Shown here: one piece after another, positions 1 to 64,000 of the stretch
Layout: each line of letters begins with the position of its first letter
How positions within the stretch are numbered: the first letter of the stretch is position 1
Assembly: GCA_020852275.1 (NCBI GenBank)
Contig: JADZBE010000027.1
Span: forward strand, 62,001-126,000
Length of the DNA stretch: 64,000 bases
Direction: 5' to 3'
From: Phycisphaerales bacterium
GTDB lineage: Bacteria > Planctomycetota > Phycisphaerae > UBA1845
Translations under genes and position numbers: made by a program
The notes under the pieces: model-generated
The model's database searches: none
What the model saw: only the letters and a program-made list of their open reading frames with translations
What the model was told of the DNA's origin: nothing

Positions 1-1217
1 GCCTTGCCCTGCCGCATCACGTCCAACGTCACGCGATCACCGGCTTTGAGCGCGCCGATCAACTCCGCCACGGCCGGGACGCCGCCGCTCGCCGGCTGCC
101 CGTTCACCGCAGTGATGATGTCGAAACGCAGCAGGCCGGCCTTTTCCGCCGGACTGTCCTTGACGATGTTGAGCACGGTGACGCCCTGTCCCGCGGCCAG
201 ATCAAGCTGCGCAGAAAGGATGTCGGAAACCTCGCCGAGCTGCACGCCGAGCCACGCGCCGGAATTCGCGCCCGCGACGGCCACCGCCGCCGCGCGCGGC
301 GCCTGGACGACGTCCTCGCTGATCGTGGTGAACATGGACGGCGTCAGCGCCAAGGTCGCGCCGTTTGCTGCGGAGAAGCTCGTCGTTGGCGTCAAGGTCA
401 TCATCCCCGAGGCACCCCCGACGGCTGCGCTCATCGTCGCGGGCTTGCACTCCACGGCCACGCCGCAGTTGACGGATGTGTTGCACGTCGCGCCGCTGGC
501 GCACCCTGCGCCCGTGGTGGACTTGGCGCCGGACGTACATGCGGCGCCCGTTGCACAAGTGGCGCCTGTCGCGCACTTCGCCGCCCCACTTCCGCAGCAA
601 CAGGTGCTGGACTTCGCGCTGGTAGTCGGCGGGCAGATCATCACCCTCCCCGGCGCTCTGCCTTGGATCATGAGCTGCCCGCTCGAAAGCGTCCGGCACG
701 GCTTGCCGTCGCCGGTCGTGCACGTCACCTGGCACTGGCCCGCACTGTCCGTCGGCGAGCAGATCATCACTTGGCCGGGCGCTGCGCCCTGAATCGTGAG
801 CTGCCCACAGGACAGGGACTGACAGGTTTTTCCATCGCCGGTGGTGCAGGTCACGCCGCACTGCACCGCGCCGGCGCCGGAAGGCGAGCAGACCAGGATG
901 CGCTGATTTCCCTGCTGAAGCGACAACTGCCCGCATTCCATTTTGCAGGGCGCGCCGCCCTTGTCGTCGCAGACCCACACGCAGACGTTTCTACCGTCGC
1001 CGCCGGCGAGTTGGGCGCTGCCGCCCGGCTTGCAGGTGATGACGCAGTTCGTGGCCGTTCCCGCCGTCGTGCCGCATTTCATCTGCGACGGCGCGCAGCG
1101 CACTTCTTCCATCGCCGCCGCCGCAGCATTCGCGCCTGAAGCGCTGGCCACCCCGCCCGCGCTGAGCAGCGCCAGCACTGCTCCGAAGTTCCACTGTCGA
1201 TCGATCCGCATTCTCAT
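1..1217 (-). CDS. Secreted Cys-rich repeat protein with C-terminal PDZ domain (partial, runs off left edge)
   Basis: Minus-strand reading from ATG at 1217: MRMRIDRQWNFGAVLALLSAGGVASASGANA (signal-like), three related Cys-rich repeats, a CATGATCATGAACTSGA low-complexity linker, then GAWLGVQLGEVSD...GQGVTVLNIVKDSPAEKAGLLRFDIITAVNGQPA (PDZ-like). Not in the ORF track because it has no stop in the window. Confidence 0.8.
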   Translation of the reverse strand, partial: MRMRIDRQWNFGAVLALLSAGGVASASGANAAAAAMEEVRCAPSQMKCGTTAGTATNCVITCKPGGSAQLAGGDGRNVCVWVCDDKGGAPCKMECGQLSLQQGNQRILVCSPSGAGAVQCGVTCTTGDGKTCQSLSCGQLTIQGAAPGQVMICSPTDSAGQCQVTCTTGDGKPCRTLSSGQLMIQGRAPGRVMICPPTTSAKSSTCCCGSGAAKCATGATCATGAACTSGAKSTTGAGCASGATCNTSVNCGVAVECKPATMSAAVGGASGMMTLTPTTSFSAANGATLALTPSMFTTISEDVVQAPRAAAVAVAGANSGAWLGVQLGEVSDILSAQLDLAAGQGVTVLNIVKDSPAEKAGLLRFDIITAVNGQPASGGVPAVAELIGALKAGDRVTLDVMRQGK

Positions 1218-1454
1218 GCTCTTGCTCCTTGACATGTTGGTTGGATGTGAGTCTTGATTCACTCTACGGGTTCGGCGGATGCGCTCCGAGCCAGGCCCCT
1301 GTGGCACACTCAAAGCCGCGCCCGTCAGGAAGCGGTGCTTCGTGCGTCGTGCCGCATCTTCTGCCGCTCCCTTAGATCGCACGGGTCGCTTCCTTACGGG
1401 CGCGGCTCCGAACGGGCGCGGCTCCGATAAGAGGCGATCCGTTCGCATAGGCCA

Positions 1455-2048
1455 CTACAGTCCGTCTGGATCCCCGGTGCCCGAAGCCGCGCCGCCGGGG
1501 ATCCGCAGCGTCTGCGTTCGGTCGAGTTCGAGAATCCAAACTTTCCCGTCGCGGTCGATCACGCCGATCACGTCCCGCGAGGTGTTTCGTTTCACGTTGG
1601 TTGGATTCGTGCTGACCGGAGTCCCCCATTCCATCCGGGGTGGCTGCATATGGGGAAGGACGACGTCCGAGTTGGTGTTCTGGTTAAGCGAAACCCGCTG
1701 GGTCGCGCTGCGCTGCGCGGGAAAGATCACCGCGATCATGATCGCCGCCGCAGCCGCCGCAGGAACGAACCACCGCTCCAACAGCGCCCACCCGCGCTGC
1801 CCGCGCGAGGGCGCGACGATCGCCCCGGCCTGCGCGAGCGACCCCGTTGCGTCCTGTCGCCGCGGCGCCAGCGACTCGACGAGCGCGGCGGACGCGAGCC
1901 GGTCAACGGCCGCGAAATCATCGTGCATCTCGCGCAGCCGCGGATTGCGGATCATCTCGCGGTTGAGCTGAAGCGCCTGCTCGTCGTCCAGCTCGCCGTG
2001 GATCGACCGCACCGTCAGATTTTCAAACGGGTCATCGCTGCGCGTCAT
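1455..2048 (-). CDS. Probable anti-sigma factor, single TM segment
   Basis: 197 aa; overlaps the end of the ECF sigma gene; N-terminal ENLTVRSIHGELDDEQALQLNREM, TM segment FVPAAAAAAIMIAVIFPA, extracytoplasmic tail. Confidence 0.65.
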   Translation of the reverse strand: MTRSDDPFENLTVRSIHGELDDEQALQLNREMIRNPRLREMHDDFAAVDRLASAALVESLAPRRQDATGSLAQAGAIVAPSRGQRGWALLERWFVPAAAAAAIMIAVIFPAQRSATQRVSLNQNTNSDVVLPHMQPPRMEWGTPVSTNPTNVKRNTSRDVIGVIDRDGKVWILELDRTQTLRIPGGAASGTGDPDGL

Positions 2049-2626
2049 GTGCCAAGCAGATCCTGATCCTTGAGCGCGTCGCGCATCATGCGCATCGCCC
2101 TTACCAGCCGCGTTTCCACCGAGTCCACCGGCATGTCCATCACTTCCGCGATCTGCCGGTAGGACCAGCCTTCCAGGTGCCGCAGCACGAACGGCTCGCG
2201 GTACAGAGCCGGAAGCGATTCGATCGCCTGCATCACCGTCGCCCGCCGTTCCTCATCCGCGGCGCTGCGTTGCGGCGACGGCGTCCGCGGATCCACCGGC
2301 TCCTCCGCCATGACGCCGGCCTGGTCGCGCTTGCGCCGCGTGGCCTGGCGTCCGGCATCGAGCGCCGCGTGTCGCGCGATTGCGTACAACCAGGTGCGCC
2401 AGCTCTGCCGATCCCGCAGCGTGTCGAGCCGCTGCCATGCGGCCATCCACACCTGCTGGGCGACGTCATCCACGCGATCCTGCCGCCCGAGCACGCCGTA
2501 AATCACGCCGCGTACCCATCGGTCGTTGCGCGTCATCCACTGCGCAAAAGCATCCGCGTCGCGCGCCAGCACCTGTGGCGGCAGAGCGTACTCGCTGCTC
2601 TCGACCGTCTTGACCGGCATGCCCAT
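2045..2626 (-). CDS. RNA polymerase ECF-type sigma factor
   Basis: 193 aa; sigma-2 like (DVAQQVWMAAWQRLDTLRDRQSWRTWLYAIARHAALD) and sigma-4 like (LPALYREPFVLRHLEGWSYRQIAEVMDMPVDSVETRLVRAMRMMRDAL). Confidence 0.92.
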   Translation of the reverse strand: MGMPVKTVESSEYALPPQVLARDADAFAQWMTRNDRWVRGVIYGVLGRQDRVDDVAQQVWMAAWQRLDTLRDRQSWRTWLYAIARHAALDAGRQATRRKRDQAGVMAEEPVDPRTPSPQRSAADEERRATVMQAIESLPALYREPFVLRHLEGWSYRQIAEVMDMPVDSVETRLVRAMRMMRDALKDQDLLGT

Positions 2627-3079
2627 CTGCTCCTACAGACGTTTCGCCCAGCGTCGTCCTGTCAGGCCTCCCCCGTCGTGCCGCGCCTTCCGCGCGGCGG
2701 CCCGTCGATCCATATGCGCAACGAGCGAGAGAGTTGCGTGGGGTAGCGTATGTCAACCCGCCAAGCGCTCGACGGCAAAGACGAAGGCGTGCTCCGCCTG
2801 CATGCGCATCCCACGATGAGACATCAAACCAGTAAAAGCCACCTTCTCCGCATGGGATTGTTAAAATGGATGGCTTCATTGCTGGTGTATGCACTGTTTT
2901 CGTGTGTCACTTCTTTCAGGCAAGTTCGGGTAATCAGCCGCCCCCGCTCGGTTCGATATCAGGCAATGGTGGCCGGTCGCAATCGTACACTTGCTCGTCG
3001 GCGGTGACGCAGGGGCGGCGCGGCCGTGGAGATTTGCGGACCCGGCGGGCGCTGCGCCCGTCTTCAAGGAGGTGCATGG

Positions 3080-3643
3080 ATGAAGCTGGCTCATCGGCAG
3101 AAGTTCAGCGGGAAAGCAAGGACAAGCTTTCAGCGGGACCGGCAGGCGCGCTGGTGGATGGAGGAGAGCGTCGAGGAATACCTCGATCCGCAGGGCCACG
3201 ATTCGCACGGCACGCACGTCGCGCCGGTGGTGCGCGGCGCGGCCGTTCTCGCTGAAGTGGGCGCGATGGATCGTTCCGGCGAATACGCCAGTCTCGAATC
3301 GGTCGACATGGATCGCGCGGGGTTCTCGCTGCGACCTGCGGTGGATTCACACGCCGCTGCGTCCCGCGGCGACGGGGGCGAGAACGTGACCCGCGCCATG
3401 GACGAGAGCGCGACGTGGGCGGACGACGATGATGCGACGTGCGCCTTGGACGAAGGGGCGACGCGAGCAGCGGAAGCCCGGCAGGCCGCAGCGGTCTGCC
3501 GCGCCTCGCAGGCGAGCGTCGATCTGCTGCCGAAAGCGGAAGGCCCGCCCTTGTTTTCATGGGGGCGGTTTGCCGTCGGCTGCATGATCGGAACGGCCGC
3601 CGCGCTGGGCGCGCTGTTCATCTTGAGTTCGATCGTCCGCTGA
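3080..3643 (+). CDS. Hypothetical protein with C-terminal TM anchor
   Basis: ORF 3026-3643; ATG at 3080 preceded by AAGGAGG; C-terminus FSWGRFAVGCMIGTAAALGALFILSSIVR. Confidence 0.55.
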   Translation: MKLAHRQKFSGKARTSFQRDRQARWWMEESVEEYLDPQGHDSHGTHVAPVVRGAAVLAEVGAMDRSGEYASLESVDMDRAGFSLRPAVDSHAAASRGDGGENVTRAMDESATWADDDDATCALDEGATRAAEARQAAAVCRASQASVDLLPKAEGPPLFSWGRFAVGCMIGTAAALGALFILSSIVR

Positions 3644-3715
3644 CGAAGGGCGGCCGCGCGGGAGAAGCGCACCGCCCGTGATGGAATGCAGGAACCGGCA
3701 TGGCGGAGTTGATAC

Positions 3716-3749
3716 AAAGACGGCACCGGCGCGGGCCAGTGCCGTCTTT
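3716..3749 (+). terminator. Rho-independent-like hairpin
   Basis: AAAGACGGCAC (3716-3726) and GTGCCGTCTTT (3739-3749), perfect 11-bp stem, 73 bp after the stop at 3643. Confidence 0.75.
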
Positions 3750-4125
3750 CATTGATGCCCCGAGCAGGGCGCGATCATGTGTAGGTCCTCTGGATCCTTG
3801 ATCGCCGGTGCTCGCAGCAGAAACAGAGCGGAGTCGTCGTGCGGCGACGTTGAATTAGTGAAGGCGACCAATGTGGGAGCTTGATCGTGGGCAAAGCTCC
3901 GGTCCTGAGCACACGAATCATGAAGGAGACCGCCGTCAGGCGACCGAAGCGGCATAATACTCAAAGTCCCAAGCGATCTGGGCCCGACGAGCGTAGATGC
4001 GACGGGTGGGTGGAAGGAAGGTCAAGCATCCTGCTACTGAAGGTCTGCCGACTGGACCGTCCAGCGTGAACTGGCGTTGGCTGCGCGGATGGAGCAATCT
4101 CACGTGGCCATCGCGTCTTGCGCCG

Positions 4126-4356
4126 CTACGTTGTTGTAAAGGAAACCGGGTCCGGCGAGGCTGTCTCGAGAACAATCTCGCGCAACTTGGCGATTTCTTC
4201 GATCTCCTCGCGGGAGACCTCGCAACCATGCCGAATCGCTATCTTGGCTCGCTGCGGCTCCTTCTGCGCGTCATCTTCCAAGACCTCCTGCATCTTGGAG
4301 TACACGAGTTTGAACCGCTGCGTATTGCTCATGCTGGCCTCAGGAGTACTCATCAA
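4126..4356 (-). CDS. Small hypothetical helical protein
   Basis: 76 aa, co-oriented and abutting/overlapping the protease gene; alternative start MSNTQRFK at 4332 removes the overlap. Confidence 0.55.
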   Translation of the reverse strand: MMSTPEASMSNTQRFKLVYSKMQEVLEDDAQKEPQRAKIAIRHGCEVSREEIEEIAKLREIVLETASPDPVSFTTT

Positions 4357-5503
4357 TTACGGACTTCTTTGATTGTACCTCAATCTGGCGGCGCGCGTCG
4401 CCAAGATCTATTTCGGCGCCGCACCCTAAGCATCTAAACCGGTTATCGGACGGAAACCGGTGATGACCAGGCTGCAACGGACATTTCTTCAAATTGGCTT
4501 GAATTTTTGATGTTGCGTGACATTTCTGGCACATCACCTCAATTATTACCGCCCCCGCGTCTTGCGGTGGCGGAACCGCAGGCGCCGCGAACCTGAGTAT
4601 TTGCGAGCCGGGGGTCTCGAACACCTTATAGATATTCGTTGAGTCAAAGGTGATCTGGAGCAGCGTGTGATAGCGCCGGATCGCCTCCGCGAGTTCGGGC
4701 TGCCGGGAATAGTCGGTGATCTTGAGCCGCATTTCCTCCAGATCGCCGAGCTTGATGGAGCGTCCATGTGTGAGCCACTTCTTATGGTCGCACAGCGTGG
4801 CAGCGACCTCGTTCGCGCGAGATGTTTTCTCTTCGGCCGTGACATCCTTGCCTGTTGACGAATGCGTGTTCCAGTGCTTGAATTTGTACCGCGCGAGCCA
4901 GTCGGTTACGAGCCTCTCTGCGAACTTGAGCGCGTTCTCGGCGCTTTGCAGCTCGCCGGGTGAAAGTGCCTGGAGCATCGGGATGTACGCGCGATTGAGT
5001 GTCCCCGTTTCCTCAACTTCGCGCTTGATCTTCTCCATTCCCTCAATCAACGCATCAGCGGAAAAGACCTTCCCCTGCCAAGATAGCTGTGCGTCGATTG
5101 GCCCCAGCGCGGACGCGGGCTCCATGAGGATCTCGTCACCCGCCATGGCGATGATCGTCCCAGCGCTCTTTGCCCAGCCCGGGACGATGACCGCAACTTC
5201 TTCGTACTTTTCGTGCAGGCTCCGTACGATGTCTTCGGCTACCTCGCCCGAGCCTCCGCCCGTTTCCAGAATCAGGTCCAGCTTGGATCCCTTCAGATTC
5301 GAGAGTTGGTCGTGGAAGGGAACCAAGTCGCTGTAGCCGATCGACAACAAGGCTGGCGGCATACTGGCCTTGTCAATGTCAGCAGCGTAAACGAACACGT
5401 CGCGTTTGCGCAGCTCAGAAACTCGCTTGAGCTGCTGTTTGCGCTCATGGGCGAGTTGCTGCGCACTGAGTTTTGCGTCGAGATATTCGCTGTAAAAACC
5501 CAT
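4340..5503 (-). CDS. SDH-type Clp-fold serine protease-like protein with C-terminal zinc ribbon
   Basis: MGFYSEYLDAKLSAQQLAHERKQQL...; Clp-fold blocks DLILETGGGSGEVAEDIVRSL, VAVIVPGWAKSAGTIIAMAGDEILMEPASALGPIDAQL; C-terminal CQKCHATSKIQANLKKCPLQPGHHRF...FRCLGCGAEID. GGAGGACG precedes the ATG at 5503. Confidence 0.8.
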   Translation of the reverse strand: MGFYSEYLDAKLSAQQLAHERKQQLKRVSELRKRDVFVYAADIDKASMPPALLSIGYSDLVPFHDQLSNLKGSKLDLILETGGGSGEVAEDIVRSLHEKYEEVAVIVPGWAKSAGTIIAMAGDEILMEPASALGPIDAQLSWQGKVFSADALIEGMEKIKREVEETGTLNRAYIPMLQALSPGELQSAENALKFAERLVTDWLARYKFKHWNTHSSTGKDVTAEEKTSRANEVAATLCDHKKWLTHGRSIKLGDLEEMRLKITDYSRQPELAEAIRRYHTLLQITFDSTNIYKVFETPGSQILRFAAPAVPPPQDAGAVIIEVMCQKCHATSKIQANLKKCPLQPGHHRFPSDNRFRCLGCGAEIDLGDARRQIEVQSKKSVIDEYS

Positions 5504-5594
5504 CGTCCTCCAAGAGCTTCGAGCAACCTGCCAAGCACCATGCAAACGCGCTCGCGCAAGTCCACAAGAGGTCGACACACACAGTATCGGCGGT

Positions 5595-5662
5595 GCTTTC
5601 CGTGAGCAAGTGCAAGCGGACGCCTAATGGCGTCGCACGTGCGAATTCTGTTCGGGCGACTT
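5595..5662 (+). other. Possible degenerate tRNA-like relic
   Basis: T-arm-like GTCGCACGTGCGAATTCTGTTC (consensus-like GTCGCAGGTTCGAATTCTGTT with substitutions), inverted repeat GACGCCTAATGGCGTC in the anticodon-arm position, upstream TCCGTGAGC. Not foldable to a canonical cloverleaf. Confidence 0.25.
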
Positions 5663-6022
5663 GACCTGAAGATCAACCGGGGCAAGGTCGGGGCGACGCG
5701 GCCGTGAGAACGGAAGTTCTGGGGGGGTACAGCGTAACCGCGCATCGCGACCGCAAGCCCAAGATCGCTACAATCAGCGTGCCGCGGTTCAAGAATGAAC
5801 TTCGACTGCTGTCGCGGACAGGGCGCGACAGCGTCCTTCGCGGTTTGCCGAAGAAAACTGCGCTGATCTTGCGTGATAGGGTAGCTTCTTTCCGGCTTCG
5901 CGAAGTGACGGCGTACCTGATTGAACGCCAGCGTCTCCTGCATGAAAGAAGCGGCACCCAACGCGATGTTGCAACGCCGGGGGTTGGTGAGCCTTCAATA
6001 AGCGCAACGCCGGCTCGCTGCG

Positions 6023-7726
6023 TCAGTCGTCCTTCTTCTTCTTTGCGTCCTTGGCCTTGGCATCTTTCGAGGGCGGCGGCGACTTTGCTGCTTCTTCTGA
6101 TTCCGATCCGCCGTCGGAACCCGCGGTCCTGGCTTTGCTCGACGGCTTGGACTTGCCCTTGGCTGGAGTTTCGTCCGCCTCCTCCTCGTCATCGATGTAG
6201 CCCAGCCCTTTGAGCTCTTCCTTGCGCTGCGGGTCGAGACTCTCCTCATCGTCGCCGTCGCCGGCAGAGCCGGTGGCCTTGAGGTCGAACCAGCGCTTCA
6301 CAAACCCCCGGTATTTTTCGACGAGTTCGGGGTGCGCCGAGGCGACGTTGTTGGCTTCCGTCGGGTCCTTGGCGAGGTCGTACACCCAGATCTCGCCCGC
6401 CTCCACGTTCAGCGGCGGGTGCGTCTTGAACGGCGTGATCGAGTAGATGACCTTGAAATCGCCCTCGCGGACAACGATCTGCCGGTTGTTGCCGTGCTCG
6501 TGAACGAACGCCTTGCGCTGCGCGAGTGCCGCATCGCTGTCACCCTTGAGCGCCTTGACCAGGCTGACGCCGCGCAGGTTGTTGTGCAGGTCCACGCCGT
6601 ACAGCTCGGCCACCGTGGGGGCGATGTCGATCTGCGTCACCGGCGGCTCGACCTTCACGCCGGCGGGCATGCCCGGCATGCGCAGGATGAACGGCACGCG
6701 CAGCGCCGACTCGAACGTGAAGTAGTGGTTGAAGTACATCTCGTGCTCGCCGAGGTTCTCGCCGTGATCGCCCACGAGCACCACGCCCGTCTTGTCCGTC
6801 AGCCCTTTCTTGTCGAGATAGGAGAGCAGCCGCCCGATGTTGGTGTCCATGGTGCGGACCTCGGCCTTGTACAGCGCCTGCGGGTACTCCGGGTCGGTGA
6901 CGCCGGTCAGCCAGGCCGACTTCTTCATGCTGGGGTATTCGTTGCGGATCAGCGGCCTGCCCGGCTGCTTGGGGTTGCCCTTGTAGAACTCGGCGAGGAC
7001 GTCCTTGGGCGGGTTGTAGGGCGCGTGCGCGTCCCAGTAGTGGACCCAGATGAAGAAGGGCTTGTCGCCGCTGCCGTTGGCGTCGAGCCACTCGATGGCC
7101 TTGTCCGTCACCTGCTTGCTCGACAGGTACGTCTTCGAGTCCGGCGGAACGTCGTAGATGTCGTCGAAGCCGCGCCACCCGAGCCACTTGGAGACGTGCG
7201 AGGAGGAGGGGAAGCCGGCGGTCTTGTATCCCGCGCGCTTGAAGGCGGCGGGCAGCATGTCCGTCTCGCCCTCGAACTGATGCTCGTTGTCGAGGATGCC
7301 GTGCTCGATGCCCATCACCCCGGTCATCACGGACATGTGGCTCGGGTTCGTCTGGTTGGTCTGGCTGGTTCCGTGGAGGAACAGCGTTCCCGCGGCGGCC
7401 AGCTTGTCGATGTTGGGCGTCAGCCCCGGGTTCTTGCCGTAGGCACTGATGTGGTCCGCGCGGGTGGTGTCGAGCGTCATGATGAGGAGGTTGCGCTTCG
7501 GGCCGTCCCAGTAGGGCTTCGATGTCGCCCTGGGAGCGCCGGGTTCGGTCAGCTCTTTGGGAATCGCCGCAGTCCCAGCCGGCCCGGGTTGGGCTTTCGC
7601 CGGCGCGGCATCCTGTCCGGCGGTCCGCGCGTTCGCCGTAAGCCGTGACGCGCCGAATGCCGTCGCAGTGGCCAAGACTGCGATCGCTCCCATCCAAGAC
7701 AACCGTAACCATTTATTTTGCAACAT
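6023..7726 (-). CDS. Sulfatase (arylsulfatase-like), exported
   Basis: Signal-like MLQNKWLRLSWMGAIAVLATATAFGASRLTA; KRNLLIMTLDTTRADHISAYG, TSQTNQTNPSHMSVMTG, WVHYWDAHAPYNPP, GVVLVGDHGENLGEHEMYFNH; charged low-complexity C-terminus. ORF extends to 7753; AGAGGG precedes the 7726 ATG. Confidence 0.92.
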   Translation of the reverse strand: MLQNKWLRLSWMGAIAVLATATAFGASRLTANARTAGQDAAPAKAQPGPAGTAAIPKELTEPGAPRATSKPYWDGPKRNLLIMTLDTTRADHISAYGKNPGLTPNIDKLAAAGTLFLHGTSQTNQTNPSHMSVMTGVMGIEHGILDNEHQFEGETDMLPAAFKRAGYKTAGFPSSSHVSKWLGWRGFDDIYDVPPDSKTYLSSKQVTDKAIEWLDANGSGDKPFFIWVHYWDAHAPYNPPKDVLAEFYKGNPKQPGRPLIRNEYPSMKKSAWLTGVTDPEYPQALYKAEVRTMDTNIGRLLSYLDKKGLTDKTGVVLVGDHGENLGEHEMYFNHYFTFESALRVPFILRMPGMPAGVKVEPPVTQIDIAPTVAELYGVDLHNNLRGVSLVKALKGDSDAALAQRKAFVHEHGNNRQIVVREGDFKVIYSITPFKTHPPLNVEAGEIWVYDLAKDPTEANNVASAHPELVEKYRGFVKRWFDLKATGSAGDGDDEESLDPQRKEELKGLGYIDDEEEADETPAKGKSKPSSKARTAGSDGGSESEEAAKSPPPSKDAKAKDAKKKKDD

Positions 7727-7978
7727 CTTGCGCCCTCTACTGCCTTTCCGCACGGACAGTTCGCCAAGTCATGAACTGAGCATTCCGCCCCCCAACGCAT
7801 CGGCGGGACATCACCGGTCCTTGCACAACGAGCCTCGCGAGGGAATATTCGTCGCGGTCCCCGCCACCTGCAAGAAACCCTGCGGAACCGCCCGGTCAAG
7901 CGGCGAAGCCCGCGCTTCCGATAAACCTCCGACCCCGCGCGGGATTCGCGCGGATCGACGGGACTGGAGAGTCGCAAG

Positions 7979-8569
7979 ATGAAAGCAGCAACACAGGTCA
8001 GTGAGCGCACCTCGGTCGAACGCAAGCGCCGCCCACCCAGCGCCGCATGGACGCGACGCGTCCCCTGGGCCGGCAAGGGCGAGCTGGAGCCGGCGCCCGC
8101 GATCGGCCCCGTGGAGCTGGTGGTCGAAGCCACCAACGCGGAGGGTGAGCTGTCCACCTGGTTCGACGATTTCTGGTGGGTCGATGTGCTCACGCTGTAC
8201 AAGAAGCGCGCGGTCACCATCCACCTTGCGCCCACTCCGGCAGCGCTGCTCAGTCCGGCTGTGCTGCACCAGTTCGAGATGTTGCGGCGCGTGGAGCCGC
8301 AGTGGAAATCCATCGCGCACGTCTTCGCGCAGGATCTGCCTGAAGCTGCGGCGGCGGCGCTGTCCGTCACGCCCTACCACGAGATTCGCATCATTGAGCC
8401 TCACCTGGCCGCATCCAGACCGGCCGGCAGCGCCGAATGCATCGACGCTGTCGTTGAATCCCTTCGCACGCAGCAGCCCGGAGTCGGCGGGCGCAAGCCG
8501 ATGCTGACGCGCGTCACCGAGCGCGATGCCACGGCGGCTCGGATTATCGGCGCCTCCGTTCAGCTCTGA
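7979..8569 (+). CDS. Hypothetical protein
   Basis: 196-aa ORF, no recognised domain; follows a gap with no better ORF. Confidence 0.5.
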   Translation: MKAATQVSERTSVERKRRPPSAAWTRRVPWAGKGELEPAPAIGPVELVVEATNAEGELSTWFDDFWWVDVLTLYKKRAVTIHLAPTPAALLSPAVLHQFEMLRRVEPQWKSIAHVFAQDLPEAAAAALSVTPYHEIRIIEPHLAASRPAGSAECIDAVVESLRTQQPGVGGRKPMLTRVTERDATAARIIGASVQL

Positions 8570-8779
8570 ACGAACAACGCTTCCTCCTCCCCCGCCCGCA
8601 GCGGTCCAGCGTGGAAGGCAACGCGCGTCATTTTCGCGCAGGCGGAAGTCCGGCTGAGTGCGTGGACGATTCGGGAGCCCCCACCGGCGCATTCCCGCCG
8701 CACCTTGAGTCCGTCGTGATACGGACGTTCACTTCAACTCCGCGCGCGACCGGGCCGATGATGCGCATTGAGGGTCTGA

Positions 8780-9421
8780 ATGCGTTCCAGGTCGCCCAGG
8801 GTTTCCGACATGCCCATGCACCCAGACGTCGCGCGCACGCCCGCGCTTCCGCCCAGCCTCCCGGCCGTGGCGTCCAGAACAAAAGTCGCCATCATCTGCG
8901 GCGGCGTCCTTCTGCTCGCCGTGGCCGCGGGCCAGCGATTTCTCGCCTTCCTCGACATCGCAGGCCTGCTGCTCACCACCGGCGGGACGATCGCGCTGCT
9001 GGTGGTTTCACTGGGATTGGGAGCATTCAAGACCACGTCGCGCACGCTGCTTTCGGGACCGACCTGTGAAGCCGATGCCACCACGACGCGCTGCTTCCTG
9101 CGCCAGACGGCCACCTACGCGCTGGCCTGCGGCTACCTCGGCTGCGTGCTGGGCATGATGCTGGTGCTGTTCAACCTGGAGAACCTGTCGCAGATCGGAC
9201 CGGGACTATCGCTCGCTTTGCTATCGCAGGTGTACGGCGTGGTGATTGCGCTGCTGGCGTACTGCGCGTCCACGCGATGGGAGCGTCGCATGGGCACCGC
9301 GGCCGAGTGGGACCGGCTCAGCCGGCGCACGCTGACCGAGACGTGCATCGCCACCGGCGCGGGCACGGCCAGCCTTCTGATGTTGTTCATGCTGCTGTAC
9401 GTGGCAATGGGACCAAGTTGA
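8780..9421 (+). CDS. Membrane protein, resembling MotA/TolQ/ExbB-type topology
   Basis: 213 aa; TM segments VAIICGGVLLLAVAAG, IAGLLLTTGGTIALLVVSLGLGAF, YALACGYLGCVLGMMLVLF, GTASLLMLFMLLYVAM. Confidence 0.55.
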   Translation: MRSRSPRVSDMPMHPDVARTPALPPSLPAVASRTKVAIICGGVLLLAVAAGQRFLAFLDIAGLLLTTGGTIALLVVSLGLGAFKTTSRTLLSGPTCEADATTTRCFLRQTATYALACGYLGCVLGMMLVLFNLENLSQIGPGLSLALLSQVYGVVIALLAYCASTRWERRMGTAAEWDRLSRRTLTETCIATGAGTASLLMLFMLLYVAMGPS

Positions 9422-9473
9422 AGCACCGGGCTGACGCTCTCTGCGCCATGTCCCCGGGCAGCAGGAGAATCGC

Positions 9474-10529
9474 GTGGGTCTTTGGGACTGGTTGATGAGC
9501 GCGCTGGGCGCCGGCGAAGCGGCCTCGCCGCCGGCGTCTCGTTCTCCCCCGCCGAGCGCGCCGGTCGCATCCACAAACCGCACAGCCTCCACGCTCTTTG
9601 CGACCGCCGCGCTGGAGGATGAGCGCTGGTGGTCGCCCTCGAACGCCGCGTGTGCGGACGCGGTGTCGCCCGCGCGCCCCGATCTTTCACCTGAAGCCCG
9701 CGCTCTGGAAAACCTGCTGGTTTCTCACTTTGACGGGCACGACCTCGCCCTGCCCGCGATGCCCGCGGCGCCGGACCAGGTGATGCGCGCCCTGCGCCGC
9801 AACGATGGCGATCTGCTCGAAGCCGCGCACATCATCGGCGAGGACCAGGTGCTCACGGCCGCGGTCCTGCGCACGGTCAATTCCCCGTTCTACCGGGGCG
9901 AGCGGGAGATCACGGCGGTGCGCGCGGCGGTGACGCGTCTGGGCACGCGCGCGCTGCGCACGCTGATGATGCACCAGGCGCTGCAGGCGGCGACGTTTCA
10001 GAGCAAGGGCGCGGACCCCGCGCGGGCGAACACGCTCTGGGAGCGGGCGCGTGCCGGCGCCTGGATCATGCAGGAGCTGGCGCGCTTCACCGGGCTGGAC
10101 GAGGAAGAGGCGTTTCTCATCGGGCTGCTGCACGACATCGGCAACGTCGTCGTGCTGCGCATCGTGGCCGCGGAGCGCGTCAAGACCAAGGCCCGGATCA
10201 CGGACGAGGAGTTCGAGTATCTCTGCCGCCAGTGCCACCAGGAGTTCGGCGAGCTGATTGCCGCGTCGTGGAAACTGCCGCAGCGCCTGCAGGCGCTCAT
10301 CCGCGACCACCACACCGCGCCCGAGCCGAACGAGCCGCTGGCGCCGCAACGCTGGACGCTGATGCTCTGCGACGACATCCTCTCACTGCTTCGATTCTCC
10401 CCCGGGCCGCCGCGCGACTTGCTGGCTTCATCGCCCGTGGCCGCGCTGCAACTGGGGAGCGGCGAGGAGTTCATCGAGTTCCTCCGCGGTCTGCCGGAGT
10501 TCCTCGACGACGCCCTGAGCGTCATGTAG
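9474..10529 (+). CDS. HDOD domain protein
   Basis: GTG start after AGGAGAA; LPAMPAAPDQVMRALRRNDGDLLEAAHIIGEDQVLTAAVLRTVNSPFY...AVTRLGTRALRTLMMHQAL...FLIGLLHDIGNVVVLRI. Confidence 0.88.
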   Translation: MGLWDWLMSALGAGEAASPPASRSPPPSAPVASTNRTASTLFATAALEDERWWSPSNAACADAVSPARPDLSPEARALENLLVSHFDGHDLALPAMPAAPDQVMRALRRNDGDLLEAAHIIGEDQVLTAAVLRTVNSPFYRGEREITAVRAAVTRLGTRALRTLMMHQALQAATFQSKGADPARANTLWERARAGAWIMQELARFTGLDEEEAFLIGLLHDIGNVVVLRIVAAERVKTKARITDEEFEYLCRQCHQEFGELIAASWKLPQRLQALIRDHHTAPEPNEPLAPQRWTLMLCDDILSLLRFSPGPPRDLLASSPVAALQLGSGEEFIEFLRGLPEFLDDALSVM

Positions 10530-10687
10530 GGCGTTCTCGCATCCTTTGGATACGTGCCCCGGGACCATTCTCGCCCGCAATTCTCCGTTGTCTGGAACGC
10601 CGCTTGCAGGGAATGCAGCGCAATCCAGCCGCCTCCGCGCGTGCGGACCGAGGCCGGGGACGTTTGCATTTCGCGGGGAGAGCCGTC

Positions 10688-12091
10688 ATGTCGGTCACAC
10701 GTCATCACAAGCTTGTCATCGTGGGCGCCGCCGGGCGCGATTTCCACGACTTCAACGTGTTCTGGAAACACCGCGACGACGTCGAGGTCATCGCCTTCAC
10801 CGCGGCGCAGATTCCCAACATCGCCGACCGCGTCTATCCCCCGCAGCTTGCCGGACCGCGCTATCCGCGCGGCATCCCCATCCGCCCGGAGGAGGATCTC
10901 GAATCGCTGATCCGCGAGCACGGTGTCACGGATGTGGCACTCGCCTACTCCGACCTGAGCTACGACGACGTGATGCACAAGGCCGCACGGGCGCAGGCGG
11001 CGGGCGCGGACTTCTGCCTGCTGGGGTGGGAGCACACGATGCTGCAGTCGGTCAAGCCGGTCATCGCCGTCTGCGCCGTGCGCACCGGTTGCGGCAAGAG
11101 CCAGACGACGCGCCGCATCACCGGTTACCTGCGCAGCGCGGGACATCGCGTGGCCGTCGTGCGCCATCCGATGCCTTACGGCGACCTCTCGCGCCAGGTC
11201 TGCCAGCGGTTCGCGGAATTGGCGGACCTTGATCGGCACGAGTGCACCATCGAGGAGCGGGAGGAGTACGAGCCGCACATTCGCGCCGGGACGCTGGTGT
11301 TCGCCGGCGTGGACTACGAGCGCATTCTGCGGGAGGCGGAGAAGGAGGCGGACGTCGTCCTGTGGGACGGCGGCAACAACGACCTGTCGTTCTACCGCGC
11401 CGACCTGTACATCACGGTGACGGATCCGCTGCGCGCCGGGCATGAGCTGCGCTACTACCCCGGGGAGACCAACCTGCGCCTGGCGGACGTCGTCATCATC
11501 AACAAGGTGGACAGCAGCCGTCCCGAAGACGTCGCCACCGTGCGCGAGGACATCGCCCGCGTCAACCCGAGAGCGACGGTGATGGAAGCGGAATCGCCGG
11601 TCATGGTCGCCGAGCCGGATGCGGTGCGGGGGCGGCGCGTGCTGGCGGTGGAGGACGGTCCGACGGTGACGCACGGCGGGATGAAGTTCGGCGCGGCGCA
11701 CGTGGCCGCCCGGCGTCTGGGCGCGCGGCAGATTGTCGATCCGCGCCCGTTCGCGGCCGGCTCGATCCGCGAGACGTTTGAGAAGTTCCCGCACCTGACG
11801 GACGTGCTGCCGGCCATGGGCTACGGCAGTCGGCAGGTGCACGAGCTTGAGGCGACCATTAACGCGGTGGACTGCGACACGGTGCTGGTGGGCACGCCGA
11901 TCGACCTGACGCGCCTGCTGAAGCTCAACAAGCCGGCGGTGCGCGTCCGCTACGAGCTGGCGGAGCGCGACCCGGCGAAGCTGCGCGGTCTGGTGCTGAG
12001 CGTCATGAAGCGCGACGCGTCGCTGCGGCAGGATGGCGCTTCGGAAGAGGGGAGCGGACCGCTTGCGGTGCCGCAGGCCGTCCACCGGTGA
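10688..12091 (+). CDS. Cyclic 2,3-diphosphoglycerate synthetase-like GTPase
   Basis: ATG at 10688 after GGGGAGAG; HKLVIVGAAGRDFHDFNVFWKHRDDVEVIAFTAAQIPNIADRVYPPQLAGPRYPRGIPI, P-loop-like AVRTGCGKSQTTRRI, DVVLWDGGNNDLSFYRADLYITVTDP, VIINKVDSS. Confidence 0.8.
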   Translation: MSVTRHHKLVIVGAAGRDFHDFNVFWKHRDDVEVIAFTAAQIPNIADRVYPPQLAGPRYPRGIPIRPEEDLESLIREHGVTDVALAYSDLSYDDVMHKAARAQAAGADFCLLGWEHTMLQSVKPVIAVCAVRTGCGKSQTTRRITGYLRSAGHRVAVVRHPMPYGDLSRQVCQRFAELADLDRHECTIEEREEYEPHIRAGTLVFAGVDYERILREAEKEADVVLWDGGNNDLSFYRADLYITVTDPLRAGHELRYYPGETNLRLADVVIINKVDSSRPEDVATVREDIARVNPRATVMEAESPVMVAEPDAVRGRRVLAVEDGPTVTHGGMKFGAAHVAARRLGARQIVDPRPFAAGSIRETFEKFPHLTDVLPAMGYGSRQVHELEATINAVDCDTVLVGTPIDLTRLLKLNKPAVRVRYELAERDPAKLRGLVLSVMKRDASLRQDGASEEGSGPLAVPQAVHR

Positions 12092-12125
12092 GGCGCCGGC
12101 GCCGCAGCGACGGAGCGCGGACCTG

Positions 12126-13934
12126 TCAGGCTGGAAGGTCGCCTTCGCGCGAGCCTGACGCCGCTGGCGAACCGAAAACCGCCAGCGAGGCGATCGACGT
12201 GAAGTTCCCCGTCCCGCCGGCGCGCCCGATGATGCGGACGGCACGCGCCTCCACGGCGGGGAATCGGATTTCGTACTGCACCCAAGGCGCGTGGCGGAGC
12301 GGCTGATCGCCGGGCGGACACGACGGTGACCATGTCGCATCAGCAACGACCCTCCATTCCTCGCGCACTTTGGGCGCGCCCCTCATGGATCGATCCCCAA
12401 CCTCCGGCGCCTCCGCGAGCACCTCGATCCGCGGATCAGCAAACCAGCCGCCCACTTCCTCAAGCGTCCCCACGCGAAAGACCACGGCCTCGATGCGCAC
12501 CGGGTGCGGCCATTCGTAGCCGTAGAAATGCTCCGTATCCTGCGGGCCGAATCCGTAGAACGACCGCGGCGCGGCGCAAGCAGGCGGAGGCCAGCAGGGC
12601 TCGGGCGCCTGCCGGTGGATCACATCCACACCGTCGGCCAGCAGCGCGCGCGGCGCGAAGACGATGATGCGCTCCAAAGCCGCTTCGTCGAGCCGCCGGC
12701 AGTGAGCCAGGATGCCCGACGCGCTACGGGTGAGATTCTCGCGCTCGCCGCAGCGCAGCGCGTAGCAGACCGCGTCCTTTTCTGAGGGAGCAACGAAGTT
12801 CGCATCCGCGTTGATGACCAGCCACGGTTCGCCTGACCGATCTTCGAGTCGCCCGCCGGCGCGGAGCACCGTGGCCACGCCCTGTTCGGCGATGCGCCGC
12901 GACTGGTCGGCGAGGCTCGCGTCGGGCAGGTCGTGGCGCGTGCGGTTGTGGTAGCGGTCGTTGAGCGGCTGATCCCACCGGCGCTCCGGCAGCGGAAAGA
13001 GCAGCTCGTCGGGGATGCCTTCCACGCCCACGAGCATCGCCACGAGGCCGCACATCGTCGCCGCCTGGTTGTCCGTGTCGAAGCCGATGCGGCAGCACAT
13101 TTCCAGCGTGCGCCGGAAGTCGCCGCCGCCGTAGAGCAGCGCGAGAATGCCGGCGGCCGCGTTGAGGTTTGCGTTCCAGATCGTCTTCGTGGCGGGGTCT
13201 TCCTCGTGGAAATAGGTCTGGCATACCTGGCGGCGCGCGGCGCACCAGTCGTCCGGATGCGCGGCGTGCAGCTCGCGCAAGTGACGCACCGTTCGCGCAA
13301 ATCGACCGTCTTGAGGCAAGAACGCGCCCGCCAGATCGACAAGACCGGCGACGTCGTTCTCGAAGAAGGCCGCGGCGTACATCACGCCGTAGTGGATGGT
13401 CGGCTCGATGCCCCACCCGTCGGCCATGACGCGCGCTGCCCAGGCGCTGCGGTCCGCGGCATGGCGCAGCATTCCCGGCGCGGTGACGCCCCAGATCTCG
13501 TTGACGAGCTGCGCATCGATCTGAAACCAGTGCGGGCTGACGCCCTGCCGACCCGTCGCCGGCGGGCGCAGACCGTGGTGCATCAGCCCCAGCGCCGCGC
13601 GGTTGGCCACCCACACGTGGCTGCGCACGTGGTGCATCCATCGCCGCGCCAGCTCTTCGCACGTGACGTCGCGCGAGCCTCCCTGCTCGTCTTTCGCGGC
13701 CTCCATCGCCAGCAAATACATGTACTCGACGTCCGTGTCGTCGTCGGAGAACGCCCCGTCGGCCTGGCGGATGAGGTCCAGGACCCAGGGCGCCCAGACG
13801 GGATCCTGGCCGTGCGGCATCGGCTCGTCGATGAACAGATTCTCGTAACCCAGGCCGAACATGTTGCCCACGCACTGCCCGATCCACGAGGCGTGAACCT
13901 TGCGAGCGTACTCGGACATCGGGATGGAGAGCAT
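12126..13934 (-). CDS. ADP-ribosylglycohydrolase-family-like protein with C-terminal accessory domain
   Basis: ASWIGQCVGNMFGLGYENL, FSDDDTDVEYMYLLA, GGGDFRRTLEMCCRIGFDTDNQAATMCGLVAMLVG. Start uncertain (13979/13934/13919). Confidence 0.72.
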   Translation of the reverse strand: MLSIPMSEYARKVHASWIGQCVGNMFGLGYENLFIDEPMPHGQDPVWAPWVLDLIRQADGAFSDDDTDVEYMYLLAMEAAKDEQGGSRDVTCEELARRWMHHVRSHVWVANRAALGLMHHGLRPPATGRQGVSPHWFQIDAQLVNEIWGVTAPGMLRHAADRSAWAARVMADGWGIEPTIHYGVMYAAAFFENDVAGLVDLAGAFLPQDGRFARTVRHLRELHAAHPDDWCAARRQVCQTYFHEEDPATKTIWNANLNAAAGILALLYGGGDFRRTLEMCCRIGFDTDNQAATMCGLVAMLVGVEGIPDELLFPLPERRWDQPLNDRYHNRTRHDLPDASLADQSRRIAEQGVATVLRAGGRLEDRSGEPWLVINADANFVAPSEKDAVCYALRCGERENLTRSASGILAHCRRLDEAALERIIVFAPRALLADGVDVIHRQAPEPCWPPPACAAPRSFYGFGPQDTEHFYGYEWPHPVRIEAVVFRVGTLEEVGGWFADPRIEVLAEAPEVGDRSMRGAPKVREEWRVVADATWSPSCPPGDQPLRHAPWVQYEIRFPAVEARAVRIIGRAGGTGNFTSIASLAVFGSPAASGSREGDLPA

Positions 13935-14218
13935 GGACACGGGTGATCTTCGATGCAACGCTGGTGACGCGTTCTGCACACGCAGGCGACGCCGAAGAAG
14001 CGACGTTTCTTCGGACGCAGGCCGTTCGTCAAGCCCCGGCGGCTGGTGCAGAACTCACGAACCGGCGCGGGCGTCGTCACCCCCGCGCACCCGTCGTCAC
14101 CCCCGCGCAGGCGGGGGTCCAGAACGCACTGCCACGCCGCTGGATGCCCGCCTGCGCGAGAATGACGATTCGTGCCATTCGACGTGCGCGGCCATGAGGT
14201 TCCAGCGAGCCTGACACA

Positions 14219-15592
14219 GTGGACGCATTTCGCCTGCGACGGTACATGCACCGCATGACCAGCGAGCAGGATCAAGCGTGGGTGCGTCGATTCCGCCGCG
14301 CGCTGCTGGCGTGGTACGACCGGCATCGGCGCGACCTGCCGTGGCGGCTCGATCCACCGATCGCTTACGCCACGCTCGTTTCGGAGTTCATGCTGCAGCA
14401 GACGCAGGTGGCGACGGTCATCCCCTACTTCGAACGCTTCATGCGGCGCTTCCCCACCGTGCATTCGCTCGCGCGGGCGAGGATCGGCTCCGTCCTGCCG
14501 TACTGGGCGGGGCTGGGCTATTACCGGCGATGCCACCATCTGCACGCTGCGGCCAGGACGATCGTGCGGGAGCATGGCGGATGCGTACCGCAAGATGTTG
14601 ATTCCCTGCGATCGCTGCCCGGAGTCGGAGCGTACACGGCCGGCGCGGTGGCGTCGATTGCGTTTGGGGTCCGCGCGCCCGCGGTGGACGGGAATGTGCG
14701 GCGCGTGCTGGCGCGGGTAACCGGTGCGCCTCATCGGACGATCTCGACCTCCGCAGGCCGTACCGGCTCAGCCCGCCCCGCCGCAGACCGCGCCGCCGAA
14801 GTTCGCCCCGCCGCGGACATGTTTGTCGCGCTGGCCGGCCGATTGGTTCCCCCGACGCGACCGGGTGACTTCAACCAGGCGCTCATGGAACTTGGCGCGA
14901 CGGTGTGCTCGCCCGGCAGGCCGCACTGTGCTTCATGCCCGGTGACGCGCTTGTGCGCTTTCGGGATGGCGCAAGCGCGTGGAGAAGCGCCGGCGCGCAG
15001 CGCAGCGCTGAGCGCACGCTGCGACCAATCTCACGGCTTGACGCGGGATCGTTCGCAACGGCTCAACTCCGACGCGGTTGGCAGGGTTCGCGTTCACCCA
15101 GCCTTTCGGAAGCCCCGCCCGATGCACCTCGTCTCGCTGGTAGTGCAGCGCGAGGGACTGTTCCTTTACGTGCAACGCCCGGTCGAGGGTCTGTGGGCGG
15201 GATTGTGGGAATGGCCCACGAGCGAGGTGCCCGACGGCATGTCTCCGCGCGCTTGCGCCGCGAAGCTTGCGCGCGAGCTTCTCGGCCCCGACGCGCGTGG
15301 GCTGTCGATCTTGGGCAGGGTTGGACATCAGCTCACGCACCGTGCGGTCACGATTCACGTGTTCGAGGTGGAAACCGACAATGCGCTGCGGACGCCTCGG
15401 CGCCGCACTCGAGCGACGGCTAATGGGGACAGCAGCGTTCAACACCCGTCGCGCGGGGGGCGATGGCGCGCGCTGGATGAACTCCCGGCGAGGCGTGCAC
15501 GCCAAGCCGCCTTGCCCATGTCGGCAGCCCAGCGCAAGGTTCAGGCCTTGTGGCTGCGTCATGCTTCGACGCAGGAATCCCGGCAGGCATGA
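14219..15592 (+). CDS. mutY: A/G-specific adenine glycosylase MutY with C-terminal NUDIX-like domain
   Basis: RDLPWRLDPPIAYATLVSEFMLQQTQVATVIPYFERFMRRFPT, LRSLPGVGAYTAGAVASIAFG, PAVDGNVRRVLAR, Fe-S Cys motif CSPGRPHCASCPVTRLC, GLWAGLWEWP. Alternative starts at 14246 and 14255. Confidence 0.92.
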   Translation: MDAFRLRRYMHRMTSEQDQAWVRRFRRALLAWYDRHRRDLPWRLDPPIAYATLVSEFMLQQTQVATVIPYFERFMRRFPTVHSLARARIGSVLPYWAGLGYYRRCHHLHAAARTIVREHGGCVPQDVDSLRSLPGVGAYTAGAVASIAFGVRAPAVDGNVRRVLARVTGAPHRTISTSAGRTGSARPAADRAAEVRPAADMFVALAGRLVPPTRPGDFNQALMELGATVCSPGRPHCASCPVTRLCAFGMAQARGEAPARSAALSARCDQSHGLTRDRSQRLNSDAVGRVRVHPAFRKPRPMHLVSLVVQREGLFLYVQRPVEGLWAGLWEWPTSEVPDGMSPRACAAKLARELLGPDARGLSILGRVGHQLTHRAVTIHVFEVETDNALRTPRRRTRATANGDSSVQHPSRGGRWRALDELPARRARQAALPMSAAQRKVQALWLRHASTQESRQA

Positions 15593-15601
15593 TCTGATAC
15601 G

Positions 15602-15643
15602 GCGCCGGCTGCGAAGCGCCGGCTGCGAAGCGCCGACTGCAAC
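15602..15643. repeat. 14-bp tandem repeat x3
   Basis: GCGCCGGCTGCGAA, GCGCCGGCTGCGAA, GCGCCGACTGCAAC. Confidence 0.85.
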
Positions 15644-15679
15644 GCGCGGGATGCTCGCGGCGCGAATCCTCCTGTGCGT

Positions 15680-15728
15680 AAAAACGAGGCACCGCTGGGG
15701 CCGGACGACTCCCCCGTCGGCCCCAGCG
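15680..15728 (-). terminator. Strong Rho-independent terminator downstream of small peptide gene
   Basis: On minus strand CGCTGGGGCCG...CGGCCCCAGCG, 11-bp stem, followed by TGCCTCGTTTTT. Confidence 0.85.
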
Positions 15729-15754
15729 GCGCGTCAGCGCGTCTTATCGACCCG

Positions 15755-15937
15755 CTACGGTGTGAACAGATTCACAAAAACGTCGAACAACCAGCCGATC
15801 AGGGTGTGGCCGGTTTCGACCACCATGCCCTGCCACTGGCTCGGCGTTTCACCGCCCGCCAGCGCGACGCCGGGAACCGCCAGCAACGCCAGCAGCACGG
15901 CGCCCATCCACAAACTACCCCTTTGCGTTTTCGCCAT
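15755..15937 (-). CDS. Small secreted peptide precursor, 60 aa
   Basis: MAKTQRGSLWMGAVLLALLAVPGVALA (signal peptide-like) then GGETPSQWQGMVVETGHTLIGWLFDVFVNLFTP; own terminator immediately downstream. Confidence 0.7.
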   Translation of the reverse strand: MAKTQRGSLWMGAVLLALLAVPGVALAGGETPSQWQGMVVETGHTLIGWLFDVFVNLFTP

Positions 15938-16070
15938 AGATGGCCTCCCTGAAAAGAAACACAACGCGCATCCGGATCCTCCCTGCTTTGGCGCAGGGAA
16001 TCTGCACACACCACGTGTTGCAGCGGGCTTTCCGCCTCGCAGCGACGGGCGACCTCGATCCGGAGAACTT

Positions 16071-17333
16071 CTACTTCGAGTCCACGACTCTCGCGGTCCG
16101 GATGATCTGCCAGCCCAGACGCCGGAAGAGCGGGAACTGTCCCACCGCTCCGGTGATCAGGCGCAGGTCTTCTTCATCTATCACGTAATCCAGGTCGTAG
16201 TTCGCGCGGTCCTTCAGCGCCAAGTGGACCTTGTACTCCATGTTGAGCACGCGCTCGCGAATGACCCAGTTGTTAAGCCGGTTGGCGATCTCCAGCCCCT
16301 TGTTCGTCAGCACGGCAATCGCCCGCTGCTGCTCGCGCCCCTGCAGGTGACGCAGCGCCAAGTTCGCCCCGAAAATGCACCACCAGCCGTGGCTTTCCAG
16401 CATGTCGCCGACGGGCAGCGCGTCGGCCTCGTCGAGCTTGGTCATGATCTGCGAGACGACGTCCTGCGCGCTGCGCTGCCCCAGCGCGACCTCCGCTTCG
16501 AGCAGGCCGCCGTGACAGGTGTGTGCGATGCTGGAAGTCTGCTCGTCGCCGAATTCGGTGTGCAGACGGGAGAAGATGTCGCTGGCGCTTTGCAGGTCCG
16601 CCCGCGCGCTTTCCGCGTAGGGCAGCGCGTCCTCCAGCGGAAACTGGAGCATCCGCAGGGAAATGTGACCGCGCACGTAGTAGGCAAAGCCTTGCGTACC
16701 CACGTCGCGCCGGCCCGTCGGAGGATGCTCCGTGTACCAGTCGAGCACGAGCTGGGCGATGCCCCGCGCCTCGGTGATCTCGCCCTGCACGAGCAGCTCA
16801 TACGCCAAGTTTGATTCAAGCATCAGCCGCAGACTGTCCGACAGCGGAACCTGCCGCAGCCCCTTGCGCAGCATCTCCAGCGACTTGTGCGACTGACCGA
16901 GAAGATCCCAGGCGCCGGCCTGTCGCTGGCAGGCAAGCGCCCGCTGCTCCGCCGTCAGCGCGGCCACGAAGGCGCGCTGACTGATCTCGAGCATCCGGCG
17001 GTAGTCGGCGGCGCGGAACGCCTCCATCGCCACCGCGTCGAGCGCCTCGAACGCCGCCTCGTCGTCGCTAGGCTCGATCTCTGAATCATCGAACCAAATG
17101 AAATCCACGACCGCCTCGATGGGCCACTCGAGAATCTGCGCCAGACCGATGACGAAATCGAGCTTGGGGTTGCCGCCCTCGGGGTAGAGCTTGGTGACGT
17201 GACGATCCAGCGCGTCGGCGAGCTGCTTCTTCGACCAGCCGCGATAATGCAGCGCCAAGTCGATCAGCTTGTGCAGACGCTGCTCGCGCTGCTCGGCAGT
17301 GCAGGTTACGGCCCCGAGTTCCATGACGCGCAT
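16071..17333 (-). CDS. XRE-type HTH plus TPR-like helical repeat transcriptional regulator
   Basis: N-terminal HTH LIDLALHYRGWSKKQLADALDRHVTKLYPEGGNPKLDFVIGLAQILEWPIEAVVDFI, then about 330 aa of helical repeats (YRRMLEISQRAFVAAL, AGAWDLLGQSHKSLEMLRKGL, LESNLAYELLVQGEITEARGIAQLVLDWY). Confidence 0.75.
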   Translation of the reverse strand: MRVMELGAVTCTAEQREQRLHKLIDLALHYRGWSKKQLADALDRHVTKLYPEGGNPKLDFVIGLAQILEWPIEAVVDFIWFDDSEIEPSDDEAAFEALDAVAMEAFRAADYRRMLEISQRAFVAALTAEQRALACQRQAGAWDLLGQSHKSLEMLRKGLRQVPLSDSLRLMLESNLAYELLVQGEITEARGIAQLVLDWYTEHPPTGRRDVGTQGFAYYVRGHISLRMLQFPLEDALPYAESARADLQSASDIFSRLHTEFGDEQTSSIAHTCHGGLLEAEVALGQRSAQDVVSQIMTKLDEADALPVGDMLESHGWWCIFGANLALRHLQGREQQRAIAVLTNKGLEIANRLNNWVIRERVLNMEYKVHLALKDRANYDLDYVIDEEDLRLITGAVGQFPLFRRLGWQIIRTARVVDSK

Positions 17334-17781
17334 TCCCGTAAGTCGCAGGTCGGGGCAGGCACGCAACCCGAACCGCCGACAGGCACGGCTCATCCCGGCA
17401 CGCCCGACAAGATCAGTATACAGCGCCGCCGCGCCGAGCCGATCGAACAAACCTTTTTTACTGCAAAAAACCGGTACCGATGCGCGCGGGGGGACTTCTC
17501 CCTACGTTCGATCTGACGAATCAGTCCCGTCGGAGAAGAGCGCGACGCGCCGCAGATGACACTGATCGCGCGCTTGCACGTACCCTGAACATCGCGTCCT
17601 TCCTAGATTGACGTTGAACGACTCGCCAACGCTTCTCCCGCTTCCACTCTGCGCATTGCTTACGTTGCCGGCATCGAGCGTCGTCGCGGATGGCGCGGGG
17701 TCGCGGCACCAGCGTCCACCGAGTGGGCAACATGGGCCCGCGCAGGTTGAAATCCTTTGGCGTCGCGGTCAAAGTCGGCGC

Positions 17782-18606
17782 ATGAGCCTTTCAGCGCCGC
17801 TGCTTTCGGTGCGCGATCTGGTCGTGCGGCACGCGCGCGAGCGGTGTTGGTTGGGCGCGCCATCCGCTCGAACGATGGTGGATCACGTCTCATTCGACAT
17901 CTTCCCTGGCAACAGCCTGGCGCTGGTCGGCGAAAGCGGGTGCGGGAAGACGACGCTGGCGCGAACGGTTCTGCGGCTCACGCCGGCTTCCTGCGGAGAA
18001 GTTCGCTTCGCAGGCCGGGATGTGCTGCGCATGGCCGGACCCGAACTGGCTGCGTATCGGCGCAGCGTGCAGATGGTCTTTCAGGATCCTGCCGGGAGCC
18101 TGAATCCCCGGCTGCGCGTGGCGGACCTGGTGACCGAGCCGCTGCTTATCCACGGTCTGGTCCCGCGCCGGGAACGAAGGCGAACGACACTGCGGCTTCT
18201 GGAGCAGGTGGGACTGGGCACGGCGCACGCGGATCGATATCCGCATGAACTGTCCGGCGGGCAGCGGCAGCGCGTGGGGATTGCCCGCGCGCTGGCGCCC
18301 GTGCCCCGTTTGCTCATCTGCGACGAACCCACCAGCGCGCTGGACGTCTCCGTCCAAGCCGAGGTGCTCAATCTGCTTGCCGACCTCCGCGCCGGGCTGG
18401 GGCTGACCTGCCTGTTCATCACGCACAACCTGGCCGTGGTTCGCACCATCTGCGATGCCGTGGCCGTCATGCACGAGGGGAAGATCGTGGAGACGGGATC
18501 CACGAGCAGAATCTTCACCGACCCCAGGCACGCCTGCACCCGCGCCCTGCTCGACGCCGTTCCCGCGCCCGATCCGCCGTCGCGGGCGTCGTCACCAGCG
18601 GCGTGA
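17782..18606 (+). CDS. ABC transporter ATP-binding protein, Dpp/Opp F-like
   Basis: GESGCGKTTLARTVLRL Walker A, VQMVFQDPAGSLNPR, LSGGQRQRVGIARAL, LLICDEPTSALDVSVQAEVLNLL. Confidence 0.9.
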   Translation: MSLSAPLLSVRDLVVRHARERCWLGAPSARTMVDHVSFDIFPGNSLALVGESGCGKTTLARTVLRLTPASCGEVRFAGRDVLRMAGPELAAYRRSVQMVFQDPAGSLNPRLRVADLVTEPLLIHGLVPRRERRRTTLRLLEQVGLGTAHADRYPHELSGGQRQRVGIARALAPVPRLLICDEPTSALDVSVQAEVLNLLADLRAGLGLTCLFITHNLAVVRTICDAVAVMHEGKIVETGSTSRIFTDPRHACTRALLDAVPAPDPPSRASSPAA

Positions 18607-18792
18607 ACGCTCTGTGGCCCGATTTCGACGCGTCCCGCCGGCGGTGGATGTCGCGTGGCAGGCCGGGGCACACTGCCGGCGGTCGCGCAAGAGCTGCGCC
18701 CAAGTCGCGTCGGGACTTGACCGATACTCACCTCGACGGGCCCGGCGCCCTTTCGCCGAGCCGTCGCGCTGGGCAAGCCTGGGAGACGCACC

Positions 18793-19113
18793 GTGGCAAG
18801 TGAAGCCGGCAACCGCATCGCATCGGAACTGGTCAAGACGGATCCCGACCTGACGGACATCGTCGAGGAATACGTCGCGGGCCTGCCGCAGCGCCTGGCG
18901 CGGATGCAGCAGGCAGTGGCCCAGTCGAACTTCGACGATCTCAAGATCGCCGCGCACCAGCTCAAAGGCAGCGCGGGCGGATACGGCTACCCCACCCTGA
19001 CGCAGGCGGCCGGGCGGCTCGAGCAGCAGGCCGTTCAGCGAACGCTCGAGCAGTGCCAAGCCAGCGTCACCGATCTTGCGGACATGATTTCGCGCGTCGT
19101 GGTGCGCGAGTAG
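18793..19113 (+). CDS. HPt (histidine phosphotransfer) domain protein
   Basis: GTG start; 106 aa; FDDLKIAAHQLKGSAGGYGYPTLTQAAGRLEQ. Confidence 0.85.
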   Translation: MASEAGNRIASELVKTDPDLTDIVEEYVAGLPQRLARMQQAVAQSNFDDLKIAAHQLKGSAGGYGYPTLTQAAGRLEQQAVQRTLEQCQASVTDLADMISRVVVRE

Positions 19114-19156
19114 CCGCAAGCGGCGCTTCCTTTGCCCGCATCGCCCCGGACCGTTC

Positions 19157-19310
19157 GTCGTGAAAGGCCGCGCGCGTCATTCCCGCGCAGGCGGGAATCC
19201 AAACGGTGTCTTGCGAGGAGGCGCGAATCCAGCGGTTTTTTTTGGACGGACGGCGCCCCCGCCCGCGCGGGCATGGCGGACCCCTTGTCCGATTTCGAGT
19301 TCCACCGCGG
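19157..19310. repeat. MITE-like element, family A, 154 bp
   Basis: Begins GTCGTGAAAGG, contains GTCATTCCCGCGCAGGCGGGAATCC hairpin, degenerate inverted hairpin, ends TTTCGAGTTCCACCGCGG. Confidence 0.7.
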
Positions 19311-19553
19311 GCTGCTAGCATGGTCCTGTTTGTGGGGCATCGTCGCGACGACGGCTCCCTAAACACCTCCCTGCAAGGGAGGCGTCGGGGGAGGGTGGAT
19401 CGACGCAGCGGGTTACCGCGGCCGCGCGGCACATCGCGTCAAGCCGCGTGTTTCGTCGGGAGTGGTGTAACGAGGCGATTCGCCCTGCCCTCCGCCTCTC
19501 CGAGGAGATGAGAAGGGTCGTTGGAAGGCTAATGATGGTAGTCTCCACGCGCG

Positions 19554-19608
19554 CACAGGTTGGAAACCTGTGCCACACACACACCGGTTAGAAACCTGTG
19601 CCACACGA
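19554..19608. repeat. Paired short palindromes of the CACAGGTT..AACCTGTG type
   Basis: CACAGGTTGGAAACCTGTG followed by ACCGGTTAGAAACCTGTGCCACAC. Confidence 0.7.
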
Positions 19609-19666
19609 GGGATCGCAAAACCTTTCAATCCCCCGGGAATGTTTGGTCAGCTCGGGAATCGTCAAC

Positions 19667-20140
19667 ATGGATTGGAGTCCGTTGATCAGTGAAGCTGTTC
19701 GCGTCTGCCGCGCGGGGATTCTCGCGGGGCAAAGCCCCTTCGCCGCCGTGATCGCGCGGCGGGACGGTCGTGTCCTCGCTTCGACGCACAATTCGGTTCG
19801 CGCTTCGACCGATCCAACCGCCCACGCGGAGGTGAACGCCATCCGCGCCGCCTGTCGCTGCCTGGAGCGCATCGAGCTGAGCGGGCACGTCATGTTCACA
19901 ACCTGCGAGCCGTGCCCGATGTGCGCGGCCGCGATTCACTGGGCGAAGCTGGACGAGGTCGCGTGGGGCGCGTCGATCGCGGACGCGGCGGCGGCGGGCT
20001 TTCGCGAGCTGTCCTTGCCCTGCGCGGAGCTGTATCGCGTGGGGGGAAGCAGCGTCCGCGCGCATGGCGGGCTGGGCGCGGAGGAGTGCCGGGAGCTTTT
20101 CAAGGAATGGCTCCGCGGCGCGCGGCCCGAGCCGTATTGA
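19667..20140 (+). CDS. Cytidine/guanine/tRNA-adenosine deaminase-family protein
   Basis: PTAHAEVNAIRAAC and TTCEPCPMCAAAIHWAKLDEVAWG zinc motifs. Confidence 0.85.
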   Translation: MDWSPLISEAVRVCRAGILAGQSPFAAVIARRDGRVLASTHNSVRASTDPTAHAEVNAIRAACRCLERIELSGHVMFTTCEPCPMCAAAIHWAKLDEVAWGASIADAAAAGFRELSLPCAELYRVGGSSVRAHGGLGAEECRELFKEWLRGARPEPY

Positions 20141-20355
20141 GGATCGCGCCGCGGGGACCGCAGAGCGGAAGCGACTGAACGGCTCCCCGTTGAAAGTAAG
20201 CGGATCCGGACCGGAAGGTGGCACGGTCTTCCGCAATACGGCCATGTTTCTCGGTCATCTCACGGCCTGGCGAGTACGCCAGACCGTGCCACCCAGTATC
20301 CCTGCAAGGTGCAACTGTTCAGACAGTCGCGGCGTTCACACGGTGCTGTCGAGGC

Positions 20356-23300
20356 TCAATGGACCCTCATCCTGTGAGCCAGGCGCGTTTTCAGATAGCG
20401 GCCGGTGTGGCTCGTCGCACACGCCGCGACCTGCTCCGGCGTGCCTTCCGCCACGATCTCGCCGCCGCCATCGCCGCCTTCCGGGCCGAGGTCGATCACC
20501 CAGTCCGCGCTCTTGATGAGGTCGAGGTGGTGCTCGATGACCAGCACGGTGTTGCCCTTCGAGAGCAGTTGCGAAAAAACGCCCAGCAGCGTGTGCACGT
20601 CCGCCGCGTGCAGCCCGCGCGTTGGCTCGTCGAGCACGTAAAGCGTGTGCTCGGTCGCGGGTTTGCCCAGCTCCGCCGCGAGCTTCAGCCGCTGCGCCTC
20701 GCCGCCGGAGAGCGTGTCGCAAGCCTGACCCAGCGAAACGTACCCCATGCCCACGGCCTTGAGCGTGCCGAGCAGGCGGCGAATCCGCGTGAAGTTGGAA
20801 AAGAACGCCAGGCCCTCCTCGACGCGCATGTCCAGGACGTCGGCGATGCTGCGCCCGCGGTAGCGCACTTCGAGCGTCTCCCGGTTAAATCGCCGCCCGC
20901 CGCACGACTCGCAGGTAATGAACACGTCCGGCAGGAACTGCATCTCGATGCGCTTCGTCCCCTGCCCCGTGCAGGCTTCGCAGCGTCCGCCCTGGGTGTT
21001 GAAGCTGAAGCGGCCCGTGCCGTAGCCGCGGACTTTCGCTTCGCGCGTCTGCGAAAAAAGCTCTCGGATGTCGTCGAACACGCCGACGTAGGTGGCCGGG
21101 TTGCTGCGGGCGCTGCGCCCCAGCGGCGTCTGGTCGATGCGGATGACGGTGTCGATGAGTTCCGCTCCGAGCAGCTCGCCGAATGCGCCGGGGCGCGGGC
21201 CGGTTGCATCGAGCCTGCGTCGCAGCGCCTTGAGCAGCACATGATTGACCAGCGTGCTCTTGCCGCTGCCGGAGACGCCGGTCACGCAGACCAGACATCC
21301 GAGCGGAATCCGCGCCGTGATGCCTTTGAGGTTGTTGGCCCGCGCGCCGCGGATCGTCAACATTCGCATCGGATCGACCGCGCGGCGCGAGGCGGGGACG
21401 GGGATGGCGAGGTCGCCGCTGAGGTAGCGCCCGGTGAGCGACTCCCGGTTGCCGCGGATGACCTCGACCGGACCCGCGGCGACGAGGCGTCCGCCGTGCT
21501 CGCCGGGTCCGGGTCCGATGTCGATGACGTGGTCCGCTGCGGCGATCACGTCCTCGTCATGCTCGACGACGATGACCGTGTTGTCCTGCCGACGGAGCTG
21601 GTCAAACGTCTTCACGAGCCTTGCCGTGTCGCGCGGGTGCAGCCCGACGGTTGGCTCGTCGAGGACGTAGCACACGCCGACCAGGCCCGATCCGATGTGC
21701 GTGGCAAGGCGGATGCGCTGCGCCTCGCCGCCGGAGAGCGTCTCGCTGGGACGGTCGAGGCTGAGATACTCCACACCCACTTCGACGAGAAACCGCAGGC
21801 GGTGGCGGATTTCGCGGAGCAGCGGATCGGCCACCGCACTCCACTCGCCTTCGATGCGCACGCCCTCGAAGCACTTCAACGCTTCCACCAGGGTGAGGCT
21901 GCAGACGTCGGCGATGTTGCGCCCCGAGACAAGGACGGAGAGGGCGGGCAGCCCCAGCCGCCTGCCGAGGCACGCCAGACAGGTGCGCTCGCTGCGGTAG
22001 ACGTTAAGTTTCTGCCGCGCGGCCGGGGATTCAGCGGAATCCCACTGGCGTTTCAGGCTGGGCAGCACGCCTTCAAACGTGGTGTCGAGCCGGCGCGCAT
22101 CGGCATCGGTGGTTCCTTCGAGGATGATGCGGCGGGCATCTTCGCGGAGGTTGCGGAAGGGCGCTTCCGGCTCGACGTGCAGCCGCGAGCACAGATCGGC
22201 GAGAAGCCGCTCGACTTCGCCCCGCTTGCTCCGCGCGCCTCGTCGCCACGGGGCGATCGCGCCCTTCGCCAGCGAGACGTCCGCGTCCGGCACGACCAGC
22301 TCCGCATCAAACTCGAACACCGTCCCCAGCCCCGTGCAGGTCGAGCACGCGCCGTGCGGCGAGTTGAAGCTGAACATCCTTGGAGAGAGGTCGTCGAGGG
22401 CGACGCCGTCGTGCAGCGGACAGGCGTAGCGCGTGCTGAACCACTCCTCTTCCGAGGAACCTGAATCCCGCTCGAACACGACGAGCACGCGCCCGCCCGC
22501 CAGCCGCGAGGCCGACTCGATGCTCTCCGCCAAGCGCGGACCCGCATCGTCGCGCAGCGCGAGCCGGTCCACGACGACGTCGACAGAGTGTGTACGGTCA
22601 GGGTCGAGGGGAGGAAGCTCTTCAATCAAGGAGATCGAGCCGTCCACGCGCACGCGCACGAAGCCCTGCTTCAACACGGCTGCAAGCCGGTCCGCCGGAT
22701 CGCCGGGCTGATCGCGCAGGATCGGCGCGAGGATCAGCACGCGCCCGCCGGCCGCCTTCGCACGCGTGGCATCGACGACGCCGGCGACGGACCAACGCCG
22801 GATGGGGCGCCGGCAAATCCAGCAATGCGGCGATCCCACGCGGGCGTAGAGGACGCGCAGGAAATCGTGAATCTCCGTGACGGTGGCCACGGTGGACCGC
22901 GGGCCGCTGGCGACGAGCCGCTGTTCGACCGCCAGCGTCGGCGGCAGCCCGTCGATGCGGTCCACGTCGGGCTTGTGCAGTTGCTCGAGGAACTGGCGCG
23001 AGTGCGTGGATAGCGCCTCGACGTAGCGGCGCTGACCCTCGGCGTAGATCGTGTCGAACGCCAGCGTGCTCTTGCCCGAGCCGGAGACGCCGGTGATGAC
23101 CGTCAGCCGCCCACGGGGGATGTCCACGGAGATGTCGGCGAGGTTGTGCTCGCGCGCGCCGACGACCCGGATGACGGGGGGCGGCGCGGCTGGAGTTGCG
23201 CCCGGCGCGGTTGTCGATTGAGTTGAATTCACGTGAGAACGCGCATCGTGTCCCGCCGCGCCCGAGGCGGCAAGCGCCTGCCCGCCGGACGCGAGGTTGG

Positions 23301-23403
23301 ATGGACTTATCAGGTCGAACGGTTGTAGAGGATTGGGCGATTTCGTATCATGCGCCTGTGCGATGAGATTGCAGCGTCCAGGCTCGATCACGGTTCCGCG
23401 CAT
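20356..23403 (-). CDS. uvrA: Excinuclease ABC subunit A
   Basis: Two ATPase modules ([49 protein letters not shown]), two LSGGEAQR signatures, zinc module [32 protein letters not shown]. Alternative GTG start at 23232. Confidence 0.93.
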
Positions 23404-23450
23404 CCTTGTTCGTCCTTGGCCGAGCCTGCGCTTGCGGGGAGACTTACGCG

Positions 23451-24635
23451 ATGAACACGAGCTGCCACCCGGCGTCTGCTCGATCCAGCCGGCTCCGCCT
23501 CCTCCCGGCCTTCGTGCTGCTTGCGTCCTCGATCCCTGCCGGCGCGGCGCTTGCGCAGTGGGAGACCGTCCTGTACGACACGCTGCGCATCGGCAGCTAC
23601 TGTGAGGAGACCACCGCCAACGGCGACGCATGGAGTGGTGCGGGGATCTTCGGCTTCGTCTACGACGTCCAACTGGCCGACGATTTCAGCAGCACGCGAC
23701 CGGGATACCTCGCCGAGGTCACCGCGGACTACGAGGCGTTCCTGCTCGATGCCCCGCGCGACGGCGCGTATGTGGCGCTGTTCGCTGACAGCGGCGGTCG
23801 GCCCGCGGAGGTTCCGTTCGCTGAAGCGTTGACGACGAATATTTTGGACGACGCGCACGACTTTGACTGCGATTACGGGCTTAATTGGCATCGCCTCACG
23901 GCCCGCTTTGAGTTCGATGGTCCAGTTAGACTGCCCCTGACGCCGGGTCCCTGCTGGATCGTGCTTCAGCCCGTGGACCTCAGCGAAGACGGCGACTGGT
24001 ACTACGTGTTGCGCTCCGAGCTTCAGCAGTGGCATCACGGAGAAGTGACGTGCTACCGGGACGGGGCGCGCGGCGAAGGCGGATACGGCGTGACCACGTG
24101 GACTCCCTTTGAGGGCCAGTATGGCATGGCGCCCGGCGACGTGTCGATGCGCGTGGTGGTGGCGTCCGAGGCCCGATGGTGGAAACCGGAGTCCGCGGAG
24201 ACGGAGTACGGCGGTTACGTAAGCGGCCAGGCGCGCTGGTTGCGGAAGTACGATGGCCGGAGCTGGATTCAAGATTCACGGGTCAGCGAGCAAGGCGACG
24301 GCCAAATCTCCAGTTTGACGGTCGATACGCACGTCAATGAGCGCAACTGGCCGGCCGGGGGCGTCGCGATTCGTCAGACCACCACAACTTCGCTGACGAC
24401 GTTCACCATCAGCGTTCTGCGGAACGACGGCGTGTGGATCCGCCTCGCCGATGATTTCAAACCGGAATACGACGAGGATTTGTTTCGACTTGATTTGCCG
24501 GCTCCGGCGGGCGACTTCATCGATCGTTCCGCCGCCGGCCGGATGCGGCTGCGGCTGACATGCCGGACTGCCAGAGCCGATCGCCCGTTTCGACATTCCG
24601 TGGATTCCGTCCAGTGGAATCTGGCGCGGGAGTGA
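23451..24635 (+). CDS. Secreted hypothetical protein
   Basis: Signal peptide-like SSRLRLLPAFVLLASSIPAGAALAQ; 395 aa, no recognised domain. Confidence 0.75.
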   Translation: MNTSCHPASARSSRLRLLPAFVLLASSIPAGAALAQWETVLYDTLRIGSYCEETTANGDAWSGAGIFGFVYDVQLADDFSSTRPGYLAEVTADYEAFLLDAPRDGAYVALFADSGGRPAEVPFAEALTTNILDDAHDFDCDYGLNWHRLTARFEFDGPVRLPLTPGPCWIVLQPVDLSEDGDWYYVLRSELQQWHHGEVTCYRDGARGEGGYGVTTWTPFEGQYGMAPGDVSMRVVVASEARWWKPESAETEYGGYVSGQARWLRKYDGRSWIQDSRVSEQGDGQISSLTVDTHVNERNWPAGGVAIRQTTTTSLTTFTISVLRNDGVWIRLADDFKPEYDEDLFRLDLPAPAGDFIDRSAAGRMRLRLTCRTARADRPFRHSVDSVQWNLARE

Positions 24636-24688
24636 TGGACTCCGTGCGCCATGGGACCGAGACGACGCCTGCCTCTCCATGAACAAAA

Positions 24689-24709
24689 AGCCGACGCGAT
24701 GCGTCGGCT
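24689..24709 (+). terminator. Hairpin between convergent genes
   Basis: AGCCGACGC GAT GCGTCGGCT; preceded by CAAAAA on the plus strand, so probably serves the minus-strand recombinase gene or both. Confidence 0.6.
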
Positions 24710-24748
24710 GATGTGGGATTCATCTGAAAGTGATGGGAGGCGCGGCTC

Positions 24749-25762
24749 TTACGACCGCGGATGCGCCTCGTCGTAGGCGGTCTTGAGCCGCTGCGCGGTC
24801 AGGTGCGTGTAGATCTGCGTCGTGGACAGCGAGCGGTGGCCCAGCATTTCCTGGACGCTGCGCAGGTCCGCGCCGTTTTCCAGCATGTGCGTGGCGAAGC
24901 TGTGCCGCAGCGTGTGCGGGCTGATGGCCGGGTCCAGACCGCATTCGAGCAGGTACTTGTCCAGCTTACGGCGGACGCTGCGCGTGCTGAGGCGCTGACC
25001 GTGCTTGTTGACGAAGAGCGCCTCGGCGTTGAAGGTGGCGCTGCGCGGGTCCGCGTCGCGCATCCCGATGTACTTCTTCAGCGCGTGCAGCGCCGTCTGC
25101 CCGATGGGAGAGACGCGCTGCTTCTTGCCCTTGCCGCGGACGCGGACGGCCTGTCCGGTGAAGTCCACGTCGTTGCGGTTGAGGTCCACCAGCTCGCTGA
25201 CGCGCAGCCCGGTGGAGTAGACGACTTCGAGCATGGCCCGGTCGCGCGCGCCCAGCAGCGAGCCGTCGTCGGGGGTGGACAGCAGCGTGTTGATCTCGTC
25301 CACCGTGAGGCACTTGGGCAGGCGCTTGTCCTGCTTGGGCGTGCGGATGGTGGCGAGCGGGTGCTTGTCGATGTAGCCGCGGCGCAGGCAGAACTTGTAG
25401 AAGCTGCGCAGCGTGGCGAGCTTGCGCGCCGTCGTGGATTTCGAGTAGCTCTGCGTGCCGAGGAAGGCGAGGAACTCCTTGACGCGCTCGGTGTCCACGC
25501 CGAGCAGTCGGCCCTCGGCGGTTTCCACGAGCACGGCCGTGGCGGCGGGCAGCGGCGCGGGCGCGTGTCCCGTGCCGTTCTCCGACGGCGCGCCGGTGGG
25601 GCGCGAGAAGTTCTGGCGTCCGGCGGCGGCTTCGAGGTCGCCGTGGACGTAGGCGCAGAACTGGAACAGGTCGGCGGCATAGCACTTGGCGGTGTGCGGA
25701 GAGAAGTGCCGCTCGAACTTGAGGTACTTGAGGAACTCGTCAATCAAGGCGATGTCTTTCAT
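24749..25762 (-). CDS. Tyrosine recombinase, XerC/XerD family
   Basis: ARDRAMLEVVYSTGLRVSELVDLNRNDVDF, VRVRGKGKKQRVSPIG, ISPHTLRHSFATHMLENGADLRSVQEMLGHRSLSTTQIYTHLT; all catalytic blocks present. Confidence 0.92.
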   Translation of the reverse strand: MKDIALIDEFLKYLKFERHFSPHTAKCYAADLFQFCAYVHGDLEAAAGRQNFSRPTGAPSENGTGHAPAPLPAATAVLVETAEGRLLGVDTERVKEFLAFLGTQSYSKSTTARKLATLRSFYKFCLRRGYIDKHPLATIRTPKQDKRLPKCLTVDEINTLLSTPDDGSLLGARDRAMLEVVYSTGLRVSELVDLNRNDVDFTGQAVRVRGKGKKQRVSPIGQTALHALKKYIGMRDADPRSATFNAEALFVNKHGQRLSTRSVRRKLDKYLLECGLDPAISPHTLRHSFATHMLENGADLRSVQEMLGHRSLSTTQIYTHLTAQRLKTAYDEAHPRS

Positions 25763-25851
25763 TTGTCTGGCACACACTCGGCGAAAGGCACCTTGACTCG
25801 CCCGGTCCGGGTCAATGGACCGAGGGGCATCGTACACGCCCGTCCAAACCT

Positions 25852-26058
25852 CTATTGGACGACTTGATCGAGCTCCGTCTCCAAACGTCGACCCATCTGA
25901 TACGAAAGCACCGCGGCGTCGAACCAGTCGAACTCCGTGTCCGGCGACCCCGCGATGCGGGCAAATGCGTCAATGACGTCGGCTTCGCGACCGGCCGGGT
26001 AGCGGAAGATGAAGCGCTGCGAGCCCTTCACCAATGATAGTTGCCGGATCACGCTCAT
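25852..26058 (-). CDS. Small hypothetical protein
   Basis: 68 aa; MSVIRQLSLVKGSQRFIFRYPAGREADVIDAFARIAGSPDTEFDWFDAAVLSYQMG. Confidence 0.6.
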   Translation of the reverse strand: MSVIRQLSLVKGSQRFIFRYPAGREADVIDAFARIAGSPDTEFDWFDAAVLSYQMGRRLETELDQVVQ

Positions 26059-26076
26059 GCCAGACGCCTTCCGAAG

Positions 26077-26874
26077 TCAGCGGGCGGCCAGAGCCTTCTG
26101 CTCCGGCTTTCCCCGCGGCTCATTCCCTTGAGCCTTTGCGGTCACGGCTCCGTCCGTTCCGCCCGCGAGCAACAGTCGAATCGTCGCGTTGCAGCAGTAT
26201 TGCATGAACCGACGCTGACTGATCACGTACCATCGATACCCATACGGGTTGTCCCCCGCGTTGCGCTCCGCGGCGTACCCTTTGAGATCCCGGATCAGGT
26301 CCTCATGGGACGCATCGAACACGCGCGACGCCTGGGCGAGCACGCCGTCTTCAACTCGCCGCGGCGTTTCCGTCGCGGTTGCGCTCTGCGACAGCTTCAC
26401 CGGATCCACCCGGCTTCCGCCGTCCGGGCGATGCCCGAACAACTGCGCCGCCACGCCGATTTTCGGCGGGTCGTAGGCGTTGTACGTCGTCACCGCGAAC
26501 ACCAGCATCGCGTCCGCTCCCAGCAGGTCCGCGATCTGAAGCGCGTGTGCGGCGCTTTCCACCTGGTCCCACCCGTGCTCACGCATCACGTCCAGCACGC
26601 GGCTGACGGGCACCACGTTGATCCCGTCCACGTATCCCAGCTCGTTGGCCATCTCGTCCGCGAAGTGCTCCGGATCGAAATCCGTCGAGCCGCTTTCGTT
26701 GATGGCCGGCGCCACGGCGATCGTGATCGACCCGAGCCGCTGATTTCCGATCAGCCCCGGACCCACGTGGCGCTGCGCACAGCCCGCCTGGCTGAGGCTC
26801 AACAGGACCGTCGGCAGAATCCACCGGCGGACCGTTCGAGCGAATCGTCCATGATTCTCCAACTTCATCGTCAT
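26077..26874 (-). CDS. Putative lipoprotein
   Basis: MTMKLENHGRFARTVRRWILPTVLLSLSQAGCAQRH (lipobox-like); start overlaps the end of the upstream TolB-like gene. Confidence 0.72.
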   Translation of the reverse strand: MTMKLENHGRFARTVRRWILPTVLLSLSQAGCAQRHVGPGLIGNQRLGSITIAVAPAINESGSTDFDPEHFADEMANELGYVDGINVVPVSRVLDVMREHGWDQVESAAHALQIADLLGADAMLVFAVTTYNAYDPPKIGVAAQLFGHRPDGGSRVDPVKLSQSATATETPRRVEDGVLAQASRVFDASHEDLIRDLKGYAAERNAGDNPYGYRWYVISQRRFMQYCCNATIRLLLAGGTDGAVTAKAQGNEPRGKPEQKALAAR

Positions 26875-28187
26875 TCCCCATGCGCGCCTGAAGATGACGG
26901 CGCGCTGCCGTGATGCGGAGTTTCGATAACTTCGCCTTTCTCCGCGTGATCTTCTTCCCCGAAGGCCGTCAGCCGCGCCGAATCGCCCGTCGGCGACTCC
27001 GTCAGCGGCAGCGACCACACGTTCGGCGTGCCCGCGCGATCGGATATGAAGTACAACCGGCCATCGCTGCCGAAGACCGGCGACTGGTTCGTCCCGCGTC
27101 CGTCGCTCATCTGCCGCCGTCCGCGACCGTCGAGTTGGACCACCCAGATGTCGCTGACGGCGGAAGTTGCGGGTTGGCCTTCGACGCCGTCCAGCGCGAT
27201 CACGCCCTCGACCGCGGCGGCGCCGACGCTGGTGAAGGCGATGGCGGTTCCGTCGGCGCTCCAGGTCGGGGCAATCATGGCGAACTTCGACGAGGCCGCG
27301 ATTTCCGTGGGATAGCGCGGCTCGCCTTCCACAAGCGTCAGGGTCCAGATCGAGAACCAGCGGCTGCCGCGCTCGCGCGCCCGCTGGAACAAAATCGTGT
27401 CGCCTGCCGGCGACCATTCCGGGAACAGCCCGTGCCCGATGAACTGCCGCGCTCCACCGGCGACCGCTCCCGCGATCCACAATTCCCACTGACCCCCGCC
27501 GGGCGGCAGCGTCGAATACACCAGGCGCTGACCGTCCGGAGACCAGCTCGGGTGCACGTCGTCGCCGGGACCGCTCGTCATCTGGACGGCTTGCGTGCCG
27601 TCGATGTTGATGACCCAGATGTCCCAGTCGCCCGCGCGGTCACTGGCGAAGGCGATCCGCTTGCCGTCGGGGCTGAGCGCGGGCTGCACGTCGGAGGCCG
27701 CGTCGCTCGTAAGCTGCGTGACGGCCACGCCGTCGGTGGCTTGAAGATACAGATCAGGATGAAGGCTGTGGCGCGTGGAGGCGTAGAGGATGAATCGACC
27801 GGTGGGGTCGATGTCGGGATCGGAGTCCGCGCCTTCTGCGGTAAACGTGTGTTGACGCAAGGCGATGCTCGGCACGCTGCGGTAGTCGTCAAGGGCATGA
27901 CCTGGCAGGTCCCCGAACAGGCTGATCGGCTCGGCGTCGGTGGATGCCAGCCTCGCCGGTGCGGGCTGCGACTCGACGGCTGGGCCGGAGGGCGCCGTCA
28001 TGATGCAGGCCGGCGCTGCGATGAAAGCTGTCGTGACGATCATGAAAGCAGCGAGCCGCAGGTGATGATGTCGCATGGATGCTGTTCCCGAGGATGGCGA
28101 ATCCCCCGCCGGGGCGACCGCGGCACGCGGCGGAGACGACGCGGGCGTCGCCCCTGGCAGCGCGGACACGGTCGAACCGGCGTTCAT
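26871..28187 (-). CDS. TolB-like WD40/beta-propeller protein
   Basis: Repeated SDVQPALSPDGKRIAFASDRAGDWDIWVINIDGTQAVQMTS, DVHPSWSPDGQRLVYSTLP, PTWSADGTAIAFTS. Start uncertain. Confidence 0.82.
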   Translation of the reverse strand: MNAGSTVSALPGATPASSPPRAAVAPAGDSPSSGTASMRHHHLRLAAFMIVTTAFIAAPACIMTAPSGPAVESQPAPARLASTDAEPISLFGDLPGHALDDYRSVPSIALRQHTFTAEGADSDPDIDPTGRFILYASTRHSLHPDLYLQATDGVAVTQLTSDAASDVQPALSPDGKRIAFASDRAGDWDIWVINIDGTQAVQMTSGPGDDVHPSWSPDGQRLVYSTLPPGGGQWELWIAGAVAGGARQFIGHGLFPEWSPAGDTILFQRARERGSRWFSIWTLTLVEGEPRYPTEIAASSKFAMIAPTWSADGTAIAFTSVGAAAVEGVIALDGVEGQPATSAVSDIWVVQLDGRGRRQMSDGRGTNQSPVFGSDGRLYFISDRAGTPNVWSLPLTESPTGDSARLTAFGEEDHAEKGEVIETPHHGSAPSSSGAHGE

Positions 28188-28333
28188 CCGCTCATCGGCC
28201 CCGGCGCGGAGCCGATGAAGCCCCGCCCGATTGCTCGGGTGTCCGATAACCTTCGGCATATCGACCGATATCCGAACGCGGCTTCAGGGGAAAAGCCGTT
28301 GGGAGAGGCCGGATTTGGTTGGGGCCGCTATCG

Positions 28334-28432
28334 GGTGGGGCAGCTCTCAGGTGGGGCAGCTCTCAGGTGGGGCAGCTCTCAGGTGGGGCAGCTCTCCGAG
28401 CTGCCACCGGTCCGCCGGCTCTCCGAGCCGGC
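28334..28432 (+). repeat. Double-hairpin repeat, family B, with 16-bp tandem expansion x4
   Basis: GGTGGGGCAGCTCTCA repeated, then CGAGCTGCCACCGGTCCGCCGGCTCTCCGAGCCGGCG. Confidence 0.85.
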
Positions 28433-28438
28433 GCGCCT

Positions 28439-28525
28439 CGGACCCCCGCCCGCGCGGGGGTGACGCCACTGCTGGCACAGCAGTGGCACACGTTGCCTCG
28501 GACCCCCGCCTGCGCGGAGGTGACG
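28439..28525. repeat. Family A hairpin repeat copies
   Basis: GGACCCCCGCCCGCGCGGGGGTGACG and GGACCCCCGCCTGCGCGGAGGTGACG separated by CCACTGCTGGCACAGCAGTGG. Confidence 0.8.
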
Positions 28526-28576
28526 ATACGACTCCCCTGTTCCTCTCTGACAGGGAAGGGGGGTCATGCGTTGCCT

Positions 28577-29041
28577 TCAGCCGGTAGTATTCTCGCCGCT
28601 GCGAAAGACGTCGAGCATTGATTGCGCGTCCGGGGCCTGGCGGATGGACAGCCTGAAATCGTCCTTGAGCCACATGCGGCTGATGCGCGCCAGCGTCTGA
28701 ACGTGCGCTGCGGTTTCGTTGGGGGGGCTAACCAGGAGGATGACCAGTTCGCACGGGCGACCGTCCACGCTGCGAAAGTCCACCGGTGCCGGCGGTCTTC
28801 CGATCGCCACGCACAGCCGCGCCGGTCCGTCGCACTTGGCGTGCGGAACGGCCAGCCCATAGCCGATGCCGGTGGATCGCATTTCCTCACGCGCAAGAAC
28901 GGCCCGCGCGACGGAGTCCGCCTCCGGGATCGACCCGGCGGCAGCCAGGCTCTCGACCAGCTCGCGAATGATCGCAAATCGCTCCGCCGCCACGGTGGGC
29001 ACGAGCACGCAGCGCGAATCAATGGCCTGGCTGAGCAGCAT
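28577..29041 (-). CDS. PTS IIA-like (PtsN/fructose type) protein
   Basis: STGIGYGLAVPHAKCDGPARLCVAIGRPPAPVDFRSVDGRPCELVILLVSP; HTARIS-type block HVQTLARISRMWLKDDF. Confidence 0.82.
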   Translation of the reverse strand: MLLSQAIDSRCVLVPTVAAERFAIIRELVESLAAAGSIPEADSVARAVLAREEMRSTGIGYGLAVPHAKCDGPARLCVAIGRPPAPVDFRSVDGRPCELVILLVSPPNETAAHVQTLARISRMWLKDDFRLSIRQAPDAQSMLDVFRSGENTTG

Positions 29042-29148
29042 GATGATGTTTGTAGCATCCGTCCATGCGATGGTCCAGAGAATCGAGACGGCGGCGCGAA
29101 TGATTGCGCCGGTTTTCGCGCTGACAGACGGTAGCGATGTGCCAAACT

Positions 29149-29280
29149 CGTCATTCCCGCGCAAGCGGGAATCCAGCGGTGTGCCGGCACGCCTTGGATC
29201 GCCGCCTGCGCGCGAGGGGCGCCACTGCTGGCACACCAGTGGCACACGCTGCCCTGGACCCCCGCCTGCGCGCGGGTGAC
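29149..29280. repeat. Family A composite hairpin repeat
   Basis: GTCATTCCCGCGCAAGCGGGAATCCAG, GCCACTGCTGGCACACCAGTGGCACACG, CTGGACCCCCGCCTGCGCGCGGGTGAC. Confidence 0.8.
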
Positions 29281-29450
29281 AGGACAAATCCCCGCTTCCA
29301 AATTCCTGGCAAGACCGGCAATGGTCGGCCCCCGTCCGCCCGCAACGGTTGGTCAGGTCCGCCGCTGCGCGGTAGAAGACACGCTTGGTCGAAGGGTGCG
29401 GCGGCCGGTGGGGTTGCCGCCGCCGCCCAAGTGGCTTTTGGGAGCTGAGC

Positions 29451-31622
29451 ATGAAACTGTCACGTTTTTCACATCGTCGCGCCGCCTTGGCTCATGGCGC
29501 CATCGTCGCGCCATGCCTTGCCGGACTGGTCTCGCTTGCCGGTTGCGCGGCGCCGCAGAAGGGGTTGACCTACCCGCAGGCGCAGCGCGTCGAGCAGGTG
29601 GACGACTATCACGGGGTCAAGGTGGCGGACCCCTACCGCTGGCTGGAGAACCCGGATTCGCCGGAGTCCCGCGCCTGGATCGACGCCGAGAACACGATCA
29701 CCTTCGGCTTCCTCGAAAGCGTGCCGCAGCGCGAGGGCATCCGCAAGCGCCTCACCGAGCTGTGGGACTTCGAGAAGTTCGACGCGCCGTTCATGCTGGC
29801 GGGGCGCTATTTCTACTCGCACAACGACGGACTTCAGAACCAGAACGTGATCTTCGTTCAGGACGGTCTGAAGGGCGAGCCGCGCGTGCTGCTGGATCCC
29901 AACACGCTCTCAAAGGACGGGACGGTCGCGCTTTCCGGGCTGGCGATCAGCGACAACGCCAGGCTGCTGGCGTACGGGCTGGCGTCGGCCGGGTCGGACT
30001 GGCAGGAATGGAAGGTCCGCGACATCGACACGGGGCAGGATCTGCCGGATCACCTGCAATGGGTGAAGTTCTCCGGCGCGAGCTGGACGCTGGACAACGC
30101 GGGCTTCTACTACGCTCGCTACGACGAGCCGAAAGACGGCAACAAGCTGCAGGCCGTCAACAAGTTTCAGAAGCTCTACTACCACAAGGTCGGCGCGCCG
30201 CAGTCCGACGACCTCCTCGTTTATGAGCGCAAGGACCAGCCCGACTGGGGCTTCGGCGGCGCCGTCACGGAAGACGGCAGGTACCTGGTGATCGCGGTTT
30301 CACAGGGCACGGACCCGCGCAACCTCGTCTTCTACAAGGACCTCGCCCAGCCCGCCGCGCCGGTCGTCGAGCTGATCAGCACGTTCGAGGCCGACTACGA
30401 AGTCGTCGGCAACGAGGGCACGACGTTCTGGGTCAAGACGGATTACAACGCTCCGCGCAAGCGCATCGTCGCCATCGACGTCACCAAGCCCGCCAAGGAG
30501 AACTGGAAGGAGATCATCCCCGAGGACAAGGCCACGCTGCAGGGCGTCAGCGTGGTGAACGACCAGTTCGTCTGCAACTACCTGAAGGACGCTTACAGCC
30601 AGGTGAAGGTTTTCGGTCTGACCGGGCAGTTCGTGCGCGAGGTGGCGTTCCCGGGATTGGGCAGCGTCGGCGGGTTCGGCGGGAAGCGCAAGTACACGGA
30701 GACGTTCTACTCCTTCACGAGCTTTACCGCGCCGACGACCATCTTCCGTTACGACCTGACGGCCGGGAAGAGCGAGCTGTTCAAGGAACCGAAAGTCCGG
30801 TTCAACGCCGCGGACTACGAGACGCGGCAGGTGTTCTACCCGAGCAAGGACGGCACGCGCGTCCCCATGTTCATCACGTACAAGAAGGGTCTGAAGCTCA
30901 ACGGGAAGAACCCGACCGTGCTGTACGGATACGGCGGCTTCAACATCCCCGTGACGCCGGCATTCTCGGTGGCCAACCTGGTGTGGATGGAAATGGGCGG
31001 CGTGTACGCGTCGGCCAATCTGCGGGGCGGGGGCGAGTACGGCAAGGAGTGGCACGACGCAGGGCGGCTGGGCAACAAGCAGAACGTCTTCGACGATTTC
31101 ATCGCCGCGGCGGAATGGCTGATCAAGAACAAGTACACGTCGCGCGACAAGCTGGCGATCCTGGGCGGCAGCAACGGCGGACTGCTGGTGGGCGCGTGTA
31201 CGACCCAGCGACCCGATCTGTTCGGGGCGTGCCTGCCCGCAGTGGGCGTGATGGACATGCTCCGCTTCCACAAGTTCACCATCGGGTGGGCCTGGACCAG
31301 CGACTACGGCTCGCCCGACGACCCCAAGGCGTTCCAGTGGCTTTCCAAGTATTCGCCGTATCACACGATCAAGTCGGGCACGGCCTACCCGGCGACGATG
31401 ATCACCACCGCAGATCACGACGATCGCGTCGTCCCGGCGCACAGCTTCAAGTACGCGGCGGCGCTGCAGGCCGCGCAGGGCGGCGCGGAGCCGATCCTCA
31501 TCCGCATCGAGACGCAGGCGGGGCACGGCGCGGGCAAGCCGACGTCCAAGCGCATCGAAGAGGCCGCCGACCGCTGGGCGTTTCTCGTGAAGACGCTGGA
31601 CATGAGCGTGAAGATGGATTGA
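29451..31622 (+). CDS. Prolyl oligopeptidase family serine peptidase, lipoprotein-like
   Basis: YPQAQRVEQVDDYHGVKVADPYRWLENPDSPESRAWIDAEN; DKLAILGGSNGGLLVGACTTQRPDLFGACLP; LIRIETQAGHGAGKPTSKRIEEAADRWAFL. Confidence 0.93.
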   Translation: MKLSRFSHRRAALAHGAIVAPCLAGLVSLAGCAAPQKGLTYPQAQRVEQVDDYHGVKVADPYRWLENPDSPESRAWIDAENTITFGFLESVPQREGIRKRLTELWDFEKFDAPFMLAGRYFYSHNDGLQNQNVIFVQDGLKGEPRVLLDPNTLSKDGTVALSGLAISDNARLLAYGLASAGSDWQEWKVRDIDTGQDLPDHLQWVKFSGASWTLDNAGFYYARYDEPKDGNKLQAVNKFQKLYYHKVGAPQSDDLLVYERKDQPDWGFGGAVTEDGRYLVIAVSQGTDPRNLVFYKDLAQPAAPVVELISTFEADYEVVGNEGTTFWVKTDYNAPRKRIVAIDVTKPAKENWKEIIPEDKATLQGVSVVNDQFVCNYLKDAYSQVKVFGLTGQFVREVAFPGLGSVGGFGGKRKYTETFYSFTSFTAPTTIFRYDLTAGKSELFKEPKVRFNAADYETRQVFYPSKDGTRVPMFITYKKGLKLNGKNPTVLYGYGGFNIPVTPAFSVANLVWMEMGGVYASANLRGGGEYGKEWHDAGRLGNKQNVFDDFIAAAEWLIKNKYTSRDKLAILGGSNGGLLVGACTTQRPDLFGACLPAVGVMDMLRFHKFTIGWAWTSDYGSPDDPKAFQWLSKYSPYHTIKSGTAYPATMITTADHDDRVVPAHSFKYAAALQAAQGGAEPILIRIETQAGHGAGKPTSKRIEEAADRWAFLVKTLDMSVKMD

Positions 31623-31698
31623 CCGGTGGGGTGGCGGGAACGGTCGCCCTCCCCGCCAAGCTGCTGCTTGACCCAGCTTGGAGAAGGTCGCTTGGCTT

Positions 31699-31767
31699 GC
31701 GTAGGGCGGGCTGTGCCCGCCATGGATGATCCCGAAGGGCCGTCGGAGGTCATAGCCCGCCCTACGC
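31699..31767. repeat. Inverted repeat with 14-bp arms
   Basis: GCGTAGGGCGGGCT (31699-31712) and AGCCCGCCCTACGC (31754-31767). Confidence 0.85.
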
Positions 31768-31808
31768 GAGGCCACGCCACAGGCGAACCCCCAGGGATCG
31801 GCGTGACG

Positions 31809-32777
31809 ATGGCGCAGCGCTGGGCGATCGACGCGCCCGCCAAACTCAACCTGACGCTGCACGTGGCCGGTCGCCGCAGTGACGGATACCACGAGCTGCG
31901 CTCGCTCGTGTGCGGCGTGACGCTGGCGGATCGGCTCGTGGCTTCGCCCGCGGCCATGAACGCCACGACGGTTGCGTGCAACCACGCGAGCATCCCGCTC
32001 GAAACCAATCTCGCATACCTGGCGGTGCAGCGGCTGCGCGCGAAAACGGGGTGTCGCGAAGGACTTCACCTTGAACTGACGAAGCGCATCCCGCTCGGCG
32101 GCGGCATGGGGGGGGGCAGCAGCGACGCCGCGGCGTCCCTCCTGCTTGCCCGAAGAGCATGGGACCTGCACCTCACTGACGAACAGTTGGCGGAGGTCGG
32201 GGCGGAAGTCGGATCGGACGTGCCGCTGTTCTTCTACATGCCGTCGGCGGTCATCACGGGGCGCGGGGAGCAGGCTGCATCCGTGCGGATGAACTGGAGC
32301 GGCTGGTTTGTGCTGGTTCACGGCGGGGTGAACGTCTCCACGGCGGACGTGTATCGGCGGTGGTCGCAGTCCGGGTCGGGCCAACTCCAGCCTGACCGCA
32401 CCGATGAAGCCCTCCGCGCGACCTCGGCTCGCGAGCTATGCGCGTGTCTGCACAACGATCTGACCGAGGCCGTGTTCGCCGTGGCCCCCGCCGTCCAGAG
32501 TTTGCACGCAGCGATAACACAGTCTTTCAGGAACCGCGGCTTCGGAGAGAAACCCTCGCTTCCTCACGGTCGTGGCTCAGTTGTGCAACAGCGTCCAACC
32601 ACGGCGGCGCCTCCGCCGTTTCACCTGACCGGCGCCGGCTCGACGTTCTTCGCCCCGCTGGACACGGAGGCGGAGGCGGGGGAATTGGCACGTCGCATTG
32701 GGGACGCTAAGCTTAAAGCACGAGTGGAGGTCGTCCGGTTCTTGCCCTCCGCTTTGGTGGTTGAACCGCAAACCTAG
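31809..32777 (+). CDS. ispE: 4-diphosphocytidyl-2-C-methyl-D-erythritol kinase
   Basis: APAKLNLTLHVAGRRSDGYHELRSLVCGVTLAD; IPLGGGMGGGSSDAAASLL; HLTGAGSTFFAPLDTE. Confidence 0.92.
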   Translation: MAQRWAIDAPAKLNLTLHVAGRRSDGYHELRSLVCGVTLADRLVASPAAMNATTVACNHASIPLETNLAYLAVQRLRAKTGCREGLHLELTKRIPLGGGMGGGSSDAAASLLLARRAWDLHLTDEQLAEVGAEVGSDVPLFFYMPSAVITGRGEQAASVRMNWSGWFVLVHGGVNVSTADVYRRWSQSGSGQLQPDRTDEALRATSARELCACLHNDLTEAVFAVAPAVQSLHAAITQSFRNRGFGEKPSLPHGRGSVVQQRPTTAAPPPFHLTGAGSTFFAPLDTEAEAGELARRIGDAKLKARVEVVRFLPSALVVEPQT

Positions 32778-32794
32778 CATTCAGGAGCAGCGAC

Positions 32795-33697
32795 ATGGAG
32801 ATCACCGAAGTCGGCGTCCGCATCGTGGAACGGTCGGAGGACCGCCTCAAGGCCGTCTGCACGATGACCATCGACGATTGCTTCGTCGTCCGCGACATCA
32901 AGGTGGTGGAAGGACAGCACGGACTTTTCGTGGCGATGCCGTCGCGGAAGCGGACCAGCCGCTGCCCCCAGTGCGGGCATAAGAATGAGATTCGCGCCCG
33001 GTTCTGCGGCGAGTGCAGCGCCAAGCAACCTCCCCCGCCGCCTGCCAGGCCCCAGAACGGCGAGAAGACGACCTCCCACACCGACATCGCCCACCCGATC
33101 AACACCGAGTGCCGCGAGATGATTCAGGAGGTGATCCTGGAGGCTTACCAGGAAGAGCTGGCCGAATACTTGGCCGAGCAGGGTCAGGAGGGGGCAGCGG
33201 GCGCCGTCGAGTCGGAAGAAACGGCCTGCGCGGGGGCCTGCGCATGCAGTGGACACGAGAGTGAATTTGGCTTCGAAGCGGATGGGGATGAACGGATGGA
33301 GGCGCCCCTCGTCGAGATGGAAGCGCCGAAGGCCCAGTTCGCGCAGGCGCGGACCGAGCCTGCCGGGCCTCGTCAGAACGACCGTCCGCAGCGCCGGGAT
33401 GCGCAGCCGCGTCGGGATGTTGACCAGCGGAGGGATTCCGAGCAACCCAGACGTGATTCGGAAACGCGAAGGGATTCGGAGCCGCGGCGCGAGCGGTCGA
33501 GGGAAACCGTGCCCCAAGGCCGCGAAACTTCGAGGGATGATCAGCGGCAGGATTCACGTCCGCCGCGAAGCGAGCCTGCGCCGCAGAAGCCCGCCCCTCC
33601 GGCGAGGCCGGAGCGGGAGCCGGCGCCCGTCCGCGCGCCGCAGCCGGTGCCGGTGGCGGACTCTTCGGACGAAGGTTTCGGCGCCGGGATTCTGTGA
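32795..33697 (+). CDS. spoVG: SpoVG-family protein with embedded zinc ribbon and Arg/Asp-rich repeat tail
   Basis: MEITEVGVRIVERSEDRLKAVCTMTIDDCFVVRDIKVVEGQHGLFVAMPSRK then CPQCGHKNEIRARFCGECSAK then TDIAHPINTECREMIQEVILEAYQEEL; RRDSEQPRRDSETRRDSEPRRE tail. Confidence 0.85.
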   Translation: MEITEVGVRIVERSEDRLKAVCTMTIDDCFVVRDIKVVEGQHGLFVAMPSRKRTSRCPQCGHKNEIRARFCGECSAKQPPPPPARPQNGEKTTSHTDIAHPINTECREMIQEVILEAYQEELAEYLAEQGQEGAAGAVESEETACAGACACSGHESEFGFEADGDERMEAPLVEMEAPKAQFAQARTEPAGPRQNDRPQRRDAQPRRDVDQRRDSEQPRRDSETRRDSEPRRERSRETVPQGRETSRDDQRQDSRPPRSEPAPQKPAPPARPEREPAPVRAPQPVPVADSSDEGFGAGIL

Positions 33698-33888
33698 GGC
33701 GGCGAGTGGCTTCGCTTCCATTTCGGGGACACAGAGCATAACAGCCTTGGCGGGTGGCACGGGTCCGCAGCAGCGGACCCATGGTGTTGTTGCGAACGAT
33801 CTGAATAGGGCATGACGCGAAGTTCAGGAGGTAATCCTCCCTGCCTGCCTTCGTGGGCGGGAATCCAGCGACGGTGCAGGAGGGAACA

Positions 33889-35565
33889 GTGAGTCGAGAA
33901 CTTACGTTCCCCGCCAATCTGGAGCGGGATTTCCCCGCGGTCGCGCCGCGCGTGCTGATTGTCGGTCTGGACGGCGCCACGTTCGACGTGCTGTCGCCGC
34001 TCATGGCCGACGGGCACATGCCCCGGCTGAAGTCGGCAGTGGACGGCGGCGCCTGGGGACCGCTGACTTCGACCACGCCGCCGATCACGCCGTCCGCATG
34101 GACCACGTTTCTCACCGGCAAGCATCCCGGGCTGCACCGCATCCTCGACTTCGAGGGCTACGACGTTGAAACGGGACTGCTGCGCTTCAACAGTGCGCGG
34201 TCGATCCGCGACACGCGCAACCTCTGGAGCATCCTCGGCGAACGCGGGCTCCGCGTGGGAAGCATCAACGTCCCCCTGACCTATCCGCCGCAGCAGGTCA
34301 ACGGCTTCATGATCTCAGGCTTCGACGCGCCTGGTCCGCGGTCGCAGTTCGCGTGGCCGCCTTCGCTGCGCGAGCCGATCCTGCAGCGCTGGTCCGATCC
34401 GACGTTTGGCAAGAACTGGCGGCGCAGGCTGCTGGGGGGACTGCCGCTGTTCCGCGAGAACGTCGCCTACATGGTGCGCAGCTTCCATCAGGGAGCGGAG
34501 ATGACGCGCTGGTGCGGCGACGAGTTCGGCTGGGACGTGCTCATGGTCGTGCTGAAGCTCGTGGACAACCTGCAGCACAAGACGTGGAAGCACATCGACC
34601 CGCGCTGGCGGGACCGGGACCCGGCGCGGCGCAACGTTGTTGTGCGGGCCTTCGAGGAGCTGGACCGGGCCATCGGCGACCTGCTCGACTACGCCCGCCA
34701 GCACGACGCGGTCGTGGTGATGGTCAGCGATCACGGGCACGGCAGCCTGGAAGGCAAGGTGTATCCCAACCGCCTGCTGGCCGACTGGGGCTACCTGAAG
34801 CTCCGCGGTCCGCTGCACCGGGCGGCGCGCGAGGCGCGACGCAAGCTTGGGCTTGGCGGGAACTCGACGCCCGCTGGAGGGGGACAGGTCGAGCAGCATC
34901 TGCCGGTGGATTTGTCGCAATCTCGGGCGTGCGTGATGCACGCGGGCATGGCCGGCTTCCTTTACATCAATCTCAAGGGTCGCCAGCCGGGCGGAATCGT
35001 CGAGCCGGGCGAGTACGAGTCGCTTCGCGGCGAACTGCGCAAGCGGCTGCTGGCGGTGCGGATGACCGATCCGCAAGGGCGTGAGTTTCAGCTTTTTCCC
35101 GCCGTGCACAGGCCGGAGGATCTTTACGGCTGCACGCGCGAGGCGGAGCCGTGGCTGCCGGACCTGATGCTGATTCAACACGACTCGCTTTCCGTCGCGC
35201 GACGGCTGCGCGGGCGCAAAGTCGTGGACTGGCTGCCGTACCGCAAGCTCGAAGGCACACACCGCTTCAACGGCATCTTCATCGCCTGCGGTCCGGGGGT
35301 CGCCCGCGGACGGCGCGTATCGGCGCACATCGTGGATTGCGCGCCGACGATCCTGGCGATGTGCGGGCTGAAGATTCCGCAAGACATGCAAGGTCGCGTC
35401 ATCCTGGACGCCTTCGAGCAGCCGCCCCGCGTCGAGCCGGCGTCCGTCGCCGCGTCAGGCAGCGCGATCACGGCGGATCGTGCGCCCACGCCGGATCACG
35501 GTTACGACGAACGTGAGCTTGCGGTCATCACGGATCGACTGGCGGACCTTGGTTATCTGGAATAG
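33889..35565 (+). CDS. Alkaline phosphatase superfamily / type I phosphodiesterase-like protein
   Basis: GTG start after AGGAGGGAAC; RVLIVGLDGATFDVLSPLMADGHMPRLKSAVDGGAWGPLTSTTPPITPSAWTTFLTGKHPG; VVVMVSDHGHGSLEGKVYPN. Confidence 0.88.
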   Translation: MSRELTFPANLERDFPAVAPRVLIVGLDGATFDVLSPLMADGHMPRLKSAVDGGAWGPLTSTTPPITPSAWTTFLTGKHPGLHRILDFEGYDVETGLLRFNSARSIRDTRNLWSILGERGLRVGSINVPLTYPPQQVNGFMISGFDAPGPRSQFAWPPSLREPILQRWSDPTFGKNWRRRLLGGLPLFRENVAYMVRSFHQGAEMTRWCGDEFGWDVLMVVLKLVDNLQHKTWKHIDPRWRDRDPARRNVVVRAFEELDRAIGDLLDYARQHDAVVVMVSDHGHGSLEGKVYPNRLLADWGYLKLRGPLHRAAREARRKLGLGGNSTPAGGGQVEQHLPVDLSQSRACVMHAGMAGFLYINLKGRQPGGIVEPGEYESLRGELRKRLLAVRMTDPQGREFQLFPAVHRPEDLYGCTREAEPWLPDLMLIQHDSLSVARRLRGRKVVDWLPYRKLEGTHRFNGIFIACGPGVARGRRVSAHIVDCAPTILAMCGLKIPQDMQGRVILDAFEQPPRVEPASVAASGSAITADRAPTPDHGYDERELAVITDRLADLGYLE

Positions 35566-36964
35566 GCGCGGCCGTCTCGTCGCTCGCCTCCAGAAGTTTC
35601 TTGACCGCCTCCGGTGGATCCTTCTTCAACGCGTCGTGCCAGTAGTACCGCGCGATCACGCGCCAGAAGTTCGGGTTCTTCACGTCGAAGTAGTTGTGCA
35701 GCAGCTTGTACTGCCCGGTTGAGCTTTCCATGTACACGGCCGGCGTCTGGTGGACGCCCAGGCGCTTGGCCTCCTTGATGTCCTCCTGCACGCGCTGGGC
35801 CACTTCCTCGGAGTTCATCTCGCCCAGGAAGAGGTCTTCGTCGAGCTTGAGGCGCCGGGCGAACTGGCGGACGCCCTGCTCGTTGTCCAGCACCGCGAGC
35901 TTCCCCTGGTTGGCGAACATCCAGTCGTGCGCTTCCCAGAACTTCTCCGCGCCCTGGAGGCGCGCCGCTTCCGCCGCGAAGGCCGCGTCACAGGCATGGG
36001 GGTGCGCGTTGGTGGTCACCTGGTTGCACTTCGTGCAGAGGGGGTAGTGCTTGAAAGTAAGCTGGACGTAGCCGTCGAAGAGCGGCTCGACGATGCTCGT
36101 GATGGCCTGCGCCGCCTGTGCGCACTGCGGACATTCGAAATCGCTGAAGATCACCAGCCGCACGGGCTTCTGCCCGGTCTTGGTGCGCTGCGGGTCATCC
36201 GGTCGCAGGTTGATGGCGACGCCTTCGCGCCGGAACCAGTTGTCCATCGCGGCCTTGCCGTCGTTGCGGTAAGTCTCCGCGATCTTGCGGTACTCGTCGC
36301 GCTCGCGCTCGAGGCGCTTGTAGTTGACCAGCAGTGCGGGATGGATCATGGAGCCGCTCTGGAAGGCATACACCAGCAGCATGGCCGCCAACGTGAGGGC
36401 GAGGACGCGCCAGGATGGATGGGGCAATTCGGCAGTGGTCGCGCGTTCGCCGAGATTCTGCGCCGCCGTTGCGGGCGCTCGCCGAGGCCACATCCACAGG
36501 AGCGCGACGAACAGCAGCACGTTGAGCACGTGGGTAGCGAGGCACTGCGTACACCAGGCGTCGATCTGTGTCGCCATGATGTAGATGAAGAACGCGGACG
36601 CGCACAGGCCAAGTCCGTTGAGCAGCATCGCCGGCAGGTGCAGCCAGCGGCGCGAGCGCGACGGTCTGCCCACGCCGATCAGCCACACCGCAAGCATCGA
36701 GTAGTACGCCCATCCCAGCATGGATACGGGGAGGCGCTGGGCGTCGGGCTTGTCGCCCTCCTTGGCAAACGGCAAGACGGCCCAGCGGCTTTGCGTGACT
36801 TTGCGGCAGTCGAGGGCGCTCTGCTCGCTCTCCGCGGAGCAGCCGAGGCTGAGGAAGCCGACGGGGGCTTTGCCGGTCATGTGCTCGGAGTAGAGGTTGA
36901 AGCTGATGAGCGCGGCCAGCAGGGCGACGGCGACGGCGGCGATCTGGAGGAGGGTCCATTTCAT
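35528..36964 (-). CDS. VKOR-DsbA-like fusion (vitamin K epoxide reductase plus thioredoxin-fold disulfide oxidoreductase)
   Basis: VKOR-type Cys pair DAWCTQCLATHVLN with TM helices; C-terminal VRLVIFSDFECPQCAQAAQAI CxxC thioredoxin fold and GVHQTPAVYM cis-Pro region. Confidence 0.87.
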   Translation of the reverse strand: MKWTLLQIAAVAVALLAALISFNLYSEHMTGKAPVGFLSLGCSAESEQSALDCRKVTQSRWAVLPFAKEGDKPDAQRLPVSMLGWAYYSMLAVWLIGVGRPSRSRRWLHLPAMLLNGLGLCASAFFIYIMATQIDAWCTQCLATHVLNVLLFVALLWMWPRRAPATAAQNLGERATTAELPHPSWRVLALTLAAMLLVYAFQSGSMIHPALLVNYKRLERERDEYRKIAETYRNDGKAAMDNWFRREGVAINLRPDDPQRTKTGQKPVRLVIFSDFECPQCAQAAQAITSIVEPLFDGYVQLTFKHYPLCTKCNQVTTNAHPHACDAAFAAEAARLQGAEKFWEAHDWMFANQGKLAVLDNEQGVRQFARRLKLDEDLFLGEMNSEEVAQRVQEDIKEAKRLGVHQTPAVYMESSTGQYKLLHNYFDVKNPNFWRVIARYYWHDALKKDPPEAVKKLLEASDETAAPIPDNQGPPVDP

Positions 36965-37028
36965 GCGGAGGAACTCGAGTACTGGATGATGAAGCTGTAT
37001 TCGTGAATGGCTTATCGTTACCTGTCGG

Positions 37029-37116
37029 ATGCCGGCTCTGAGAGCCGGCAGACCGGTGGCAGCTCGGAGAGCTGCCCCACCTGTCGAAGAGCTGCCCCAC
37101 CCGGCAGCTCAGAGAG
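37029..37116 (-). repeat. Double-hairpin repeat, family B (inverted orientation)
   Basis: TGCCGGCTCTGAGAGCCGGCAGACCGGTGGCAGCTCGGAGAGCTGCCCCACC. Confidence 0.85.
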
Positions 37117-37209
37117 ATGCCCTTCCGTGCGGCATTGTTCACGAATCCGGGGCGCGCGGCAATGCTCGATTTGTTGCCTTGCGTGTCGCGGCTTTGTAAC
37201 TTGGGGGTC

Positions 37210-37944
37210 ATGTCGCGTGAGCCTGTTCGGGACCCTGCCATGCCGACGGGAGCGGCGCGTGTGCTGCTGGTGGACGATGACGCCGCCGTGCATCAGGTGC
37301 TGCGCGACGGTCTGCCTGCGCGCGAGTTCGACCTTCACCGGGCCTCGACGCTCGCCGAAGCGCGGCGCCTGCTGAACCAGACGGCGTGGGACCTCGTCGT
37401 GCTTGACCTCCGTCTCCCCGACGGTAGCGGGCTTTCGCTGGCGCGGGAGATGCGCCAGGCCGGCAGCACGCTGCCCATTCTCATGCTGACCGTCTCCAGC
37501 GGGCTGGAGGATCGCGTCGAGGGTCTGGATCTTGGCGCGGACGATTACCTCGGCAAGCCGTTCGCGGTGGAGGAGTTGACCGCGCGGCTGCACGCGCTGT
37601 TGCGCCGGTCGCGCGGCTCGCACCCGGGCGTGCTGCGGTTCCTCGACATCGAGCTGGACCTGGTGAAGCGCGTGCTTCGGCGCGGAAAGCTCAGCGCCGA
37701 GCTGTCCAGCCGCGAGGCGGAGCTGATGGCGTACTTGATGCGCCATCCGCGCGAAGTGCTGGACCGGCGCCGCATCGTAGCGGACGTCTGGAACGACCCG
37801 ACTGAAGAGGGCAGCAACGTCCTGAACGTGTATATCAACTATCTGCGCAACAAGGTGGAAGGAGGCCTGTACCCGCGCGTGATTCACACGCTTCGCGGCG
37901 TGGGGTATCTCCTCTCGGACCGCGTCCCGGAAGGAACGGAGTGA
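37210..37944 (+). CDS. OmpR/PhoB-family response regulator
   Basis: ARVLLVDDDAAVHQVLRDGL, DLVVLDLRLPDGSGL, GADDYLGKPFAVEEL; winged-helix ELSSREAELMAYLMRHPREVLDRRRIVADVW...NVYINYLRNKVE. Confidence 0.92.
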   Translation: MSREPVRDPAMPTGAARVLLVDDDAAVHQVLRDGLPAREFDLHRASTLAEARRLLNQTAWDLVVLDLRLPDGSGLSLAREMRQAGSTLPILMLTVSSGLEDRVEGLDLGADDYLGKPFAVEELTARLHALLRRSRGSHPGVLRFLDIELDLVKRVLRRGKLSAELSSREAELMAYLMRHPREVLDRRRIVADVWNDPTEEGSNVLNVYINYLRNKVEGGLYPRVIHTLRGVGYLLSDRVPEGTE

Positions 37945-37950
37945 GCATGA

Positions 37951-38049
37951 GGTGGGGCAGCTTTCCGAGCTGCCTCCGGTCTGCCGGCTCTCCGACGGGT
38001 GGGGTAGCTTTCCGAGCTGCCTCCGGACTGCCGGCTCTCCGAGCCGGCA
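37951..38049 (+). repeat. Double-hairpin repeat, family B, two tandem copies
   Basis: GGTGGGGCAGCTTTCCGAGCTGCCTCCGGTCTGCCGGCTCTCCGACGGGTGGGGTAGCTTTCCGAGCTGCCTCCGGACTGCCGGCTCTCCGAGCCGGCA. Confidence 0.85.
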
Positions 38050-38169
38050 ATTGCCGATGAATGAAAAGAAGGAGTCCCGAGGCTCGCCGGGTAGAACCGC
38101 TCCGTTACGGTCGCGGCTCGAATAAGGCGCCGCATCCATGAGACGCTGCCCTCATGAAGTGAACCAATC

Positions 38170-38937
38170 TTGAACAGCGCACCACCCATGACCCAAGTGA
38201 AACAGCCGGACGGTCTGAGCCGTTCTTCATGGCTTGCCGCGGGACTGGCCGCGGGGATCGTGCTGGCGGGGGGAATCGGCTACCGCGTGGCGGCGTCGCG
38301 GATGGGCAGGATGCTCAGCAGCGCGCCGATGCCCAAGGGCACGCTGGCCGGGCTGGCGATGGACCTCGACGGCTGGAGCGGGCGGGAGTTCGTTCTGGAT
38401 GAGAAGCTGATTCGCGCGACGGACACGGACGATCACGTGTGCCGGCAGCTCACGTCGCGGCAGGGACTGCCGCAGGTCATGCTCTTCGTCGGCTACGGCA
38501 TCAACCTGCGCGACCTGACGCCGCACCGTCCTGAAGTCTGCTACATCGGGCAGGGCTGGACGCAGATTGGCGCCGACACGATCGCGCTGCCGCTTCCGGA
38601 CGGCGGAAAGCTGCCCTGCCGGTTGTTTCGGTTCCGCAAGGGGGACCTCAGTCCGCGCGTGACGGTGGTGCTGCACTACTACCTCGCCGACGGGAACCGC
38701 GGCGCGGACGTGGACTGGCTCCTCGACGCGGCGCTGCGCGGGTCGAGCCGAGCACATTACGCGGCGCGCGTGCAAATCGAATGTCCAGCGCCCGACGTGC
38801 CCGACGGCGTCGAGCGGGCGATGCAGTCGGTGCAGCGCGTCGCGCAGGCGTCGGCAGGTCCGATCCTGGACCTCATGCCGCGGCTCGAAAGCGGCGACGT
38901 CCCGGCCTCACCCGCGGCGGGAGGAGGTTCGCCATGA
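38170..38937 (+). CDS. EpsI-type exosortase-associated protein (DUF3485-like)
   Basis: DLTPHRPEVCYIGQGWTQIG signature and TM N-terminus; overlaps the exosortase start. Confidence 0.82.
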   Translation: MNSAPPMTQVKQPDGLSRSSWLAAGLAAGIVLAGGIGYRVAASRMGRMLSSAPMPKGTLAGLAMDLDGWSGREFVLDEKLIRATDTDDHVCRQLTSRQGLPQVMLFVGYGINLRDLTPHRPEVCYIGQGWTQIGADTIALPLPDGGKLPCRLFRFRKGDLSPRVTVVLHYYLADGNRGADVDWLLDAALRGSSRAHYAARVQIECPAPDVPDGVERAMQSVQRVAQASAGPILDLMPRLESGDVPASPAAGGGSP

Positions 38938-39956
38938 GCACGCATCATCCGGCGACATCGGCGCCCGAGGACGCTCGCGGTGGCGCGCTGTCCTTCGACG
39001 GAAGTCACGCGGGCGCGGCGCACCACGCTGCCGCACTCGAGAGTCGCTCCGGCGACGCAAGCATCCCGACGCCGTGTTGCGAAGCCGCGTCGCCCTCTCG
39101 CGCCAACCGACAGCTTGCATGGGTCGTCGCAGTCCTGCTGGCGATGCTTGCCGGGTCCTACTGGCCTGTACTCACGGAACTGGCGCGCGACTGGGCGTCG
39201 AACGAGGACTACTCGGCGGGCATGTTCGTGCCGGCCGTGGCCGCGTACCTGGTGTGGGAAAAACGCAAGGGACTTGCATGTGTCGGCGGCGCGCCGTTCT
39301 GGGGCGCGGTCGTGTTGATTCTGGCGGCGGAGGCGGCGCGGCTTCAGGGGTTAAGCGACCTGCGGCAATCCGTGGAGCGCTATGCGCTGGTGCTGGAGAC
39401 GATGGGCGTCGTGCTTCTCGTCGGCGGGCTGCCGGTATTCCGCCGCGTCGGGTGGATTCTCGTGTTCCTCTTCCTCATGGCGCCGCTTCCGGGCAGCGTG
39501 CACAACGCGATTTCAGGTCCGATGCAGAACCAGGCCACTTCGGCCGCGAATTTCGTCCTCGAGCTGATGGGCATCGCCGTGCGGCGCGAGGGCAACATCC
39601 TGACGCTCAACGACCGGGTGCAAGTCGGCGTGGTCGAGGCGTGCAGCGGACTGAGAATGATGACCACGTTCGTGATCGTGGCGTCGTTTTTGGCGCTGTC
39701 GATCCGGCGGCCGCGCTGGCAGCGGGCGGCGCTCGTCATTTCGAGCGTGCCCGTGGCGGTGGCCTGCAACGTCGTCCGCGTGGTGTCCACGGCCTGGCTG
39801 CTGCTGGCGACGGACGGCAGCAAGGCGGTCGAGACGTTCTTCCACGACTTCGCGGGTTACGCCATGATGCCCATCGCCGTCGTGCTGCTGGTGGCGGAGT
39901 TGTGGCTGATGTCGAAGCTGGTGATTGAGGATCCGCCGGCACGGACGACGGGGTGA
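38934..39956 (+). CDS. Exosortase/archaeosortase family protein
   Basis: Polytopic; catalytic Cys VGVVEACSGLRMMTTFVIVASFLAL, Arg ACNVVRVVSTAWLLL, His FFHDFAGYAMMPIAVVLLVAELWLM. Confidence 0.88.
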   Translation: MSTHHPATSAPEDARGGALSFDGSHAGAAHHAAALESRSGDASIPTPCCEAASPSRANRQLAWVVAVLLAMLAGSYWPVLTELARDWASNEDYSAGMFVPAVAAYLVWEKRKGLACVGGAPFWGAVVLILAAEAARLQGLSDLRQSVERYALVLETMGVVLLVGGLPVFRRVGWILVFLFLMAPLPGSVHNAISGPMQNQATSAANFVLELMGIAVRREGNILTLNDRVQVGVVEACSGLRMMTTFVIVASFLALSIRRPRWQRAALVISSVPVAVACNVVRVVSTAWLLLATDGSKAVETFFHDFAGYAMMPIAVVLLVAELWLMSKLVIEDPPARTTG

Positions 39957-40101
39957 AGCGCGCGGGCGTTGGAGGCGGTTGAGGCGTCCCGTGTTCGGAG
40001 ATCGGCGCGTTGGCGCGCCGCGACGGCGAGATTCGGCTGAAAGGACGCGGCGTTCCCGTCCGCGGGCTACCCGCATGCTCGCCAACCCCTAGAATGACGT
40101 C

Positions 40102-41451
40102 ATGTCGGCACACCCATCCGCGTCCACGGGCTTTCGTTGCGACGAGTCGTTTGCGCGGGAGCTGGACCTCGCGGATCCGCTCGCGCGGCGGCGCGACGCC
40201 TTTCACCTTCCCCTGCGCGGGGACGGCTCGCCGGCGATTTACTTCTGCGGAAATTCGCTGGGGTTGCAGCCCAGGACCGTGCGCGACGCGATCGACCAGG
40301 AGCTGGAGGACTGGGCGCGGCTGGCGGTGGACGCGCACTTCGACGGGCGAACGCCGTGGTATTCGTATCACGAGGTGCTGCGCGAAAGCGGCGCGAGGCT
40401 CGTCGGGGCGCTGCCCGGCGAAGTCGTGCACATGAACGGCCTGACCGTCAACCTCCACCTGATGATGGTCAGCTTCTACCGCCCGACGCCGCAGCGCTTC
40501 AAGATCCTCATGGAGGACGCCTCGTTCCCCTCCGACACCTACGCCGTGCGCACGCAGCTTCGCTTTCACGGTTTGGATCCGGATTCGGCGCTGCTGATCG
40601 CCCGGCCCCGCGAGGGGGAACACACGCTGCGCACGGAGGACGTCGAGGCGCTGCTCGACCGCGAGGGGGAGCGGATCGCGCTCGTGCTGCTGGGCGGCGT
40701 GAATTACTTCAGTGGGCAGGTGTTCGACATGGAGCGGATCGCGCGCGCGGCGCGGGCGCGCGGGTGCGTGGTGGGTTTTGATCTGGCGCACGCCGCGGGC
40801 AACGTGCCGCTGCGCCTGCACGACTGGGGCGTGGATTTCGCCGCGTGGTGCACCTACAAGTATCTCAACTGCGGACCCGGATCGGTGGCGGGGTGCTTCG
40901 TGCACGAGCGCCATCACCGCGACGCCTCGCTTCCGCGCCTCGGAGGCTGGTGGGGCAACGACCCCTCAACGCGCTTCCGCATGCACCTTAACCGCGAGTT
41001 CGTCCCGGTCGCCGCGGCGGATGCCTGGCAGCTCTCCAATCCGCCGATCCTGTCGATGGCCGCGCTGAAGGCGTCGCTGGCGATCTTTGACGAAGTGGGC
41101 ATGACCGCGCTGCGCGAGAAGTCCGGGAAGCTCACGGGGTACTTGCAATACCTCATCGACCGCGCCGGATGGCAACCCCATGCGTCCGGGGAGTCCGCGC
41201 GGGCTGAAGTCCAAGGCTCGCCCACGGACGCTCGCTACGAAGTCATCACCCCGCGGGAAGAGCGCGCCCGCGGCTGCCAGCTTTCAATCCTCGTCCACGA
41301 CCGCCCGAAGGAGCTGCTGCACAAGCTGCACGCCGAGGGCGTGGTCTGCGACTTCCGCGAGCCGAACGTCATCCGCGTCGCGCCGGTTCCGCTGTACAAC
41401 ACGTATCACGAAGTCTGGCGTTTCGCCCAGGTGCTGGCGCGGCACGCGTGA
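40102..41451 (+). CDS. kynU: Kynureninase
   Basis: IYFCGNSLGLQPRTVRDAI, GCVVGFDLAHAAGNVPLRLHDWGVDFAAWCTYKYLNCGPGSVAGCFVHERH (PLP Lys), GWWGNDPSTRFRM. Confidence 0.93.
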   Translation: MSAHPSASTGFRCDESFARELDLADPLARRRDAFHLPLRGDGSPAIYFCGNSLGLQPRTVRDAIDQELEDWARLAVDAHFDGRTPWYSYHEVLRESGARLVGALPGEVVHMNGLTVNLHLMMVSFYRPTPQRFKILMEDASFPSDTYAVRTQLRFHGLDPDSALLIARPREGEHTLRTEDVEALLDREGERIALVLLGGVNYFSGQVFDMERIARAARARGCVVGFDLAHAAGNVPLRLHDWGVDFAAWCTYKYLNCGPGSVAGCFVHERHHRDASLPRLGGWWGNDPSTRFRMHLNREFVPVAAADAWQLSNPPILSMAALKASLAIFDEVGMTALREKSGKLTGYLQYLIDRAGWQPHASGESARAEVQGSPTDARYEVITPREERARGCQLSILVHDRPKELLHKLHAEGVVCDFREPNVIRVAPVPLYNTYHEVWRFAQVLARHA

Positions 41452-41516
41452 AAACTTCATCCGAGCCGGCGCCGGCGGCACACCGTCGCGGTGCGGCGCC
41501 GGCAGGAGAAACACAA

Positions 41517-41545
41517 AGGGACGACCCGGCATCCGGATCGTCCCT
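41517..41545 (-). terminator. Terminator of the Cys-rich protein gene
   Basis: AGGGACGA (41517-41524) and TCGTCCCT (41538-41545), flanked on the minus strand by TTTGTG. Confidence 0.7.
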
Positions 41546-41566
41546 CGGAGTCAGACAGCCGGCGGA

Positions 41567-41956
41567 TCAACCGCCGTGACACTCGATGGCGCAATGCTCC
41601 CGGCGTTCCTGGGCCGCCCGCTTGCAGCGGCGGAAGCACGCCCGGTCATCGCCGCACTCGGCGCGGCAACGCTCCAGCCCCTCGCAGTAGCCGGCGCAGC
41701 AGCGCAGCCCGCATTCGACGGTCCCGATGCACGCGTGAAACTGCTCTTCGGCCCGCGCGCGGCAGGCGCGGAGGCATTCCTCGTTGCCCTGGCATTCCTC
41801 TTCGCACACGCGAAGCTGGTGATGGAACGCCTCCTCGCAACGGGCGCGCCCCTCCGCCGCCGCGTGCTCGCAGCGACGACGGCACCCCGCGTTCGCGTTG
41901 TCGGCCCACAGACCGACCACCAACGCCACTGCGGCCAACGTCAACAGATTTCTCAT
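41567..41956 (-). CDS. Secreted Cys-rich protein, 18 Cys in mature region
   Basis: Signal MRNLLTLAAVALVVGLWADNANA; mature region has duplicated C-x3-C-x4-C-x3-C (CEEECQGNEECLRAC and CRAECGDDRACFRRC). Confidence 0.82.
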   Translation of the reverse strand: MRNLLTLAAVALVVGLWADNANAGCRRRCEHAAAEGRARCEEAFHHQLRVCEEECQGNEECLRACRARAEEQFHACIGTVECGLRCCAGYCEGLERCRAECGDDRACFRRCKRAAQERREHCAIECHGG

Positions 41957-42657
41957 CGCGATTCCTCCTCAAGAAACGCATGACGGGCAACGCCCGCCGG
42001 ACGCCGACGGCCGGCACCCTGCCGACCGATCCACTCGAGATTTCAAGCAGGTCGCGGAAGCGCGCGAATCGACTATGCGCCCGCCCGTCTGATGGCCCGA
42101 GAGTGGGTCCACGCGCTCACGGCAAGAACTTCCGGTGCGCGACCCAGCTTCATTTCGACTCCCGAAAACCGGGGCAGGCTCCCCACTGCGGCATGCAGGA
42201 TGGGAAGCGCGAGTCGAGGTCACATCAAGCGGTGCAGGAGCCGCACGGAGGGCGCCCCTGCAATGGAAATGTCCGGCTCGCCTCGCCCCCGGATCGTGAA
42301 ATCCGGCGATCGACAGGCGGATCCGCATCCCCAGCGCCCAACCGCGCGGCCCGCTCTCTGTTCCCAACTGTGAGAGTACGCGCCGCAAAAAGGCCCGGAA
42401 AGCATGGTTAGACAGGATTAACGTGGAATCGCGCCGCTTGCGGATAGCCCTCGGTGAGGGCGCCGGACACAGAACCCGAAGCGCAAGCGAGGGCGGCCGT
42501 CCGAGGGCGACTTTCTGATGGCGGCTTCGCGCGGGCGGGCGGTCGTCTTCCGGCGCGGCGGCTTGGAGCGGCTGATCGGAGCGCAAGACCCTGGCTGGCG
42601 CTACGAGTTCGGAAGCGGAGCGCCCTTGCCGGCGCTACGGGTTCGGAAGGGGCCATG

Positions 42658-43566
42658 CTAATGGGTGTCGGAGTCGAGCGCGAGGGCGATGCGACCGCCT
42701 GACCGCGCCAGGCGCTGGTCAGCCTCCTCCCGGCTGAGACCTGCGGCGTGCATCACCAGCGCCGACTTGACCCGTCCGCCGGCCTGCTGCAAGAGGCGAC
42801 CGGCCTCAGCGCGATCCAGTTGCGTCAGCGATTGCAGGATGCGCACGCCCCGATCCGTCAGCTTGGCGTTCGCGTTGCAGTTCACGTCCACCATGAGGTT
42901 CTCATGCACCTTGCCCAGTCGCGTCATGGACAGAGTCGTCACCATGTTCAGCACGAGCTTGGTGGCCGTGCCCGCTTTGAGCCGCGTGCTGCCCGTGAGC
43001 ACCTCCGGACCGGTGAGCACGCGGATCGACACGTCAGCCTCGCCGGGGAACTGCTCCCGCGGGACGCAGGCGAAGAAGACCGTTTTCGCTCCCGACTCGC
43101 GCGCCTGACGCAGCGCTCCCTGCACGAACGGCGTCGTCCCGCCGCTGGAAATGCCGAACACCACGTCGCGATCGCCCACGCCCAGCCGCCGCACGGCTTC
43201 CGCGCCCGCTTCGACGTCGTCCTCCGCGCCTTCCACGCTGCGGCGGATGGCCGGCTCCCCCCCGGCGATCACCGCCCGCACCATTGACGGGTCGGTCAGA
43301 AACGTGGGGGGGCACTCGGCCGCGTCGAGGACGCCGAGCCGCCCGCTGGTTCCCGCGCCGATGTAGATCAGCCGACCCCCGCGCTCGAAGGCGCTGACGA
43401 TCAGGTCGATCGCGCGGCAGATATCCGGCTTGGCGCGCGCGACGGCGAGCGCGACGGTCTGGTCCTCCGCCGACATGATGTCGAAAGCCTCGGCGGTGGA
43501 GAGCCGATCGAGGTGCATCGAGCGCGGATTGCGCTGCTCCGTGTCAAGATGTCCACGGTCGTGCAT
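42658..43566 (-). CDS. murQ: N-acetylmuramic acid 6-phosphate etherase
   Basis: TEQRNPRSMHLDRLSTAEAFDIMSAEDQTVALAV; GGRLIYIGAGTSGRLGVLDAAECPPTF; DVVFGISSGGTTPFVQGAL; TKLVLNMVTTLSMTRLGKVHENLMVDV. Confidence 0.93.
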   Translation of the reverse strand: MHDRGHLDTEQRNPRSMHLDRLSTAEAFDIMSAEDQTVALAVARAKPDICRAIDLIVSAFERGGRLIYIGAGTSGRLGVLDAAECPPTFLTDPSMVRAVIAGGEPAIRRSVEGAEDDVEAGAEAVRRLGVGDRDVVFGISSGGTTPFVQGALRQARESGAKTVFFACVPREQFPGEADVSIRVLTGPEVLTGSTRLKAGTATKLVLNMVTTLSMTRLGKVHENLMVDVNCNANAKLTDRGVRILQSLTQLDRAEAGRLLQQAGGRVKSALVMHAAGLSREEADQRLARSGGRIALALDSDTH

Positions 43567-43737
43567 GGTCGTGCCTGATTGAATCCGGCCACGGAGTTCG
43601 TCGCCGGCAACATCATACCGTAACTCAACGGTGCGTCGCGGCGCCGGCGGAGAAGGATTCACAGGGCGACCGCCCGCGGAGCATTGACGATCCCGCGCGC
43701 GGCGCGTAACGTTCGCGCGGCGTTTCGGCGAGGCATC

Positions 43738-44547
43738 ATGGCGGCGTTCATCGGCTGGCAGCACATCAACGGGACCGTGATCAATGCCATCACCGTGGCG
43801 CTGGGCAGCGGCGCGGGGCTGCTCCTCTCCCACCGCCTCCCCCAGCGCTACCAGCAGATCGTCCTCAGCGCACTGGGCCTGACGACGATCGGGCTGGGCA
43901 TCGACGCGGCCGTGGTGACCTTCGCCCAGACCGTCGGCAAGTTTCAATCCGCGGTGCTTGCGCCGCAGACGTACGGCGCGCGGCTGGCAATGGTGATGAT
44001 CTCCTCGCTGGTCATCGGCAGCATTCTCGGCACGGCGCTGCGGCTGCACGAGCGCATCGAAGGCTTCGGCGAGTGGGTCCATGCCCGCTTCGGCGGCGGC
44101 GAGGGCGGGAAGCGCTTCGCGGAAGGGTTCCTCACCGCCAGCGTGATTTTCTGCGTTGGACCGCTGACGCTGCTGGGTTGCCTGCGCAACGGCTCGCAGG
44201 GCGATCCGAGCTATCTGTACATCAAGTCGGCGCTGGACGGATTCTGCTCAATGGCGCTGGCCTCGACGATGGGCTGGGGCGTGGCGCTGAGCATCGTGAC
44301 GGTGCTGGTGTTTCAGGGCGGGCTTTCGGCGCTGGCGTTCGCCTTCGCGGACCCGCTTCCGGAAGTCTCGCGCAACATGATGACCTGCGTCGGCGGCGTG
44401 CTCATGCTCGGCACGGCGCTAATGATTCTCGACATCAAGAAGATTCCGGTGGCCAACATGCTCCCGGGCATCTTCCTGCCGCCGGCAGCAATCTTTTTGG
44501 TGGAACTGTACTGGCGCGGACTGCTGTCGCCGGCAGGCTCCGGCTAA
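43738..44547 (+). CDS. DUF554-family membrane protein
   Basis: NGTVINAITVALGSGAGLLLSHRLPQRYQQIVLSALGLTTIGLGID; FLTASVIFCVGPLTLLGCLRNG. Confidence 0.85.
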   Translation: MAAFIGWQHINGTVINAITVALGSGAGLLLSHRLPQRYQQIVLSALGLTTIGLGIDAAVVTFAQTVGKFQSAVLAPQTYGARLAMVMISSLVIGSILGTALRLHERIEGFGEWVHARFGGGEGGKRFAEGFLTASVIFCVGPLTLLGCLRNGSQGDPSYLYIKSALDGFCSMALASTMGWGVALSIVTVLVFQGGLSALAFAFADPLPEVSRNMMTCVGGVLMLGTALMILDIKKIPVANMLPGIFLPPAAIFLVELYWRGLLSPAGSG

Positions 44548-44842
44548 CGGCCGAGCGCGCCCGCACGGCGCGTAAAAGTCCGATAACTACTGGCGATTCG
44601 TTTGCCCGATCACACAGTACTATGCGAACACATGCGGTTACTGGCAGATCTTTCGGTGCAAAGCGCAGGATGCGAGGGGGTTCTTGGGTGAAGATCGGGG
44701 GCGGGTATCGAAGGCGCGGGCAGCCGGCCCCGCTGCTGGCGGGGCGGCGGATCGACTGGCCTGTAAAGCCGGCCCTTCGCAGCATCAAGGGCATCGAAGT
44801 GCAGCGACATCAAGGTCGCCCGCGCCATATGGAGCTACATTC

Positions 44843-45565
44843 ATGACTCGACCCAAGTACCGGCGCGTGCTCCTGAAGATCAGCGGCGAGGGGCTTTGCC
44901 GCGCCGGCGGGTTCGGCATTGACGGCGAGGTGCTCGGACGCATCGCCCGCGAGATCAAGCTCGTCGCCGACCTTGGCATCCAGCTCTGCATCGTCGTCGG
45001 CGGCGGCAACATCATCCGCGGCAGCAGCCTCGCCAAGGACTCGCCCATCGAGGAAGTCACCGGGCACTACATGGGCATGCTCGCCACCGTCATCAACGCG
45101 CTGGCGATCCAGGACACGCTGGAGTCGCTGGGGCTGGTCACGCGCGTCCAGAGCGCCGTCGCCGTGGACCGCGTGTGCGAGCCGTTCACCCGCCGCCGCG
45201 CCCTGCGCCACCTGGAAAAAGGGCGCGTCGTCATCTTCGCCGGCGGTACGGGCAACCCCTTTGTCACCACCGACTCCGGCGGCGCGCTCCGCGCCAGCGA
45301 AATGCAGGCCGATGTGCTGCTCAAAGCCACGAAAGTGGACGGCGTGTACACCGCTGATCCGAAGATAGACCCCTCGGCGCAGCACATCGCGTGCCTCACG
45401 TTTCAGGAAGTCATCGACAAGCGGCTCGCGGTGATGGACGTGGCCGCCGTCGAGCTGTGCCGCCAGAACAACATCCCGATCATCGTGTTCAACCTGTACG
45501 CGCCGGGCAACATGCGCGCCGTGTGCGAAGGGCAGCAGATTGGGACGCTGATCGACGGGGGATGA
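44843..45565 (+). CDS. pyrH: UMP kinase
   Basis: YRRVLLKISGEGL; CIVVGGGNIIRG; MGMLATVINALAIQDTLE; GTGNPFVTTDSGGALRASEMQADVLLKATKVDGVYTADP. Confidence 0.95.
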   Translation: MTRPKYRRVLLKISGEGLCRAGGFGIDGEVLGRIAREIKLVADLGIQLCIVVGGGNIIRGSSLAKDSPIEEVTGHYMGMLATVINALAIQDTLESLGLVTRVQSAVAVDRVCEPFTRRRALRHLEKGRVVIFAGGTGNPFVTTDSGGALRASEMQADVLLKATKVDGVYTADPKIDPSAQHIACLTFQEVIDKRLAVMDVAAVELCRQNNIPIIVFNLYAPGNMRAVCEGQQIGTLIDGG

Positions 45566-45736
45566 AGCGAGAACGTCAGTCCGGGCGGTTTTTCCAGCGC
45601 TTGCGAGGGTGGATCTTCCCGAAGATCCGCGCGAGATGAATCCCGCGGTTCGCCGGACGCCGCGCTCCCGGCTTGTGCGATCGCCGCTCCGGCGGTTAAA
45701 TCCCCGGAAAACCCGGCCCCACGGAGAAGAACGATC

Positions 45737-46303
45737 ATGAACCTCGCCGCCATCGAAGCCGACTGCAAGCAGCGCATGACCAAGGCCGCCGAGCACCTCA
45801 AGCAGGAGCTGAAGGGCGTCCGCACCGGGCGCGCGCATCCGGGGCTGGTTGAGCACATCAAGATCGACGTGCCGTCCTACGGCAGCGTCATGGATCTGAA
45901 GGGGTTGGCCAGCATCAGCGTCCCCGATCCCGGCACGCTCATGGTCAAGCCCTTCGACCCCGGCACGCTCAAGGACATCGAGAAGGGACTGAAAGCGTCG
46001 GACCTGGGCATCACCCCGGTCAGCGACGGCAAGATGATCCGCCTGCCCATCCCCGCCCTCTCCGGCGAGCGCCGCCAGCAGCTCGTGCAAAGCGTCCGCA
46101 AGCTCGGCGAGGCCCAGAAGATCGCCGTGCGCAACGTCCGCCGCGACGGCAACAAGGCCATCGACGCGCTGGAAAAAGCCAAGACCATCAGCGAGGACGA
46201 TTCGAAAAAGGCGCAGGAGCGAGTGCAGAAGCTGCTCAAGCAGTACGAGGACGACATCGACAAGGTGCTCGCCGAGAAGACGAAGGAGATCGAGACGGTC
46301 TGA
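45737..46303 (+). CDS. frr: Ribosome recycling factor
   Basis: LKQELKGVRTGRAHPGLVEHIKIDVPSYGSVMDLKGLASISVPDPGTLMVKPFDP; RNVRRDGNKAIDALEKAKTISEDDSKKAQERVQKL. Confidence 0.95.
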   Translation: MNLAAIEADCKQRMTKAAEHLKQELKGVRTGRAHPGLVEHIKIDVPSYGSVMDLKGLASISVPDPGTLMVKPFDPGTLKDIEKGLKASDLGITPVSDGKMIRLPIPALSGERRQQLVQSVRKLGEAQKIAVRNVRRDGNKAIDALEKAKTISEDDSKKAQERVQKLLKQYEDDIDKVLAEKTKEIETV

Positions 46304-46332
46304 CGCCGCAGCCCGCGGTTCTTGCCCACTCG

Positions 46333-47772
46333 ATGCACCGGGTGCGCTTCGCCGTTTCCAAAGGCCTCGACCGCGATCCACGGAGCCGGAGCGACGGGAG
46401 CCATTTCGTGTCTGCACCGTCTGCGCATTTCAAGGGCGTGCACCTGAAGATCCTCGCGGGTCTGGCGATCGGCGTCGCACTGGGGCTGATCGCCAACCGC
46501 ATGGGCGCGCAGTCAGCGGCACCCGCGCCGACGTCGGCGGCGCCCGCGTCGTCATCAGCGTGGGTGGATCACGTAAACTGGGCGACGACTTACCTTGCGG
46601 ACCCGATGGGCAAGGTCTTTCTGCGCCTCATGTTCATGGTCGTCGTGCCGCTGGTGTTCGCGGCGCTGGCGCTGGGCGTGGTCGGGCTGGGCGACTTGCG
46701 GAAGATCGGACGCGTCGGCGCTCGGAGCCTGCTGCTGACCGTTGCGTTCTCCTGTTGCGCCGTGGGCGTCGGGCTGCTGCTGGTCAACGCCATCCGCCCC
46801 GGCGGCGGACTCGACGGCACGCAGCGCGACCAGCTCCGTGAAAAATACGCCACCCGCGCGGCCGATCTCGTCGGCAAGGCGAAACAGGCCAAGACCGTCC
46901 GCGACACGCTGCTGGACATTATTCCGGAAAACCCGCTGCAGGAGATGGTTGGCGCGCTGGATGGCAGCTCCAAGGGCAACGGCATGTTGTCCGTCATGTT
47001 CTTCGCTCTCGTCTTCGGCGCGGCCATGACGTTCCTCCCCGCCGAAAAATCAGCGCCGCTCGTTGCCGTGCTGCAGGCCGTGTTCGACACCTGCATGATC
47101 GTCATCGGCCTGGCGATGAAACTGGCGCCGATCGCCGTGGCCTGCCTCGTCTTCTCGGTCGTATCGAAGCTCGGCTTCGACATTCTCGTCACGCTGCTGT
47201 GGTTCGTCGTGACCGTGTTCGCCGGGCTGACGTTTCAACTGGTGGTCGTCTATTCGCTGGCGGTCCGCTCGATGGGCGGATTGTCGCCGCTGACGTTCTT
47301 CCGTCGCACGGCCGAGGCGATGCTGACGGCGTTCGGCACGTCCTCCTCCAATGCGACGCTGCCGACGGCGCTGCGCGTGGCGGAAGAGTCGCTCAAGCTG
47401 CCGAAGGACATTTCGCATTTCGTGCTGACGGTCGGCGCGACGGGCAATCAGAACGGCACGGCGTTGTACGAGGGCGTGGTCGTCCTCTTTCTGGCACAGG
47501 TGTTCGGCGTCGAGCTGACGCTGGCGCAGCAGCTTACGGTGATCCTGATGAGCGTGCTGGCGGGCGTGGGGACGGCCGGCGTGCCGGGCGGCTCGCTGCC
47601 GCTGATCGTGCTGGTGCTGCAAAGCGTGGGCGTGCCGGGCGAAGGCATCGGCATCATTCTCGGCGTCGATCGCATCCTCGACATGTGCCGCACCGTGGTC
47701 AACGTCACCGGCGACCTCGCCATCGCCACGTGCGTCAGCCATCGTGAATCGCGTCGCTCGCCGGCGTGCTGA
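46333..47772 (+). CDS. Dicarboxylate/amino acid:cation symporter (DAACS family)
   Basis: FLRLMFMVVVPLVFAALALGVVGLGDLRKIGRVGARSL; AFGTSSSNATLPTALRVAEE; GATGNQNGTALYEGVVVLFLAQVFG; GVPGEGIGIILGVDRILDMCRTVVNVTGDLAIA. Confidence 0.92.
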   Translation: MHRVRFAVSKGLDRDPRSRSDGSHFVSAPSAHFKGVHLKILAGLAIGVALGLIANRMGAQSAAPAPTSAAPASSSAWVDHVNWATTYLADPMGKVFLRLMFMVVVPLVFAALALGVVGLGDLRKIGRVGARSLLLTVAFSCCAVGVGLLLVNAIRPGGGLDGTQRDQLREKYATRAADLVGKAKQAKTVRDTLLDIIPENPLQEMVGALDGSSKGNGMLSVMFFALVFGAAMTFLPAEKSAPLVAVLQAVFDTCMIVIGLAMKLAPIAVACLVFSVVSKLGFDILVTLLWFVVTVFAGLTFQLVVVYSLAVRSMGGLSPLTFFRRTAEAMLTAFGTSSSNATLPTALRVAEESLKLPKDISHFVLTVGATGNQNGTALYEGVVVLFLAQVFGVELTLAQQLTVILMSVLAGVGTAGVPGGSLPLIVLVLQSVGVPGEGIGIILGVDRILDMCRTVVNVTGDLAIATCVSHRESRRSPAC

Positions 47773-47778
47773 ACCGCG

Positions 47779-49548
47779 TCAGGCACTTCGCCGCGGTCGC
47801 GCGGTCAACCCTTGCACCAGCAGCCCGGCCACAAGGCTCAACACGCCGGCGACGCCTCCCACCTGCAAGCGCGTGCGCGTGACCTGCGGATCGCCCATCA
47901 CGGTCGGACCGCGAATCTGCACGCCGGCCAGCGGATCCGCCGCCGCGGCGCGCAGGCGCGACAGGGCGTCGAGCATCTCGCGGGTCCGCCGCTCTTCGTC
48001 CTGCAGCCGCGCCAGGTCCGCCGCGCCCGCCTTCGCATCCGCGGCGCGCGACGCGGCTTCGACCTCGCGGTTCCACTGCGCCGTCCACTCGGAGATCAGC
48101 GGCTCCAGCTCGTTGCCGCGCTGAAGCAGCGCTCCGCGCGCGGTCTCGAGCTGGTTCGCGGTCTCCGCCAGCGACGCGACGCGCTGCTTCCGCGCCGCCT
48201 CGATCGCTTCCTCGAACACCTGGCGATCCACCGTCGCCATCCGGTCGCGCACGCGATCACGGAGCCGCGCCGCCGCCTCCAGCGACGCCTGCAGCCGCAC
48301 CGGTCGCTGCTTGATCGCCTTCGCCTCGAACCGTCCCAGCGCGGTTCGCGCGGCCGCGCAGCGCTTCGACAGCTCGGACAGCGCCGTTTGCGCCGCGGTC
48401 GTCAGCCCGACCTGCTCGCGCATGGCGTTCAGCGATGCCGTGATCTCCTCGAGGCTCTGCGCCGCGTCGAAGCAGAACTGCCGCCCGCGCTCGTCGATGC
48501 GCTGCAGCCTCTCCATGATCGCTCCGGACTCGGCTTCCTCCAGCACGGCATGGAGCCGCGCCCAATCCGCCAGGAACACCTCCGCAAGCTCCGCATGCGC
48601 CGAAGTCTTCGCGGCAATGACCGACAGGCTCTCCCGCTGCGCGGACAGTTCCGCCAGCCCGCCGCGCTGCGCCGCCGCCTCACGGAGATCCCCCGCCGCC
48701 GTCAGCGCCTCATCCAGGAAACCTGCGGCCTGCTGCTTCACATCGAGCATCGCCCGCCGGGCGTTCACAAGCTCCGCCGCAAGCTGCTGGCGGTCCTGAC
48801 GCAGCATCTCGTCGGCGTCGTAGGACTTCTCGCGGTCCTCATCGAGCACGGCCGCGGCGAGCACCGGGTCGGTCGCCTCCAACTCCGCACGCGTCTTCTC
48901 CAACCGGCCGCATTCCTCGCGCAGCCGATCCAACTCGTCCAGCGCCGTGCGAACGCGGGCCTCCTGTGAGAGCCGCTCAGCGCGAACTGCCGCAGGAATG
49001 CCGGGCGACGCGGATTCCGCGGACGCCGCGCTGCCTTTCGACGCGGCCTGGACCTGCGCCCCCAACTCGACGAGTCGCTCGCGCAGGAGCTCGCGCGCCG
49101 CGACCAGCTCCTCCGGAACGGCCTCGGTCGCGCCGGCATCGTTCTTTCGCACGTCGGTGATCAGGTCTTCGATGGCCCGCCGCGCGGAGGTCGCGTCTCC
49201 CGCCCACACACGAAGCTGCAAACCGGCGGCCGTGGGAAGCACGTTCCATGAAGGCGAAACGGCGGAAGGGTTGTCCCCGTGAGCTGAATCGCCGCGCAGC
49301 GCGACCAACGCCGCCTCCAAGCGGGATCGCACGGCGGCTCGTCCAGCCGGCGGCGCGTCGAAGTGGGCTTCCGCAAGGTAGCGCCCGGGGACCAGCAGCC
49401 ACGCCGCCGCCCCGACGACGAGCGCGCAGACGAGCGGCGCGACGATGGAAACCCGGCGCGGCGAGGAAGCTGCGGACGCCGCCTCCGATCTGAAGCGCCG
49501 CGCTGCGTCGTGAAGTTCGTCCAGTTCTGGGTTTCCCGTCGGCGGCAT
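47779..49548 (-). CDS. Wzz-like membrane protein with long coiled coil
   Basis: N-terminal TM VSIVAPLVCALVVGAAAWLLVPG, long helical middle, C-terminal TM VAGVLSLVAGLLVQGL; possible start at 49596. Confidence 0.6.
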   Translation of the reverse strand: MPPTGNPELDELHDAARRFRSEAASAASSPRRVSIVAPLVCALVVGAAAWLLVPGRYLAEAHFDAPPAGRAAVRSRLEAALVALRGDSAHGDNPSAVSPSWNVLPTAAGLQLRVWAGDATSARRAIEDLITDVRKNDAGATEAVPEELVAARELLRERLVELGAQVQAASKGSAASAESASPGIPAAVRAERLSQEARVRTALDELDRLREECGRLEKTRAELEATDPVLAAAVLDEDREKSYDADEMLRQDRQQLAAELVNARRAMLDVKQQAAGFLDEALTAAGDLREAAAQRGGLAELSAQRESLSVIAAKTSAHAELAEVFLADWARLHAVLEEAESGAIMERLQRIDERGRQFCFDAAQSLEEITASLNAMREQVGLTTAAQTALSELSKRCAAARTALGRFEAKAIKQRPVRLQASLEAAARLRDRVRDRMATVDRQVFEEAIEAARKQRVASLAETANQLETARGALLQRGNELEPLISEWTAQWNREVEAASRAADAKAGAADLARLQDEERRTREMLDALSRLRAAAADPLAGVQIRGPTVMGDPQVTRTRLQVGGVAGVLSLVAGLLVQGLTARPRRSA

Positions 49549-49808
49549 CGATCCGGCATCCACGATGCAGTCCCCGAACGGTCGTCGCACGGGCATCCTG
49601 CAAGCTCAATGCACTGTAGCCGATGCCCCTCGAAACGGACACTCGATGCCCTTCCGCTTCTCATGGAATCGGCCGGGAGAGCCGCCTCTCGCGGATGGCC
49701 TGTCCTCATATGCGCAGTCGAGAATTGGGGCTCGCGGCGTCGAGGATTCTGGCGCGCGCCGTCGCGAGGTGGAATGTCCGACCGCCGCATGAGCCGCCCT
49801 GATGCGGC

Positions 49809-50753
49809 TCACGGCGACTTGCGCCACGGCTCATTGAGCTGGTCAATGTTGAAGTAGCGGTTGTTCGCGGTCTGCGCCGTTCCGAACTCAAACTTGCCGT
49901 CGGCGGAGACCTCGTAACCCAGATCCGCGGCGCTTTGCGCATCCGCATGGCCATCCACCCACAAGGCGACCGCCTTCCCCGTGTGCCGCTCGTGCACGCC
50001 GGTGCGCTCGGTGGGGAAGCCGGCCATCTCACCATTGACCGGATCGACGATGGGCGGATCGAGATTGAACCCTTCGTTGCCGAGCATCGGGGCGCTTCCG
50101 CCGTTGTTCTCGTACTCCACGCGGCTGCGACGATCGAAGCCTGCGGCGGTGCCCAGCGAGTCCGCCACGGCCACGCACGCGCTGGGGCATTTGACGCGCG
50201 AGAATCCGACGGGCCAATTCTTGAAATCCTTGTCGTTCGCCGGCGTGTCCTTCAGCCGCGAATTGCCGAGGAACTGGTAATTGTAACCGAAGGCCGCATT
50301 GCGCTCGTCCGTCCAATCCGGCACTTCCGGACAGAGGTACGTCTCGCTGGAATAATTCTGCCGATCTCCCGGCTCGCCATGCCGGTCGCGCTTCGTGCGG
50401 TCGGGCATGGGATCATCAAACGGGGGAACGCCGATCTGCGTGCCCATCATCGCAAGGAAGGTCGGGCGGTATTTCTTTCCACCCGCGATGTCCACGCTCC
50501 AGCGGTAGTCGTCGATCTTCGGCAGCCGCCCAGGAACGAGCACGTCCGAGCTCTCGTTGCCGTACATCACCAGCCCCTGTCCCAGCGTGCGCAGCCGAGT
50601 CGTGCACAGCGTCCGCTTGGCCTGCGCGCGGGCGCGAGAGAGCGACGGGATCAGGATCGAGATCAGCAGCGCGATGATCGCAATCACCACCAGCAACTCG
50701 ATCAACGTAAACGCACGGTAGGCGCGAACTCTGCTTGTCATGGACGGTCCCAT
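49809..50753 (-). CDS. Type II/IV prepilin-like protein with H-X9-DG motif
   Basis: [37 protein letters not shown]-terminal [15 protein letters not shown]. Confidence 0.9.
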
Positions 50754-50975
50754 CCCCCTTAAAGACCCCGCCCGGCCGCCCTTCCCTGGAAGCGACCTTC
50801 CCCCTGCCTGATCATTATCCTCAATCTCGATCGGACAGGTCAAGGAGACCGTTGAGCTGCGGCTGTGGCTCGGAGAGGAGATCGTTCCCGCGCCGCTTGC
50901 AAAGGCTCAGGCGGTGGCACTTGGCGAGTCCGAATAACACCCGCCAACGGGCTTGAGTTCCTGCCCCTGGCGGCT

Positions 50976-51129
50976 CGTGGTGAAACTCCTCGCGCGTCAT
51001 TCCCGCGAAGGCGGGAATCCAGCCGGTGGCCGGCGAGGCGATAAGAACCCTGCGGTCCTTCGGGGCGTACTGGACGCCCGCCTGCGCGGGCGTGACAGGC
51101 TCCACGCCCGGTTTCGAGTCCCACCACGG
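50976..51129. repeat. MITE-like element, family A, 154 bp
   Basis: Starts CGTGGTGAAACTC, hairpin GTCATTCCCGCGAAGGCGGGAATCCAG, inverted hairpin CTGGACGCCCGCCTGCGCGGGCGTGAC, ends TTTCGAGTCCCACCACGG. Confidence 0.8.
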
Positions 51130-51144
51130 GTCGCGGGCCACCGG

Positions 51145-54100
51145 TCAGACCGGCACGGCGGCCGTGGCGCCCGCCGCTTCCCGCGCCCCTTCGCTGAGCC
51201 ACGCTTTCAGATCCATAAACAACGAGAACATCGCCGGAACGAGCACCAGCGTGAAAACCGTGGAGCACACCAGCCCGCCGGTCATCACGCTGCCGATCCC
51301 GCGATACAGCTCGCTGCCCGCGCCGGTCATCATCACCAGCGGCAGCGTGCCGAACACCGTCGTCAGCGCCGTCATGAAGATCGGGCGCGTCCGCGTGCGG
51401 ACGGACATGATGACGGCCTCGTGCGGCGACAGGTCATCCTCGCGCATGTGGTTCAGCGCCTGGTGAACGATGAGAATCGCGTTATTCACCACGACGCCGA
51501 CCAGGATCACGAAGCCCAGCATCGTAAGCACGTCGAGCTGCTGCACCTGCGATGTGATGTCGTACTGACTGCGCCAGTGGACCCACGCCAGCGTGCCGAA
51601 CCCGCCGACCACCGCCAGCGGCACCGAGAACATGATGACGAACGGATACGCGAACGACTCGAACAACGCGGCCATGAGCAGGTAGGTGATGAGCACGGCG
51701 AGCACCATGGGCGACTGGATCAGCTCGAACGTCAGCGCGTAGTTGTAGATGAAGAATCCCAGGACCACGGCGGACCCCAGAACCAACATGATCATCCCGC
51801 CGCGCCGCCGGCCCATCACGGCGCCGCAGACCGCCCCGCCCGCGAGCACAAGACCGAGGATCAGCGCCATCGACGCGGCGATGGACATGCCGAACGCACG
51901 CGGTCCGCGCGCCAGTCCACGGAAGTCGCCGAGCAGCGCCCGCTGCGTCTGGGTCAACTTGTCCGCCGTACCGGCCAGGGACACGAACACCGTGTTCGGA
52001 ATCGCCCCTTGGTCACGTAAGGGCGCGATGATCTCGTTTTCGAGTTCCTCCATCGTTGCCTGAAGCGGAACGCCGGGCTTGGGCTGAACCGCCAGGGTCA
52101 CGGAGGGCATCTGCTCGATGTGGTTGATCTGCTGCGGCGCGGTCGTCCGCGCAAAATCCACCACGCTGGAAATCGGCACCACGTGACCCCGCGGCGTGTA
52201 GATCGGAATCTGGCCGATCGACTCCATCGGCGCGCGCTCGTCGCGCGCGACCTTGACGGCCATGTCGATCTTGTCGCCGCGATCGTTGAACTCGCCGACG
52301 AACGCGCCCTCCACGCAGGCGCGGATCACGAACCCCACGTCCGCAACGTCCAGACCCACGTCGGCGGCCTGTGCCCGTTTCGGCGTCATCCGAACCTCCG
52401 GGCGACCCAGGTCGAAATTGCTCGGCGCGGGCCGAGGGTACGAGAATTGGCGCCCCATGATCGCACCGCTGAGCAGGGACGCGGCGTCCACCACCTCGGA
52501 GAGATTGTCGCCGCGGATCTCCACGTCCACCGAATTGCCCGATCCCCCGCTGCTGTTGAATAGTGAAAACTGGAGGAAGACCGGCATCACGCCGGGCAGG
52601 CGCCCCCCGGCCCGTTGCATCGCATCCACGAGGGGCCTCACCTTGTTCGGGTCCTTCGACGTGCAGCCCATGAATGCGCCGCCGTTGAAGGAGACGTAGA
52701 AGAAGTCCTGAATCGGCGGGGGCGTCACCTCGCGCTGCTCCTTGCCGCCTTCGCCGATCATCATCGTGACGCGCGGCAGGTTCGCGGCCTCCGGGGAGCC
52801 GGGTTCCGCCATCCAAAAGTTGCGGATGCCGTCGCGAGGATCGGCCGGGTCGCCGTCCTCGACGACGGACGCCATCGCCTTGAACTCCTCGACGGAGTAT
52901 CCCGGAGGACAGAAGAGGAACCCGAACACGAGATTGCGATTGCCCGCGGGAAGGTAGTCCCGCTCGGGCATCAGCCACCAGCTTCCCAGCAGCGACGCGC
53001 CGGTCATCCCCACGACCACCGCGACGCGCCGCGGCGTGCTCCACAGAATCATGCGGTTGACCGACGCCGCCCACTCCGCGAAGAACCACGGCTTCTCCCC
53101 GCGCCGCGCCGTCTCATCCCCGCCCAGCACCCGTGCCGCCAGCGGCGGAATCACCAGCACCGACACCAGCAGCGAAAAACCGACCGCCGCCGCGATGGCG
53201 ATGGCGATGTCCTTGAAGAGCTGACCCGCCTCCTCCTGAATCGTGACCACGGGAATAAACACGGCCATCGTGGTCAGCGTGCTTGCCAGAACGGCCGTCC
53301 AGACCTCGGTCGCGCCGTCGTGGGCGGCCTGAATCCGGGACTTGCCCATGAGCCGATGGCGGTAGCTGTTCTCGAGCACCACGATGGCATTGTCCACGAC
53401 CATTCCCACGGCGAACGCCAGCCCCGCGAGCATCACCACGTTCAGCGAACGCCCGAGAAGCTGGATCACCAGGAAGGTGCCGATGATGGAGATCGGAATG
53501 GCCACCGCGATGACGCCCGTGGCGCTGGCGCTGCGCAGGAACAGCACGAGCACGACGATGGTGAGCAGTCCGCCCATCCAGATATTCTGGATCACCAGGT
53601 CGATCGCGCTGTTGATGTACGTCGTCTCGTCGTAGACCTGCGTCAAGGAGAGGTCCAGCCCCATCGGGCCGAGGATCTCCTTGTTCACCGCGGCGATTTG
53701 CGTGCGCAGGTTGTCCATCGCTGACAGCACGTTGGCGCCCGTCTCCTTGCGCGCCGGCATGGCGATCACGAACTCGCCCTTGCTCTTGACAAAGCTGATG
53801 GGCTTCTGGAACCCGTCCACCACTTTCGCCACGTCGCGCACGCAGACCGGACCGCCCTCGCGGTAGGCCACCACGGTGTCCTCCACATCGGAAATGCGCG
53901 TAAATTCGCCGATGGTGCGGTAGGTGAAATCCCGCTTGCCCTGCAGGATGGTGCCGGCGGAGATGTTGTCGTTCTGCCGTCGAAGCGCGCGTTCCAGGTC
54001 GCGCAGCGTCAGCCCGCGCGCGGCGAGCTTCGGAGCGTCCACGATGATCTGCACCTCGCGGTCCAGTCCGCCGTACACGTCCACGCTGGCGATGCCCTCC

Positions 54101-54606
54101 GCGCGCTCCAGCAGCGGCTTGACGTTGTCCTCGATAAACGTCTTGAGCCGGGCGACATCGTAGCCCTTGCCGCTGCGGAGAATCATCCACGCGATGGTGT
54201 TCTCCATGTCGTCGTCCGAGGCGAGGACCGTCGGCTCGTCCACCTCCTCGGGATACTCGGGAACCTGGCGCAGCTTGTCCGAGACGTCGCGCAGCGCCGC
54301 GTTCTTGTCGATGCCCACGGGGAACTCGAGGCGCACCACCGCCTGACCCTCTTGCGCCTCCGCGGTCATCTTCACGACGTTTTTGACCGCCTTGAGCTTC
54401 TCCTCCTGGCGGTCGATGATTTCGCTCTCGATCTCCTGGGGACTGGCGCCGGTCCACGCCGTGGTGACCGTGATGAACGGGCGATCCACGTCCGGCGTGA
54501 GCTGCTTGGGCACCTCGAATATGCTGCGGAAGCCGAACAGCACCACGAGCATGACGCCGACCGCGACCTTGACCGGGTTGTCGATGACGAACTTGATGAT
54601 GTCCAT
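51145..54606 (-). CDS. RND-family efflux transporter permease (AcrB/HAE1-like)
   Basis: PQEIESEIIDRQEEKLKAVKNV; FAVGMVVDNAIVVLENSYRHRLMG; FVILVGVVVNNAILIVHQALNHMREDDLSPHEAVIMSVRTRTRPIFMTALTTVFGTLPL. Confidence 0.93.
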   Translation of the reverse strand: MDIIKFVIDNPVKVAVGVMLVVLFGFRSIFEVPKQLTPDVDRPFITVTTAWTGASPQEIESEIIDRQEEKLKAVKNVVKMTAEAQEGQAVVRLEFPVGIDKNAALRDVSDKLRQVPEYPEEVDEPTVLASDDDMENTIAWMILRSGKGYDVARLKTFIEDNVKPLLERAEGIASVDVYGGLDREVQIIVDAPKLAARGLTLRDLERALRRQNDNISAGTILQGKRDFTYRTIGEFTRISDVEDTVVAYREGGPVCVRDVAKVVDGFQKPISFVKSKGEFVIAMPARKETGANVLSAMDNLRTQIAAVNKEILGPMGLDLSLTQVYDETTYINSAIDLVIQNIWMGGLLTIVVLVLFLRSASATGVIAVAIPISIIGTFLVIQLLGRSLNVVMLAGLAFAVGMVVDNAIVVLENSYRHRLMGKSRIQAAHDGATEVWTAVLASTLTTMAVFIPVVTIQEEAGQLFKDIAIAIAAAVGFSLLVSVLVIPPLAARVLGGDETARRGEKPWFFAEWAASVNRMILWSTPRRVAVVVGMTGASLLGSWWLMPERDYLPAGNRNLVFGFLFCPPGYSVEEFKAMASVVEDGDPADPRDGIRNFWMAEPGSPEAANLPRVTMMIGEGGKEQREVTPPPIQDFFYVSFNGGAFMGCTSKDPNKVRPLVDAMQRAGGRLPGVMPVFLQFSLFNSSGGSGNSVDVEIRGDNLSEVVDAASLLSGAIMGRQFSYPRPAPSNFDLGRPEVRMTPKRAQAADVGLDVADVGFVIRACVEGAFVGEFNDRGDKIDMAVKVARDERAPMESIGQIPIYTPRGHVVPISSVVDFARTTAPQQINHIEQMPSVTLAVQPKPGVPLQATMEELENEIIAPLRDQGAIPNTVFVSLAGTADKLTQTQRALLGDFRGLARGPRAFGMSIAASMALILGLVLAGGAVCGAVMGRRRGGMIMLVLGSAVVLGFFIYNYALTFELIQSPMVLAVLITYLLMAALFESFAYPFVIMFSVPLAVVGGFGTLAWVHWRSQYDITSQVQQLDVLTMLGFVILVGVVVNNAILIVHQALNHMREDDLSPHEAVIMSVRTRTRPIFMTALTTVFGTLPLVMMTGAGSELYRGIGSVMTGGLVCSTVFTLVLVPAMFSLFMDLKAWLSEGAREAAGATAAVPV

Positions 54607-54697
54607 GCTCACGCTCTCTCGCAGGCGACGCACCGCGCATCGCCGGTCGCAGTCAGGAAATAGACGCGTCGACGCCTTGAGAAAGAGTCCGCGCGTT

Positions 54698-56047
54698 TCA
54701 TGGACCGGCGCCCTTCGCCGGCTCGCCCGGCCTGGAGGCGTCCGTCGATGCCGGTCGGCCCGGCGCCGCGGGAAACTCGACCTTCACCGGCGTCCCGTTG
54801 GCGTCCACCACTTCCACCGGCATGGGCATGAACACGCGCTCATTGCCCCGCACGATGACTTTCGTGCCCGCCGCGAGGTTGTCCGAGGTGATCGCAATGC
54901 GGTCCTCCACGCTCGCGCCCGTCGTCACCGCCAGAGGAATGCCCATCAGCGCGCCCTGCTCGCCCGGCGCGACCAGGGCGACGTAATTCACGCCGTCGCG
55001 CATCAGCACCGCGTCCTTCGGCACGCACACCACCTGCTTCGGCGCGCCGCACAGCATCGTCACCCGCGCGAACATCCCCGCCGCCAGCGCCCCTTCGCCG
55101 TTGGGCACCTCGATCTCCACGGGGAACGTCCGCGCCTGCTCATTCACCTGCGGAATGACATGCCGCACTTTCCCGTCGAAGCCGCGCTTCAGCGCGTCCA
55201 CGAACACCGTCGAAGCATCCCCGACGCGCACCTGGCCCACCGCCGACTCCGGCGCGTCCACCCGCACCAGCACCGACTCAAGGTCCACGACCTCGACGAC
55301 CTGTCCCCCCTCGCTGAGCCATTCGCCAACCTCCACGCGCCGCGCGACGATGGTGCCCGCGAACGGCGCCTTGATCGTCATCTTCTCCAGCTCGCGCTGC
55401 AGCCGGTCCACCACCGCCCGCTGCTCCGCCACGTCCTGCGCGGCGCGCGCGATCGTCTCGGCACGCGGACCTTTCACCGCCTCATCATGGGCCGCCGCCG
55501 CCGCGTTCCGGCGCTGCAGCGCCATGTCATGCTCCGCGGCCGCGTCGTACACCTCGCGCACGGAGCCGGCCTCGCTGCCGGAGTACAGCTTCTCCACCCT
55601 ATCTTTCTCGAACTTCCAGCGCGCCACCCGCGCCTCCGCCTCCAGCAGCAGCGCATTGAGCCGGCGCAGCTCCTCCTCGCGCGTTCCGGCGAGCAACTCC
55701 TGATGCACCGCCGTAAGCGCCGCAAGCCGCGCGGCCCCCTCTTTCAAGCGGAGAGACACGATATCAGGATTGAGCCTGCACAGCGGCTGCCCCGCCGCCA
55801 CAGGATCCCCCTGCCGCACGGGCATCTCGACGATCAGCCCGCCAACCTCGCTTCCGACGCGACTTCGACGCAGAGGCTCGAGCGTCCCGACAAGGCTCAC
55901 CGTACTCGGGGCCTCGCGCATCTCGGCCTCGGCAGCAACCACTTTCGGAACCGGCATTTGCGCAAAGAGCGCCTCCGGCGCTGTGGATATTGCTGTGAGC
56001 GCGAGGAGGATAGCAGATCGTGCCGCTACTATGCCTGACCGTCGCAT
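54698..56047 (-). CDS. RND efflux periplasmic adaptor (HlyD/MFP family)
   Basis: STVSLVGTLEPLRRSRVGSEVGGLIVEMPVRQGDPVAAGQPLCRL; MTIKAPFAGTIVARRVEVGEWLSEGGQVVEVVDLESVLVRVDAPES; directly upstream of the permease. Confidence 0.9.
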   Translation of the reverse strand: MRRSGIVAARSAILLALTAISTAPEALFAQMPVPKVVAAEAEMREAPSTVSLVGTLEPLRRSRVGSEVGGLIVEMPVRQGDPVAAGQPLCRLNPDIVSLRLKEGAARLAALTAVHQELLAGTREEELRRLNALLLEAEARVARWKFEKDRVEKLYSGSEAGSVREVYDAAAEHDMALQRRNAAAAAHDEAVKGPRAETIARAAQDVAEQRAVVDRLQRELEKMTIKAPFAGTIVARRVEVGEWLSEGGQVVEVVDLESVLVRVDAPESAVGQVRVGDASTVFVDALKRGFDGKVRHVIPQVNEQARTFPVEIEVPNGEGALAAGMFARVTMLCGAPKQVVCVPKDAVLMRDGVNYVALVAPGEQGALMGIPLAVTTGASVEDRIAITSDNLAAGTKVIVRGNERVFMPMPVEVVDANGTPVKVEFPAAPGRPASTDASRPGEPAKGAGP

Positions 56048-56071
56048 GGAAAGAATGTCCAAGAAAAAACA

Positions 56072-56117
56072 GCTCATTGTAATACGTTGTATTTAAAGTG
56101 TTTATAATCTTAAACGC
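56072..56117 (-). promoter_or_regulatory. AT-rich promoter/operator candidate of the RND operon
   Basis: TTGTAATACGTTGTATTTAAAGTGTTTATAATCTTAAA: unusually AT-rich for this window, palindrome AATAC-GTT-GTATT, immediately upstream of the adaptor start. Confidence 0.4.
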
Positions 56118-56415
56118 CGCAACGCCAACCGCCGCAGGGCACCCCGGAACGCTCCGCGCGAAGCGTCAACTTCACAACATGACCAAGCGGCTCGGCAGAC
56201 CCCGCCACGCCCGTGCCCGGCATCGGCTGGGTCCAACCATCCGCGCGACCCACGGCCCATCGCCAGCTTAACCCACCCCAATCATCAAACCTGGTCCAAT
56301 GCCATGCTCCGAGCAATCGCTTTTAACTCGTCAATTATTTCAGTTCGCAATCAATTCGTCCAGCGCCGGGCACGGACCGCAGCCCGGACAGGCCTGCCCG
56401 CCAATCCTATCAGCC

Positions 56416-56538
56416 CATGGTGAAAGGTGGCCCTCGTCATTCCCGCGCAGGCGGGAATCCAGCGGTTGCGCAGTGCGCCCTGGCCCCCCGCCTGCGCGGG
56501 GGTGACGGGCATCATGCCCAGATTCGAGTTTCACCACG
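56416..56538. repeat. MITE-like element, family A, shorter copy (123 bp)
   Basis: CATGGTGAAAGG ... GTCATTCCCGCGCAGGCGGGAATCCAG ... CTGGCCCCCCGCCTGCGCGGGGGTGAC ... GATTCGAGTTTCACCACG. Confidence 0.8.
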
Positions 56539-56807
56539 CACGGCCATGCTTGGCTGGATCGAGCCTGCCTTCCATTTGACGCCTCTTGAAGCCTTCTGCC
56601 CGATCGAAAACCCAAAACCTATCCGTTGATGTGCAGCCCCGACATGCGCCTCCCACCCCGACGAGGATCGGCGCAGCCTAACCGACAACCGGACGAATGC
56701 CAAACAAGCTGACGCTTTTCCACACCGATCCTTCCACCCTCGGCATCCCGTCTTGCCGCGTCGTCAGACCCGACGTTTAATGCCCACTAGGTCTGCTGAT
56801 CCGTCCG

Positions 56808-57656
56808 ATGCCCGGAATCGCCGCCATGCACGTGCCCTTGGTTTCCTCGCTCACGTCAGCATTCTCCGACCTTCTGTTTCCACCGGCATGCTTGCTCTGT
56901 TTGCGCCCGGGATTGCAGCTTAAAGAGGGATTCTGCCCCGAGTGCGTCAAGCTTTGGCAGGCGGACACCGCGGTGCCGGGCTGTGCGACGTGCGGCGCGA
57001 CGTGCGCGGCGAACCCCGCGCCGGACGGGCGATGCCCGGCATGCCGCAAGTTGCAGCTACCCGTGGACGCCGTGGTACGACTCGGAGTGTACGGCGAGGC
57101 GCTGGGCGCGCTCGTGGGACGGCTGAAGTTTCACGGCGACGGCGCGATCTCTCGCAGACTCGGCGATCTGCTCGCGGACCAGGTTCTGGCGCAGGCGTGG
57201 GCGTCGGGGATCGACGTCGTCGTTCCCGTACCCAGCGCCTGGACGCGACGGCTCGGACGCCCCCTGCACGCGCCGACGGAACTCGCCCGCCGCATCGCGC
57301 TCAAGCTGCGCCGCGCGAACAAGCTGGCCGGCGCGGCGATCGACGGTCCGCTCGTGCGCTTCCTGCTGAAGCGGCACGGACACCCGGCCACCCAGACGGG
57401 CAGGACCCTCCACGCGCGGCGCGCCAATGTTCACGGCACGTTTCAGCTCTCACCAGGGATCGAGGCGGACGGTTGCACCGTGCTGCTGGTGGACGACGTG
57501 GTGACCAGCCGGGCCACGTCCTTCGAGTGCGCCCGCGTACTTCGCCGCGCCGGCGTATCGCACGTGTACGTGGCCGCCCTCGCCAAGACGCAGCCGCCCA
57601 AAGCGCTCCGCCCGAACTTCATCCCGCGGTCCGGCTCGCTTGGCAGTCCGCGGTGA
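56808..57656 (+). CDS. ComF-family phosphoribosyltransferase-like protein
   Basis: LLFPPACLLCLRPG...FCPECVKLW zinc-finger Cys pairs; VVVPVPSAWTRRLGRPLHAPTELARRIA; CTVLLVDDVVTSRATSFECARVLRRAG. Confidence 0.9.
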   Translation: MPGIAAMHVPLVSSLTSAFSDLLFPPACLLCLRPGLQLKEGFCPECVKLWQADTAVPGCATCGATCAANPAPDGRCPACRKLQLPVDAVVRLGVYGEALGALVGRLKFHGDGAISRRLGDLLADQVLAQAWASGIDVVVPVPSAWTRRLGRPLHAPTELARRIALKLRRANKLAGAAIDGPLVRFLLKRHGHPATQTGRTLHARRANVHGTFQLSPGIEADGCTVLLVDDVVTSRATSFECARVLRRAGVSHVYVAALAKTQPPKALRPNFIPRSGSLGSPR

Positions 57657-57792
57657 GAGGAGGCGACGCTCGTCATTCCCGCGCAGGTGGGAATCCAGCA
57701 ATTGCGCAGTGCGCCCTGAACCCTGCCCGCGCGCCGTGGCGGAGGGAGACGCGATGTTGCGCCTCGCGCTAGACTCCATGCTCACGCGGAGT

Positions 57793-57855
57793 ACCGCGAG
57801 AGCATGCCACCCGACCGCGAGAGCATGCCACCCGACCGCGAGAGCATGCCATCCA
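57793..57855. repeat. 21-bp tandem repeat x3
   Basis: ACCGCGAGAGCATGCCACCCG repeated three times (third copy with two changes). Confidence 0.85.
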
Positions 57856-57978
57856 ACCGATTTCGAGGTGCATCGCGCGCGGTTGATGGATGGCGCAGCC
57901 GGACCGCGGCCACGTTTGCCCACAAGCGTCGCCGGTCGCCAAGCGACATGCGGTTCGGCTGGCAGCGTTGAAGCCGTC

Positions 57979-59079
57979 TCACTTCGGCGGGCTGGGCGGC
58001 GCCTGCCGGGAGAGCTTTGGCACCTGCGCTGCGGGGAGCCAGTCGGTCATGCCCGCGGTCCAGACGTACGCGTCGCGCGCGATCTTGCCGGAGGCGATGC
58101 CGGCGCTGAGCTGCGCCTCGGTGAACGGACCCTGCGTCTGCCCGTTGATGGCGATGTGCCACACCGCGCCCGGCGGCGGAGGCGGCGCGACGGGGGCGGG
58201 CGGGCTTGATGTGTACGTGCCGACGGCGCCCTGCACCATCTGGTTCGCCATCGCCATGCCCATGCCCAGACCCATCCCGGTGGCCGCGCCGCCGCCGCCG
58301 GGGTTGCTCGCCGCCGCGGTCATGGCCTTGCCCATCTGGAACTGCTGGAACCGCCCCATGTCGCCGAGCACGTTCATGCTCGTGCGCGCGTCCAGCGCCT
58401 TTTCCACTTCCTCCGGCAGCGCGATGTTGACGATCAAGAGCTGCGGCAGGTCCAGGCCGTACTCATCATCCACGCGCGCGACGACGCTCTCACGCAACTG
58501 CGCCGAGAGCTGCTGGTAGTTCGACGCCAGATCGAGCGCGGCGATGTTCGACTTGCCCAGCAGATCCGCCAGCGCCGAGTTGATCATCGAGCGCACCAGC
58601 TCCTGAATCTCATCGGCCTCGAACGCCTGCTCCGCGCCGACGAGTTCCGCCAGCAGGGCGCGCGGGTTCGTGGCCTTCAGCGTGTAGGTGCCGAAGGCGC
58701 GCAGGCGAATCGGTCCGAACTCCGGATCGCGCAGCATGACCGGGCTGGGCGTGCCCCATTTCAGGTCGGTGACCTGCGTCGTGCTGACGAAGTACACCTC
58801 CGACTTGAACGGGCTGTCGAACCCGTGCTGCCAGCCCTGAAGCGTGCTGAGGATCGGCAGGTTGTCCGTGGTCAGCGTGTAATGCCCCGGCTCGAACACG
58901 TCGGCGAGCTTCCCGCGATGCACGAACACGGCCGTCTGCCCCGGACGGACGATGAGCTGCGCGCCGTTCTTGATCTGGTTCTGATATCGGGGGAACCGCC
59001 AGACGAGCGTCTCGCGCGTGTGATCGATCCATTCAACAATGTCAACCAGTTCGCCGCGAAGTTTTTCGAGAAGACCCAT
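57979..59079 (-). CDS. SPFH-domain protein with C-terminal GYF_2-like domain
   Basis: VEWIDHTRETLVWRFPRYQNQIKNGAQLIVRPGQTAVFVHRGKLADVFEPGHYTLTTDNLPILSTLQGW; C-terminal VWHIAINGQTQGPFTEAQLSAGIASGKIARDAYVWTAGMTDWLPAAQVP. Confidence 0.88.
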   Translation of the reverse strand: MGLLEKLRGELVDIVEWIDHTRETLVWRFPRYQNQIKNGAQLIVRPGQTAVFVHRGKLADVFEPGHYTLTTDNLPILSTLQGWQHGFDSPFKSEVYFVSTTQVTDLKWGTPSPVMLRDPEFGPIRLRAFGTYTLKATNPRALLAELVGAEQAFEADEIQELVRSMINSALADLLGKSNIAALDLASNYQQLSAQLRESVVARVDDEYGLDLPQLLIVNIALPEEVEKALDARTSMNVLGDMGRFQQFQMGKAMTAAASNPGGGGAATGMGLGMGMAMANQMVQGAVGTYTSSPPAPVAPPPPPGAVWHIAINGQTQGPFTEAQLSAGIASGKIARDAYVWTAGMTDWLPAAQVPKLSRQAPPSPPK

Positions 59080-59498
59080 GCAATGCCTCCCGGTATGACG
59101 TGCTTGTCCGCCAAGGACGACCGCTGGCGTCTCGCCCTCATGAACTGGGAACGAATCGATCGCGCGGCGGCAGTCGTCGACCTATCGTCGTATCGGCTGA
59201 ACGGGCGCGGGATTTCGAAACGGAGGTCCGGGAACCCTTGCGTTTTGACCGCCCGCGATGAAATGGACTTCCCTCTTGGCAACCGCCTTCCCATCCAGTC
59301 GTCGATCTTGCTCTCGGATGGGTTGGCAGGACCGAACACCCTTCCGACAGCGCGATTCCATCCGTCACGAAGGGTTGCGCACGGCGGACCCCAAAAACGG
59401 GTGTCTGTCCAGAACTGTGCAGGCTCGCGGGGAATGACTTTTGTGATCCGCGGACGGCCTGCGACCCATCTCACACGAGGACAAGCCCGCGTCCGCTA

Positions 59499-61562
59499 TC
59501 AGGGGCAGGCATAGTCTTTCGATTCCACAGTCCCGCATCCCCATGCTACGGATACCACACCGTAATCACCGGGAAGACGATCGATGAATCTAAGAGCGAG
59601 CCGGCCTCGCTCTTTCAGTTTTCCACCCTGCTTGGAGCCATCCGTCAGCGTGGCAACCACAGTGTCGCCGACAACTCCGCCCTCGACGGCGATCCGGAGG
59701 CGATTGGACTCCATCCACGGCTTACAACGAAGGCTGCTGATGCGCTCTTGGCCCGTGCACCCCCCATACAACCAAGTTTCGGCATACCGATCTCCACGGT
59801 GCTCGCCGCCGAACAGCACGATTTCACGCCTTGCCACGTCGTACGCCATCGCGGCACTCGATCGCGGAGAAAGGGCACCCAAATCGCGCAACTCCCACGT
59901 GTCCCCGTCCCATTCCCATGTCTCGCCGTTGTTGACCTCGCCCCGCCCGCCGAACAAGACCGTCACTCCCCGATAGGCATCAAAGGTCATGGCGTGCCCA
60001 TATCGAGGCAATGGACCGCCCTCCCAGCGCCGCTCCCACGTGGCGCCGTCCCACTCCCAGGTGTCCCCGAGGTATTGGTCGTGCTCGCGCAAGCCGCCGA
60101 ACAACACGGTCACGCCTCTCACGCTGTCGTAGGCCATGGCGTGGAAACGTCTGCGCGAGGGTCCGCTCGTGGATTGCAGGCTCCAAGCCGCTCCATTCCA
60201 TTCCCATGTTTCGCCGTTGGGCAGGCCGTCATCCCCCCCAAAGAGCACCGAGACGCCGCGGGCGAAATCAAAGACCATCGCATGCCCGTCGCGCGGAGAC
60301 GGTCCCGTCGTGGATCGAAGCGTCCAGCTCCCGCCGTTCCATTCCCACGTTTCACCATTCTTGCCAAATCCGTTGCGTCCGCCGAAGAGCACGACGACCC
60401 TGCGGCTGGAATCATACGACATCGCGGAGAAGAAGCAGCCATACGGGCCGGTCGTGGCGCGCCGCATCCATTCATGCCCGTCCCACTCCCAGGTTTCCCG
60501 GTCGTAATTGCCGTCGTTGCCTGAAAAAAGAATGGTGACTTCCCGATCGCGGTCATAGGCAAGGCTGTGCAAGCTTCTCGCGGACGGACCCGACAGCGCC
60601 CTCCCTTCCCAGTCAGCGCCGTTCCATTCCAGCGTCTCGCCCACGTCGGACCAGTCATACCCTCCATACCCGCCGAACATGGTGATGACGTGGCGCGAGG
60701 TGTCATAGGCCATGCCCTGAAGATAGCGTGGCGCAGGTCCGCTCTCGTCGAGTACCGTCCAAGTGCTGCCGTCCCATCCCCATGTTGCGGTGTCGAAGCT
60801 ATCCCCGAAAAGTACGCTCACGCGGCGTTCGACATCGTAGGCCATGGCTGCGCCGTGACGTGCGGATGGTCCATCCGTGGCTCTCGGCGTCCAAGTGGCG
60901 CCATCCCATTCCCAAGTTTCACCGCTGAGCTCGCCGAATCTGCCAACTCGTCCGCCGAAGAGCACGGTGACACCGCGCTCGAGGTCAAACGCCATCGCCG
61001 AATCACTGCGAGGTTCTGGCCCGGTGGATGTCTTCAAGCTCCAGCTCCCACCATCCCACTCCCAAGTCTCGTCGCTGGGATGACCGTCCGAGTCAATGAT
61101 CCCGCCGAACAGCACGGCCACTCCCCTGATGCTGTCGTAGACCATCGCATGACGGAATCGAGGAGATGGGCCGGATGTGGAACGCAGCGTCCAGGCGACA
61201 CCGTCCCACTCCCAGGTTTCGCCATTCGGCGCGCCGTCGTTGCCGCCAAACAGGACGGTCACTCCGCGAGCGCTGTCATAGGTCATCGCGGCGCGATATC
61301 GCGGCGATGGTCCCGTGGTGGCCACCAGGCTCCACGCGTTCCCATCCCACTCCCACGTGTCCCCAACGTCGGCACCTGCCGAGCCTCCAAACAGGACCGT
61401 GACGGATCTCCTCTCGTCATGAGCCATTGCATGGCCGTAGCGGGGCGAGGGACCGCTTGGCACATGGAGTTTCCACCTGCCCTCCTGCCCCGAGGCAGGC
61501 ATCGAACTTGCCCAGAGCAGCATCGACAGCCATGCCAAACTCGGACTGACTTTGCGCGTCAT
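59499..61562 (-). CDS. Secreted kelch-like beta-propeller repeat protein
   Basis: Signal MTRKVSPSLAWLSMLLWASSMPASGQ then 12 units of the type GETWEWDG.AW.L.STSGPSPR..HAMAYD..RGVTVLFGG. Confidence 0.9.
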   Translation of the reverse strand: MTRKVSPSLAWLSMLLWASSMPASGQEGRWKLHVPSGPSPRYGHAMAHDERRSVTVLFGGSAGADVGDTWEWDGNAWSLVATTGPSPRYRAAMTYDSARGVTVLFGGNDGAPNGETWEWDGVAWTLRSTSGPSPRFRHAMVYDSIRGVAVLFGGIIDSDGHPSDETWEWDGGSWSLKTSTGPEPRSDSAMAFDLERGVTVLFGGRVGRFGELSGETWEWDGATWTPRATDGPSARHGAAMAYDVERRVSVLFGDSFDTATWGWDGSTWTVLDESGPAPRYLQGMAYDTSRHVITMFGGYGGYDWSDVGETLEWNGADWEGRALSGPSARSLHSLAYDRDREVTILFSGNDGNYDRETWEWDGHEWMRRATTGPYGCFFSAMSYDSSRRVVVLFGGRNGFGKNGETWEWNGGSWTLRSTTGPSPRDGHAMVFDFARGVSVLFGGDDGLPNGETWEWNGAAWSLQSTSGPSRRRFHAMAYDSVRGVTVLFGGLREHDQYLGDTWEWDGATWERRWEGGPLPRYGHAMTFDAYRGVTVLFGGRGEVNNGETWEWDGDTWELRDLGALSPRSSAAMAYDVARREIVLFGGEHRGDRYAETWLYGGCTGQERISSLRCKPWMESNRLRIAVEGGVVGDTVVATLTDGSKQGGKLKERGRLALRFIDRLPGDYGVVSVAWGCGTVESKDYACP

Positions 61563-62081
61563 GTTTCGCAATCGAGGGAAACGACGAACTCGGACTCGTC
61601 GCCCGGAAGCAACCGCTGGATCAGGTGACGGCTCGAACTCGTTTCGCATGACAAATCTCCTTCTTGAACTTTCCCCGGATTGCAAGGCGTAATCCGGACA
61701 TCCGGATCAATGCAGCCCCAGCGCGGGTGCCGGTTCCACCTGTGTGTCCCACAGCGGAGACTTTTCTTACGCAACTGCATGCATTTCATCCTCCCCCTGA
61801 GGACCTTCGCAGCAGCCGGAAAGCCCTTTTGAAATAAAGCCTCAGTGGAATCAGTCCGCTTCCCCGCAGAATTTCAAGTGGTGCGAATGTCGGGCATCCT
61901 TCATGGTTCGTGCTGCGCTACTCGTCGAGCGCCGTTTTCCGTTCGTCGAGTTTCGTGCCTCGAAGATTCGACTTTAATTCGCGATCCGAAATCCAAACTC
62001 CGACGCTGGCGAGATCTCCCGTGGGCGGTTCGGTTCGCCTGCGATCGATTTGGCGTGTTCTTGCATTCGCGTCCTTCCCCG

Positions 62082-64000
62082 ATGAGCATTTTCCGCATGA
62101 ACGGAACATGGCTTGCTGTTGGGTTGCGCCGGGGCGTTTGGGCAAGAGCGTGCTGCGCCGCATGGTCCTGCACACTCGTCGCCGCGGCGCAGGGGGAAGA
62201 CATGAAGATTTCGCAGTCGCCGTCGCTGCCCGCCACCCGCGGAAGCGCGGCGGGCGGCGGCCATGCAGGCGGGACCGTCGGCAGCGGCGCGGGCGCGAAT
62301 GACGGCGACGCGTCCCGCGGCAGCACCGGCGAGAACGCGCGCGGCAGCACCGGCGGAAACGCGCACTACATCGGCAACCGCGAGCCGCTGGCGCCGAGTC
62401 CGCTGATCAAGTTGCCCATCGGCGCGATCGAGCCGAAGGGCTGGCTGTGGCGGCAGCTTGATCTGCAACGCGACGGATTCATCGGCCATCTTGACGAGCT
62501 GAGCCGCTTCGTCCGCCTCGAGAGCGGGTGGATGCAGCCGGACAACCCCGGCTGGGAGGAACTCCCCTACTGGCTGAAGGGCTTCGGCGACACGGCGTAC
62601 GTCCTGCACGATCCGGACATGACCTCGAAGGCGGAAGCCTGGATCAACGCCGCCATCGCGAGCCAGCAGGACGACGGCTACTTCGGCCCGCGCGAGAACA
62701 AGCTCGGACGCGACTGGTGGCCTCACATGGTCATGCTGTACGCGCTGCGCAGCTATCACGAGGCCACCGGCGATGAGCGCGTCCTCCCCATGATGCTGAA
62801 GTTCTTCCGCTTTCTGGACAGCCGGCCGGAGGGCGACCTGCTGCCGTACAAGTGGGGCGAAGGTCCGTATCGCAAGGAATGGTGGCAGAGCGTGCGCAGC
62901 GCCGATCTGCTGCAATCGCTGTACTGGACGTACAACCGCACGGGGGAAACGTGGCTGCTCGAACTGGCGGCGCGCGTGCATGCGCGGTCGGCGGACTGGG
63001 TGGGCGGCGTGCCCACCTGGCACGGGGTCAACCTCTGCCAGGGCTTCCGCGAGCCGGCCGTGTTCTATCAGCAGTCGAAAGACGCCGCGCATCTGGCCGC
63101 GACGCAGCGCAACTACGACACCGTGTGGAACGAGTACGGGCAGGTTCCCGGCGGCATGTTCGGCGCGGACGAGAACTGCCGCAAAGGGTACACGGGTCCC
63201 CGGCAGGCCGCCGAGACGTGCTCGATGGTGGAGTTCATGAACTCCTGCCAGGAGCTGCTGAAGATCGACGGCGCCGCCGTCTGGGCCGACCGCTGCGAGG
63301 AGGTGGCGCTGAATTCGCTGCCGGCGAGCATGACGGCGGACCTGAAAGGTCTGCACTACCTCACGTCGCCCAACATGGTTCAGCTCGACCGGGGCAACAA
63401 GGCGCCGGGCATCGAGAACGGCGGGGAGATGCTGTCGTTCAATGCGTGGACGTATCGCTGCTGCCAGCACAACGCCGGGCAGGGCTGGCCTTATTTCGCC
63501 GAGCACCTCTGGATGGCCACGCCAGACAATGGCCTGGCGGCGGTGATGTACGCGCCGTGTGCCGTCAAGGCGAAGGTTGGAGACGGCGCGACAGTGATGA
63601 TCGACGAAGTGACGTCGTACCCGTTCGATCAGGTGATTACGTTCAATATCTCGCTGGACAGGCCCGCGGCGTTTCCGTTGAGCCTGCGCGTGCCGAAGTG
63701 GTCCGGGCACGGGACGCTGAAGCTGAACGGCGCGATCATGGAGCGGCAACTGGTGGCGGGCGGGTTCATCACGGTGACGCGGACGTGGTCCGGTGGGGAT
63801 GTGCTGGAGCTGACCCTGCCGATGGGCATCAGCGTCCGGACGTTTGCGAAGAACGGCGGCTGTGTGGCGGTGGATCGCGGACCGCTCACGTATGCCCTGG
63901 CGATCAAAGAGGAATGGACGACCTACGCGGGGACCAGCGCGTGGCCTGCGCAGGAGGTTCGCGCCGGCTCGCCGTGGAACTACGGCCTGATTTTGAGCGA
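62082..64000 (+). CDS. GH127/DUF1680-like beta-L-arabinofuranosidase family protein (partial, runs off right edge)
   Basis: Open frame to the window end; MSIFRMNGTWLAVGLRRGVWARACCAAWSCTLVAAAQG (signal-like), LPIGAIEPKGWLWRQLDLQRDGFIGHLDELS, GYTGPRQAAETCSMVEFMNSCQELLKIDG, NAWTYRCCQHNAGQGWPYF. Absent from the ORF track because it lacks a stop. Confidence 0.87.
   Translation, partial: MSIFRMNGTWLAVGLRRGVWARACCAAWSCTLVAAAQGEDMKISQSPSLPATRGSAAGGGHAGGTVGSGAGANDGDASRGSTGENARGSTGGNAHYIGNREPLAPSPLIKLPIGAIEPKGWLWRQLDLQRDGFIGHLDELSRFVRLESGWMQPDNPGWEELPYWLKGFGDTAYVLHDPDMTSKAEAWINAAIASQQDDGYFGPRENKLGRDWWPHMVMLYALRSYHEATGDERVLPMMLKFFRFLDSRPEGDLLPYKWGEGPYRKEWWQSVRSADLLQSLYWTYNRTGETWLLELAARVHARSADWVGGVPTWHGVNLCQGFREPAVFYQQSKDAAHLAATQRNYDTVWNEYGQVPGGMFGADENCRKGYTGPRQAAETCSMVEFMNSCQELLKIDGAAVWADRCEEVALNSLPASMTADLKGLHYLTSPNMVQLDRGNKAPGIENGGEMLSFNAWTYRCCQHNAGQGWPYFAEHLWMATPDNGLAAVMYAPCAVKAKVGDGATVMIDEVTSYPFDQVITFNISLDRPAAFPLSLRVPKWSGHGTLKLNGAIMERQLVAGGFITVTRTWSGGDVLELTLPMGISVRTFAKNGGCVAVDRGPLTYALAIKEEWTTYAGTSAWPAQEVRAGSPWNYGLILS

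Follow-up and report, generated by a model that had tools for sequence, protein, structure and literature searches.

Does a gene pair in a member of the Planctomycetota, with a TPR-type regulator gene directly ahead of one for a short exported protein, encode a peptide sensor resembling the RRNPP systems? In Bacillota and in the mobile elements of these bacteria, TPR receptors in the cytoplasm are known to mediate peptide quorum sensing. Two surveys of RRNPP systems deal with Firmicutes and viruses (PMC9765709, PMC10075063). The question is raised by a 64,000-nucleotide stretch of DNA from a Phycisphaerales bacterium (the window), in which an earlier note, made from the sequence, had proposed a candidate RRNPP-like cassette. 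The ORFs confirmed the reported arrangement of a regulator gene (16071-17333) and a 60-aa ORF (15755-15937), both on the minus strand and 133 nt apart. The features of the locus are as follows.

15680..15729, minus strand: terminator-like hairpin with a T5 run at the end of the two-gene unit (folding; similar hairpins in the related genomes G002 and G003)
15755..15937, minus strand: 60-aa exported protein with predicted signal peptide MAKTQRGSLWMGAVLLALLAVPGVALA and mature tail GGETPSQWQGMVVETGHTLIGWLFDVFVNLFTP (ORF; kept beside the regulator in G002 and G003; coding pattern)
15944..15948, minus strand: Shine-Dalgarno-like GGAGG ahead of the ATG of the small ORF (sequence)
16071..17333, minus strand: regulator with XRE-HTH and TPR superhelix, 420 aa (ORF; homologues 75-77% identical within the genus and 36-46% identical in the order and class)
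16095..17060, minus strand: TPR-like helical superhelix, residues 92-413, with a putative peptide groove (AlphaFold2 model, Foldseek)
17094..17297, minus strand: N-terminal HTH of the XRE/lambda-repressor type, residues 13-80 (AlphaFold2 domain model, Foldseek)
17415..17420, minus strand: tentative -10 element, TATACT, ahead of the regulator gene (upstream regions aligned for four members of the genus; weak)

Conservation of the gene pair within the genus

The regulator is present in three other genomes of the genus, at 75-77% identity. In two of these (G002 and G003), the 77%-identical regulator adjoins a 60-aa ORF that lies 25-26 nt after it and is 46-47% identical to the small ORF of the window (E 7e-12 and 3e-12); in the third (G001), the contig breaks off within the regulator gene. 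The window flanks, which encode MutY, an ABC ATPase, an Hpt protein and a deaminase, had no match in the flanks of G002 and G003. Because every other flank differs, only the regulator and the small ORF stay together in the genus, and it is mainly for this reason that we regard the small ORF as a gene and as the partner of the regulator. The pair is a genuine, conserved two-gene unit. The ABC ATPase gene (17719-18606, plus strand) is divergent from the regulator and encodes an OppF/DppF-like protein with an oligo_HPY tail. It was rejected as a dedicated importer since it is not kept in G002, G003 or G001, and its position is probably due to chance.

Codon positions 1, 2 and 3 of the small ORF carry 6, 1 and 9 of the differences between G002 and G003, and AAAGGA occupies the ribosome-binding position in both. 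The codon pattern, ribosome-binding sites and conservation favor translation of the small ORF. A terminator with a T-run had been described downstream of it, and folding agreed with this: the hairpin at approximately 15692-15729 reached -56 kcal/mol (z = -3.7) beside a T5 run at 15680-15684. A hairpin and T-run are likewise found 3' of the small ORF in G002 and G003; the hairpin of the window went unreported in a simple terminator scan.

At the other end of the unit, the same-genus homologues of the regulator begin at MELG(AV), corresponding to codon 4 (~17324) of the window gene, with G003 itself starting at MELG; codon 4 may therefore be the true start. The relatives carry TATGAT, TATGAT and TATAAT as counterparts of the TATACT element, which was rated as weak because a sigma-70 scan missed it.

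Predicted structure of the regulator

No Pfam family was matched by the whole regulator of the window, and the protein was a good fit to no Pfam, NCBIfam or PADLOC family, the PADLOC match being marginal. HTH_3, HTH_31 and HTH_23 gave weak matches in several members of the regulator family. Structure was modeled with AlphaFold2. The first full-length model, built on a 4-sequence alignment (overall pLDDT 76.6), was a TPR-like superhelix with pLDDT mostly 77-97 up to approximately residue 370 and 62-83 beyond it. Since the confidence of the HTH domain was low in this model, the N-terminal domain was modeled separately, yielding a pLDDT of 86.5.

Foldseek searches with the N-terminal domain returned C.BclI, DdrO, SinR, PlcR and other XRE proteins as top matches, with probabilities of 0.99-1.00 yet E values of 0.02-0.2. 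The full-length model best matched the TPR domains of LGN/Pins bound to partner peptides, and also KLC. The first bacterial transcription factor in the list was PlcR with PapR7 (3u3w), at rank 31 (E 2.6e-3; TM 0.36/0.51), so that PlcR was among the matches of both models. These models are consistent with the XRE-type HTH and TPR repeats read earlier from the sequence. The comparison with PlcR that had been suggested as a check for a TPR peptide groove returned a TPR superhelix with PlcR among its matches. The TPR assignment in the window is made from the structure model, and the protein is likely an XRE head on a TPR body of the peptide-binding type, the alignments behind the models being shallow. 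We infer that the regulator is a cytoplasmic XRE-type DNA-binding protein, acting as a repressor or an activator. Residues N175, W317, N324, N344 and W356 are conserved among the regulators.

Distribution of the regulator and export of the adjacent gene product

A profile of 12 members was searched against approximately 750 genomes in all. The regulator was found in 14/114 genomes of the order, 48/400 of the class and 9/399 of the phylum. All nine genomes found at the phylum level belong to Phycisphaerae, the class of the window, to which the family is thus confined among the genomes searched. The genus of the window forms a diverged branch of this family. For 68 regulator regions that were retrieved, the gene behind each regulator was read. 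Tandem regulator copies, each with or without a partner, were seen at L089 and L090 (G054:C29), L136, L143 and L145, and suggest local duplication of the module.

The next gene was scored as exported when its product had a hydrophobic stretch of 10 residues preceded by a basic one and a plausible cleavage site, and when its start lay -60 to +150 nt from the regulator stop. By this rule, an exported ORF follows 59 of 71 regulators, compared with 48 of 354 control ORFs (13.6%), the controls being long ORFs of the same genomes from 40 control loci and the window. On inspection by eye, six calls were set aside, comprising L131-L133 and L141 (a cation-efflux-type gene) and L122 and L144 (frame or contig artifacts), and six partners that the rule had missed were added (L031, L046, L088, L091, L095 and L128). 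The curated count was 59 of 69 usable regulators, or 60 of 69 with the contig-cut partner of L122, and 39 of 47 clusters at 60% identity (Fisher p against the same background, ~6e-32 unclustered and ~4e-22 clustered). Because curation was partly by eye, the automatic count is the fair figure. The co-occurrence of regulator homologues with a small secreted ORF, which had been proposed as a test of the pair, was thus found for an exported next gene at about 60 of 69 loci, against the 13.6% background. Regulators L033 and L134 lack an exported partner, as does the clade of L131, L132, L133 and L141, in which the next gene encodes a cation-efflux-type membrane protein.

The gap between regulator and partner was at most 30 nt in 46 of 53 cases and was often -4 (a 4-nt overlap), as for translationally coupled genes. 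The 133-nt gap of the window was the largest of those measured.

Properties of the exported partners

The partners range from 60 to 554 aa, with 24 of 59 at or below 107 aa. PEP-CTERM-like C termini (PEPxxLLL...RRR, VPAPGxLxLL...RRRR) are present in approximately 25 of them; a regular expression for this signal gave 28 partners, some of them false. Three partners (L086, L087 and L098) have bodies of ~500 aa that look like right-handed beta-helices by eye. The partner in the genus of the window is the shortest of the family and has no sorting signal: the 60-aa protein of the window lacks the PEP motif, hydrophobic stretch and basic tail of PEP-CTERM proteins, ends in ...GWLFDVFVNLFTP and matched no NCBIfam model. 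The best-conserved mature stretch of the partner in this genus is GExPSQWQG.

An exosortase of the EpsH family (PF09721, E 3e-58) is encoded at 39141-39908 on the plus strand of the window, ~22 kb from the pair. The genome holds a second exosortase outside the window, and five PEP-CTERM proteins.

A motif shared by otherwise dissimilar partners

Of the 59 partners, which are otherwise dissimilar, 33 share the pattern H[TS]xQ[DEG] in their mature part, in forms such as HTNQD, HTGQD, HSNQG, HTMQE and HTVQE; counted by clusters at 60% identity, the figure is 22 of 39. The pattern starts at a median of residue 53 of the preprotein. Several other partners carry near forms (HSDQS, HNEQG, HVSQE and HTVNE); the window partner has no strict match. 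Composition shuffles of the partners gave 0.18 motifs expected and a maximum of 2 in 1000 rounds, a figure that overstates significance because the motif was chosen after the sequences had been inspected. Unlinked controls are the better test. The motif was found in 0 of 472 signal-peptide-like ORFs of the control loci and in 0 of 26 PEP-CTERM proteins of related genomes encoded away from regulators, and the view that exported or PEP-CTERM proteins carry it generally was therefore rejected. Codons at the motif positions are varied. This variation argues that the constraint acts on the protein, and a DNA operator at this position was rejected on the same grounds. A class-wide family with this motif in an exported partner was not found in any library searched.

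In a group of partners of 87-106 aa (L102, L103, L107, L108, L112, L113, L127, L129 and L130), the motif takes the form HTxQE (HT[MV]QE), in some of them inside repeats of HTxQExxFxxxMxxxFGxxW. Judged by sequence, this group is an undescribed family of small proteins with predicted export. A scan of 30 genomes for the HTxQ DNA pattern found that the sites inspected away from regulators were mostly in unrelated frames. Two exported proteins without a linked regulator carry HTNQ just past the signal peptide (L275, 2387-3925, and L257, 2290-5001, both plus strand), in genomes that have regulators elsewhere; they are possible trans targets or chance occurrences.

On the regulator tree, the motif takes 7 changes compared with a shuffled mean of 19, and the genus of the window sits in a 9-row clade that lacks it. 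Regulator residues N136, R137, G140, L183 and W184 are kept in 94-100% of regulators with a motif-bearing partner versus 31-58% of the others, an association that is inseparable from phylogeny, since no more than 4-7 independent contrasts can be drawn from the tree. With so few contrasts, a tree-based coevolution test of groove residues had no power.

Relationship to known systems

The published RRNPP_detector criteria are a receptor of ~250-500 aa, TPR models at E<1e-5, and an adjacent gene for a Sec-exported propeptide of 10-100 aa (PMC10075063). The window regulator has 420 aa, within this range, and a modeled N-terminal XRE HTH as in the transcriptional members, and it adjoins a 60-aa ORF with a signal-peptide-like N terminus. 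Among TPR models, the single match was TPR_10, at E 0.051 in one of the 12 profile members, with none in the window protein, and the 12-member profile found no RRNPP receptor among PDB sequences at E<=1. Because size, export and adjacency agree while the TPR threshold is not reached and no RRNPP receptor was recovered from PDB, the pair is RRNPP-like in build and not a member of RRNPP.

With RRNPP(A) systems (PlcR-PapR, NprR-NprX, Rap-Phr and AimR-AimP), the pair has in common a 250-500-aa XRE-HTH and TPR receptor with a small Sec-exported gene downstream. It differs in lying outside Bacillota, with sequence kinship undetected and Pfam TPR models silent. The partners of its relatives are often large or surface-sorted, with an internal HTxQ motif instead of a known mature peptide. 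PEP-CTERM/exosortase proteins resemble about 25 partners in the C-terminal signal, and the genome has exosortases; the 60-aa protein of the window lacks that signal, and HTxQ is absent from unlinked PEP-CTERM proteins.

In the WhiJ-DUF397 pairs of Actinobacteria, a small partner gene lies close to an XRE regulator gene throughout a large clade. The family described here likewise pairs an XRE regulator with a linked small partner clade-wide, a likeness of architecture. To our knowledge, DUF397 proteins are not exported, unlike the partners in the window family. A mobile-element or defense origin of the pair was rejected, since searches of phage and plasmid records found nothing and the PADLOC match was only marginal.

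Candidate functions of the pair

Since a motif of exported proteins is tied to a single family of cytoplasmic TPR regulators, the simplest reading is that the regulator recognizes a segment of its partner. We put at roughly 0.5 the probability that the TPR groove recognizes such a segment and that the two proteins are an autoregulated receptor-ligand pair. The two genes would form one co-transcribed unit, with the TPR superhelix as sensor and the exported partner as carrier of the sensed segment. The groove would bind a short stretch of the partner, which in most relatives would be the H[TS]xQ[DEG] element and in the genus of the window a diverged segment, perhaps PSQWQG. Occupancy of the groove would alter how the regulator binds DNA at the common promoter, and perhaps at other sites. 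The ligand could be a processed peptide that is taken up again, in the manner of an RRNPP pheromone. It could equally be the unexported precursor, giving feedback on export that needs no import. Against recognition stand the lack of a strict motif in the window partner and the ~500-aa and PEP-CTERM-sorted partners, which are unlike known propeptides.

These same large and sorted partners, about 25 with PEP-CTERM-like signals and a few of ~500 aa, together with the exosortases of the window genome, suit a regulator that locally controls an operon for a surface or biofilm protein, its TPR domain sensing another protein or a metabolite and HTxQ acting at the surface. Partner sequences also turn over fast while the regulator is stable. 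We consider this a serious possibility, at below even odds: the absence of the motif from all 26 unlinked PEP-CTERM proteins argues against a general role at the surface, and tiny 60-aa partners without a sorting signal fit such a role poorly. At the other extreme, the small ORF of the window could be an unrelated exported protein or untranslated, the family pattern not holding in this genus. Its missing motif and its gap, the largest measured, point that way, but retention beside the regulator in G002 and G003, at 25-26 nt and with a ribosome-binding site while the flanks differ, makes this very improbable.

Within the receptor-ligand reading lies the special case raised by the earlier note, a true intercellular pheromone of the RRNPP-like kind that, once exported and cleaved, would return through an oligopeptide permease and be read by the TPR domain. 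The window pair fits the published size, Sec-export, receptor-length and adjacency criteria (PMC10075063), and an OppA-like protein is encoded in the genome. The diderm envelope, however, demands an extra import step, partners reach 554 aa with an undefined maturation site, and the receptor TPRs fall below the published HMM threshold; we regard this case as rather unlikely. The earlier note was correct on the pair but ahead of the evidence in suggesting a pheromone, a reading that is partly supported. For a peptide sensor, the conserved pairing with an exported partner and the TPR fold stand, and sequence kinship to RRNPP receptors was undetectable. For a small propeptide, the 60 aa of the window agree, whereas many partners of its relatives are PEP-CTERM-sorted or of 500 aa.

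Implications

No description of such a pair, or of peptide signaling, in Planctomycetota was found in the open-licence literature. We tentatively propose, as a conjecture more doubtful than not, that Phycisphaerae hold a class-wide peptide-sensing family, unrelated in sequence to RRNPP, whose XRE-TPR receptors recognize HTxQ(D/E/G) in a linked exported and often surface-sorted protein. Detectors that demand Pfam TPR matches would miss such pairs. The common motif in the exported partner provides a precise and testable ligand candidate. If true, this would be the first case in a diderm phylum of a pheromone system of the RRNPP-like kind, or else a new means by which a cell senses the export of its own surface protein.
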